DNA of 64,000 bases from Nitrospira sp. (GCA_015903945.1 JABMDL010000001.1:55725-119724); one strand, 5' to 3'. Positions 1 to 64,000 are shown, counted from the stretch's first letter. Translations and numbers: made by a program. The notes: generated from the letters alone by a model not told the origin.

Positions 1-2
1 AT

Positions 3-485
3 ATCCCGCGCAGCCTGCATCGGACGATCCGCCGTCGTCTTTTCACAGTCACGCTCGATACCAGTTTTCGCGCCGTCATGGAAGGGTGCGCCGGACCGCG
101 TCTGCAACATCCGAACGGCGGCACCTGGATCACACCGGCGATGACCGAGGCGTATACGCGCTTGCATGAATTAGGCTATGCCCATTCCGTTGAAACGTGG
201 ATCGGCAATGAGTTGGTAGGCGGAGTCTACGGGGTGGCCCTCGGCGGAGCATTTTTTGCCGAGTCCATGTTCACACGCGTCGATGACGCCTCGAAAGTGG
301 CATTGGTTTCTCTGGTGCGCCAACTCCACGCCTGGGGATTCCGCCTCATCGATTGCCAGCAATCCTCGCCGCACGTCCTGCGCTTCGGCGCCGAAGCCAT
401 CCCCCGTCGTGACTTCATTGCCCGGTTGTCTGACGCCATTAGACTCCCCGATCGCCGTGGGCAGTGGGCCTTCGACACGACCTAA
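3..485 (+). CDS. aat: Leucyl/phenylalanyl-tRNA--protein transferase, 5' truncated by window edge
   Basis: Frame is open to the window edge (IPRSLHRTIRRRLFTVTLDTSFRAVMEGCAGPR...); motifs ETWIGNELVGGVYGVALGGAFFAESMF and LIDCQQSSPHVLRFGAEAIPRRDF are characteristic of Aat. Confidence 0.95.
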   Translation: MPRSLHRTIRRRLFTVTLDTSFRAVMEGCAGPRLQHPNGGTWITPAMTEAYTRLHELGYAHSVETWIGNELVGGVYGVALGGAFFAESMFTRVDDASKVALVSLVRQLHAWGFRLIDCQQSSPHVLRFGAEAIPRRDFIARLSDAIRLPDRRGQWAFDTT

Positions 486-555
486 CCCAACCCGCATTTG
501 ACAGCCTTTTCCTCTGTCGCTTATGATCTCTCTTCGTTCAGGAGGAGGCTGTCAC

Positions 556-876
556 ATGAGTTTCACGATCACTGTGAAAGAACTAAAGGCCCGGCTCGAT
601 AAAGGGGATCCGTTGGTGCTCTTGGATGTCCGGGAACCGTGGGAACATGCGATCGCCAAGCTGGACAATTCCACGCTGATCCCGCTCGGCACTTTGCCGC
701 AATCTCTCGACAAGTTGGACAAGAACAGCGAGATTATCGCCTATTGCCACCATGGAATGAGGAGCGGGGACGCAACAGGATTTCTACTCCAGCAAGGATT
801 TTCGAATGTGAAAAACTTGATCGGCGGGATCGATGCCTGGTCGCTCCAGGTTGATGGGAAAGTACCCCGGTACTGA
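556..876 (+). CDS. Rhodanese-like domain protein
   Basis: LLDVREPWEHAIAKL...IIAYCHHGMRSGDATGFLLQQGFSNVKNLIGGIDAW; CHHGMRS active-site loop. Confidence 0.9.
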   Translation: MSFTITVKELKARLDKGDPLVLLDVREPWEHAIAKLDNSTLIPLGTLPQSLDKLDKNSEIIAYCHHGMRSGDATGFLLQQGFSNVKNLIGGIDAWSLQVDGKVPRY

Positions 877-1803
877 CTACCCCATGTGTTCCCGAAAATA
901 GGCCACGGTTTTCTTCAGCCCTTCGGTCAGATCGACTTTGGGTTCCCATCCGAGTTCTTGCTTGATCCTGGACGGATCGACCACGCTGCGAGTCTGTTCT
1001 CCTGCTTTAGCCGGCCCGTGTACCTCCTTACAACCCATCCCGGTCAGCTCCGAGAGTATCCGAAACAATTCGTTGACCGACGTCTCGGTACCTGTCCCTA
1101 CATTGTAGACTCCTTGTGAGTCCTGCCCCATCGCGGCCAGGTTGGCTTCGACCACATCGTCCACATACACAAAGTCTCTGGTCTGGCGGCCGTTTCCGTT
1201 GATGATGGGCTGCTGGTTATTCAACATTTGTCGAATGAATATCGCCACGACGCCGGCTTCTCCATCCGGATCTTGTCGAGGGCCGTACACGTTGGCGTGC
1301 CGAAGGCTCACGACCTGAATTCCGCTGAGTCGCTGAAAATAGAACAAGTAGTGTTCGCCGCAGAGCTTGCTGATCCCGTAGGGTGACAGTGGTTTCGTGG
1401 CATGGGACTCAGACGCAGGGCCCAATTCCTGTTCCCCGTAAATGGCCCCCCCGGAGGATGAGAACACGACCTTTCTGACCCCATGCCGGACCGCTTGCTG
1501 CAACACGTTCATCGTCCCAAGCACGTTCACCTGGGCGTCAAACACCGGATCCTCGACCGAGCGCCTCAGATTGACCTGAGCTGCCAGATGAAGTACGACA
1601 TTGGGCCGTTCGTTCCGGAAGATCCGCTCGAGACGCCAGCCTTGAATATCAGTCTTATACAGGTTGGCCGCGCGATTGACATTTCTCCTCGATCCGGTCG
1701 CCATGTTATCGACGACGACCACTTGATGTCCCTCCTCCACCAACCGATCCACGATATGAGACCCGATGAATCCTGCGCCGCCCGTCACCAGTACCTTCAT
1801 CAT
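877..1803 (-). CDS. NAD-dependent epimerase/dehydratase (UDP-glucose 4-epimerase-like SDR)
   Basis: MKVLVTGGAGFIGSHIVDRL Rossmann start; YGISK catalytic motif; start placed at MKVLV rather than the longest ORF. Confidence 0.9.
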   Translation of the reverse strand: MMKVLVTGGAGFIGSHIVDRLVEEGHQVVVVDNMATGSRRNVNRAANLYKTDIQGWRLERIFRNERPNVVLHLAAQVNLRRSVEDPVFDAQVNVLGTMNVLQQAVRHGVRKVVFSSSGGAIYGEQELGPASESHATKPLSPYGISKLCGEHYLFYFQRLSGIQVVSLRHANVYGPRQDPDGEAGVVAIFIRQMLNNQQPIINGNGRQTRDFVYVDDVVEANLAAMGQDSQGVYNVGTGTETSVNELFRILSELTGMGCKEVHGPAKAGEQTRSVVDPSRIKQELGWEPKVDLTEGLKKTVAYFREHMG

Positions 1804-1834
1804 CCCTCCGGTCGATTGATGCCGTTGCCACCCC

Positions 1835-2623
1835 TTACATATCACGAAATGGCGCCGCGACCTCAAAAATTGCCAATTGTTCTTGGTTCCCCTTTTTCCC
1901 CTTGAGTGGAGAGTCCATCGATTTCACCACTCGCAAACCCAGCTCTTCCGCAAATCGCAGAATCCGTTGCAGCACCTCCTGACGCTGGGCCTCATCACGA
2001 ACCACTCCACCCCGGCCAACCTGCCCCTTCCCCACCTCGAATTGGGGTTTGATGAGCGCAATCACCCGCGCCCCTGGTTTGCAAAATTGCAAGACCGGGG
2101 GCAGCACTTTCGTCAATGAGATGAACGAGACATCGATGACCGTCAGTCCGATCCAGTCCGGGATGGCGGACCGCTCGAGATAGCGAATATTGGTCCGCTC
2201 GATCAGCACGACGCGAGGGTCCTGCCTGAGCTTCCAGTCGAATTGGCCGTACCCGACATCCACTGCATAGACCCGGGCCGCACCGTGCTGCAACAAGCAG
2301 TCGGTAAACCCTCCCGTCGAACAGCCGACATCGAGACAGACGGCGTCACGCAGATCGATTGAACCGGCCTCCAGAGCAGCCGCCAGCTTCTCCCCTCCTC
2401 GGCTGACAAAACGGGAGGCCTGGTGGACGATCTCGATTCGCGCGTCCACGGCCACGGCCTTGGCCGGCTTGTCGACCGTCACCCCGTTGACCTTGACCTC
2501 TCCCGCAAGGATCATCCGGGCAGCGACTTCTCGGCTAGGCGCCTGCCCCCGTGTCACGAGCCATTGATCGAGCCGGTTTTTTTCAGCGCGCGTCGTGGAG
2601 ACCATGAACTCGTTGGAAGACAC
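1835..2623 (-). CDS. tlyA: TlyA family rRNA methyltransferase / hemolysin A-like
   Basis: S4 domain N-terminus plus FtsJ-like domain (CLDVGCSTGGFTDCLLQHGAARVYAVDVGYGQ). Confidence 0.9.
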   Translation of the reverse strand: MSSNEFMVSTTRAEKNRLDQWLVTRGQAPSREVAARMILAGEVKVNGVTVDKPAKAVAVDARIEIVHQASRFVSRGGEKLAAALEAGSIDLRDAVCLDVGCSTGGFTDCLLQHGAARVYAVDVGYGQFDWKLRQDPRVVLIERTNIRYLERSAIPDWIGLTVIDVSFISLTKVLPPVLQFCKPGARVIALIKPQFEVGKGQVGRGGVVRDEAQRQEVLQRILRFAEELGLRVVKSMDSPLKGKKGNQEQLAIFEVAAPFRDM

Positions 2624-2664
2624 AAGCCGGAGAGAAGAGACCTCGGACAGTGGAGCGTATCTCG

Positions 2665-2961
2665 TCAGCCGACGGGATTCTCTCCATCGCCCTCATCGGC
2701 AGAAAAGGCTCTGAGTTGTCGCTTCCCATTCTTATCTTGCACCAGCACTTCAATCTTGCGTTCGGCTTCTTCCAGAACTTTGAGACAGTTCTTGGAAAGG
2801 CGAATTCCCTCTTCGAAGATCTTCAATGATTCATCCAAGGGCAAGTCACCCTTTTCCAATTCACCTACGATGGCTTCCAAGCGCGCCATTGCCTGTTCGA
2901 ATTTCACCCCGGCCACAGTTGTCTCCTCTCCGACAAGGAATGGGCCATTATAGCGGGACAC
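2665..2961 (-). CDS. xseB: Exodeoxyribonuclease VII small subunit
   Basis: KFEQAMARLEAIVGELEKGDLPLDESLKIFEEGIRLSKNC; immediately upstream of it is xseA. Confidence 0.93.
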   Translation of the reverse strand: MSRYNGPFLVGEETTVAGVKFEQAMARLEAIVGELEKGDLPLDESLKIFEEGIRLSKNCLKVLEEAERKIEVLVQDKNGKRQLRAFSADEGDGENPVG

Positions 2962-2970
2962 GACCGCCGT

Positions 2971-4299
2971 TTAAACTGATCCCTCTGGCACGGTTTCATT
3001 GACCGTGCAACGGAGCTGTCCTCTGGCAAGCCGAGCCACGACTTCCTGGCCGACCACAACCTGGCGGGCGTCCCGAACAATTCGACGCACGGACACCGTC
3101 TCCACAATGCTGTAGCCTCGATCGAGAATGGCCAGCGGGCTCAACACGTGCAGCTGCGCCAGGCAAGCATGCGCCGCGTGTGATCGCCGATCCAGGCCGT
3201 ATCGCATCACCTGTTGGAGACGCGAGAGGAGCTGGGGTACCAAGGCGCTGCCGTGCCGTACTCGAGCGGTTGGGCTACGGCCTATCAATTCATGCTGGAA
3301 TGCATGGACCTGACCCCATCGCCGTTTCAGCATCTCCTGCATGGCCTGCCGCATCCGAATCACCGCACCATCCACATGCTGCATGTCCTCCAACACCCGG
3401 AAACGGACATTCGCCAGATAGCTGACCATGAGATCGAGCCGGCTGCGTGTGCCGTCACAATGCCGACGGATCGCTCGTCGGCTGCGCGTTGTCAATTCAC
3501 CGAGACGGTCCACCACCTCGCTCAACACCGGAGCGACCGCTTCGGCAGCGGCTGACGGTGTCGGTGCCCGCACGTCGGCCGCAAAATCCGCCAAGGTGGT
3601 GTCTGTCTCATGTCCCACGGCCGATACAATGGGAATGGGTGACTCGGCGATTGCACGCACGACCCCTTCGTCGTTGAAGCTCCAGAGATCTTCAGATGAC
3701 CCACCGCCCCGACCGATGATGATCACATCGATATGGCCCACCGTCGCCAGGGATCGGATGGCTGCGACGATCTGTTCCGCAGAGCCCTCTCCCTGCACCG
3801 ACACCGGTGCCAGGATGAGGTGAAGAATGGGACAGCGGCGATGCAGCACGGTCACCATATCTCGAACCGCCGCTCCCGACAGCGAGGTCACGATCCCGAC
3901 AGTTCGAGGAAAGGCCGGCAAGCGTTTCTTCCGATCCTGATCGAAGAGGCCCTCGGCAGCGAGGCGATTCTTGAGCTGTTCGAACGCCAGTTGCTGCGCG
4001 CCACGCCCTTTGGGTTCCAGATACTCAAGAATAATCTGGTACTCGCCGCGCGGCTCGTAGACCGTCACACGCCCCCGCACAATGACGTGGAGGCCGTCCT
4101 CCAAACCGAACCGCAACCGTAGCGCGGTCGGCCGGAAGATCACGGCCCGAATCTGACTGGAATCGTCCTTGAGGGTACAGTAGAGGTGGCCGGACCCCGG
4201 CGCGCGCAGATTGGAGACTTCCCCTTCGAGCCACACCTCGACAAAGTCACGTTCCAATGAGGCTCGAACCAATCTGGTCAGTTCGGAGACAGTGAACAC
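2971..4299 (-). CDS. xseA: Exodeoxyribonuclease VII large subunit
   Basis: FTVSELTRLVRASLERDF...VWLEGEVSNLRAPGSGHLYCTLKDDSSQIRAVIF; GRGGGSSEDLWSFNDEGVVRAI. Confidence 0.95.
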   Translation of the reverse strand: MFTVSELTRLVRASLERDFVEVWLEGEVSNLRAPGSGHLYCTLKDDSSQIRAVIFRPTALRLRFGLEDGLHVIVRGRVTVYEPRGEYQIILEYLEPKGRGAQQLAFEQLKNRLAAEGLFDQDRKKRLPAFPRTVGIVTSLSGAAVRDMVTVLHRRCPILHLILAPVSVQGEGSAEQIVAAIRSLATVGHIDVIIIGRGGGSSEDLWSFNDEGVVRAIAESPIPIVSAVGHETDTTLADFAADVRAPTPSAAAEAVAPVLSEVVDRLGELTTRSRRAIRRHCDGTRSRLDLMVSYLANVRFRVLEDMQHVDGAVIRMRQAMQEMLKRRWGQVHAFQHELIGRSPTARVRHGSALVPQLLSRLQQVMRYGLDRRSHAAHACLAQLHVLSPLAILDRGYSIVETVSVRRIVRDARQVVVGQEVVARLARGQLRCTVNETVPEGSV

Positions 4300-4362
4300 C
4301 TGTCTCGATGGAGCATCGGAAAATAGCGGGGTGGATGGGATGCGGCGCGTGGACAGTCTCCT

Positions 4363-5142
4363 TCAGTCGATCAGGCGGATTCGTTCAAAGGCGACGGCTT
4401 TGCCCAAACGCGCGTCCAACTCAAGCAGCACCGCGCAGAACACCGACGGACCGGACGCCACTTCGAACCGTTTGGGCATGCCCGTCAGGAACTTTTCGAT
4501 CGCCAGCTCCTTTTTCACACCGATCACCGAGTGCAGCGGCCCGGTCATTCCGATGTCGGTAATATACGCCGTGCCTTTCGGAAGAATCTGCTCATCGGCG
4601 GTTTGCACATGCGTGTGGGTCCCGACCACCGCCGTTACGTCGCCGTCCAAATAGTGCCCCATGGCCATCTTTTCCGATGTGGCCTCGGCGTGCATATCGA
4701 CGACCACCGCCAACGTTTCCTGTTTCAATTTCGACACTTCGCGTTTGGCCGTTTGAAACGGACAATCGATCGTCGGCATATAGGCCCGCCCCATCAGCTG
4801 AAGGACCGCCAACTTTTCCCCGCCGGCGGTTTCCACGACCACACTCCCCCTCCCTGGCACGCCAGGCGGATAGTTGGCGGGACGCAGGAGACGGGATTGG
4901 CGTGGGAAATATTCCAGGGCCTCCTTCTTGTCCCAGGCATGATTGCCCGTTGTGATCACCGAGAGGCCCAGTTCGAATAATTCGTCCGCCAGCTCCGGCG
5001 TAATACCGAATCCGCCCGCGGCATTCTCACCGTTCCCGATCACAACATCGACTTGCCGCTGCGCCACCAGGCGCGGCACTGCGCGGGACACGGCTCGCCG
5101 GCCCGGTTCGCCCATGATATCGCCAATACACAGGACCTTCAT
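4363..5142 (-). CDS. YmdB/TIGR00282-type metallophosphoesterase
   Basis: MKVLCIGDIMGEPGRRAV...VIGNGENAAGGFGI...VITTGNHAWDKKE...GTHTHVQTADEQILPKGTAYITDIGMTGP; overlaps the rny stop by 4 bp. Confidence 0.92.
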   Translation of the reverse strand: MKVLCIGDIMGEPGRRAVSRAVPRLVAQRQVDVVIGNGENAAGGFGITPELADELFELGLSVITTGNHAWDKKEALEYFPRQSRLLRPANYPPGVPGRGSVVVETAGGEKLAVLQLMGRAYMPTIDCPFQTAKREVSKLKQETLAVVVDMHAEATSEKMAMGHYLDGDVTAVVGTHTHVQTADEQILPKGTAYITDIGMTGPLHSVIGVKKELAIEKFLTGMPKRFEVASGPSVFCAVLLELDARLGKAVAFERIRLID

Positions 5143-6740
5143 CGGGCATATTCCACGTACCGGCTCTCCCGAATGACGGTCACCTTGATCTGGCCGGGAT
5201 ATGTCAATTCCTGTTCGATCTTTTTCGCCAGTTCGCGTGACAGCTGAAACGACTCGGCGTCGGTGATGTCCTCCTGGCGGACGATCACGCGGATCTCCCG
5301 CCCCGCTTGAATCGCATAGGCCTTTTGCACGCCTTTTTGTCCCGTCGCCAACGATTCAAGCTTTTCCAGCCGTTTGACGTAGGACTCCAGGGCCTCTCTT
5401 CTGGCGCCAGGCCGGGCCGCCGAGAGCGCCTCCGCTGCCGCCACCAGCACACTCTCCGGACAAATCGGCTCCACCTGTTCATGATGGGCGGCGATCGCGT
5501 TGACGATCTTGGGGGATTCTCCGTATTTTTTGGCGATCTCAGCCCCCAGCATGGCATGCGGCCCTTCTTCTTCGTGGCTCACCGCTTTGCCGATGTCGTG
5601 GAGCAAGGCACCGCGCCGCGCCAACCTCACGTCCAAGCCGAGTTCCGACGCCATGATGCCGCAAATATACGACGCTTCCCGCGCATGATACAGATTGTTC
5701 TGTCCGTAGCTCGTCCGATACTTGAGCCGCCCCAGTACTTTGATCAACTCAGGATGAAAATCTGCTAGCCCTAATTCGAAGATAATCTTTTCGGCTTCTT
5801 CGTACATCAGCTTGTCGATGTCGACCTTCACCTTCTCGACAATCTCTTCGATGCGGGTGGGATGGATCCGCCCATCATGCATCAACCGCTCGAGCGATAC
5901 CTTGGCAATCTCGCGCCGCAAGGGATCGAACCCCGATATGATCACGGCCTCCGGCGTCTCATCGATGATCAAATCGATCCCTGTGGCCGCCTCGATCGCG
6001 CGGATATTTCGCCCTTCCCGGCCGATGATCCGGCCCTTCATGGCATCGTTCGGAATCTGGACCACCGAGATCGTGGATTCCGACACGTAGTCGCGCACCA
6101 CCCGCTGAATGGAGCTGGTGATGATTTCGCGGGCCTCCCGTTCGGCGTTCTCACGCGCCTCTTCGATGGTCCGCTTGGCAATGCCCGCCGCATCGAGCCG
6201 GGCCTGCGATTCCATTTCGGCGATCAAGTGTTTCTTGGCCTCATCCGCCGTCATCCCCGCGACACGCTCCAACGCCTCACGATGTTCGCGCTCAGCCTTG
6301 GCACAGGCGGCTTGCTTCGCGGCAAGCCCCTCCTCTCGTCGCACGAAATCCTGATCGCGTTTCTGTAACTCAGTGTCCCGTTTTTCTACCGCGGCGAGCT
6401 TCCGATCGAGACCTTCCTCCCGCTGGATCAGCCGTTTCTCCAACGCCGCGAACTCCACGAGCTTGGCCTTTTGTTCCTTTTCAAGCTCGGATTTGGCCTG
6501 GAACACCAGGTCCTTGGCTTCAAGCCTGGCTTCTTTCACCAGGTTCTCAGCCTCACGCTGCGCGTTTAGGACAATCTGCTTGGCCTGCCCATCCCGCTCG
6601 GCCTGTTTCGAGGCGGCCAAGTTGCGGCGCACCAACTCGAACACCCCGGCACCGAGGAGAGCGCCGATGATTCCGCATACGATGGACAACACGATTGAGG
6701 TTGAAATGGGAGTCACCCCCTTGTCGGAATGACCAGGCAT
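5139..6740 (-). CDS. rny: Ribonuclease Y
   Basis: N-terminal TM, coiled coil, KH domain (MKGRIIGREGRNIRAIEAATGIDLIIDETPEAVIISGFDPLRREIAKVSLE) and HD domain (LLHDIGKAV). Confidence 0.97.
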   Translation of the reverse strand: MPGHSDKGVTPISTSIVLSIVCGIIGALLGAGVFELVRRNLAASKQAERDGQAKQIVLNAQREAENLVKEARLEAKDLVFQAKSELEKEQKAKLVEFAALEKRLIQREEGLDRKLAAVEKRDTELQKRDQDFVRREEGLAAKQAACAKAEREHREALERVAGMTADEAKKHLIAEMESQARLDAAGIAKRTIEEARENAEREAREIITSSIQRVVRDYVSESTISVVQIPNDAMKGRIIGREGRNIRAIEAATGIDLIIDETPEAVIISGFDPLRREIAKVSLERLMHDGRIHPTRIEEIVEKVKVDIDKLMYEEAEKIIFELGLADFHPELIKVLGRLKYRTSYGQNNLYHAREASYICGIMASELGLDVRLARRGALLHDIGKAVSHEEEGPHAMLGAEIAKKYGESPKIVNAIAAHHEQVEPICPESVLVAAAEALSAARPGARREALESYVKRLEKLESLATGQKGVQKAYAIQAGREIRVIVRQEDITDAESFQLSRELAKKIEQELTYPGQIKVTVIRESRYVEYAR

Positions 6741-7290
6741 TAGCCTGGTTCATATATGCATCCTGAACAGATTGCGGGGGGATTCGAGAAAGCGGACCAA
6801 AGGGGAGCGGCTCAGAAAATCGCTGACTGGTCAGCCCGGAAACAAACGAGACCATCTGGCTTGTTGTACGACACTGGTGAGATCCTTCTCCGCATATCTC
6901 TTCCGTGATTGGAAGGCTCGTCGAGTTATGGAGCCCGCCCTTCTTGAAGTGTCTATGCCGAAGACAGGAACAGCACACGTTAAATCATCATCACCACCCG
7001 GCCATCTCCCTCTACCTTCCCACACGCGCATCCAGAATCGCCGTATGGGAATGACTCCTCCGACCGATACCCACCGGGTTGACATCTCGTACATCCACAT
7101 CCACAGATTGGTTCTCGTTCTCACAACACTGATTTCCAGTTGAGTCAACAATCCTGAGTACAGACTCCTCGTGGCCGACTTGTCCTCAAATCCACTCGCG
7201 CGATTCACTTCCTGAGGTCACGATAACAAAGGGCTTCTTTGAAAGCAAGGTCAAACTTGCTTCGTGCCGAGAGGGAATCAACGAAGGGCG

Positions 7291-7614
7291 TCAGCGAAAG
7301 AGGGAGGTCGGCATCTGCTCATCAATGGAGTCCATGAGCACGGTCATCCGCCGCTCGACATCTGCCTCTCCTTGCGCCCGCTTCTTCTCGGACTCAAAGA
7401 GCTGATGCGCCAGATTGATGGCCGTGAGCACCGCCAATTTCGAGGGGGTTGCCGTCTTCATCCCTTCAGCCAAATGCCTCATGTGATCGTCGACGAAGTG
7501 GGCCAGCCGCCGGACATAGGCATCGTCGGCCTCGCCGCGAATCGCGTACCGCTGGCCATAGATCTCGACATCAATAATCCTAGTCAAGAGCCACCTCCTT
7601 GGAGTCGTCCGCAC
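7291..7614 (-). CDS. zapA: Cell division protein ZapA
   Basis: VEIYGQRYAIRGEADDAYVRRLAHFVDDHMRHLAEGM...KLAVLTAINLAHQLF. Confidence 0.85.
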   Translation of the reverse strand: MRTTPRRWLLTRIIDVEIYGQRYAIRGEADDAYVRRLAHFVDDHMRHLAEGMKTATPSKLAVLTAINLAHQLFESEKKRAQGEADVERRMTVLMDSIDEQMPTSLFR

Positions 7615-7834
7615 ATTCCAGCAATTCGATCTCGCTCATGACCCGCTCGATTCGCGACTTGATATCGAGACGTTCTTTCTCCCACCGCCGGTTCACGTCA
7701 TCTTGAGACACTATCTGCTGACGGGCCGCTTTGACTTCATCTTCCAACGACGCATTTTTCCGTTTGAGCTCCTGAACTAACTTCACCAAGTCCTTGATCC
7801 GAGTCTCCAGCACATCGAGACGGTCCAACGCCAT
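7580..7834 (-). CDS. Small coiled-coil protein, ZapB-like
   Basis: MALDRLDVLETRIKDLVKLVQELKRKNASLEDEVKAARQ; heptad-rich; overlaps zapA. Confidence 0.65.
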   Translation of the reverse strand: MALDRLDVLETRIKDLVKLVQELKRKNASLEDEVKAARQQIVSQDDVNRRWEKERLDIKSRIERVMSEIELLECADDSKEVALD

Positions 7835-7901
7835 GACAATCCCGCTTTCGTTCACGAGTGAATCCGGTAGGACGCACTATAGAAAACTTCGCAAAATCTT
7901 G

Positions 7902-10226
7902 TCAAGAAACCGGCTTTGCGGCGCCGTTGAGCCGGACATATTCTTTGTAACTGCGGACCACCCGTTTCACATATTGTCTGGTCTCCTGGAACGGAATGAG
8001 CTCGACGAATTCGTCTTCGCTCCGTCCACGATACACAGTCGCCCAACTCTCAACGGCGATCGGACCGGCATTGTACGCGGCAATGGCCTGCACCACATTG
8101 CCGGAAAACTGCGTGAGTAACTGCTGTACGTACCGCACCCCGATCCGGATGTTGGTGTCTTGATCGAACAGGTCTTCCCGCATTACGCCTGGGAGCCGAT
8201 GGCGTTGGGCGACGGCATTGGCGGTCGCTGGCATGATTTGCATCAAGCCGATGGCTCCAACGCGAGATACCGCCCGCCGATCATACTGGCTTTCTTCTCG
8301 GATGATCGCCGCGACAAGCAACGGATCGACTCCCTCGACACCCTGTGCCTTGATCGCCCGAAGCAGTCCTGTCGGATAGGCCACGTTCCAAAGACCGTCC
8401 GCGACGGACCCACCGGTCCGTTCCAGCCGATCGCGGAATCGAGCCCGCACAAGCCGGAGCGCATGATGGTAGGCCCCGACTTCGTTCAACAGCATGGACA
8501 ACGCTGTCAACACGTTGGGATCGTGGCTGTAGCGGTCCGTCAGGGCGGTGAGTTCTCTTGCAGCATCTTGTTCAAGGCCGAGGGTTCTGAGTTCGACCGC
8601 CCGCTGATAGGCCGTCTGCTGCTCGATTTCCTTTCGGCTCTCGTCTTGGCGCACTGGTTCCTGGACCGTATCCACGGGCGATAGATCTGCAACCGTTACG
8701 GCAGCAGGTTGCTCCAGTGTCTTGACTGGATCCGAGGCAGCGACCAGCGAAAAGTCCGTCTGCCCCTGGGCCAATTGGCAATAATAGGTATAGGGATAGC
8801 GTTTGCAGAGTACCTGGAAGAGGTCCCGCGATCTAGCTCTTCCGTTACGGCTGTGGGACCGGGCGATCCAATAGAGCGCCTGCGGCTCAAACTCGCTGTC
8901 TCGCTGATCGACGATCTGCTGCCACACCTCGATGGCCCCAGGGTATCGGCCCGTTCGATAGAGCACCCAGCCTTCCCGCCATTCCGCTTCAGCCCGCTGG
9001 GATGCCGGCTCTCCAAACCTCGCGACGTGCCGATACTTCGCGATCGCCTCGTCGAACTGCGCCTGATCTTCCAACCAAATTCCGGCGAACAAATTGATCT
9101 GGCCCTTCTGCTCGGGAGACAACGACCGCTTGACGGCCGCTCGGCTCAACTCCAGCAATTTCTCCCCCAGTCCCTGCCGGAGATAGACCCGAGCCAGCCA
9201 GACGACGGCTTCATCGGAGTGGGCCGTCTGGTCTCGGGCCAGTTCTTGAAAGGTCTCCCGCGCCTGGTCATACAGTTTCAATCGGACCTGGGCGATGCCG
9301 CGTTTGAGTTTTGCCTCTCCCCGCCGTGAACCGGACGGCTCGCGCGCGAGAAACCTTTTCAGCTCGTCAATCGCTTCCGCGTGCAAGGCCTGTCCGAGAA
9401 ACACCTGGGCCCTGGCAAAGATGTCGTCCGGCTGCGGAGTCCAGGCCTCCCCGCCGATGTTGGTCACCAGCAGCGCTTCCGCCTCCTTTGCTTCCTTCGT
9501 CTGCGGGAACTTCGCCCATAATTTCTTGAGCGTCTCCCGCGCTTCGGCCTGCTGACCGTTTCGAGACTGGCACTCGGCCAGCCGCAGCCAGGCTTGAGAC
9601 ACACCAGCATCCTTGTCGTTCAGGCTAACGGCTTTCGTCAGCCACACCACAGCCTCAGGGCAACTGGAGGCTTGATACCACGCTTCTCCGGCGCGAAGCG
9701 CCACGTGGCTGACGAGATTGGAGTCCGGCACCGACTGTGAAATCCCCTCGAATGCCAGCGCCGCCTCCTTCGCCTCACCCTGGTGAAGGAGAGCCTCCCC
9801 CATCCATAATCGGACATAATCGTCGAGGATCGGGAATTCCGGTTGGGCTGCCCGAAGATAGGGAAGGGCGGAAGGCGGATTCTTGTCAATGAGCATGACA
9901 CCCGACAACAAGCCGGCCCGTTTGGCCCACAGCGAATCGGGGAACTGTTCCATCACTCGGCGAAGCCGTTCGAGCTTGAGTGCCAGCACCTGGTCTTTCG
10001 TCAAAGTATTGCCGAGCCGCTCCTTCGGCCAGACAGCGGCGGCGAAGCATTCCTCCGCCGATCCACAGGTTTCCACCTGTTGCAACTCCGAACCGACTAC
10101 CTGCGCCGAAGAGGCGCTCTGAGGAGACACCCACCCGACGAGGCTCAGAACCGTTGCCAACGAAATCGGCACGAGCCTGCGGCGGAGGATCGAATCAGGA
10201 TCGGACCAGTGGTTCAGATTCTTCAT
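7902..10226 (-). CDS. Soluble lytic murein transglycosylase (Slt70-like) with TPR-like N-terminus
   Basis: SLT domain: DPLLVAAIIREESQYDRRAVSRVGAIGLMQIMPATANAVA...AIAAYNAGP. Confidence 0.92.
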   Translation of the reverse strand: MKNLNHWSDPDSILRRRLVPISLATVLSLVGWVSPQSASSAQVVGSELQQVETCGSAEECFAAAVWPKERLGNTLTKDQVLALKLERLRRVMEQFPDSLWAKRAGLLSGVMLIDKNPPSALPYLRAAQPEFPILDDYVRLWMGEALLHQGEAKEAALAFEGISQSVPDSNLVSHVALRAGEAWYQASSCPEAVVWLTKAVSLNDKDAGVSQAWLRLAECQSRNGQQAEARETLKKLWAKFPQTKEAKEAEALLVTNIGGEAWTPQPDDIFARAQVFLGQALHAEAIDELKRFLAREPSGSRRGEAKLKRGIAQVRLKLYDQARETFQELARDQTAHSDEAVVWLARVYLRQGLGEKLLELSRAAVKRSLSPEQKGQINLFAGIWLEDQAQFDEAIAKYRHVARFGEPASQRAEAEWREGWVLYRTGRYPGAIEVWQQIVDQRDSEFEPQALYWIARSHSRNGRARSRDLFQVLCKRYPYTYYCQLAQGQTDFSLVAASDPVKTLEQPAAVTVADLSPVDTVQEPVRQDESRKEIEQQTAYQRAVELRTLGLEQDAARELTALTDRYSHDPNVLTALSMLLNEVGAYHHALRLVRARFRDRLERTGGSVADGLWNVAYPTGLLRAIKAQGVEGVDPLLVAAIIREESQYDRRAVSRVGAIGLMQIMPATANAVAQRHRLPGVMREDLFDQDTNIRIGVRYVQQLLTQFSGNVVQAIAAYNAGPIAVESWATVYRGRSEDEFVELIPFQETRQYVKRVVRSYKEYVRLNGAAKPVS

Positions 10227-10333
10227 AGCCGTTCAATATACCGTGCGGACTGCAAGAAAAGAAGTTTCACCGCGGTTTCACCCTCCCATTGGACCCATGT
10301 TGGTCCGGATCGTATTTATGTTAGGCTCTCTCA

Positions 10334-11431
10334 ATGACGACCACCTCATCGATACCGAATGTCCCCATCAACCTGCTGGCGCTCACAGAGCCTGAGATGG
10401 TGTCGTTTATCCGTGCCCAAGGTTGGCCGGGCTATCGTGCCACCCAGATTCTCCGGTGGCTCTACCAACGGCGCGCGCATGCCATTGCCGACATGACCGA
10501 CCTGTCTCTGCGCGACCGGGCCACACTAGCCGAGTCCGCGACGATCACGCGCTCGACCGGTTGTACGGTCCTCCGGTCCCAAGACGGCACACGCAAATTG
10601 CTGTTGAGACTCGACGACGGCATGACAATCGAAGCCGTGCTGATTCCGGATGACGAGCGGCTGACGTTGTGTGTCTCCACCCAGGTCGGCTGTATGTTGG
10701 ACTGCGGATTTTGCCTCACAGGCACGATGGGGCTGAAACGCAACCTCAAGCCCCACGAAATCATCGACCAAGTCTTGGCAGCCCAAGACCGGCTGGATGC
10801 CGGCGAGCGCATCACCAACCTCGTCTTCATGGGGATGGGGGAGCCATTGGCAAATGTGGATGCGCTCGAGACGGCCGTGGCCTGCCTCACGAATAAATCA
10901 TGGGGTCTCGGATGGTCGCCGAGACGCATCACGGTGTCGACAGCGGGGCTTGCGTCCCGGCTGAAGCACGTTGCGGCACTTGGCGTCAACCTGGCCATCT
11001 CCCTCAATGCCACCACGGACGCACAGCGCCGGGACCTGATGCCTGCCGCCAGCGAGCTCGCCTCGCTCAGATCCCTGCTCGCCGCCTGCCGCCGGTATCC
11101 CCTCGGATTGAATCGCCGTCTCACGTTCGAATACGTCCTCTTGGCGGGGGTGAATGATCTTCCCTCCGACGCCCAACGATTGGCCACCCTGCTGCGGAAC
11201 ATCCGGTGCAAAGTGAATCTGATCCCGTTCAATGAATTTCCCGGAAGCCGCTTCCGCCGACCGCACGATCGCGCTATCCTCCAATTTCAAACCACGCTCC
11301 GCCAAGCCGGCATCGATGCGTTCGTCCGCAAGAGTCGGGGACACGACGTGCTTGGAGCATGCGGACAACTGGGAGAACCGCCGGTGCGCCCAGACCCGAT
11401 TGCCTTGACACCCATCGAATCTCGTTGCTAG
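10334..11431 (+). CDS. rlmN: 23S rRNA/tRNA adenine C2-methyltransferase RlmN
   Basis: Radical SAM CMLDCGFCLTGTMGLKRNL; LVFMGMGEPLANVD; ITVSTAGLASRL; C-terminal SRGHDVLGACGQL. Confidence 0.96.
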   Translation: MTTTSSIPNVPINLLALTEPEMVSFIRAQGWPGYRATQILRWLYQRRAHAIADMTDLSLRDRATLAESATITRSTGCTVLRSQDGTRKLLLRLDDGMTIEAVLIPDDERLTLCVSTQVGCMLDCGFCLTGTMGLKRNLKPHEIIDQVLAAQDRLDAGERITNLVFMGMGEPLANVDALETAVACLTNKSWGLGWSPRRITVSTAGLASRLKHVAALGVNLAISLNATTDAQRRDLMPAASELASLRSLLAACRRYPLGLNRRLTFEYVLLAGVNDLPSDAQRLATLLRNIRCKVNLIPFNEFPGSRFRRPHDRAILQFQTTLRQAGIDAFVRKSRGHDVLGACGQLGEPPVRPDPIALTPIESRC

Positions 11432-11432
11432 C

Positions 11433-12830
11433 ATGCTTCGTTTAGTTCATTCCATCATGACTTGGCCGGCTATCCATCGTTTCTCACCGACGTGCTTCCT
11501 CGTTTCATTGCTTCTTCTCCATACCGGCCCCGCGGCCGCCGTCGAGCCTTCTGAGTTCGTGCTGTCGAACGGCATGAAAGTGTTGCTAGTCGAAGTCCCC
11601 AAGGCGCCGGTGGCGACGGTGCAAGTGTGGTACAAGGTCGGGTCCAGGAACGAAGTGATGGGCAGGGCCGGGCTCTCCCATATGCTCGAGCATATGATGT
11701 TCAAAGGCACGGCGAAGTATCCCAAGGGCACGTTCTCTCGACTCATTCGGAAGAACGGCGGAATCGACAACGCCTTTACCGGGCAAGACTTTACCGCCTA
11801 TTTCGAGAACCTGGCGGCGGATCGGGTAGAACTGGCCCTGGAACTCGAAGCCGACCGTATGCAGGGCCTCGCGCTCGACCCCAACGAATTTCAGACTGAA
11901 CGCGAAGTCGTCAAAGAGGAGCGGAGACTGAGAAACGAGGATGACCCACAGGGCGCGCTGGTCGAAACCTTGTACGCACAAGCGTTTCTGAGCCACCCGT
12001 ATCACTGGCCCGTGATCGGCTGGTTCACTGACCTCGACGCGATGACCATGGAAGACCTCCAGCGCCACTATGACACCTTTTACTCTCCCAACAACGCCAC
12101 GCTGATCGTGGTGGGCGATATCAAGGCGGAGACTCTGTTCCCGACGATCAAGAATCTCTTCGAGCCGATTCCCAAAGGCCCTTCCCCCAAACACGCCACG
12201 ACGGCGGAACCGGAACAGCGGGGCGAGCGGCGGTTCCTCTTGAAGCGCGAGGCGCAGGTGCCATTCGTGATGATGGGCTTTCGCGTTCCCAATTATTCCA
12301 GCGACGATTCCTATGCCCTTAATCTACTCGAGGCGATTCTGTCGCATGGGAAAAGCTCCCGCCTCTATCAGAGCTTAGTCTATGACCAGAAAAATTCCCT
12401 CGCGGTCGGGGCCGAATACAGCCTGATGCAGACCGACCCCGGTCTGTTCTATTTTTACTCGTTGGTCAGCCCCGACGCAAAAGTCGAAGCGGTTGAAGAC
12501 GCGCTGCAGCGCGAAATCACGCGGCTTCAAAGTGAGCCGCCCTCTGAGACAGAACTCCAACGGGCGAAGAACCAAGTGGAAGCCTCCCGCGTCTTCGAAC
12601 AGGATTCCAATTTTCGCCACGCCATGTTGCTGGGGGAATCGGAATCTATCGGCGCAGGGTGGCGGCGGGTGGATCAGTTCTTGGAACGTACTCAGGCGAT
12701 TACCGCCAAGGACATTCAACGCGTTGCCAGGCAGTATCTGACCCAAGACAACCGGACCGTGGGCATCCTTGTGCCGACACCATCAAGACAGCCGGAGTTT
12801 CCGCCTGCGGCTCATCAAGGGAAACCGTAG
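11433..12830 (+). CDS. M16 family zinc peptidase
   Basis: HMLEHMMFKGT (HxxEH) and downstream Glu motif; signal peptide-like N-terminus. Confidence 0.93.
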   Translation: MLRLVHSIMTWPAIHRFSPTCFLVSLLLLHTGPAAAVEPSEFVLSNGMKVLLVEVPKAPVATVQVWYKVGSRNEVMGRAGLSHMLEHMMFKGTAKYPKGTFSRLIRKNGGIDNAFTGQDFTAYFENLAADRVELALELEADRMQGLALDPNEFQTEREVVKEERRLRNEDDPQGALVETLYAQAFLSHPYHWPVIGWFTDLDAMTMEDLQRHYDTFYSPNNATLIVVGDIKAETLFPTIKNLFEPIPKGPSPKHATTAEPEQRGERRFLLKREAQVPFVMMGFRVPNYSSDDSYALNLLEAILSHGKSSRLYQSLVYDQKNSLAVGAEYSLMQTDPGLFYFYSLVSPDAKVEAVEDALQREITRLQSEPPSETELQRAKNQVEASRVFEQDSNFRHAMLLGESESIGAGWRRVDQFLERTQAITAKDIQRVARQYLTQDNRTVGILVPTPSRQPEFPPAAHQGKP

Positions 12831-12838
12831 CGTAACCG

Positions 12839-14227
12839 ATGCGCACCCCATCGACCGCCAGCCAATACCGGTTCTCCGGGGACCGCTTCCGACGGAATCG
12901 TGCCGTTCTTGTCGTGGGGACCCTGCTGGTCGCACTGGTCGGTTTTGCTGATCGAGGCTCAGCCGCTGACCTGGCGCCGGCTAAAATCACAACGGCAAAC
13001 GGCATGACGGTCGTGGTGCTCGAACAACACTTCCTTCCTATTGTTGAAGTCCATGCCCTGATTAGGGCAGGCTCAGCCCAGGACCCGCCGGAGAAAGCAG
13101 GATTGGCCAATTTAACGGCCAGCCTTCTGGACGAAGGCACGATAACCAGATCCTCTAAACAACTGGCGGAGCAAATCGACTTTGTCGGCGGTTCGCTCGA
13201 GGTCAAAGCCAGCGAAGATTTCACGACGGCGTCGGCACGCACCCTCAGGAAGGACGTGGACCTCGGCTTTACCCTGTTGGCGGACATCCTGCTGCGCCCC
13301 GCCTTCCCCAAGCCGGAATTCGAACGGGTACGCTCCCAGATTCTGGGGGAAATCGTCAGCGACAATGATGACCCGGGTCAAGTCGCCATGAAAGCGTTCA
13401 ACCAACTGGTCTTTTCTCATCACCCGTATCGATGGCCTGTACACGGCACCGACGACACGCTGAGCAAGATTGCCCTGGCGGATGTGCAGATTTTCTACTC
13501 AAGGGAATATCTCCCCAACCAAACCATCCTCACCATCGTCGGTGATATCACGATGGAGCAAGCCACAGCGCTTGTCCAGACGCACTTCGGGTCTTGGAAA
13601 AAGGGCGTCCCACCAGTCAGATCGATCAAGAAACCGGCCATGATCGAGAAAAAGATTGTGCAGTTGATTGAAAAAGACCTGACCCAGTCGACCATCATGC
13701 TGGGCCATGGCGGAATCAGCCGGACCAACCCTGACTTTTATGCCGTGACCGTCATGAATCACATCCTGGGCGCCGGAGGGTTTTCATCGCGCTTGATGGA
13801 TTCCATCAGGGATAAACAGGGACTGGCCTACGGCATCATGAGCCATTACGACGCGAGGGCGATGCCGGGCTCCTTTTGGATCAATCTCCAAACAAAGACG
13901 GAAACCACGAATCAAGCGATCACCGGCGTGTTGGCCGAGATTAAAGGCCTGCGCGAGGCCCAGGTCACCGATCAGGAGCTGGCCGAAGCGAAATCGTTCT
14001 TGATGGGCAGCTTCCCGTTGCGGCTGGACTCCACGGCCAAACTGGCCGGCGTGCTGGCTCAGGTGGAGTTTTTCGGACTGGGATTCGAGTACTTCAGCCA
14101 GTACCCCAAGTGGATCGAACGCGTGACGAAAGAGGATGTGCAGCGGGTCGCCAAACAATACCTCAATCCCCAGCACTACGCCCTCGTGGTCGTTGGCAAC
14201 CTTGCGAAGGCAAAAGTTCGGCACTAG
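12839..14227 (+). CDS. M16 family peptidase-like protein, probable non-catalytic partner
   Basis: M16 fold; the HxxEH position reads GLANLTASLLDEGT, so zinc ligands are absent; 8 bp after the HxxEH-bearing paralog. Confidence 0.9.
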   Translation: MRTPSTASQYRFSGDRFRRNRAVLVVGTLLVALVGFADRGSAADLAPAKITTANGMTVVVLEQHFLPIVEVHALIRAGSAQDPPEKAGLANLTASLLDEGTITRSSKQLAEQIDFVGGSLEVKASEDFTTASARTLRKDVDLGFTLLADILLRPAFPKPEFERVRSQILGEIVSDNDDPGQVAMKAFNQLVFSHHPYRWPVHGTDDTLSKIALADVQIFYSREYLPNQTILTIVGDITMEQATALVQTHFGSWKKGVPPVRSIKKPAMIEKKIVQLIEKDLTQSTIMLGHGGISRTNPDFYAVTVMNHILGAGGFSSRLMDSIRDKQGLAYGIMSHYDARAMPGSFWINLQTKTETTNQAITGVLAEIKGLREAQVTDQELAEAKSFLMGSFPLRLDSTAKLAGVLAQVEFFGLGFEYFSQYPKWIERVTKEDVQRVAKQYLNPQHYALVVVGNLAKAKVRH

Positions 14228-14247
14228 ACGGATACCCAGAGGCAGCA

Positions 14248-15063
14248 ATGTCCATGCAACCGGCCCTTCTTCAGCATAAGCTCGACCGACTTCGCACCTT
14301 GCTTTCGGACATGGGCTCGGTGCTGGTTGCCTATTCAGGCGGAATCGACAGCACGTTTGTCCTCAAGGTCGCCCATGAACAACTCCAAGAAAAAGCGGTC
14401 GGCATGACGGCCGTCTCGCCAACATTCCCATCGATCGAGTTGGAAGCCGCCAAACAGGTGGCCCAAGAGATCGGCGCGCGCCACGAAATCGTGCAGACAG
14501 ACCAACTGGAGATACCGGAATTCGTCAGCAACGACGCGGCCCGCTGCTTCCACTGTAAGACCGACCTCTACCAACTTCTGGAAACGATTCGGCAAACAGG
14601 GGATGCCGCCTATATCGTGGATGGCACAAACCTTGACGATCTTGGCGATGACCGCCCAGGAATCAGAGCTGCAAGAGAATGGCGCGTGCGCAGCCCGTTG
14701 GTGGAAGCGGAGCTCTCGAAAGCCGACATTCGCCACCTTGCCAGAGACCTCGGTCTCTCCAATTGGGATAAACCAGCGGCAGCGTGCCTATCGTCGAGAA
14801 TCCCGCGTGGGATGCCGATCACGATCGAAAAATTGAACCGGGTCGAAGGAGCAGAAGCGCTGCTCTATCGCGAGGGACTCCGTCACGTTCGGGTCAGAGA
14901 TCATGGTGAGATCGCGAGAATTGAAGTCGCACCGGAGGAAATGCCTGGGCTCCTGGACAGCGAGCGGCGCGCGAGAATCAGTGCCGGGCTCAAGAAGTTG
15001 GGATTCCGGTTCGTTACTGTGGACCTGGAAGGGTACCGGCCCGGTGGAGTCAGCCTCGGCTAA
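14248..15063 (+). CDS. larE: ATP-dependent sacrificial sulfur transferase LarE
   Basis: SVLVAYSGGIDSTFVLKVA PP-loop; RCFHCKTDLYQLL; YIVDGTNLDDLGDDRPGIRAAREWRVRSPL; AAACLSSRIPRG. Confidence 0.92.
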   Translation: MSMQPALLQHKLDRLRTLLSDMGSVLVAYSGGIDSTFVLKVAHEQLQEKAVGMTAVSPTFPSIELEAAKQVAQEIGARHEIVQTDQLEIPEFVSNDAARCFHCKTDLYQLLETIRQTGDAAYIVDGTNLDDLGDDRPGIRAAREWRVRSPLVEAELSKADIRHLARDLGLSNWDKPAAACLSSRIPRGMPITIEKLNRVEGAEALLYREGLRHVRVRDHGEIARIEVAPEEMPGLLDSERRARISAGLKKLGFRFVTVDLEGYRPGGVSLG

Positions 15064-15085
15064 GCTCCACCCGGCCGTTCAGATG

Positions 15086-15592
15086 TTACCGCTGGTAGGA
15101 TTGTGACAGTGCGTCAAGCGCGTCGTCGGCAAATTTTCGGTGATCGGTATCCGTCAAGCTGCGCTGCACCACTTTTTCGGCCACCATCAACGCCAAATCG
15201 GTCGTCTGCGTCCGGATATCTTGAATGGCCCGCCGCCGCTCTTGCTCGATCGCGCGGGTCGCGTCGCCTTTGATCCGTTCCGCCTCCATCGTCATCCGTT
15301 GCTCGTTTTCATCAAGCAGGCGCTGGGCACGTTCTTTGGCCGCCGCAAGGATCGCCTCTGCCTCTTTCCCCGCCGCACTCAATTTGGCTTCATATTCCTT
15401 GAGCCGGCGCTCGGCTTCCGATCGGTGCTGTTCGGCTTGATCAAGGCTGTCCTTAATTTTCTTTTCCCGTTCTTCCAGCATGCCCAAGATACCGGGAAAC
15501 GCATACTTGTAGAGCACGAAAAAGAGAATCGCGAACGACACGACTTCCCAGAAAATCAGGGAAGAAAAGAAGTGAGATTCGAACTGTGGCAT
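15086..15592 (-). CDS. atpF: F0F1 ATP synthase subunit B
   Basis: N-terminal TM then long charged coiled coil; adjacent to atpE/atpB. Confidence 0.92.
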   Translation of the reverse strand: MPQFESHFFSSLIFWEVVSFAILFFVLYKYAFPGILGMLEEREKKIKDSLDQAEQHRSEAERRLKEYEAKLSAAGKEAEAILAAAKERAQRLLDENEQRMTMEAERIKGDATRAIEQERRRAIQDIRTQTTDLALMVAEKVVQRSLTDTDHRKFADDALDALSQSYQR

Positions 15593-15671
15593 GGTTTCTT
15601 TCAGGGAGGCTGAGATTCAGGCTGAGGCTGAAATCCGTATCCTCGGCCTTGACCTAAATCTGAGCCTGCTC

Positions 15672-15905
15672 CTACCCCTTGCGGAAGCCCATGATGATAA
15701 AGGCGATGACCAGGCCGTACAGCGCAATGGCTTCCACCAGCGCGAACCCGATCCACATATACTTCGTGACGCGCGCTTCCGCCTCAGGCTGGCGTGCCAC
15801 CACTTCGATCATCTTTCCGAAGATATAGCCGATCCCCACGCCGGCTCCGGCAAACCCCGCCGCGGCACATCCCATTCCGATCAACCCTGCTGCTGCTGAA
15901 TCCAT
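15672..15905 (-). CDS. atpE: F0F1 ATP synthase subunit C
   Basis: AAAGLIGMGCAAAGFAGAGVGIGYIFGKMIEVVARQPEAEARVTKYMWIGFALVEAIALYGLVIAFI. Confidence 0.97.
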   Translation of the reverse strand: MDSAAAGLIGMGCAAAGFAGAGVGIGYIFGKMIEVVARQPEAEARVTKYMWIGFALVEAIALYGLVIAFIIMGFRKG

Positions 15906-15941
15906 TATGGCGTACTCCTCCCTTTTCTAAACTCGCACACG

Positions 15942-16691
15942 CTAATGCGCATGGTCATCATGGCCATGCAAATGAAATGCGTCTCCCAAATAAACACAAC
16001 TCAGCATGGTAAAAATGTACGCTTGAATGAACGCGATTCCGACTTCCAGGACATTGATTCCCACCGTGAAGACAAAAGGCAACCACCCGATCAACAGTCC
16101 ACCGCTGATCGCCATGCCGAACAGCACGCCGAGCAACACATGGCCAGCCGTCATATTGGCAAATAATCGAACCGCTAACGAAATGGGCCTCGCCAACTGA
16201 CTCATGATCTCGATCGGGATCATCAACGGAACCAGCCATCCTGGCGTGCCTGGGGGGATAAGAACGCCAAGAAACTTCACGCCATGCAACATAAAGCCCA
16301 CCACCAAACTAATCCCATACACCACAAATGCGAACACGGCAGTTACGGCAATCTGGCTCGTGACAGTGTAGCTACCAGGAATCATCCCCAAAAGATTGCA
16401 GAAGAGAATGAAGATAAACAAGGTCCCGATGAAGGGGAAAAACCGCATCCCTTCTTTGCCCATCGTCTCCATGATCATCGTACGGATGAAATCAACCATG
16501 ATCTCAGCCAGGTTCTGCAACTTGCCGGGAACCAGTTTGCGTGACGATCCCGCCATGATCATGACCACGGCTGCCAGGGACACGGCGATCCACATAAAAA
16601 TGACGGCCTTATTGATGGAAATATCCAGTCCACCAAGGGCAATGGGAATCCAGTCATGTAGCTCGAACGGATGAAGTGGATTGTCTTCCAT
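15942..16691 (-). CDS. atpB: F0F1 ATP synthase subunit A
   Basis: PISLAVRLFANMTAGHVLLGVLFG; AFIQAYIFTMLSCVYLGDA. Confidence 0.96.
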   Translation of the reverse strand: MEDNPLHPFELHDWIPIALGGLDISINKAVIFMWIAVSLAAVVMIMAGSSRKLVPGKLQNLAEIMVDFIRTMIMETMGKEGMRFFPFIGTLFIFILFCNLLGMIPGSYTVTSQIAVTAVFAFVVYGISLVVGFMLHGVKFLGVLIPPGTPGWLVPLMIPIEIMSQLARPISLAVRLFANMTAGHVLLGVLFGMAISGGLLIGWLPFVFTVGINVLEVGIAFIQAYIFTMLSCVYLGDAFHLHGHDDHAH

Positions 16692-16720
16692 GGCGATCTT
16701 ATGCTTTTGCTAGTGTCACG

Positions 16721-16942
16721 TTACGTATTTGTCCACCGTTGCACGGACCGATAGGCATTCCTGACTCCTGTCACACCACCCAACACCAGCCCCCCGATTA
16801 TCCCCCAGGGAGTGGAGTCGAAGAGATATGTATCACACACCCACCCCAGCCCGCCTCCGACAATCAGCGCAGCCAGCAGTTCCGTTCCAATTCGAACGGC
16901 CTGTCCGAGCCCCGCGTATAAAGGATCTTGTGGAGGGGGCAT
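16721..16942 (-). CDS. AtpZ/AtpI-family protein
   Basis: Two-TM glycine-rich protein (ELLAALIVGGGLGWVCDTYLFDSTPWGIIGGLVLGGVTGVRNAYR) at the head of the F0 operon. Confidence 0.8.
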   Translation of the reverse strand: MPPPQDPLYAGLGQAVRIGTELLAALIVGGGLGWVCDTYLFDSTPWGIIGGLVLGGVTGVRNAYRSVQRWTNT

Positions 16943-17099
16943 CCCAAACCCACGGAAGGCGAGAGCACGTCAGCAGAACTCTGCCGATAATGGGCGTGCA
17001 ATTTAAGCAGAGCCTTGTTCAGAATGTCAAGCTGATATGGGCCTGTTTCTAAGGAAGTGGCTGCGGTATAGTGATCCACTCGCTTCAAGAACCTGTGTA

Positions 17100-18584
17100 A
17101 TGGCCATGCCGCTGATGACATCTCCTCCCACAACCTTCCTCCAGGGCCCCCCGTCGCCTCTCGTTGTGACATACCCCCGCCCCTTGGGAGATCCTTTTGA
17201 CCTCTACGCCAGAATTGCATCGTCTCGACGCCCCTCCTTCCTGTTCGAGAGCGGCAGCGGCATGACCACGATGGGGCGATATTCGTTCTTTGCCAGCGAC
17301 CCCTATCAAACCCTGAGTGGATCAGCCGATCGGTATATTCGTCAATCGCTACAAGGCCAGGAAGAGTCCGGGCCGGACCCGTTCCAGTACCTCACCAAGC
17401 TCGTGGGCACTTCGTCGATTGCTCGTCCTCGCGACGCCCCGCCATTTTTTGGCGGAGCGATCGGGTATTTCAGCTACGACCTCGCCCGCCGATTCGAACG
17501 ATTGCCGTCACGAGCGCTCGATGACCTGACAACGCCAGATTTCGAGTTCGCGTTCTTTGACCTCGTCGCGGCGATCGACCACGAGTTGAACTCCCTGGTA
17601 CTCACGTTCTGCCCCCCGCTCGAACGATTCTTGGGCGAAACTCGTGAAAAATTATATCGAGAGGGCTGCGACCGGCTGACCGCCTTGCACGCACAACTGC
17701 TCAGCCCTCCCGTGACCGCAGCAACAGACGAAACGGGTATCCGCTTCACATTCTCGCCGGACCAGGGCCGATCGTCCTACATGGATCGAGTCCGTCGTTG
17801 CCAGGAATATATCGCGGCAGGCGACATCTACCAGGCCAATGTGTCCCATCGATTTACCGTCACGGGCGATCTGTTGCCGCCTCAGCCCGATCTCCAGTCC
17901 GATCTGCTCACGTATGGCCGCGTGCGTGCGCTCAATCCTGCACCGTTTTCTGGATTGCTCCGGCTCGATCGAGTCAGCCTGATCAGTTCATCGCCTGAAC
18001 GGCTCGTTCGACTCAGCGGGCGTCAGGCCGATACGCGTCCAATTGCCGGAACGAGACCCCGTGGAGCGAACACCGCCGCCGACGAGCGGCTCGCAGCCGA
18101 ACTACGCACCAACGAGAAAGAGCGGGCCGAGCATGTCATGTTGGTCGATCTTGAGCGGAATGATCTTGGTCGAGTCTGCGAGTACGGCACCATCCAAGTA
18201 GACGAATTGATGACCCTGGAACAATATTCCCATGTCAATCACCTCGTCTCCCATATCACGGGAACCTTGAAATACGATGTCACCGGCTTTGATTTGCTCA
18301 AGGCCGTCTTCCCAGGGGGAACAATTACCGGCGTTCCAAAAATCCGCTGCATGGAAATTATCGAGGAGTTGGAGCCGGTCCGCCGGGGCGCCTATACGGG
18401 CTCGATGGGCTACCTCAGCTGGAGCGGCGACCTAGATTTCAACATTGTGATTCGCACGCTCGTAAGGACGAACGGCAGAGCCTACCTCCAGGTCGGCGCC
18501 GGCATCGTAGCCGACTCAGACCCGGCGCGCGAATACGAGGAAACGATTCACAAGGCCCAGGCATTTTTGAGCGCATTTGCGTAG
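17100..18584 (+). CDS. pabB: Aminodeoxychorismate synthase component I / anthranilate synthase component I family
   Basis: FFGGAIGYFSYDLAR; IAGTRPRGAN; DLERNDLGRVCEYGTI; FPGGTITGVPKIRCMEIIEELEP; GAGIVADSDPAREYEET. Confidence 0.87.
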   Translation: MAMPLMTSPPTTFLQGPPSPLVVTYPRPLGDPFDLYARIASSRRPSFLFESGSGMTTMGRYSFFASDPYQTLSGSADRYIRQSLQGQEESGPDPFQYLTKLVGTSSIARPRDAPPFFGGAIGYFSYDLARRFERLPSRALDDLTTPDFEFAFFDLVAAIDHELNSLVLTFCPPLERFLGETREKLYREGCDRLTALHAQLLSPPVTAATDETGIRFTFSPDQGRSSYMDRVRRCQEYIAAGDIYQANVSHRFTVTGDLLPPQPDLQSDLLTYGRVRALNPAPFSGLLRLDRVSLISSSPERLVRLSGRQADTRPIAGTRPRGANTAADERLAAELRTNEKERAEHVMLVDLERNDLGRVCEYGTIQVDELMTLEQYSHVNHLVSHITGTLKYDVTGFDLLKAVFPGGTITGVPKIRCMEIIEELEPVRRGAYTGSMGYLSWSGDLDFNIVIRTLVRTNGRAYLQVGAGIVADSDPAREYEETIHKAQAFLSAFA

Positions 18585-19486
18585 TGCCTTTCACCCGCAT
18601 GTGGATTTTTCTGAACGACAAGTTCGTACGTGAAGAAGAGGCCGTCGTCTCGGTCTTCGACCATGGATTTCTTTATGGAGACGGGATCTACGAAACGCTT
18701 CGTTCATATGGAACCCGCCTGTTCATGTGTCAACAGCATGTCGTGCGTCTGTTCCGCTCCGCGGAGGCGATCGGATTGACGATTCCGATTCACCGCGAGC
18801 ATTGGCCTGAGCTCCTGCATGAATCGATGGCGCGCAACGACGTGGGAACCCTTCAGCAAGACGCGTATCTGCGGATCACCGTGTCGCGTGGAGTCGGCGG
18901 CATCGGACTGGATCCGGGGCTCTGCCCGTCTCCAACCATCGTGATCATGGCGAAGCCGCTTGTCGCACCAGCAGCGGCGCTATATGAAACAGGGGTCGAC
19001 GTGATTCTAGCAACGACCAGACGGAACTTGCCCAGCGCGTTGCCGCCTCAGATTAAATCCCTCAACTTCCTCAATAACATTCTCGCCAAGCGCGAGGCCC
19101 TCGCCGCCGGAGCCTTCGACAGCATCTTGCTCAATTGGGAAGGACACCTGACAGAATGCACCATCAGCAATCTGTTCTTTGTGACAGATGGGCAGCTGCA
19201 CACCCCCTCCCTGGAATGCGGTCTCCTCGACGGCATCACGCGGTCGATCGTATTGCAATTGGCGAAGGAACAGAACATCACGGTCGCGGAAGGACGTTTC
19301 ACGCCAGCGCAGCTCTACCAGTCAGACGAAACTTTCGTGACCAATACCAGCATGGAAATCATGCCGGTGACCTCCGTTGATCGCAAACCGATCGGGGACG
19401 GAAAACCGGGCCCTCTGACCCGGGCGCTTCGCAGCTTGTTTTCCGGAGCACGGGAACGATTTCTGGAACCAGCCTCTTTGCAGTAA
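18584..19486 (+). CDS. Class IV aminotransferase (aminodeoxychorismate lyase / BCAT-like)
   Basis: SVFDHGFLYGDGIYETLRSY; KSLNFLNNILAKREA; LTECTISNLFFV; GTG start overlapping the pabB stop region. Confidence 0.87.
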   Translation: MPFTRMWIFLNDKFVREEEAVVSVFDHGFLYGDGIYETLRSYGTRLFMCQQHVVRLFRSAEAIGLTIPIHREHWPELLHESMARNDVGTLQQDAYLRITVSRGVGGIGLDPGLCPSPTIVIMAKPLVAPAAALYETGVDVILATTRRNLPSALPPQIKSLNFLNNILAKREALAAGAFDSILLNWEGHLTECTISNLFFVTDGQLHTPSLECGLLDGITRSIVLQLAKEQNITVAEGRFTPAQLYQSDETFVTNTSMEIMPVTSVDRKPIGDGKPGPLTRALRSLFSGARERFLEPASLQ

Positions 19487-19585
19487 TTTCCTAACCTATT
19501 GTTTCATTTCCTGTTTCTCAGTCACCTGCGCGGCACAGGATCTGCAGTTCCTTGACAGGAGACTGAAGACTGTTATCGTTTGACC

Positions 19586-20278
19586 ATGCCGCAATCAACG
19601 CCACAGTCCGCCTGCTTAGCCTGGTGCCCAACGATTGGCCTCCTCGCCGGTGGATGTCTTCTGCTGGCCATATCGACAGCCCACGCGGAAATTTATCAAT
19701 ACATCGATGCCAAAGGGACCATTTCACTCACCAACGTGCCGTCCGATGCACGCTATCGCCGGGTCGACATCGTCCCGAATCGATTACACTCCATGATTTC
19801 GGAACAAGAGCTCGCGCCGATGATCAGCCGGTTTTCACGCCAGCATCAACTGCATCCGGCGCTCATTCGGGCCGTCATCAAAGCAGAATCGGACTTCGAC
19901 CCTCACGCGGTATCGAGGGCGGGAGCGGTGGGTCTGATGCAGCTCATGCCGCAGACCGCCGTCAGGCTGGAGGTGCGAGATCTGTACGATCCTGAAGACA
20001 ACATCGGCGGAGGCACAAAATATCTCCGACAACTACTCGACCGATTTCGTGGGAATCTTCCACTCGCGCTGGCTGCCTATAACGCGGGGGAGCATGTCGT
20101 AGACCGGTACCGTACACTTCCACCAATTGATGAGACCAGGCAGTACGTTCGCAAGGTCTTGCGGTATTATCGGACCTTCCTCATGCGAGACCTCGCTGCG
20201 ACTGGCCACGTCATCGCGCCACCGGAGGCCGCAGCGCCACCACTATCCCTCGGCCTCTCCGCCTCTCCCGTTCAATAG
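19586..20278 (+). CDS. Secreted lytic transglycosylase (DUF4124 + SLT)
   Basis: IYQYIDAKGTISLTNVP; ALIRAVIKAESDFDPHAVSRAGAVGLMQLMPQTA; ALAAYNAGE. Confidence 0.9.
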   Translation: MPQSTPQSACLAWCPTIGLLAGGCLLLAISTAHAEIYQYIDAKGTISLTNVPSDARYRRVDIVPNRLHSMISEQELAPMISRFSRQHQLHPALIRAVIKAESDFDPHAVSRAGAVGLMQLMPQTAVRLEVRDLYDPEDNIGGGTKYLRQLLDRFRGNLPLALAAYNAGEHVVDRYRTLPPIDETRQYVRKVLRYYRTFLMRDLAATGHVIAPPEAAAPPLSLGLSASPVQ

Positions 20279-21845
20279 CCGGTTCTCCCAAAGAAAGTTG
20301 GCTATGCTGCTTCCAGCCTGACCGCTTGGCTTCGGGGAAGTCCGATCGGAAGTGGGCACCTACGCTGTTTTCCCGCCAAAGCGCCGATTCTGCGACGCAG
20401 TGCGCCACCTGAACCATGTTCTTCACCTCAAGATCGGCCCTTGTAGCAAACGGCCGTGATACCATCTGTGCCCACCGTGAGAGTTGAGCCGTGGCGCGAA
20501 TCAACGATTCACGAGAGCGAATGAGGCCGACGTGCCCCCACATAGTTCGGCGGAGCGAGTTCCGCAATTTTTCCGCATCCTCCAGCCGATGCCGTTGCGC
20601 GTGTCGGAGTGCCGTCACCTGCGCAGCCAGATCCGGCTGGGTGCGGTTGGAGGCCCAGGCCACGGCGGCCACGCCGGCCCGCATGCCGAACACCAGGCCC
20701 TCCAACAAGGAATTACTCGCCAGTCTGTTGGCACCGTGCACCCCGCTGCAGGCAACCTCGCCGGCGGCAAAGAGGCCGGGCAACGTCGTCGCGCCGTTGA
20801 GATCGGTCCAGACTCCTCCCATCATGTAATGCGCGCTCGGAGAGACCGGAATCCACTCCTCCGTAATGTCAATATCGTAGCGAAGACATGTCGAATAAAT
20901 AGTGGGGAATCGCCGCCTGACAAAATCAGCCCCGAGGTGCGTCACATCGAGGTACACATGACGCGCTTTGGTCGCCGCCATTTCCGCCCAGATCGCCCGC
21001 GCCACAATATCCCTGGGAGCCAAGGCACCGAGCGGATGATAGCGCAGCATGAACGCCTCACCCTTATGATTGCGCAACTGGCCTCCCTCACCCCGCATCG
21101 CTTCCGATAAGAGAAACGGCGGACTCGACGGCACATAGAGTGCCGTCGGATGAAATTGGACGAACTCCATGTCTTGCAGCTGTGCTCCCGCCCGGAAAGC
21201 CATGGCCATGCCATCCCCAGTCGCATTCGGTGGGTTCGTCGTTCGGGCATAGATCTGGCCGGCCCCCCCCGTCGAAAGCACGACCGCCTTGGCGGGGACA
21301 ATGGCCTGTTCGCCGGAGTTCTCGTCCAGCACGACCGCTCCGCAACACCGGCCTTCTTCTACGACCAGATCCACGGTGAAATGGTAATCCAGTCGATGGA
21401 TCTGTTTGTGCCGACCGGCCTGCGCCATTAAGACTCGCACCATCTCGTTACCCGTGGCATCGCCGCGGGCACGGAGAATCCGGCTGCGGCTATGTGCCGC
21501 CTCCCGTGCGAAGGCGAACTTTCCGCCTGTCTTGTCGAACTTGGCCCCCCATCGAATTAATTCCTGAATCCGATCCGGCCCTTCCTCGACCAACACCCGC
21601 ACCGCCTCGCGCCGACACAGTCCATGCCCGGCCTTCATCGTATCCGTCAGATGGATCGCCACATCGTCTTCCTCGCTCAATGCCACTGCCACTCCGCCCT
21701 GCGCAAAAATGGAGTTGCTCTGCAACGGATGGCCCTTGGTGAGCATCACGACCCGGCCTTCACGGCTGAGTTCGAGCGCCGCACGGAGACCGGCAACCCC
21801 GCTGCCAATGACGAGAAAGTCCGCCTGTACAGAATGTCGCCGCAT
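20211..21845 (-). CDS. nadB: L-aspartate oxidase
   Basis: DFLVIGSGVAGLRAALELS; QGGVAVAL; SAHYMMGGVWTDLNGATTLPGLFAAGEVACSGVHGANRLASNSLLEGLVFG. Confidence 0.95.
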   Translation of the reverse strand: MRRHSVQADFLVIGSGVAGLRAALELSREGRVVMLTKGHPLQSNSIFAQGGVAVALSEEDDVAIHLTDTMKAGHGLCRREAVRVLVEEGPDRIQELIRWGAKFDKTGGKFAFAREAAHSRSRILRARGDATGNEMVRVLMAQAGRHKQIHRLDYHFTVDLVVEEGRCCGAVVLDENSGEQAIVPAKAVVLSTGGAGQIYARTTNPPNATGDGMAMAFRAGAQLQDMEFVQFHPTALYVPSSPPFLLSEAMRGEGGQLRNHKGEAFMLRYHPLGALAPRDIVARAIWAEMAATKARHVYLDVTHLGADFVRRRFPTIYSTCLRYDIDITEEWIPVSPSAHYMMGGVWTDLNGATTLPGLFAAGEVACSGVHGANRLASNSLLEGLVFGMRAGVAAVAWASNRTQPDLAAQVTALRHAQRHRLEDAEKLRNSLRRTMWGHVGLIRSRESLIRATAQLSRWAQMVSRPFATRADLEVKNMVQVAHCVAESALWRENSVGAHFRSDFPEAKRSGWKQHSQLSLGEPAIERERRRGRGIVVALRPPVAR

Positions 21846-21852
21846 CGGATCG

Positions 21853-22374
21853 CTACCGCAAACCAGGTTGGAAGGGAAGGGATTCGGATAACGCTTGTTT
21901 GGCCTTCATGCCGAACGGCAGATCGCCCTGAGCCGCGCGGAGCAGAATCGTACCGGTCCCATTCCACTGAAAACGCGCATGGCCTCGCTGGCGCGTGCCC
22001 GGGTCTTCGGCGGTCTTCTTCCAGAGCCCCTGCCAACGGACATAGACGTCGATGTTCTCGCCCTCGATCATGATCCGTTCGATCTTGAACTCAAGGGAGA
22101 TCGAGTGAAACGCTTCAAAGTCGGCCTCGACGTTCCGTCGGAGCACATCCAGGGACTCCTCCTGCAACATGAGGGACTTGAACGAGGAATGATCCTTTGT
22201 TTGGTAGGCATTTCGTAACGCCTCCACCGCCCGATCGATTCGCTGGATGCGTGTATGATCCGCCGGGTACGGAGGGGACTTGGACGAACAGGCGCCGACC
22301 GCCACCAGGAGCAGGACGATCCATCCGGCGAATATCCAACGTGAGTGAAAGACAGACATCCAACGCCGATTCAT
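21853..22374 (-). CDS. Putative lipoprotein with NTF2-like domain
   Basis: Signal with lipobox-like LLLVAVGACSS; remainder AVEALRNAYQTKDHSSFKSLM. Confidence 0.65.
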   Translation of the reverse strand: MNRRWMSVFHSRWIFAGWIVLLLVAVGACSSKSPPYPADHTRIQRIDRAVEALRNAYQTKDHSSFKSLMLQEESLDVLRRNVEADFEAFHSISLEFKIERIMIEGENIDVYVRWQGLWKKTAEDPGTRQRGHARFQWNGTGTILLRAAQGDLPFGMKAKQALSESLPFQPGLR

Positions 22375-22513
22375 GCATGCAGTATAGGAAGTGGACAAAC
22401 GAGGGGTCAAGGGAGGCTTCCTCAGGCCGACGTTCGATCCAGACAAACCGCCGCCATTCGCTTGCATTTTGCGCCGAAAGCCTCTAGACTCCGCCCCCCA
22501 GGAGAACTACAAC

Positions 22514-22609
22514 ATGTCGAGTGTACTGAAAAAACGTCGAAAAAAAATGCGCAAGCACAAGTATAAGAAGCTGCGCCAGCGTCAAAAATTCCTTCGGCGC
22601 AAGAGCTAG
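22514..22609 (+). CDS. AURKAIP1/COX24-domain mini-protein (bS22-like)
   Basis: MSSVLKKRRKKMRKHKYKKLRQRQKFLRRKS, 31 aa, highly basic, xSVxKKRRKKMxKHKxKKL pattern; AGGAG upstream. Confidence 0.85.
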   Translation: MSSVLKKRRKKMRKHKYKKLRQRQKFLRRKS

Positions 22610-22636
22610 CCAGAGTCCGTCACGCAGGAGGAGGCT

Positions 22637-22855
22637 GTGCCCGAAGGAAAGAAGGTCCGGATCCGCATCCGGACGGTCAATTGCACGTATGTAGGCGATT
22701 TCCTGGTTCCTCCGATGCGCAATCGTGTCTCGGACGCCATCAACGAAGAGGTCCGTCTGTTCATCAGCCTGACCGACGTCGTCATCGACGACAAAGAGCG
22801 GTCCGACTTTGTGGCGATCAACAAGAACCTCATCGAGTCTGTCGTACAACTCTAG
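22637..22855 (+). CDS. Small conserved-looking protein (DUF6812-like)
   Basis: GTG start with AGGAGG upstream; VRIRIRTVNCTYVGDFLVPPMRNRVSDAINEEVRLFISLTDVVIDD. Confidence 0.6.
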   Translation: MPEGKKVRIRIRTVNCTYVGDFLVPPMRNRVSDAINEEVRLFISLTDVVIDDKERSDFVAINKNLIESVVQL

Positions 22856-22960
22856 CTCGCCCTTGACCGCCGCCGTCCTTGCCGCTTCCGTCGTCCTCCG
22901 TTGCATGCCCCCGTCAACCGAACATCGGCACCGGCCTGTGACCACCGCCTGTCGTCCACC

Positions 22961-24691
22961 ATGCTGATTTTCAGACGATTCTTGCCGTTCGTGCAGCCGT
23001 ACCTGCCTCGGATGATTGTGGCCGGACTATTGGTCATGGGCGTGGCGGCGGTCAATCTCACCCTGCTCCGCCTGGCCGGCCTCCTCTGGGATGTCATCAC
23101 CGTGCGCCACGACGCCGAGCGAATGACGGAGCTGATCGCAATTTTTCTTGGTCTGGTCCTCCTTCAAGGTCTCTGTTCGATGGGCCACAGTTATCTGACC
23201 GCGTGGGTCTCCCAGCGCATCGTCGCCGATTTTCGCCGACACCTCTTCTCTCACCTACAAACGCTCGATCTCCGGTTTTTCGCGCGCCGCCGCACCGGCG
23301 AATTGCTCTCGCGCCTGATGAGCGATGTGACCGTTATTCAAACCGTCGTGACAGAAACCCCCATCGACAGCGCCAAACAGCTTGTGACCTTCGTGGGGGG
23401 CATTGCCTTTCTCCTCACCATGAATTGGCGCCTCTGCCTCCTGATCCTGCTCCTCCTGCCCGGGCTGGTGTTGGTCGCCAAGATCTTCGGACGCAGACTC
23501 AAAGCGCTCTCCACATCCATGCAAGACCACACCGCCGCGCTCAGCACACTGGCGGAGGAAGTGATCTCCGGTATCCGCATCGTCAAATCGTTCGTCCAGA
23601 CCAAACGGGAAGAGACACGCTTCTCGGCCCAGATCGACCGCACACTGCAACTCACCATGCGCCGTGCAGGGATCATGGCGCTGTTTATCCCCTCCATCAG
23701 CCTCCTCACATTTTCAGCCGCCGCCGCCGTCATGTGGTATGGAGGCCGGCAAGTTATCGACGGCTCCGTTACGCCGGGCGATCTGTTCGCCTTCGTGTTG
23801 TTCGCCGGCATTCTGATTGGTCCCTTCAGTTCTGGGGCCCGCGTATTCGCACAAGTCAAAGAGGCTCAGGGCGCCATGCAACGGGTTTTTGAGATTCTTG
23901 ACGTCCAGCCGGACATTCACGATCAGCCCGGCGCGAACGTCTTCTCCTTGGTCGACGGCGCCGTGCGCTTCGAAGACGTCAGTTTCTCCTACGATCCTCG
24001 GCACCCTGTCCTCTCGCACCTGTCCTTCATGGCCAATCCCGGCGAAGTCGTCGCCCTGGTCGGCCCGACGGGAGCAGGCAAGACAACCGTGATTAATCTG
24101 TTGCACCGATTTTACGATCCCACTGAAGGGCGCATTACCATCGACGGCAAGGATCTGCGCCAGGCGAACGTCGAGAGCTGGTATCGGCAACTCGCGCTCG
24201 TTCCCCAAGAAACGATTCTCTTCGGCGGAACCATCCTCGACAACATCCGCTATGGCAATCCCGATGCAGATCACGCGGCGGTGCAGGAAGCCGCCAGGGC
24301 CGCGCATGCCCATGATTTCATTACAGGCCTTCCCGATGGCTATCGCACCGTCGTCGGTGAAAAAGGCGTCAACCTATCAGGCGGGCAGCGCCAGCGCATC
24401 GCGATTGCACGGGCGATCCTCAAGAACCCCCGCATCTTGCTGTTGGATGAGGCCACCTCGTCTCTCGACACCGAATCGGAGCGGCTGGTGCAGGACGCGT
24501 TGGAGCGCCTGATGAAAGGGCGGACGACGTTTGTCGTCGCCCACCGGTTATCGACCGTGCAACGCGCTGACCGCATCTTGGTGCTGGACAAGGGCATGTT
24601 GGTGGAAGAAGGCACCCACGCGCAACTGATGGAGCGCGCGGGCTTGTATCACTATCTATACACAATCCGCATGCACGAAACGATCGCGTGA
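22961..24691 (+). CDS. ABC exporter, MsbA/lipid-type half transporter
   Basis: Intact motifs: VGPTGAGKTTV, VNLSGGQRQRIAIARAIL, ILLLDEATSSLD, VVAHRLST; N-terminal TMD. Confidence 0.95.
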   Translation: MLIFRRFLPFVQPYLPRMIVAGLLVMGVAAVNLTLLRLAGLLWDVITVRHDAERMTELIAIFLGLVLLQGLCSMGHSYLTAWVSQRIVADFRRHLFSHLQTLDLRFFARRRTGELLSRLMSDVTVIQTVVTETPIDSAKQLVTFVGGIAFLLTMNWRLCLLILLLLPGLVLVAKIFGRRLKALSTSMQDHTAALSTLAEEVISGIRIVKSFVQTKREETRFSAQIDRTLQLTMRRAGIMALFIPSISLLTFSAAAAVMWYGGRQVIDGSVTPGDLFAFVLFAGILIGPFSSGARVFAQVKEAQGAMQRVFEILDVQPDIHDQPGANVFSLVDGAVRFEDVSFSYDPRHPVLSHLSFMANPGEVVALVGPTGAGKTTVINLLHRFYDPTEGRITIDGKDLRQANVESWYRQLALVPQETILFGGTILDNIRYGNPDADHAAVQEAARAAHAHDFITGLPDGYRTVVGEKGVNLSGGQRQRIAIARAILKNPRILLLDEATSSLDTESERLVQDALERLMKGRTTFVVAHRLSTVQRADRILVLDKGMLVEEGTHAQLMERAGLYHYLYTIRMHETIA

Positions 24692-24733
24692 GTCTGCTCC
24701 TAACAGGGGTCGGCGGGAACGAATCGAAGCGGA

Positions 24734-25387
24734 CTACTTCACTTTCGAGAAGTCGGCGGGGATTCTGGCCTCTTGCCCGTCTTGCAGATTCACGACGAAC
24801 ACGGATTTGGCCGTTGGGTCAAACTGCTCGTAGGCGAAGAGCGCCGTAAACCGGGAGCGAAAGGCCGGGCCGTTGCCCTCGTTCTTTCGTCCTCGCTCGG
24901 CCTTGCCGAGATCGATCGGCTTGATTCGCTTCGATCCTTGCTGCAATTCGATGACGGCCCCTTCGGCGAAATACTCGTCCTCGCCGCAGAGCTGGACCTC
25001 GACCTCCATATTGGGCATGTCTATCACTTTCTTGATGAACTCTTCCGGCATGCGCACGTCGATCTTGCGTTTCTTCGATTCCACGGCCTCCTGTCGGCCG
25101 AACGCTTCCAGGCGATAGCGTTTGGTACGCAGGATCGCACTGGCGCCGCACGGGTCCTTCTCCGGATCGGCGCCCACCCGAGCGGCCAAGGACGCCTGTT
25201 GAAGGACCCTTTTCACATCCTCAGGAAGAGTGGCTTTCTCCATCGGAACCCGGCCGGCCTCCAACGCCTTTTGAGCCTCCTCGGCGGACAGTTTCACATC
25301 GATGGCCCAAGCCGTTTCAATCCCGACCGCACACATTCCGATCAGGCTGACAACAACCCACAAGACGCTGCTTCTGTGCGAAACCAT
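24734..25387 (-). CDS. Exported hypothetical protein
   Basis: Signal peptide (LWVVVSLIGMCAVGIETAWA) followed by soluble domain. Confidence 0.6.
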   Translation of the reverse strand: MVSHRSSVLWVVVSLIGMCAVGIETAWAIDVKLSAEEAQKALEAGRVPMEKATLPEDVKRVLQQASLAARVGADPEKDPCGASAILRTKRYRLEAFGRQEAVESKKRKIDVRMPEEFIKKVIDMPNMEVEVQLCGEDEYFAEGAVIELQQGSKRIKPIDLGKAERGRKNEGNGPAFRSRFTALFAYEQFDPTAKSVFVVNLQDGQEARIPADFSKVK

Positions 25388-25482
25388 GCCTTCCTTTCCG
25401 AAGCCGGTGACGCCCCCCGGCCGATGGTTACATGTGGATAAAACGGCGGGCGCATTGTAGGAGAACGGCGCACTCGATGCAA

Positions 25483-26115
25483 TCAGGCGGCGAACCGGCT
25501 CCAATTGGGATACGGCTTCTGCCTATAGATGTCCTCCACATCCCGCGGAACGGGATACCCGACAGACCCAAGCAGCCGCGCCACGACCGCTAACGGCAAA
25601 CCCACCACGGCGGTGAAATCTCCGTCGATCCGTTCAACGAGGTTTCCTCCCGCACCTTGAATCGAATAGGCCCCGGCCTTGCCCCACGATTCCCCACTCA
25701 CAAGATACCGCTCGATAGCGTCCTCAATATCCGCGTACATATATACCGTGGCCGTCACGATCTCAACCGAATCGACCGCTCGGATCCGACTGCACAGGGC
25801 CACCGCCGTGTGAACCTCATGCGGCCGGCCGGCGAGATCGGTCAGCATGCCACGCGCCTCGTCAAGGTCGCGCGGCTTGCCTAACAGACGGCCGTCCAAC
25901 TCGATCACGGTGTCGCTGCCCAGTACAAGATCTCCCGGCCTCCTGTCCGCAATGGATCGGGCTTTCTCAATGGCAAAGTATCCAACCTGTTCGCGGGGAG
26001 ACAAACCTGCGAGAGGATGTTCTTCAAATGCCGGAGGGTCGACCTCGAAGGACACTCCCAAGAGCGCAAGCAGCTCGCGGCGGCGGGGCGATGTGGAGGC
26101 CAGCACTAACTGCAT
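25483..26115 (-). CDS. maf: Maf family nucleotide pyrophosphatase
   Basis: LVLASTSPRRRELLALLGVSFEV; LVLGSDTVIELDGRLLGKPRDLDEA; GAYSIQGAGGNLVERIDGDFTAVVGLPL. Confidence 0.94.
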   Translation of the reverse strand: MQLVLASTSPRRRELLALLGVSFEVDPPAFEEHPLAGLSPREQVGYFAIEKARSIADRRPGDLVLGSDTVIELDGRLLGKPRDLDEARGMLTDLAGRPHEVHTAVALCSRIRAVDSVEIVTATVYMYADIEDAIERYLVSGESWGKAGAYSIQGAGGNLVERIDGDFTAVVGLPLAVVARLLGSVGYPVPRDVEDIYRQKPYPNWSRFAA

Positions 26116-27284
26116 CGTGACGCCGGCATCGGTTCACGCTCACCCGTTTCATCGATCAGTGCAGGCTCGGCTGAATCCCGAATCCGCTGGGCTCGATAGT
26201 CGTCGAGCGTGGCTTCGAGCTCTCTCACCGAAGACAATCGGAACATCCGTGCGCGCAACGCGGCGGCATGCGGAAATCCCTTGCAGTACCAGCCCAAGTG
26301 TTTGCGCATCCGATGAAATTGCCCCTGGCCGCAGAACGCCTCAAATTGGCGGGCATGATCCAACAAGACCGCAAACCGTTGGTCGAGGGAGATCACAATC
26401 TCGGAACCGATTTCTGGGCCGGGACCGTTCGGCTCACGGGCGGACCGGCGGGCCCGTTCTTTCGCACAGAAAAACCACGGAGCGCCGAGAACAGCCCGCC
26501 CGACCAACACGCCGTCCACACCAGTTTCGCGAACACGCGATACCGCGTCGTGCAAGCTGTGAAGATCTCCGTTCCCACATAACAAGGTCCCGGTCCCCTT
26601 CGCCATGGCCGCGGCCTGCGCAATAGCGGACCAATCAGCCGCGCCACGGTACATCTGCCGAAGCGTCCGCCCATGAAGCGAGATCACAGTCGGCTGCTCT
26701 TCCAGCAAATGCTCGATCCAGCTTTCTACCACGACCGAGTCGTAGCCGAGCCGCGTCTTGACGGAGAGGGGGATGGGACGGCGTAGGGCAACCCCTCCAC
26801 GCTCCTCGTTGAGCCGCCGAATAGCTGCAATTCTGGCCGGCTTGAACCCCACGCGTTCGAGGGTCTGCCCACCGACCCAATCCTCGATTCCACGCCTGGC
26901 AGCCTGCATGATGGATCGGGCCACATCGGGCGTTCTGATGAGGCCCGCGCCCGATCCGGAGGCCGCGACGCTCTTTGACGGGCACCCCATGTTGATATCC
27001 AACCCATCGAATCCCAACTCACAGACCGCGTGTGCAGCCTGATAAAACAACTCCGGATCGTTCCCATAAAGCTGCGCCACCATCGGACGCTCGATTTCAC
27101 TATAGACCAGGGTCTCCAGCAACTTCTCCGGCCCATGGCAGAGATCGTGCACATGCGTAAACTCCGTGAACATGACATCGGGCTTGCCTTGCCTCGCGAT
27201 CACGGAACGAAAACTGGCGTCGGTGACACCGTCCATCGGAGACAGACCGATGATCGGACGAGGGAGGGTGCGCCAAAAACTCAT
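26106..27284 (-). CDS. tRNA-dihydrouridine synthase
   Basis: LSPMDGVTDASFR; DINMGCPSK; SVKTRLGYD; ISLHGRTLRQMYRGAADWSAI; LCGNGDLHS. Confidence 0.93.
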   Translation of the reverse strand: MSFWRTLPRPIIGLSPMDGVTDASFRSVIARQGKPDVMFTEFTHVHDLCHGPEKLLETLVYSEIERPMVAQLYGNDPELFYQAAHAVCELGFDGLDINMGCPSKSVAASGSGAGLIRTPDVARSIMQAARRGIEDWVGGQTLERVGFKPARIAAIRRLNEERGGVALRRPIPLSVKTRLGYDSVVVESWIEHLLEEQPTVISLHGRTLRQMYRGAADWSAIAQAAAMAKGTGTLLCGNGDLHSLHDAVSRVRETGVDGVLVGRAVLGAPWFFCAKERARRSAREPNGPGPEIGSEIVISLDQRFAVLLDHARQFEAFCGQGQFHRMRKHLGWYCKGFPHAAALRARMFRLSSVRELEATLDDYRAQRIRDSAEPALIDETGEREPMPASRCS

Positions 27285-28774
27285 GGGCGTTCGCTCGCAG
27301 TCTGAACCGGAGGCTCATTGGCGGTATCATAGGCACGCCTCAGTTCGTCGGCCTCTTGTTCGGCAATGCCGCGCAAGTCCGGCGCTTCGCCTTGGACAAA
27401 CTCCATAAACCGCTCGATTTTGACAAGAAAGAAATCATAGGAACGTGCCTGCGGCCTCGGCCGACTGAACCAAAACGGAACGAACCGCGAGAGCGACACG
27501 CCTTGCGCGGCAAGCCGACGGCATGTTTCCGGGAACATCGATTCTACATCGCCACCCCAGTGGAGAATCTCATAGGGAAGGTAGATGGACCGATACATGT
27601 CAATCTCATCGGCGCAGGCAGCGGGATTCGTCCATTCCGGTCCAATAGGCTCGGCTCGGCCCGCCGCCACACGGGCGTATCGATGATAAGCCTCCTCCAA
27701 CTCACGCGCGGCTGCGTCAGACAGCCGTTCCCCCTTCGGCAGCCAGGCTGAACGGTCGGTGGAAGACACGGGCAGGTCTCCTACCGGAAACAAAACGGAC
27801 CGATAGCGCTCGGCAAATCGGGCAAATTCATCGACGATCAACTCGACCGGTTTGGTGTCGACTTCCAACGCCAGACCCCGCAGACTAGTCAGACCCGGAT
27901 GGCTCAGAACCTGGTCAAGCATCTCGAAGAGCACCGCTGGAATGGGAGCCGCATGAGCATCGATCCACGCAGGCAGCACACCGTCTCTGTCCGGCTTGAC
28001 CGGCCCTGACGCCGCGGTCGAACCCGATTCGTGAATGGAGAGTCCCGCTACATGAATCTCGACCACACGATGCATGGGGAATTCGTCCAGGAACGTGCTG
28101 ACAAATTGCCCCAGCGAGGCCCTTCGCCAGGCGCCTGAATACCGATAGACGGTCCAGAGATGGCCAATGTCCAGCACAAGCCCACAAGGCGCACTCTTGA
28201 TAACCACCTGAAAATATTTTGGAATGGTCATTGTCCCCGCGACAAAGTAGGTGAGCGGAGGCATTTCCAGCAATACCATCGGCGCAGCCCCATGTGAGAG
28301 GTGGCAATGACGGTCGAGCCGTTCTTGTACGCGGAGGGTGTTTTCAGCCACCATGCAGGCGCTGGACTCCGTATAAAGCGGAGGGAGATAGGTCCCAAAC
28401 GAATACCCTGCAATGGATTTTGTCGCACATTCGTGATTCAGCCAGGCACTGTCCAGCGTCTGGAGATGTCCGGCAACCTCGTGAACCTCCTCTGCGAACA
28501 GAGGGTCATCGGCGATTCCTGGCTGTGTCACCCACAAGCCTTCGCCATGATATGTCAACAAGACGTCACCGGCCTGGCTTTTGACCACCGCCAGCGCCGC
28601 TGGACCCGCGCGAAACACCTCCAGATAGGCCGGTAGTACTTGACGGCGCTGCAGCGCTCCGAGCAAGCTGGTAAAATCGGGAGAGTACACGTCGACAGAG
28701 AGGCCTAGGCCATGAACCTGAATCAGGCTAAGACGACGGAGAAACTCCCGCTCCAGAGAATTCAGCGCAGCCAT
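27281..28774 (-). CDS. DUF692/MNIO-like TIM-barrel protein
   Basis: HGLGLSVDVYS; ILEVF-like opening; LDSAWLNHECATKSIAGYSFGTYLPPLYTESSA; LLEMPPLTYFVAG; GLVLDIGHLWTVYRYSG; VVEIHVAGLSIH pattern of metal ligands resembles DUF692. Confidence 0.68.
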   Translation of the reverse strand: MAALNSLEREFLRRLSLIQVHGLGLSVDVYSPDFTSLLGALQRRQVLPAYLEVFRAGPAALAVVKSQAGDVLLTYHGEGLWVTQPGIADDPLFAEEVHEVAGHLQTLDSAWLNHECATKSIAGYSFGTYLPPLYTESSACMVAENTLRVQERLDRHCHLSHGAAPMVLLEMPPLTYFVAGTMTIPKYFQVVIKSAPCGLVLDIGHLWTVYRYSGAWRRASLGQFVSTFLDEFPMHRVVEIHVAGLSIHESGSTAASGPVKPDRDGVLPAWIDAHAAPIPAVLFEMLDQVLSHPGLTSLRGLALEVDTKPVELIVDEFARFAERYRSVLFPVGDLPVSSTDRSAWLPKGERLSDAAARELEEAYHRYARVAAGRAEPIGPEWTNPAACADEIDMYRSIYLPYEILHWGGDVESMFPETCRRLAAQGVSLSRFVPFWFSRPRPQARSYDFFLVKIERFMEFVQGEAPDLRGIAEQEADELRRAYDTANEPPVQTASERP

Positions 28775-28942
28775 CCAGATGTTCTCACCGAGGGCCAAAA
28801 TTTCGTCCAATTCTATTCCTGGAAACCGTTGACTGACAAGGGTTTGGCAAAATCATGGGCTCCCCAGACCTTCTGCTATACTTGGCGTACATCGCAGGGG
28901 CCGGACGCCCGGCTGTTTCGGAAGAAAGGACCGGGCTGATCG

Positions 28943-29713
28943 ATGTCGAGCAACGATGAAACACGGTCAACCGCTGCGAATCACCCAAACCCCGTGGTTG
29001 CACACATGATGACACCAGGTGTAGTCCAGATTCCCGGCGACGTGTCTGTGACCGAAGCGGCTTCCCTCTTGGAGCGGGAGCAGATGCCCTGCCTGCTCAT
29101 CAAGGACACCGAATCCTGTTTCGGACTCATGACCCCGACCGACATCGTCAAGAAAGTGGTCGCGCAAGGTCTGGAGCCGGACGATATCGAAGTGCGCACA
29201 ATCATGACACGACCGGTCCAATTTATCGAATACGATCGAGCGGCGGATGACGCATCGAGGATGATGATGACGAGCGGCGTCCCAATCTTGATCGTCACCA
29301 AACAGGATCAGCCCGTGGGTGTCCTGACGGCACGAGACTTGATCCTCGCGCCGAAACGTTGTCTCGTCAATATCCCGGCAACCATTCGGGCAACGGACGG
29401 AAGCCTTTCCGGACCTGAGTATCAGGCCACGATCGTAGAACTCAGCCATGTCGGTGCACTCGTGGAGCCTTCGACTTCCTTGCTCCCTGACACTTCGGTC
29501 ATGTTACGCTTTTCCCTCCCCTCTTTGGCAAGCCCGCTGACGGTTCGAGGTCGGATCGTGTCCGATTACGGCCGGAGGCGCAGGGCCGGACCACCGTCTC
29601 GGACCTCAGCCGCCACGTTCGATATCCAATTTGTCGATCTCTCGTCCACGGACCAGTCAACGATCAAAGCGTGGGTGCTCCAGCATTCGCCCACATCTTC
29701 CGATCTATTCTAG
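28943..29713 (+). CDS. CBS-domain pair fused to PilZ-like domain
   Basis: MTPGVVQIPGDVSVTEAASLLER and IMTRPVQFIEYDRAADDASRMMM CBS repeats; C-terminal YQATIVELSHVGALVEPS...FDIQFVDLSSTDQSTIKAWV. Confidence 0.75.
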   Translation: MSSNDETRSTAANHPNPVVAHMMTPGVVQIPGDVSVTEAASLLEREQMPCLLIKDTESCFGLMTPTDIVKKVVAQGLEPDDIEVRTIMTRPVQFIEYDRAADDASRMMMTSGVPILIVTKQDQPVGVLTARDLILAPKRCLVNIPATIRATDGSLSGPEYQATIVELSHVGALVEPSTSLLPDTSVMLRFSLPSLASPLTVRGRIVSDYGRRRRAGPPSRTSAATFDIQFVDLSSTDQSTIKAWVLQHSPTSSDLF

Positions 29714-29795
29714 GCCACGCCCATCTTTGAAGGTTCTTTGACCAATCTGTGATCCATTGATAGAATCGCTCGTCAGCGTATGCGAGAGGACACAC

Positions 29796-39389: not shown

Positions 39390-40940
39390 TTAGTCACGTC
39401 CTTTGACTTTGTTGCCGTGCAATCCTGCTGCCTTTGAAGGATCGCCATACTTGGCCAGGACGTCAGTTGCGACTGACTTCGACAAGCCCCCACGTGCCCA
39501 GAGGTATCCACCTCGTGCGAGCACATAATCGTACTGGGCACGATACAGTTCATACGCCGCCTCAACGGCGTTTTGCTCTCGCTTATTCACAAATAGGATG
39601 CTGGTGACTCCCAGGTCGAATCGTTTACGCTCGCCCTCTTCGAGCACTTTGGCCAACCGATACGCTTCGGAGGCGGCCCTCACTCGATCCCTGGCCCTGA
39701 CAATCGCCGAAACCCAATTATCTACATCGATGGTCACTTGTTGCTCGGCATACAGCTGTTTCAAGACCAATTGCTGCTGATCCGCTTCGGCGTACATGAC
39801 CTTCCCACGCCCTTCCCGCTGGAAGAGCGGCATCGCAAACCACGATTCCATCCGATACCCGACTCCCACGTTCCAGTCCGCCGCAGCGTCCATTTGCCCC
39901 CCCTTAAAATCCAACTTCGGGAGCAGGAAGTTCTTGGCGAGCTTCAGATCGATATTGTTCATCTTGGCTTCGATGTAGAGGGACTGCACTTCCGGCCGAT
40001 CTTCCTTTGCCGAGACCTTGGCCGCGGTAACGTCTTCTTCGGTCGGCAAGGGCGTTTCTCCCGTGAACTCCGGAGCCCACTCCGGCCTCGGGGCGACCGG
40101 CTCCCCGTTCTCCCAGAGAAAGAGGGACAGTTTATACTGCTCATACTCCACCTGCCGCTGGGCGGCGATGGCGGCCTCCCGGCGGTTCTGAACTTCCTGG
40201 CCCATTTCGGCCACATCAAGGGGCGAAATCTTTCCAGCCTTGGCCTGGCCCTCGACCTGGGTGAATCGAGCTTCTGCAACAGCCAGGTTCTGCCTCCGCA
40301 CCTCGGCCTGCTTGACCGCGACTTGCCAATCCCAATATTGAATGGCGCCGGCCAGATACAGATCCTGCCGTTTCTGCGCGACATGGATTTCCGCCAGCGG
40401 CCCCATGAGTTGGGCTTTTTGATAGTCTGCGTATTCGTCGTTGATCAGGAGCCCGCGCAGCAGGTGACCCTCCCCACCGGCCAGAATCAGCTGGTTCTGC
40501 CAGAAGAGCAGTCCATCATTAGGGATGAGCGCATGGGCGGCTTGGTTGGTGCGATCTCCATAGCCGCTGCGGATGCCGCCATGGACCCGGAAGCCCCAGG
40601 GATGCCCGACCTCGAGCAGCGTGTCGTTATATCCCCCCGTCGTGGTATTCACGAAGGCGAGGAAATTCCAAGACTGATAACGGTCGGTCTCTGTGCGGTT
40701 CTTGAACGTCGGCTCCCACGCCCCGAGCGCCTTTAAGATCTTCGCCCGGGCCTGCGTCCGCTCGACACCGGTGGCCCGAAGCAGGGGATGCGTCAACTCA
40801 ATACGGGCGAGCACTTCGGTGATGGTCAGGGGCTCGGTGCGCGTAGGCTGAAGCTGCACGGGGCTCGAGTTGCTCAACGGCTCCGCCCCTGTCGTCACAG
40901 GAAGCAGGATCAGAATCATGAGTAGTAGCGCGGCCATCAA
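39390..40940 (-). CDS. TolC-like outer membrane efflux protein, paralog 2
   Basis: Very similar to neighbours: PLTITEVLARIELTHPLLRATGVERTQARAKILKALGAWEPTFKNRTETDRYQ. Confidence 0.9.
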   Translation of the reverse strand: MMAALLLMILILLPVTTGAEPLSNSSPVQLQPTRTEPLTITEVLARIELTHPLLRATGVERTQARAKILKALGAWEPTFKNRTETDRYQSWNFLAFVNTTTGGYNDTLLEVGHPWGFRVHGGIRSGYGDRTNQAAHALIPNDGLLFWQNQLILAGGEGHLLRGLLINDEYADYQKAQLMGPLAEIHVAQKRQDLYLAGAIQYWDWQVAVKQAEVRRQNLAVAEARFTQVEGQAKAGKISPLDVAEMGQEVQNRREAAIAAQRQVEYEQYKLSLFLWENGEPVAPRPEWAPEFTGETPLPTEEDVTAAKVSAKEDRPEVQSLYIEAKMNNIDLKLAKNFLLPKLDFKGGQMDAAADWNVGVGYRMESWFAMPLFQREGRGKVMYAEADQQQLVLKQLYAEQQVTIDVDNWVSAIVRARDRVRAASEAYRLAKVLEEGERKRFDLGVTSILFVNKREQNAVEAAYELYRAQYDYVLARGGYLWARGGLSKSVATDVLAKYGDPSKAAGLHGNKVKGRD

Positions 40941-40961
40941 AAGGATGCTCCTTGTGCCGGT

Positions 40962-42584
40962 TTAATCGCGGCCCGGTTGTTGGTGGCCGTTCATGCCCGC
41001 CGCCGTCAGAGGGTTTCCGTACTTGGCCAACTCGCTCTCAGGCCAGGGCTTCGACAAGACGCCCCTCGCCCACAGCATCCCTCCGCGTGCGACGGCGTAG
41101 TCGGCCTGCGCCCGATACAGCTGGTAGGCTGCCTCGACAGCGTTACGCTCGCGCGTATTGACGAAGAGGATACTGGTCTTCCCCAACTCGAACCGTTTAC
41201 GCTCGCCTTCTTCCAAGATCTTGGCCAACCGGTACGATTCCGTGGCAGCCCTCACCCGATCCCTAGCCCGCACGATCGCCGAGTACCAGTTATCCACGTC
41301 AAACCCGACTTGCTGCTCGGTATATTGCTGCTTCAACGCCAATTGTGACTGGCCCACTTCCGCAGCCATGACCTTCCCTCGCCCTTCCCGCTGGAACAGA
41401 GGGATCTCCGTGTGCAAGCCGACTCGATACCCAAGTCCCACAACCCAGTCCGCGGCGCCCTTGGTCGGTCCGCCTTCAAGATCCAAGGTCGGGAGCAGCT
41501 TGTTCTTGGCGAGCTTGAGATCGATGTTGTTGATCTTGGCCAGGATATAGAGGTCCCGCACTTCCGGCCGCGCCTCCTTCGCCTCCACCTTAAAGCCTGA
41601 GACCTCCTCTTCAGTTGGAAGCGGCGTTTCACCCTGGAATTCCGGCGCCCATTCCGGTCGTGGAGTCACCGGCTCGCCGTTTTCCCAGAAAAAGAGGGAC
41701 AGCTTGTACTGCTCATACTCCACCTTCCGTTGGGCGGCAATGGCGGCCGCCCGGCGGCGCTGCACTTCCTGATTGACTTCCGCGACATCAAGAGGCGAAA
41801 TCTTTCCGGCCTTGGCCTGGCCCTCAATCTGGAGGGCGCGAGCTTCCGCAACACCCAGTATTTGCTTCACAACCTCGGCCTGTTTGACCGCCACCTGCCA
41901 ATCCCAATACTGCACAGCGCCTGCGAGATAGAGGTCTTGTCGTTTCTGCGCCACCGCGATCTCCGCTTGCGGCTCCGCAAGTTCAGCCCGCTGAAACTCG
42001 GCGTTTTCCTCATTGATGACGAGGCCTCGCAGCAGATGGAACGACCCGGCGTAGTAGAAATGCTGCGTACGATAGGTGCCCAGCAGATCAGGGGGATAGG
42101 CAATGCGGTTGTTCGTGGCGGCATCCCCGAACCCGCTGCGGAGTCCGCCTTCGACCACGAAACCCCAGGGATGCCCGACCTGGAGGGTGCTGTCGGCATA
42201 TCCCGTCGTATGTTGACTCGGAATGTCGAACGACGTGGTGAGATTCCAGGTCGTATACCGTTCGACCTGTGTATAGTTCTTGACCTGCGGTTCCCAGGCC
42301 CCGAGCGCCTTCAGGATCTTCGCGCGAGCCTTCTGCCGCTCCGCCCCCATCGCCCGAAGCAGCGGATGCGTCAACTCGATGCGGGCAAGGACTTCGCTAA
42401 TGGTGAGTGGTTCGGTGCGAGCCGACTGAGCCTGCACGGTCTTCGAGTCGCTCACTGGTTCCGCCAGTGCAGTCATTGGCAGGAGAGTCAGAATAGCCAA
42501 TACCAGGGCGATCACGCAGGATGCTCCTTTTTTCGTATGTACTACGAGGGCGAACGGCGCCCACAGTAGCAATCTCCTGCTCAT
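40962..42584 (-). CDS. TolC-like outer membrane efflux protein, paralog 3
   Basis: PLTISEVLARIELTHPLLRAMGAERQKARAKILKALGAWEPQVKNYTQVERYT; start placed at MSRRLLLW because the longer ORF overlaps the divergent LysR gene. Confidence 0.88.
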   Translation of the reverse strand: MSRRLLLWAPFALVVHTKKGASCVIALVLAILTLLPMTALAEPVSDSKTVQAQSARTEPLTISEVLARIELTHPLLRAMGAERQKARAKILKALGAWEPQVKNYTQVERYTTWNLTTSFDIPSQHTTGYADSTLQVGHPWGFVVEGGLRSGFGDAATNNRIAYPPDLLGTYRTQHFYYAGSFHLLRGLVINEENAEFQRAELAEPQAEIAVAQKRQDLYLAGAVQYWDWQVAVKQAEVVKQILGVAEARALQIEGQAKAGKISPLDVAEVNQEVQRRRAAAIAAQRKVEYEQYKLSLFFWENGEPVTPRPEWAPEFQGETPLPTEEEVSGFKVEAKEARPEVRDLYILAKINNIDLKLAKNKLLPTLDLEGGPTKGAADWVVGLGYRVGLHTEIPLFQREGRGKVMAAEVGQSQLALKQQYTEQQVGFDVDNWYSAIVRARDRVRAATESYRLAKILEEGERKRFELGKTSILFVNTRERNAVEAAYQLYRAQADYAVARGGMLWARGVLSKPWPESELAKYGNPLTAAGMNGHQQPGRD

Positions 42585-42602
42585 TTTTAAAAATAGATAA
42601 AA

Positions 42603-42627
42603 CGGATTGGAGTTATCGGCTAATCCG
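42603..42627. promoter_or_regulatory. Candidate LysR-type operator in divergent promoter
   Basis: Interrupted inverted repeat CGGATT-N13-AATCCG in the 81-bp gap between the TolC-3 start and the LysR start. Confidence 0.5.
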
Positions 42628-42665
42628 ATGTATAGTGATCCCCCTACCCGGATACCTAGGGCCGT

Positions 42666-43601
42666 ATGGATTGGTTGAACTATCACCACCTGCTGTATTT
42701 CTGGTCCGTCGCCAAACATGGCACGGTGGCCAAGGCCTGCGCGGAACTCCATCTGGCCCAGCCGACGATCAGCGGACAGATCATGCTCCTGGAACAAGCC
42801 CTGGGAGAACAACTGTTCGTCCGAACAGGACGCCGCCTCGTCATGACGGAGATGGGACGGGTGGTGTTCAAGTACGCGGAAGACATCTTCGCAACCGGAC
42901 AAGAGTTGCTGCGCACGGTGAAGGGGCGTGGGATGAATGGGCACCCTTCCCGATTGGTCGTCGGCATGGCGGATGTCGTGTCGAAACCGCTCGCCACTCA
43001 ATTTCTGAAATCAGCCCTGAAGGTGGATCCGTCGACACTCTTGATATGCCGAGAAGACAAACTGCCATTTCTGTTGACTGATCTGGTCGTGCACGAGTTG
43101 GATCTGATCATCGCCGACGCCCCGGCCCCGCCAAACAGCAAGGTTCGAATCTATAACCACCTCTTGGGCGAGTCCGGAGTGACCCTGTTCGCGACGGCGA
43201 CGCTGGCGGCGCGGTATCGCCGCAGCTTTCCACAATCGTTACAGGGTGCCCCGATGCTGCTGCCGACAGCTGATGCGATGCTCCGACAGCTGCTGAACCC
43301 CTGGCTGGCGCAGCGTGAACTGACTCCCAACATCGTCGGCGAATTCGATGACAGCATGACGCTCAAGGCATTCGGGCAGGATGGATACGGGATTTTTCCC
43401 GGCGCCACCGCGATCGAGAAGGAAATCTGTCGTCAGTACCAGGTGCAGGTGGTCGGACGCCTGGACTCGGTGAAGCACTATTTCTATGCGATTACCGCCG
43501 AGCGGCGGCTCACACATCCGGCGGTCCTCGCCATCGTCCAAGCAGCCCGGCGAGAATTGCACAGCTCGCTCAGGTCAACCGGCTCAACAGATCCCGCTTA
43601 A
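42666..43601 (+). CDS. LysR-family (NhaR-like) transcriptional regulator
   Basis: MDWLNYHHLLYFWSVAKHGTVAKACAELHLAQPTISGQIMLLEQALGEQLFVRTGRRLVMTEMG. Confidence 0.93.
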   Translation: MDWLNYHHLLYFWSVAKHGTVAKACAELHLAQPTISGQIMLLEQALGEQLFVRTGRRLVMTEMGRVVFKYAEDIFATGQELLRTVKGRGMNGHPSRLVVGMADVVSKPLATQFLKSALKVDPSTLLICREDKLPFLLTDLVVHELDLIIADAPAPPNSKVRIYNHLLGESGVTLFATATLAARYRRSFPQSLQGAPMLLPTADAMLRQLLNPWLAQRELTPNIVGEFDDSMTLKAFGQDGYGIFPGATAIEKEICRQYQVQVVGRLDSVKHYFYAITAERRLTHPAVLAIVQAARRELHSSLRSTGSTDPA

Positions 43602-44311
43602 TTTCCGGCGCGGCCCACCGCGTCCAACAATTGATCCCGCTCCTGTTTGGTCAGTTCCTTCCACTCTCCAACCCCCAGCCCCTTCACCGTGATGTGCATG
43701 ATCCGGATTCGGTGCAGACTCGTCACCCGATAGCCCAACCCTTGGCACATCCGCCGGATTTGCCGGTTGCGGCCCTCGGTCAACACAATGCGGAACCGAT
43801 TGCGCCCAGCCCGGCTGGTCCTGCATGGTTTGGTTTGGCTTCCGAGTACAATTACGCCCTTGGACATCCGCTCCAGAAATGAATCGTCGAACGGCCGGTC
43901 GACATCGACCACATATTCCCGCTCATGCCCGAATTCGGTGCGCAGAATCTCGTTCACGATGTTGCCGTCGTTTGTCAAAAGAATCAGGCCGGATGAATCT
44001 TTATCCAACCGCCCGATCGGAAAGATCCGCTCCGGATGGCCGATTTCCGCGATAATATTCCGCTTCACATGGGCTTCGCTGGTCGTCGTCACGCCGACCG
44101 GCTTGTGATACTTGATATAAAGGGGCGGCTTCCCCCAGGGAATCACCTGCCCGTCCCGGGCGATGACGTCCGCCGGGCCCACACGATCGCCCAGCTTGGC
44201 TATCTGGCCGTTGACCGTGACGGCCCCAGACTCGACCAACCGATCCGCCTCGCGTCGGGAGCAGATCCCCTGTTCCGTGAAGAATTTGTTGATGCGGATA
44301 GGTTGATCCAC
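43598..44311 (-). CDS. RsuA/RluB/RluF-family pseudouridine synthase
   Basis: S4 domain RINKFFTEQGICSRREADRLVESGAVTVNG; IGRLDKDSSGLILLTNDG; LTEGRNRQIRRMCQGLGYRV. Confidence 0.93.
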   Translation of the reverse strand: MDQPIRINKFFTEQGICSRREADRLVESGAVTVNGQIAKLGDRVGPADVIARDGQVIPWGKPPLYIKYHKPVGVTTTSEAHVKRNIIAEIGHPERIFPIGRLDKDSSGLILLTNDGNIVNEILRTEFGHEREYVVDVDRPFDDSFLERMSKGVIVLGSQTKPCRTSRAGRNRFRIVLTEGRNRQIRRMCQGLGYRVTSLHRIRIMHITVKGLGVGEWKELTKQERDQLLDAVGRAGN

Positions 44312-44364
44312 GGGAGGTCAGTCTAGCGCGAGAACAACGCGGACGGCTTGTTTCAGTTTCCGGC

Positions 44365-45297
44365 TCAGTGCACGCGGCGGCCGGCCCTCACGCGGCCGAG
44401 CATGCGGTAGATCAATCGAGCAACGGAAAATTGCGGCGCAACGAACCCGTCGATGGGGGCGATTTCGCTCACATCCATGCCGACGATGCCGGGACCATTC
44501 GCCAAGGCGGCCACCAGATTGAGCGTATCGTACCAACCCAATCCGCCCGGTTCCGGCGTACCTAATGCCGGCACGATCGACGCATCCAGCCCATCACAGT
44601 CGAACGTCAGATAGACCGGCCCCCGACAGGCCGCCACCACGTCGGGAATCCATCGGGACGCGTGGCCTGCATAGGGGCCACAAGGATCCAGGATATTCGC
44701 GGCGAAAAATGTGGAGATCCGCCCTGTCTTTTCAATGCGCCCGATTTCCTCGGAGCTGATGGACCGGATACCGACCTGCACCAGCGGAAGCCCGTCCTCC
44801 ACCACCCGCGCCATCACGCTGGCATGGCTGAACGGGTTGCCGTGGTACGCCTCACGCAAATCGCCATGGGCATCGATCTGTACAACACACATGGATGGAT
44901 AGCGCTTGGCATGGGCGCGGATCGCACCCAACGCGCCGGTATGCTCTCCCGTCAAGGTCACCAGAAATCGGCCGGTCCCGACATGCGGCGCGACAAATCG
45001 TTCGATAGCGTCGACGGCGTCACGATCGATTTTCCCTCCAAGCTCCAAGGCGGACGCTGTCGCTATGCCGCCCCATTCGCGATAGGGTTCGCACCGAAGC
45101 TGCTCGTCGTAGAACTCCACCTGGCAGGAGGCTTCGAGAATGGCGGAGGGGCCGCGATCCGATCCGAGTATGTAACTGGAGGTATGTTCGTAGGGAGCCG
45201 GCAAGACATAGACACCGGCCCGGTCCGGATGGCACCAGGGCTCATCGAGCCCGAGAAAATTTTGCTCCGGGCCTTCCCAGCCGGCGGGAAGCGTCAT
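44365..45297 (-). CDS. speB: Agmatinase / ureohydrolase family
   Basis: GEHTGALGAIRA; VVQIDAHGDLREAYHGNPFSHASVMARV; YLTFDCDGLDASIVPALGTPEPGGLGWYDTL. Confidence 0.92.
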   Translation of the reverse strand: MTLPAGWEGPEQNFLGLDEPWCHPDRAGVYVLPAPYEHTSSYILGSDRGPSAILEASCQVEFYDEQLRCEPYREWGGIATASALELGGKIDRDAVDAIERFVAPHVGTGRFLVTLTGEHTGALGAIRAHAKRYPSMCVVQIDAHGDLREAYHGNPFSHASVMARVVEDGLPLVQVGIRSISSEEIGRIEKTGRISTFFAANILDPCGPYAGHASRWIPDVVAACRGPVYLTFDCDGLDASIVPALGTPEPGGLGWYDTLNLVAALANGPGIVGMDVSEIAPIDGFVAPQFSVARLIYRMLGRVRAGRRVH

Positions 45298-45355
45298 GAG
45301 TTCAATCCATCACGTGCGCCGCTCGCTCAGCCCCGTAGACGCGGGGGTGGCGTGA

Positions 45356-45925
45356 TCAGCGGCGGGAACGTTTAGGGACATTCTCTCCAGGAATGAAGAC
45401 GGCCAGCGCGATGACTGTGGTCCACTTGCCCGGCTTGCCGACAGCCGATTGGGTGATATTCAAGGTCCGCACGATTTTGCCGCCCATTTTAAACACCTGC
45501 TCGCGCTCTTTCCAGGCGACATTGGGATCAAACGCCACTCCCAACGTTGTCGCCAGCATCTGCGCCGCGAGATCTTCCGTGTATTCTCCGGTTTCCTCAT
45601 CCGTCTCGCCGTGCGCATGGTGCTCCGACAAATACCCGTAGCCCTGGCGGTCCGTCGGCTTCGCCAGCCCGACGGAGGCGGACACCAGGCGGTTGCGCTC
45701 ATTCGTTTCGGATCGGGCCATGACACAAAACGTGATTTCCCCCGGACTCAGTAGTTTCTCTCCGCGCTTCCGGGGAATGATTTTGCAGTTCGGCGGCAAA
45801 ATGGAAGACACGCTGACGAGGTTGCAGTAAGCCACACCGGCGCTGCGTAACGCCTCCTCGAAGGACGCCAGTTTTTCTTTGTGGACCCCCACCCCTCTCG
45901 TCAGAAACATATGCGTTGGTACCAT
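45356..45925 (-). CDS. Pyruvoyl-dependent arginine decarboxylase
   Basis: [44 protein letters not shown] (Ser-Ser self-cleavage region); [22 protein letters not shown]. Confidence 0.93.
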
Positions 45926-46098
45926 CGTCGTCCCTTTCCTCTGGTTGAGTCAGCGTGATGGACCTGGTGTTCTGCTTTGCCGGTGAGGCGTGCAACGACA
46001 CAAGCCTCACGAACAAACGGACCAGATCATGTTCGGGCACAAGGCGTGCTGTTGTATCAAGATTGATTCCGCTTCGCAATATCCGCCGATGAAATTTT

Positions 46099-47571
46099 TC
46101 ACGCTGAGCCGGACGGGTCTTTCACGTTCAACACCAACAGTCTGGGCTCCGTCATGTCTTCGATCGCGGCGCTGATCCCTTCGCGTCCCAGACCGGAATC
46201 TTTCACCCCTCCATAGGGCATATGGTCGGCGCGGAATGTGGGGATTTCATTCGCCAGCACCGCCCCCACTTCCAGATGGCGAAAGGCGTAAAAAATCTTG
46301 TTCACGTCCTGCGTGAAGAGGCCGGCTTGCAGCCCATACTCCGATTGATTGAGCAGAGCGATCGCGTCACTGAGCTGACGGTACGGCGTCACCGTGATGA
46401 CGGGGCCAAACACCTCCTCACACGACACCTTCATATCCGGGGTGACGTTCGCCAGCACTGTCGCCTCGACGACCGACCCCATCCGTTTGCCGCCTAGCAA
46501 CACCCGCGCGCCTTGGGCCACGGCGTCGCTGATCCAGTTCTCGATACGGTGGGCGGCCCCCGGATCGATCACAGGACCGATGGTAGTCATCTCGTCGGTT
46601 GGATCGCCGGCCTTCAGCCGCGCGACGTGGATCAAGAGCTTTGTCGTGAATGCCTCCACCACAGACTGGTGAACGAACACCCGTTGCACGGAGATGCAGG
46701 TCTGCCCGGCATAGCCGAATCCTCCCGCGGCGCAACGCTGGGCCGCCAAGTCGAGATCAGCATCAGGCTCGATCACCACGCCCGCATTGCCCCCGAGTTC
46801 GAGCGTGACTTTCTTCTTGCCGCATTTGGCTTTCAACATCCACCCGACCGCCGCGCTGCCGGTGAAACTCATCAGTTTGAACCGCGGGTCCGCCACCATC
46901 CGTTCCGCGAGCACGTTGTCACAAGGCACCACATTGAGGCCGCCAGGAGGGACCCCCGCTTCCCAGGCGATCTCGCCCAGCACTAGCGCTGTCAGCGGTG
47001 TCTGCGGGGCCGGCTTGATGAGGATCGGATTGCCGGCGGCGAGTGCCGGCGCGACTTTGTGCGCCACCAAATTCAAAGGAAAATTGAACGGGGTAATGCC
47101 GAGAATTGGGCCGATTGGAACGCGCCGCATGATGCCCAGATGCGAATCGGTGCCGGGCGTCCAATCGAGCGGAATCACCTCCCCGGGAATTCGCCTGGAC
47201 TCCTCGGCCGCAACTGTAAAGGTTTGCACGGCCCGGCTGACTTCCCGCTTCGCATCGGTGATCGGCTTACCGGCCTCGGCCGTAATCAGCGAGGCCAGCT
47301 CATCGCGCCGCCGATAGAGGAGCGCAGCGATCTGCTGGAGCATGTTGTAGCGGGCGTGCGCTGGAAGCTTGCCCATCGCCACCGCCGCATTGGCCGTGGA
47401 TGCGATGGCCTGTTCGACATCGGCCTCCGTAGCCTGCACGACTTCGGCTATTGTTTGCCCGGTGAATGGATTGACGACGCGAGCCGTCCGCTCGCCGTGC
47501 TTCCATTGGCCGTGAACGAGAAAGGGACGCGGTTCCTGCACGGAGACGCTCGCGGGGTCGGCAATGATTAA
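46099..47571 (-). CDS. Aldehyde dehydrogenase family protein (start uncertain)
   Basis: ITPFNFPLNLVAHKVAPALAAGNPILIKPA; FTGSAAVGW; TLELGGNAGVVIEPDADL; GFGYAGQTCISVQRV. Confidence 0.92.
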   Translation of the reverse strand, partial: LIIADPASVSVQEPRPFLVHGQWKHGERTARVVNPFTGQTIAEVVQATEADVEQAIASTANAAVAMGKLPAHARYNMLQQIAALLYRRRDELASLITAEAGKPITDAKREVSRAVQTFTVAAEESRRIPGEVIPLDWTPGTDSHLGIMRRVPIGPILGITPFNFPLNLVAHKVAPALAAGNPILIKPAPQTPLTALVLGEIAWEAGVPPGGLNVVPCDNVLAERMVADPRFKLMSFTGSAAVGWMLKAKCGKKKVTLELGGNAGVVIEPDADLDLAAQRCAAGGFGYAGQTCISVQRVFVHQSVVEAFTTKLLIHVARLKAGDPTDEMTTIGPVIDPGAAHRIENWISDAVAQGARVLLGGKRMGSVVEATVLANVTPDMKVSCEEVFGPVITVTPYRQLSDAIALLNQSEYGLQAGLFTQDVNKIFYAFRHLEVGAVLANEIPTFRADHMPYGGVKDSGLGREGISAAIEDMTEPRLLVLNVKDPSGSA

Positions 47572-47837
47572 TCCGCCGCTTCGACCGGCGCAGCGGATTC
47601 GGTGGCGAGTTGCGCGGCGGCGGACGCTGCTTGCGCCGCCACAGCCTTGGCAATCAGTTCCTCGGTGCCCCAATCACGGATCGCGTCGAGGGTAAACCCT
47701 TCATACGTCGAGACGCCGTGACAGGAGGGGCAATCCGGCATCGGAACTTTTCGAAAAAAGACTTCTCCCAAGCACGACATGCAGACCCAAAAATCGTCGT
47801 CCCGATGAGAGACGGGCCAAAATGACTGTGACGCCAT
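47568..47837 (-). CDS. Small zinc-ribbon protein
   Basis: CMSCLGEVFFRKVPMPDCPSCHG (CxxC...CxxC) followed by Ala-rich tail. Confidence 0.6.
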   Translation of the reverse strand: MASQSFWPVSHRDDDFWVCMSCLGEVFFRKVPMPDCPSCHGVSTYEGFTLDAIRDWGTEELIAKAVAAQAASAAAQLATESAAPVEAAD

Positions 47838-47935
47838 GAGACGGTCCTACCTTCCTAACGACCAGAATGAATATGTCCCGACATCCAACACGAACCGGGC
47901 TGTCCCGATGGACTCAGCCACGATCCCATCGTGTA

Positions 47936-48574
47936 TCACTGCGGCGTGCCGGCCAGCAACCGATCGATTTCCTCGGCAAACATCTCGAAGGGGAACGCCC
48001 CCGGAATCGCAACCGCCGGCTCCTTTTCGGTCGGCTCGTTGTTCGTCCGCACAAGGATAAAGCCCGGCGTTCCATGAAACCCCCACCGATTGGCCTCTTG
48101 TCGATCTTCGAAGATCGACTTCGTATACCGTCCCTCTTTGAGGCAGCGGTCGAACGCGGCTCGATTCAGCCCGATCGCGGCCGCATGTTCGAAGTAGACC
48201 GTGTTGTGAAGCCGCCCGCCTTCCGCAAATAACCGATCATGCATCGCCCAATACTTGCCTTGTTCGCCGGCGCATCGCGCCGCCATCGCGGCATCGACGC
48301 CGGGTCCCTGATCGGCGCGGGGATAGTCCCGGTAGAGAAACCGTACCTTCCCGGTCTCGACATAGCGGGCTTGAATGCGCGGCCAGGTGTCCTTGAAAAA
48401 TTTCAGGCAATACCCGCACGTAAAATCAGAGTATTCGATCAGGGTCACCGGTGCACTCGCCCGGCCTCTGACCCGCCCATCGGTTTCGGTTGCATCCGCG
48501 GCCCACAGCGACAGGGGCCAGAGTAGACCACAGAGGACGACCGATAACGCGACCCGCGCGCCCGTCATCTTCAT
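47936..48574 (-). CDS. DsbA-like thioredoxin-fold exported protein
   Basis: Signal peptide; LIEYSDFTCGYCLKFFKDTWP (CxxC); GFHGTPGFILV cis-Pro. Confidence 0.88.
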   Translation of the reverse strand: MKMTGARVALSVVLCGLLWPLSLWAADATETDGRVRGRASAPVTLIEYSDFTCGYCLKFFKDTWPRIQARYVETGKVRFLYRDYPRADQGPGVDAAMAARCAGEQGKYWAMHDRLFAEGGRLHNTVYFEHAAAIGLNRAAFDRCLKEGRYTKSIFEDRQEANRWGFHGTPGFILVRTNNEPTEKEPAVAIPGAFPFEMFAEEIDRLLAGTPQ

Positions 48575-49683
48575 GAACGGACAGTCCCATCGGCCTTCTT
48601 CCGTTTACGCTCCATCAGCCCCATCATCAGAAGCGGCCACACGACCGTCGCATCGCTCAGCACTTCAGCAAACTTCCCCCCGTCCTTGGGCGTCACGAAT
48701 TTGCCCCACGAGAGCCCTTCCTGATACGTACATCCGCTCAATCCGCCCCAATAGTCCGGTTCAGGGCAAATCCGGACTCCATAGTGGAATCGCGGCGGCT
48801 TCACGCTGAGCCCCAGACGCAGATTGCCGATTTCGATATAGGGACCGACCTGTTGCGCCCAATTCCTGGGGACGCCCCCGCCGATCGTAAAAATGCCCAG
48901 CCGCTTCGCCGAGAGCACGTGATCGGCGTAACTGTTGAGATCGAGATAGGGATTGAATGACGGATAGGACTGATGGATCGCCGTCAAGACGGCCAGATCG
49001 CCTTTCCCGCCTGCCTGAGAACGGGCTCGATCGATTTCCCGTGCCATCGCCCAGGTCCCGACATCGAGGCCGACTTCGGAGTCGGTAAAAGCGGGAATGA
49101 ACACCGGCACATTCTTGAGATAGGCGCTTTTCAGAATTCCTTCGCCGCCATACTCCTCGGCCAGCGTTTTCCCCAACTCGCGGGTCAAGATTTCCGAGCA
49201 GAGCGGCCGGTCGTGATCAATCCGTTTCAACGTTTGCGACACCACATGCTCGACATAATTCAGATTCGCTTCCATTTCCAGCGTGTCGTAGACGCGATTG
49301 TACCCCTTGCGAAACAGCTCTTCGTCGCTCATCGACGGATGATGTTGGTAATGCGTCTTGCCCATGGATTCGCTGAGGCCGTGGGCGATCAGCGCCCCGG
49401 TGGACACGACGCACTGCACCATGCCTTGATCGATCATCATGCTGACGATCTTGCCCATCTTGGCGATGGTCATCGCGCCGGACAATGTCATGACGACCTT
49501 GCAATCAGGATCCTGGATCATGGCCCACAGGACTTCGAAGGCTTCGCCCAGCTTGCGGCCGCCGAACGCGGTCTTGCCCATCGCGACGAGCAGGTCGTCG
49601 AAGGAGGAGATCTTCGACGGATCAAGCGGCTCGACAGCCACTAATCCGTCTTGCGCGCCATCATGAAATTCGCGTGCGGACAT
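48571..49683 (-). CDS. Deoxyhypusine synthase-family protein (bacterial, probable polyamine enzyme)
   Basis: MVQCVVSTGALIAHGLSESMGKTHYQ; VPVFIPAFTDSEVGLDV; FTIGGGVPRNWAQQ; GCTYQEGLSWGKF (conserved active-site Lys). Confidence 0.9.
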   Translation of the reverse strand: MSAREFHDGAQDGLVAVEPLDPSKISSFDDLLVAMGKTAFGGRKLGEAFEVLWAMIQDPDCKVVMTLSGAMTIAKMGKIVSMMIDQGMVQCVVSTGALIAHGLSESMGKTHYQHHPSMSDEELFRKGYNRVYDTLEMEANLNYVEHVVSQTLKRIDHDRPLCSEILTRELGKTLAEEYGGEGILKSAYLKNVPVFIPAFTDSEVGLDVGTWAMAREIDRARSQAGGKGDLAVLTAIHQSYPSFNPYLDLNSYADHVLSAKRLGIFTIGGGVPRNWAQQVGPYIEIGNLRLGLSVKPPRFHYGVRICPEPDYWGGLSGCTYQEGLSWGKFVTPKDGGKFAEVLSDATVVWPLLMMGLMERKRKKADGTVRS

Positions 49684-50149
49684 AACACTCCATTTCCACT
49701 AAGTTCAGTTGATGCGAACGCCCGGTTTCCTTATACACAACCGACGCCAGGGGCGTCAATGAAGTTACGACGCGACCACATCGAGGACAGCAGCTCACAC
49801 CCAAGTGCGTGAGCGCGACGAAAAAGATTGTTGAACAGGTTGTTCGCACAGCAACATGGGCGCGCTGACGGATGATGAGTCTGGCGGCACGTACGAAGTG
49901 CGGTGTGGATTGGAAGCTGATGGGTTGAAGACTCTATCCCGTCGCCATGAACATTGAAAACGGCTCTGGGTCGAGCAAGCGGAAGTACGGGAAAATCACT
50001 GAAGGCGTTTATCCGCCCGCTCAATGAAGAAAGGCTCCGCCTGAATAGCGGGCGGCTCTCAGAAAGTACGGGATGAAATACGGGAGCTACTTGAGGGGTT
50101 ATCCGTGCGTGTCAATGGAAGAGGAACGCACGGCACAAGCAAGCTTGGT

Positions 50150-50185
50150 GTGGTGGTCCCAACGGGATTTGAACCCGTGTTTAAG
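50150..50185. repeat. att repeat, distal copy (tRNA-Glu 3' fragment)
   Basis: gtggtggtcccaacgggatttgaacccgtgtttaag, identical to 56753-56788. Confidence 0.95.
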
Positions 50186-50486
50186 ACTGCGACTTCGCCC
50201 TTTATTTTTGCGAGCTTCGATGATTTCACTCAGGTCAGAAAGGGGTACGACTAAAACACGAAGGCTTGAGAAGTACACTGGAGGAGACTAGTTCCTGTTC
50301 GGTAAACGTCGCAGCCTCTCCGAACGCCTCAAGCTGATAATAGAGATTGAAGCGGTAAAAATGGGACTGGTGCACCTCGGCATCTCCGACGCTCCCGTAA
50401 ACCTTGACACCTTCCCACGGTCGGCCTAGCCTTGCGACACAACTCTTTCTGCTCCTTGATGATCGTTAATGGGGAGGCAACCGAAG

Positions 50487-50714
50487 ATGAGAATTCTAGT
50501 GATCGTGGGGCTTTTCTTGTCGCTGTCGGGGTGTTTTACTCCTGAGTACAAAGTTGGGTATGCCAAAGCAGCCGTACTTGAGGAACAGGCAGCAATCCTC
50601 AAGCTATACCGTGCGTGCCTAGAAAAGTACCAAAGCAATCCCCCAGAGGCAAAAGTTAATTGTGAACACTACACGCAAGCATTGTACTCAGTGGATGTGC
50701 GTGGGATGAAATAA
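50487..50714 (+). CDS. Small lipoprotein
   Basis: MRILVIVGLFLSLSGCFTPEYK lipobox LSGC; 75 aa. Confidence 0.65.
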   Translation: MRILVIVGLFLSLSGCFTPEYKVGYAKAAVLEEQAAILKLYRACLEKYQSNPPEAKVNCEHYTQALYSVDVRGMK

Positions 50715-50803
50715 TGATTGATGAGACCGCTTTACTATGGTCTGATCAGATATGCCGAGCAGTATTTAATACTTAGACAGTTTCGGAGTATCTAGAGACT
50801 TAA

Positions 50804-51310
50804 GTGGAGCCCTACAAACTCAGACGGTGGAAATCTAAAGATGAGCCGGGGCCGGGACATTTCTACACATGCGCTCGACCAGGGCGTTCCAAGGGAAAGA
50901 ATGGCGCGATCCCAGACAATGTGGTGCGAAAGTGGGTGGACGGATTACCGAAATCTGACGGTGTGGTGATTGTTTCCCTTTTGGGTCGAAAGCCCGATGG
51001 TTTAAGCGAGTTCAGCTTCTATTCGTTCTATGGCGGGCTCGAGACTCAAGCTGACCGGCCAGGATGTCTTCATTTCAGCAAGTGGCTCGACAAGATGTAT
51101 CCTGATAGAGGATTTGAGCTGTTTGAACATCCGACGATCGATTTTCGGCCTGTGCCAACCCCAACACTGGATCAATTAGGCGCAACTATAGCACCATTCA
51201 TCGGTGCAGGCCGAATCATCGTCTTGGTCGATTCTGGCGGTGAGGGGCGGGTTCGCCAGGCGTGTATGCACCTGGCCTTAGTAGAGGAGACAGGCTCATA
51301 CGGAAAGTGA
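50804..51310 (+). CDS. Hypothetical protein with dual-specificity-phosphatase-like layout lacking the catalytic Cys
   Basis: TIDFRPVPTPTLDQLGATIAPFIGAGRIIVLVDSGGEGRVRQACMHLAL resembles the DxxxP...HCxxGxGRT order of DSPs, but VD replaces HC; GTG start. Confidence 0.5.
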   Translation: MEPYKLRRWKSKDEPGPGHFYTCARPGRSKGKNGAIPDNVVRKWVDGLPKSDGVVIVSLLGRKPDGLSEFSFYSFYGGLETQADRPGCLHFSKWLDKMYPDRGFELFEHPTIDFRPVPTPTLDQLGATIAPFIGAGRIIVLVDSGGEGRVRQACMHLALVEETGSYGK

Positions 51311-51388
51311 TTCTCGCGTCTGCATGATCGTGCAGCAACAGAGGTCCACCCTCCGTCGGTTGCAGCACATCAAGAAAGATTGGTCACG

Positions 51389-51688
51389 ATGACGGATTGG
51401 AAAAGGGTAGCCTGGATCAACGCAAAAGCACTTGAACATGGTGAGTATATCGCGGACTGGAGCGACCTCGAAGAGCCTGCCGGTAAGTGGCCGGAAGAGA
51501 TTCGCCTTGAAGAATTCAGGAAATGGCACGACTTGAACGGTGTCGATTTCAAGTTTTGGAAGGACGAATACAACAAGAATGGGGAACTGGTCGCAAAGTG
51601 GTATCGCACGAATCTGATGCCTGACGAAAAGGGCAAAGTAGGCAAGAAGGCTAAGCATTGGACGCTACGCGTTTTGAATGACGGCTGA
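51389..51688 (+). CDS. Hypothetical protein, 99 aa
   Basis: ORF with ATG start, charged composition; no family recognised. Confidence 0.45.
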   Translation: MTDWKRVAWINAKALEHGEYIADWSDLEEPAGKWPEEIRLEEFRKWHDLNGVDFKFWKDEYNKNGELVAKWYRTNLMPDEKGKVGKKAKHWTLRVLNDG

Positions 51689-51724
51689 AACAGATCGACT
51701 TTCGGGTACATCCTTCAAGCCGAA

Positions 51725-51850
51725 TTGCGCCGAAGTTGCGCCGGGCATTCCTATCAACTCGCCTCAAACCCATTAAAAACCGGCTACTTTGACGGGAGCA
51801 TTGCGCCAGAATTGCGCCGATTGTCGCTTAATAGTCTGGATTCGGCGCAA
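51725..51850. repeat. Iteron-like cluster of TTGCGCC heptamers
   Basis: TTGCGCC at 51725, 51736, 51801, 51812 (pairs at 11-bp period) and inverted GGCGCAA at 51844. Confidence 0.6.
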
Positions 51851-53477
51851 CTTCAGAATGAGTATCCTCCGGATACCATCGAGCCGCATTCGTCTTCCCC
51901 TTGGAGTTGATTCGCCGCTCTTTCTTTAGCTCTCCCAGTAGCTTTTGCACCTGATCACGACTAAGCTGAGGAAGCACCTGGAGCAAATCCTGTAGCCGAC
52001 TTCCTTCTTGCCTGAAGTTCACAATGTGCCGAAGAAGGAGCGCCTTGTTCGTCTCACGATCAAGTCCACGTCTGCGGGTGTAGACTCCCTTCTTCCCTAA
52101 AAACGCATACAACCGCCTGGAGAGAATGGGTTTAGCACCACGACCCCGCCCTGTGACCTCAACGATGGTCCGCTCTCTCAAGTAGCTCAGACGATCTTTT
52201 AAGCTTGGCGGAACCGGCTCATCCCGTTGCACCGCATCGAGAACGAGAAGGTCTTGCGTCGTAAACGGACCAAACCCTTCGGCCGTCACTTGTTGAAGGA
52301 ACATCAGAAAACGAGGATTCTGCACTTCGCCTTTGAGCGTAAGACTCACCTGATAGTCGTCAGTCCCGGCAAAGTCCGGCCGGGGCTTGCTTTCTTTAAT
52401 GCACTCTTCAAACATCCGATCTGCCCCTTGGCCGGAGCGTTCAACCAATCCGCATCGTGCAAACGCTTCGGCAATCCGACGATTACGCGGAGATTGACGC
52501 AAAAGAATATTCTCGGGCGTGATGCCGGGCGGAAACCCGCCGGGACTGACAATTTCGATCTTCTTGGGATACTGACGGACGAACACTGATCCATGGAGAC
52601 GATAATCACGATGACTCACGGCATTGAGGATGGCTTCTCGAACGACCTTTTCGTTAAAGGTCTGAATGTCCCAGACAAACAGCCCATCTTGGTAATGCTG
52701 CACGTCGTTCCGAAGATTGATGGTATTCCACAGCTCGTCGTCGAAGAGAAAGAATCCTTCCCTAAACTCCTTCCGCTGTTGAAACTGGAGGGACGCCTCG
52801 CTTGACCGATATTCGAACACTACTTCCGACTGCGCGAGGTGCCGGCCCAGCGCTTTCCCTGAACCGAAGAGAATCAGGGCCCCATAGGTGACCGCGTCAC
52901 CCACCAGCAATTCTGCATCCGTTAAGAGTTGGATATCCGTCAAGCTGTCCAAGGACTTATTGCCGGATTTTCTCTTCCACATCTCACGGAATCGGGCGAT
53001 TGCCACTGAGTCGAGATCGGCAAACGTAGCGTTCTTCGCAATTTCAGCCGAAAAATCTGGCCCGGATTCTTCGAAGATGCGCTTGAGTTGGTCAGGCGTC
53101 ATAGGGACGAGGCTTTCCCCGCTTCGCATCCAATAGGCCCCTTTGTAGTGAATCGGCATGCCGATAGGGCGTGACGGCACGTCAAAGACCACGACACGAC
53201 CATCAGGATGCTGAATGACTTGGGCATCCACGCGAAGACGCAGTCTATCGCTGACGCTTGCCTTCGTCTGCTCGAGATCTGGAAATGCCTGGCTCCCGAC
53301 AATCTTCCGTGGCAGCCTGTCGGAGATACCAAGAACAATCCTGCCGCCTCTTTCGTTGGCGATAGCCACGCAGTATTTGACGAGATCTTCAAATTCATAG
53401 GAGTTTTTCGCCTCCTTGAATTCCAAGTGCTCGCTCTCTTTGCTCTCCAGCAATACTTTCAGTTGTTCCTGCACCAT
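51828..53477 (-). CDS. Schlafen/AlbA_2-domain protein with RecG-like C-terminal HATPase_c_4-type region
   Basis: ESEHLEFKEAKNSYEFEDLVKYCVAIANERGGRIVLGISD; GAYWMRSGESLVPMTPDQLKRIF; REAILNAVSHRDYRLHGSVFVRQYPKKIEIVSPGGFPPGITPENILLRQSPRNRRIAEAFARCGLVERSGQGADRMFEEC. Confidence 0.88.
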   Translation of the reverse strand: MVQEQLKVLLESKESEHLEFKEAKNSYEFEDLVKYCVAIANERGGRIVLGISDRLPRKIVGSQAFPDLEQTKASVSDRLRLRVDAQVIQHPDGRVVVFDVPSRPIGMPIHYKGAYWMRSGESLVPMTPDQLKRIFEESGPDFSAEIAKNATFADLDSVAIARFREMWKRKSGNKSLDSLTDIQLLTDAELLVGDAVTYGALILFGSGKALGRHLAQSEVVFEYRSSEASLQFQQRKEFREGFFLFDDELWNTINLRNDVQHYQDGLFVWDIQTFNEKVVREAILNAVSHRDYRLHGSVFVRQYPKKIEIVSPGGFPPGITPENILLRQSPRNRRIAEAFARCGLVERSGQGADRMFEECIKESKPRPDFAGTDDYQVSLTLKGEVQNPRFLMFLQQVTAEGFGPFTTQDLLVLDAVQRDEPVPPSLKDRLSYLRERTIVEVTGRGRGAKPILSRRLYAFLGKKGVYTRRRGLDRETNKALLLRHIVNFRQEGSRLQDLLQVLPQLSRDQVQKLLGELKKERRINSKGKTNAARWYPEDTHSEVAPNPDY

Positions 53478-53878
53478 AGTCCTAACCAGTTTCTACAGTT
53501 CTGTCGGCTTCGCAACGCGGCGAGTATAGCGGATTCGGCTAGAACCCGCCTAGATTCATGCCTGACCGCCGTAGATGGTTTAAAGCCGAACGCCAGGGTA
53601 TATCGGCAATCCGATGCATAGCGTGCAATGTTACCCTCAGGTCCTTCCTGTTCAACCACACCGGCGTCGGGACATACGTGGGGAGCGTCTGGATCGAAGC
53701 GATAGACGATGATCAGAGGAGGGTCTTGGCAGCCAACACGAGAGCAGCCAGTCAGATACCATCCGGCTGGCGTTCATCGAGCGTGTCGAGCACTTCTTGC
53801 ACGACGGCTCGCGAAGACTGCAGATCCAGTGTATCGACGTCTGCTAGTTCGATCACGTCCATATAAAACCTGATTCGC

Positions 53879-54178
53879 TCAGCCACTGATCTTGCCGCTC
53901 AGCTTGGACGTGATCCCCTTGCGAAGTTCGACGACATACGAATCATCAGCCAAGATGGCCTCATCAATTTCCTGGCGGTGATCGTAGTAGTACGTCAGTG
54001 CGGCATAGACATCGGCTAAGGTCAATCCCTGGTTGGAGGCAATCTCATCGGCACTCAGCCCCATCCGCTCATGCCAGATGACGATGTGCTGGACGGTAAC
54101 GCGGTGTCCTGCGATCCTGGGTTTCCCGCCCGCCACCTCTTGTGAAATTGCGATATGGGGTGCCGTCAGAATGTCCAT
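53879..54178 (-). CDS. DUF433 domain antitoxin-like protein
   Basis: HIAISQEVAGGKPRIAGHRVTVQHIVIWHERMGLSADEIASNQGLTLADVYAALTYYYDHRQEID. Confidence 0.85.
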   Translation of the reverse strand: MDILTAPHIAISQEVAGGKPRIAGHRVTVQHIVIWHERMGLSADEIASNQGLTLADVYAALTYYYDHRQEIDEAILADDSYVVELRKGITSKLSGKISG

Positions 54179-54257
54179 GGTCCCCTCCCTCGAACGGATT
54201 TTTCTATTATAAGCGAGAGGGACATCCCCTTCCATGAGAAAGGGCCCCAAGACAACC

Positions 54258-54467
54258 CTATGACCGGCCCTTCTTCTCTCGCACGTCCGTTGTAGACATC
54301 CCCTTCAGCGCTCCCTTGAGCGACACGAGCGGGAGTTCCGGCACCAGGGTAATCACGCCTCCCTTTTCCACCACCTGCAAGCGCTGGCTTGGGGTGAGAT
54401 GGAGCTTGTCCCGAACTTCCTTCGGGATCACGACTTGGAACTTGGACGAGATCGTCGTTGTCGCCAT
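54258..54467 (-). CDS. AbrB/MazE/SpoVT-type DNA-binding protein
   Basis: ATTTISSKFQVVIPKEVRDKLHLTPSQRLQVVEKGGVITLVPE. Confidence 0.88.
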   Translation of the reverse strand: MATTTISSKFQVVIPKEVRDKLHLTPSQRLQVVEKGGVITLVPELPLVSLKGALKGMSTTDVREKKGRS

Positions 54468-54592
54468 ATCTATCTCCTTACGTTCATTGTATCGATTATA
54501 GCATCGCCTTACGACGATCCGGTCAACCCTTGCATTCATCATGCATTGTGACGTACAGTCCGTCATGCAGACTGACAGACGTTGGAGGCTCT

Positions 54593-54823
54593 ATGAAAAC
54601 GACCATGATGCAGTTCCGGGTGGCGGAGGACGAAAAGGCGTTGATCGAGAAATGCGCCAAGAAGCAAGGCATGACGGTCTCGGAGTACATTCGGGCGTCG
54701 CTCCTCATGGAGATGGTCATTGATGGGGAAGTGCAGGCGCTCAAGATCATTGGGCGCACCATCGGGATGAAAGCGATGGATGCCCTGAGCCGACGGCTCA
54801 AGACCAGTCCGGTGGTCGACTGA
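54593..54823 (+). CDS. Ribbon-helix-helix protein (DUF1778/MobC-like)
   Basis: MMQFRVAEDEKALIEKCAKKQGMTVSEYIRASLLMEMV. Confidence 0.75.
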   Translation: MKTTMMQFRVAEDEKALIEKCAKKQGMTVSEYIRASLLMEMVIDGEVQALKIIGRTIGMKAMDALSRRLKTSPVVD

Positions 54824-54874
54824 GGCAGGGGTGGGCGCGCCGGGCGGCGACAGCCGGCCGCGCGCCGCACTAAA

Positions 54875-54898
54875 GCCCCCGTATGGTAATACGGGGGC
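54875..54898. terminator. Perfect 10-bp stem hairpin
   Basis: gcccccgtat-ggta-atacgggggc between the RHH and zinc-ribbon genes. Confidence 0.55.
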
Positions 54899-54939
54899 GC
54901 TTATCGCAGGGGAGATCCAGCCAGACCTGAGCCGATCCT

Positions 54940-55377
54940 ATGAAAGAACAACCGGTTGCCCAGACAACTCATGCCCCAATAAGGACACCCGACAGCGGGG
55001 CCGGTCCGGATCGCAGCAGATTCCCCTATAAGGGCACCCTGCGGGAGCAACAGTGTTTGCGCTGTGATCACCGCTGGTGGCCCAGAACGCCGAGCCGGAC
55101 ATTGCGATGTCCCCGGTGTAAGAGTCCCTATTGGGATCGCCCGCGTCGAGCGGGCCAAGACGTTAAGAAGGATACCCGGATTGAAACAGGTGCACCCGTC
55201 GCAACGGGAAACGACAAACCCGCCAGGCCTCGCGAGGCCCTCTCTTTTGCCGCAGTACTGGAACTGCTGAAAACGCTCAAAACCACGGGACGGAGTTGGT
55301 CTGAATTGGGGCAAGAACTCCAACGCCACTCTGGGGTGCAGCTGGAGAAAGACCAGCTGAAGGCACTTCTCCGATAA
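54940..55377 (+). CDS. Zinc-ribbon protein
   Basis: CLRCDHRWWPRTPSRTLRCPRCKSPYWDRPRR; C-terminal helical domain. Confidence 0.6.
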   Translation: MKEQPVAQTTHAPIRTPDSGAGPDRSRFPYKGTLREQQCLRCDHRWWPRTPSRTLRCPRCKSPYWDRPRRAGQDVKKDTRIETGAPVATGNDKPARPREALSFAAVLELLKTLKTTGRSWSELGQELQRHSGVQLEKDQLKALLR

Positions 55378-55397
55378 TCACATAGAGAGAAAGTTCC

Positions 55398-55427
55398 CTG
55401 CCCCCCGCCACAAACCGGGGCAGGGAC
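55398..55427. terminator. 9-bp stem hairpin after zinc-ribbon gene
   Basis: ccctgcccc-N12-ggggcaggg, 21 bp past the stop at 55377. Confidence 0.5.
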
Positions 55428-55728
55428 TAATCCGAATCGCGGAGCAGGGCGCTCTGCAATGGGCACGCCTGGCAGTCTGCGAAAGGCAGGCCCGTTGCGC
55501 TGGTGCCCTGTTCCGCCGCCAATAAGCCGCTGGCGTGCTGACGCGAGCGCAGAGGGGGGCATGGGGGTGTCGCAAGACTCCCCCAATTGGGCGCCGTTCA
55601 TGGATGCTGAATTGATCGTACACGACACGGCATTCACACCTCAGGACAGGCTTGACGGGTGGCTGGTGCCTCCTCATACTGCCCCCCGGCGAAGTCGTAG
55701 TCGTGATCGGGACCGGAAAGGCACCGTC

Positions 55729-56775
55729 ATGACACGACCGTTAGTCGAACTGGTAGAGCAGTTTTGTCAGTACCAACTCAAACAGCGAGGGAAGACGGAA
55801 GGAGGGGTGCAGGCCTATCGCTGGGTGTTAGAGCAGTTCTTAGTATTCGGACGCGCGCGCTTCGGACGAGTGGCGAGACTCTCGGACTTGTCCAAGGCGG
55901 TGATTCAGGACTGGATGGATGAGATGGCCGCACGGGATCTCACACTCGGCACAATCCGAAGTCGGCAATCGACGCTGTCCAGCTTTTGTACCTGGCTGGT
56001 AAAACGCGAGGCATTACCAGCGAATCCCATCGCTGGAATGGATCGGCCTCCGCATCGGATCGAGCCTCCCAAGCAGGTGCCGACACCGGCCCTGATGGAT
56101 GCGCTGATTGAAGCGGCCAGGAAACGGCAGCGGCCTCGGGATGTGGCTATCTTCCTCATCCTGCGCTTCTCGGGCATGCGTCGAGAATCCGTCGCCACGC
56201 TCCAAGCCAGACACTTGGATGCACTGTGGGGCTTGCGCCGGGTGCGAGTCAAAGGGGGGCACACGAGAGACATTCCATTGCCCGAACCCGTCATGCGGTA
56301 TCTGCATGCGTATGTCGAGCAGTTCCTGACACCGAGTGTCGGCATGGTCTCTCCGGAGACACCGCTGTTCTGGTCCGTGTGGGGTCGCCGATCGATCGGC
56401 AAGCATCGGGCGCCGATGACCGGAAAAAACATCTGGCGGCTTTGCAAGCTGTACGGACGGATGATCGGCTATCCCATGTTGAAGCCGCATGATCTCCGGC
56501 ATGGGGTGGCGATGGAAGTGTTGGAGCAGCGCCACGACTTGGAACAAGTGCGCGCCTTGCTCGGCCACGCGCGCATCGATACGACGCAGATCTACACGAT
56601 GATTCGCCCGGCCCAACTGAAGCAAGCGGTCTCGTTTTACGAGGAACCGGCGAGGCACATGCTGGCGGATTTTCGGAGCAGCAGCGATTCCATGTTCGAG
56701 GAACATTCGCATGTTCCTCAAACACGGAGCCTAAAACATCAACAAAATCAAAGTGGTGGTCCCAACGGGATTTGA
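55729..56775 (+). CDS. Tyrosine recombinase/integrase
   Basis: SAM-like N-terminus; FLILRFSGMRRESVATLQ; HDLRHGVAMEVLEQRHDLEQVRALLGHARIDTTQIYTMI (HxxR...H...Y); start chosen at MTRPLVELVEQF. Confidence 0.93.
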   Translation: MTRPLVELVEQFCQYQLKQRGKTEGGVQAYRWVLEQFLVFGRARFGRVARLSDLSKAVIQDWMDEMAARDLTLGTIRSRQSTLSSFCTWLVKREALPANPIAGMDRPPHRIEPPKQVPTPALMDALIEAARKRQRPRDVAIFLILRFSGMRRESVATLQARHLDALWGLRRVRVKGGHTRDIPLPEPVMRYLHAYVEQFLTPSVGMVSPETPLFWSVWGRRSIGKHRAPMTGKNIWRLCKLYGRMIGYPMLKPHDLRHGVAMEVLEQRHDLEQVRALLGHARIDTTQIYTMIRPAQLKQAVSFYEEPARHMLADFRSSSDSMFEEHSHVPQTRSLKHQQNQSGGPNGI

Positions 56776-56788
56776 ACCCGTGTTTAAG
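56753..56788. repeat. att repeat, tRNA-proximal copy
   Basis: Identical 36 bp to 50150-50185. Confidence 0.95.

Positions 56789-64000: not shown

Follow-up and report, generated by a model that had tools for sequence, protein, structure and literature searches.

A probable satellite of filamentous phages integrated at tRNA-Glu(CTC) in Nitrospira

Boundaries and gene content of the element

The window, a stretch of 64,000 nucleotides from Nitrospira sp. (GCA_015903945.1 JABMDL010000001.1:55725-119724), contains an integrative element of 6639 bp, measured between the outer ends of two exact 36-bp repeats (Table 1). The source is a draft assembly (2.95 Mb, 116 contigs, 93.7% complete) whose relatives among the genomes collected are named Nitrospira. 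With up to three mismatches allowed, the repeats are the only two copies in the window, and the pair was obtained in none of 100 shuffles. The right-hand repeat forms the 3' end of a tRNA-Glu(CTC) gene, which is intact, and adjoins a tyrosine integrase with a SAM-like domain. The two repeats, the intact tRNA-Glu and the neighbouring recombinase had been noted in a first-pass annotation, which called the locus a compact, cargo-carrying, satellite-like integrative element in tRNA-Glu, and that description was borne out.

Table 1. Features of the element in the window.
Feature	Position	Strand	Evidence
Distal att repeat, displaced copy of the tRNA 3' end	50150..50185	+	exact 36-bp repeat
Cargo: small lipoprotein, weak EexN-like match	50469..50714	+	ORF; NCBIfam EexN 17 bits, cut-off 33
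Cargo ORF, 168 aa, no family	50804..51310	+	ORF, no domain match
Cargo ORF, 102 aa, no family	51380..51688	+	ORF, no domain match
Cargo: SLFN_AlbA_2 + HATPase_c_4 protein, 549 aa	51828..53477	-	Pfam 58 and 64 bits; PHROG 12156 'DNA helicase'
DUF433 antitoxin-like gene	53879..54178	-	Pfam 57 bits
AbrB/MazE-type regulator or antitoxin, present in many sister elements	54258..54467	-	Pfam 40 bits
NikA-like ribbon-helix-helix protein	54593..54823	+	Pfam NikA-like 45 bits
Zn145: zinc-ribbon + C-terminal helical domain, 145 aa	54940..55377	+	conserved family A3; low-confidence model
Conserved structured noncoding region, ~200 nt	55386..55592	+	covariance model R1, 189 bits
Hairpin H1	55392-55427	+	25-copy alignment
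Hairpin H2	55439-55516	+	25-copy alignment
Hairpin H3	55528-55549	+	25-copy alignment
Hairpin H4	55563-55584	+	25-copy alignment
Tyrosine integrase (core from 55729)	55600..56775	+	Phage_integrase 71 bits + SAM-like domain
Proximal att repeat	56753..56788	+	exact 36-bp repeat
Target gene tRNA-Glu(CTC), intact	56754..56831	-	ARAGORN; Rfam tRNA 59 bits

The presence/absence comparison with related genomes, as proposed in the first-pass annotation, revealed a precise empty site. In genome G009, the left flank of the window (to 50149) joins the intact tRNA gene directly, the junction being ~85% identical. The same join is found in G029 with an additional insertion of ~75 bp, and in G053, G043, G016 and G003 the tRNA-Glu gene lies ~290-390 bp from the start of the left-flank gene, a member of the deoxyhypusine-synthase family. 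Because precise empty sites exist, the finding which that annotation had named as contrary to its view, i.e. interior genes forming a conserved core with no empty-site allele, does not apply. An intact tRNA, a displaced fragment of it, an adjoining tyrosine integrase and an empty site in relatives, which together define a tRNA-integrated genomic island, were all found. The element is real and has been mobile over evolutionary time. In G009, a close relative, the empty site is bordered on its left by ~6.6 kb of different island DNA in which a decayed att copy was observed (L036:5637-12286), which suggests that older insertions have accreted at tRNA-Glu.

The left ~4.3 kb of the element represents exchangeable cargo. 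The G+C content of the cargo part is 53%, against 60% for the tRNA-proximal 2.2 kb, which equals the value of the flanks. The DUF5615 toxin partner of the DUF433 gene is cut to its first 10 codons (53857-53886) and is intact in L026. For the AlbA protein, assignment to a defence system was rejected: the PADLOC matches of 26-34 bits to pAgo-associated models were attributed to shared-domain similarity. The AlphaFold model of Zn145 has a mean pLDDT of 65 and is usable only in the C-terminal three-helix part, and a sequence search of the PDB returned nothing convincing for this protein. Profile searches with Pfam, PHROG and NCBIfam detected no replication, conjugation or phage structural protein inside the element, as the first-pass annotation had stated, and the capsid- or terminase-hijacking proteins of tailed-phage satellites (PICI, P4-like) were not matched either.

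The integrase is apparently intact. It does not have the stop codon used by close relatives, and 10 extra codons (56740-56775) run into the tRNA end. An overlap of integrase and tRNA as part of the mechanism was ruled out; the relatives checked stop before the tRNA.

Related elements in Nitrospira

The first-pass annotation had treated the element as a single case, which did not hold: the family of which it is a member is large and occupies several tRNA genes. The same tRNA-Glu site is occupied in many Nitrospira, with integrases of 72-93% protein identity and quite different cargo. Between the same two flanks, the elements of other Nitrospira measure 5.1-8.9 kb. In these, the distal att copy differs at up to 3 positions, mostly 1-3, and the window element may be younger than these sisters. 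The perfect identity of the repeats, from which the first-pass annotation had concluded on a recent or still possible excision, is weak evidence of recency only.

Most sister elements retain Zn145 together with a noncoding stretch of ~200 nt beside the integrase. Many also encode the AbrB/MazE-type protein, plus a NikA-like RHH or an HTH_17 protein. A search with Zn145 led to elements with the same noncoding stretch at tRNA-Arg(CCT), Val(CAC) and Lys(TTT), in which the integrase belongs to another lineage and an HTH_17 excisionase-like gene lies ahead of it. The window integrase is of a separate lineage, nearer to the XerC/XerD models.

tRNA-Glu(CTC) is a hotspot for several types of elements. 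Islands at this site without Zn145 and the noncoding part occur in L027, L028 and L030. In L027:11444-17264 and L028, the cargo is an RND efflux operon (AcrB-family pump) and the structured region described below is absent. It is likewise absent from two other islands in this tRNA gene of other Nitrospira, L032:315-7154 (6.8 kb) and L033:1759-17886 (16 kb). At L034:9645-9690 (G067 contig 2, 273 kb), 46 bp of the 3' part of tRNA-Glu are repeated exactly, with no tRNA gene or obvious integrase nearby.

Fold and covariation of the noncoding region

The conserved noncoding region between Zn145 and the integrase had been overlooked in the first-pass annotation, so that its account of the interior was right for the proteins and incomplete for the DNA. 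A four-hairpin structure was obtained as the consensus of individual folds. H2 is a rod of 78 nt and H4 reads GGGGGTGTCGnnAGACkCCCCC in most copies. The structure proposed automatically by RNAalifold was discarded, since H1 was mispaired in it through alignment shifts. Compared with shuffled sequences, folding gave a z-score of -4.6 as RNA (55380-55728) and of -2.5 as DNA (55388-55582).

In the alignment of 25 sequences, 84.5% of the cells pair, compared to 80.4% with shuffled partners and ~42% with slid partners. Changes on both sides of a pair were found in 71 cells, whereas 28 were expected from the shuffles. A wider set of 38 matches from other elements and prophages gave 119 double-change cells versus 40; this set was aligned to the model and is, hence, biased towards the model's pairing. 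Judged from the aligned copies, the covariation indicates selection on the region. No Rfam family covers it, and only the tRNA scored above the gathering threshold.

Association of the region with Zot and Rep genes

The covariance model R1 was built only from elements without Zot and without phage structural genes, and was run on 82 Nitrospira genomes and on a phylum-wide sample of 399. The Zot family (filamentous-phage assembly ATPase) was mapped independently in the same genomes. In the 82 Nitrospira genomes, an R1 match lies downstream of Zot on the same strand at 13 of 15 Zot loci, the distance being 1.57-1.75 kb for 12 of them and 3.8 kb for the remaining one. For a single Zot locus, the probability of such a match by chance is ~4e-4. 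Using strict filters, R1 was found in this position in the phylum sample at no fewer than 33 of the 51 Zot loci of the bacterial family to which Nitrospira belongs. All 62 genomes with R1, among the matches listed, belong to this one family, and the Zot loci of other bacterial families in the phylum sample have no R1 among the matches listed. Three Zot loci of the phylum sample have a long gap (~3.8 kb), two of them in genome G208. There, a group II intron maturase (RVT_1, GIIM) was observed between Zot and the region of an inovirus prophage (L182:5400-6911) and probably accounts for the longer spacing.

In the seven prophages that were followed over their whole length, the gene order is Rep_trans, pIII-like, Zot, the region, xis-integrase or serine recombinase, and tRNA; where Pfam was applied to the Rep genes, it assigned them to Rep_trans. 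In many further Zot-less elements, a Rep_trans gene (PF02486), often with a NikA-like gene ahead of it as a homolog of that in the window, ends at the region and is followed by xis, integrase and a tRNA gene (Gly, Arg, Val, Thr, Glu or Met). Repeats of the tRNA end suggest a size of ~4.4 and ~4.7 kb for two of these elements, and longer, possibly tandem arrangements for others. In a third kind of element, a G2P-type Rep immediately precedes the region, the integrase being ~4 kb away beside a NikA-like gene. The region thus follows the replication gene and not the integrase, and Zn145 occupies the very place that Rep_trans takes in the sister elements.

In a tree, the integrases of the Rep-type and the Zn-type elements cluster according to the tRNA targeted, and integrases of the Zot phages are interspersed among them (the placement of row L113, translated in a wrong frame, was disregarded), which argues that elements and phages exchange parts.

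Interpretation and alternative explanations

The region is best read as a putative inovirus intergenic region, i.e. an origin and/or packaging signal, which the window element has in common with filamentous phages by homology. Coat and assembly (Zot/pI) genes are absent from the element, as expected of a satellite, and so is the pI/Zot ATPase by which autonomous Inoviridae are recognized. Neither was a Rep found; an own replication gene, as in TLCphi, was not treated as essential to a satellite. We consider the window element to be probably an integrative satellite of filamentous phages (inoviruses) infecting Nitrospiraceae. It carries the folded control region of these phages without their replication and coat genes, and for this reason it probably spreads by riding in the particles of local filamentous phages. 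To the first-pass annotation the mode of mobilisation was not obvious, which was incomplete in that the ~200-nt structured region common to Zot-encoding filamentous prophages of the same family had not entered the consideration.

As the anatomy of the locus and the empty sites in relatives show, the tyrosine integrase inserts the element into tRNA-Glu(CTC) via the 36-bp core, and the same enzyme presumably excises it. The excised circle would carry the intergenic region. By homology of this region, a Zot-bearing helper would supply both a Rep acting on it and the coat and assembly proteins, after which single-stranded satellite DNA would leave in helper particles, become double-stranded in a new cell and reintegrate. 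Zn145, in the Rep slot, may recruit or modulate the replication of the helper. The size of the element falls within the range of inovirus genomes, 5.5-10.6 kb (PMC8491893). In M13, packaging starts at a hairpin signal recognized by the proteins of the top cap. With a helper as the source of the proteins, a genome of 221 nt that has an origin and this signal is packaged as well (PMC10480500), which shows that a short region can be enough in principle.

Three other explanations were weighed. The element could be an integrative mobilisable element which is moved by a conjugative plasmid or ICE through its NikA-like protein and an oriT that escaped recognition and perhaps lies within the hairpins. 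The NikA-like RHH protein does pass the Pfam cut-off and has weak matches to plasmid mobilisation proteins, and hairpins are typical of oriT too. However, the Pfam search found no relaxase in the element, searches for three relaxase families (PF03432, PF08751, PF03389) found none in the host assembly, several sisters with the region lack a detectable NikA and have an HTH_17 protein upstream of Zn145 instead, and it is with Zot phages and Rep genes that the region is associated; we regard this explanation as unlikely. About as improbable is an inovirus prophage in decay or a rolling-circle element that is not packaged, in which the region would be only a replication origin, either a relic or intracellular, and movement would be rare, by transformation or generalised transfer. 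The host assembly, at its 93.7% completeness, contains no Zot and no Rep_trans, hence no resident helper, and the lack of Rep and coat genes in the element would fit decay as well. Yet the copy in the window scores 189 bits and folds strongly, the covariation indicates selection, and the arrangement of Zn145 and region is common to many elements, which is unexpected under random decay.

The region might also be a leader RNA or promoter controlling recombinase expression, which small elements without kinship would have come to share as their integrase modules recombined. At most loci it does lie directly upstream of xis-int or int. Its conservation in elements at tRNA-Glu(CTC), Arg(CCT), Val(CAC) and Lys(TTT) despite differing integrases, its conservation across unrelated tyrosine and serine recombinases, the latter in inoviruses that retain the region, and its place behind Rep and far from the integrase in G2P-type elements argue that it is not merely an integrase leader, and we consider this explanation very unlikely.

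The satellite reading is thus preferred. Against it count the lack of a resident helper in the host assembly, the lack of a recognisable Rep in the element and the presence of the NikA-like protein. Scans of viral contigs with the integrase and two hairpin motifs, too, gave no match, and no circular or particle form was found in them; most of the genomes compared are metagenome-assembled. A broader proposal, towards which we are evenly balanced, is that Nitrospiraceae hold an undescribed superfamily of integrase-bearing filamentous-phage satellites, one branch of which would have given up Rep and acquired dependence on a helper for replication and packaging, with Zn145 instead, the particles serving as general cargo vehicles among nitrifiers. 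If so, inovirus particles would carry toxin-antitoxin modules, membrane transporters and Schlafen-like proteins among these bacteria.

Filamentous-phage satellites are known from very few cases. Here, a conserved and searchable structured signature ties dozens of small islands to the filamentous prophages of one family. An island whose mobility was obscure thereby becomes one half of a helper-satellite pair that can be tested, in bacteria that are central to nitrification and in which gene transfer is poorly understood. The same approach, in which the conserved noncoding region of an orphan island is sought in phages, could resolve other islands.

Comparison with known systems

A literature search for phrases on inovirus satellites found no paper using them, and Nitrospira is absent from the main text of a large inovirus survey (PMC6813254); neither result proves absence from the literature.

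RS1 and TLCphi are satellites of filamentous vibriophages (PMC4246890; PMC11389934). Like the window element, they are small integrated elements without morphogenesis genes which use the particles of a helper filamentous phage, a use that is presumed for the window element. RS1 relies on the host XerCD at dif and has its own replication gene. TLCphi also uses XerCD of the host at dif and has its own replication gene (PMC4246890), whereas the window element targets a tRNA gene with a tyrosine integrase of its own and lacks Rep. The Shewanella plasmid pDolos is reported to be a satellite of an inovirus (Schmid et al. 2024, as cited in PMC13230959); according to that citation, it resembles the window element as a cargo element proposed to exploit an inovirus, but is an autonomous plasmid and not integrative.

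With integrative mobilisable and oriT-only integrative elements, the window element shares an integrase, a tRNA site, cargo and a NikA-like protein; in contrast to them, it has no relaxase, and no oriT was recognised from its sequence. The Zot-less elements of Nitrospiraceae with Rep_trans (e.g. L191, L235, L261, L264) share the region, the integrase and the tRNA, and in some cases the NikA-like gene, but keep a Rep gene where the window element has Zn145. The Zot-encoding, tRNA-integrated inovirus prophages of Nitrospiraceae have Rep_trans, pIII-like and Zot genes, which the window element lacks, and end in the same structured region and the same recombinase-tRNA arrangement.
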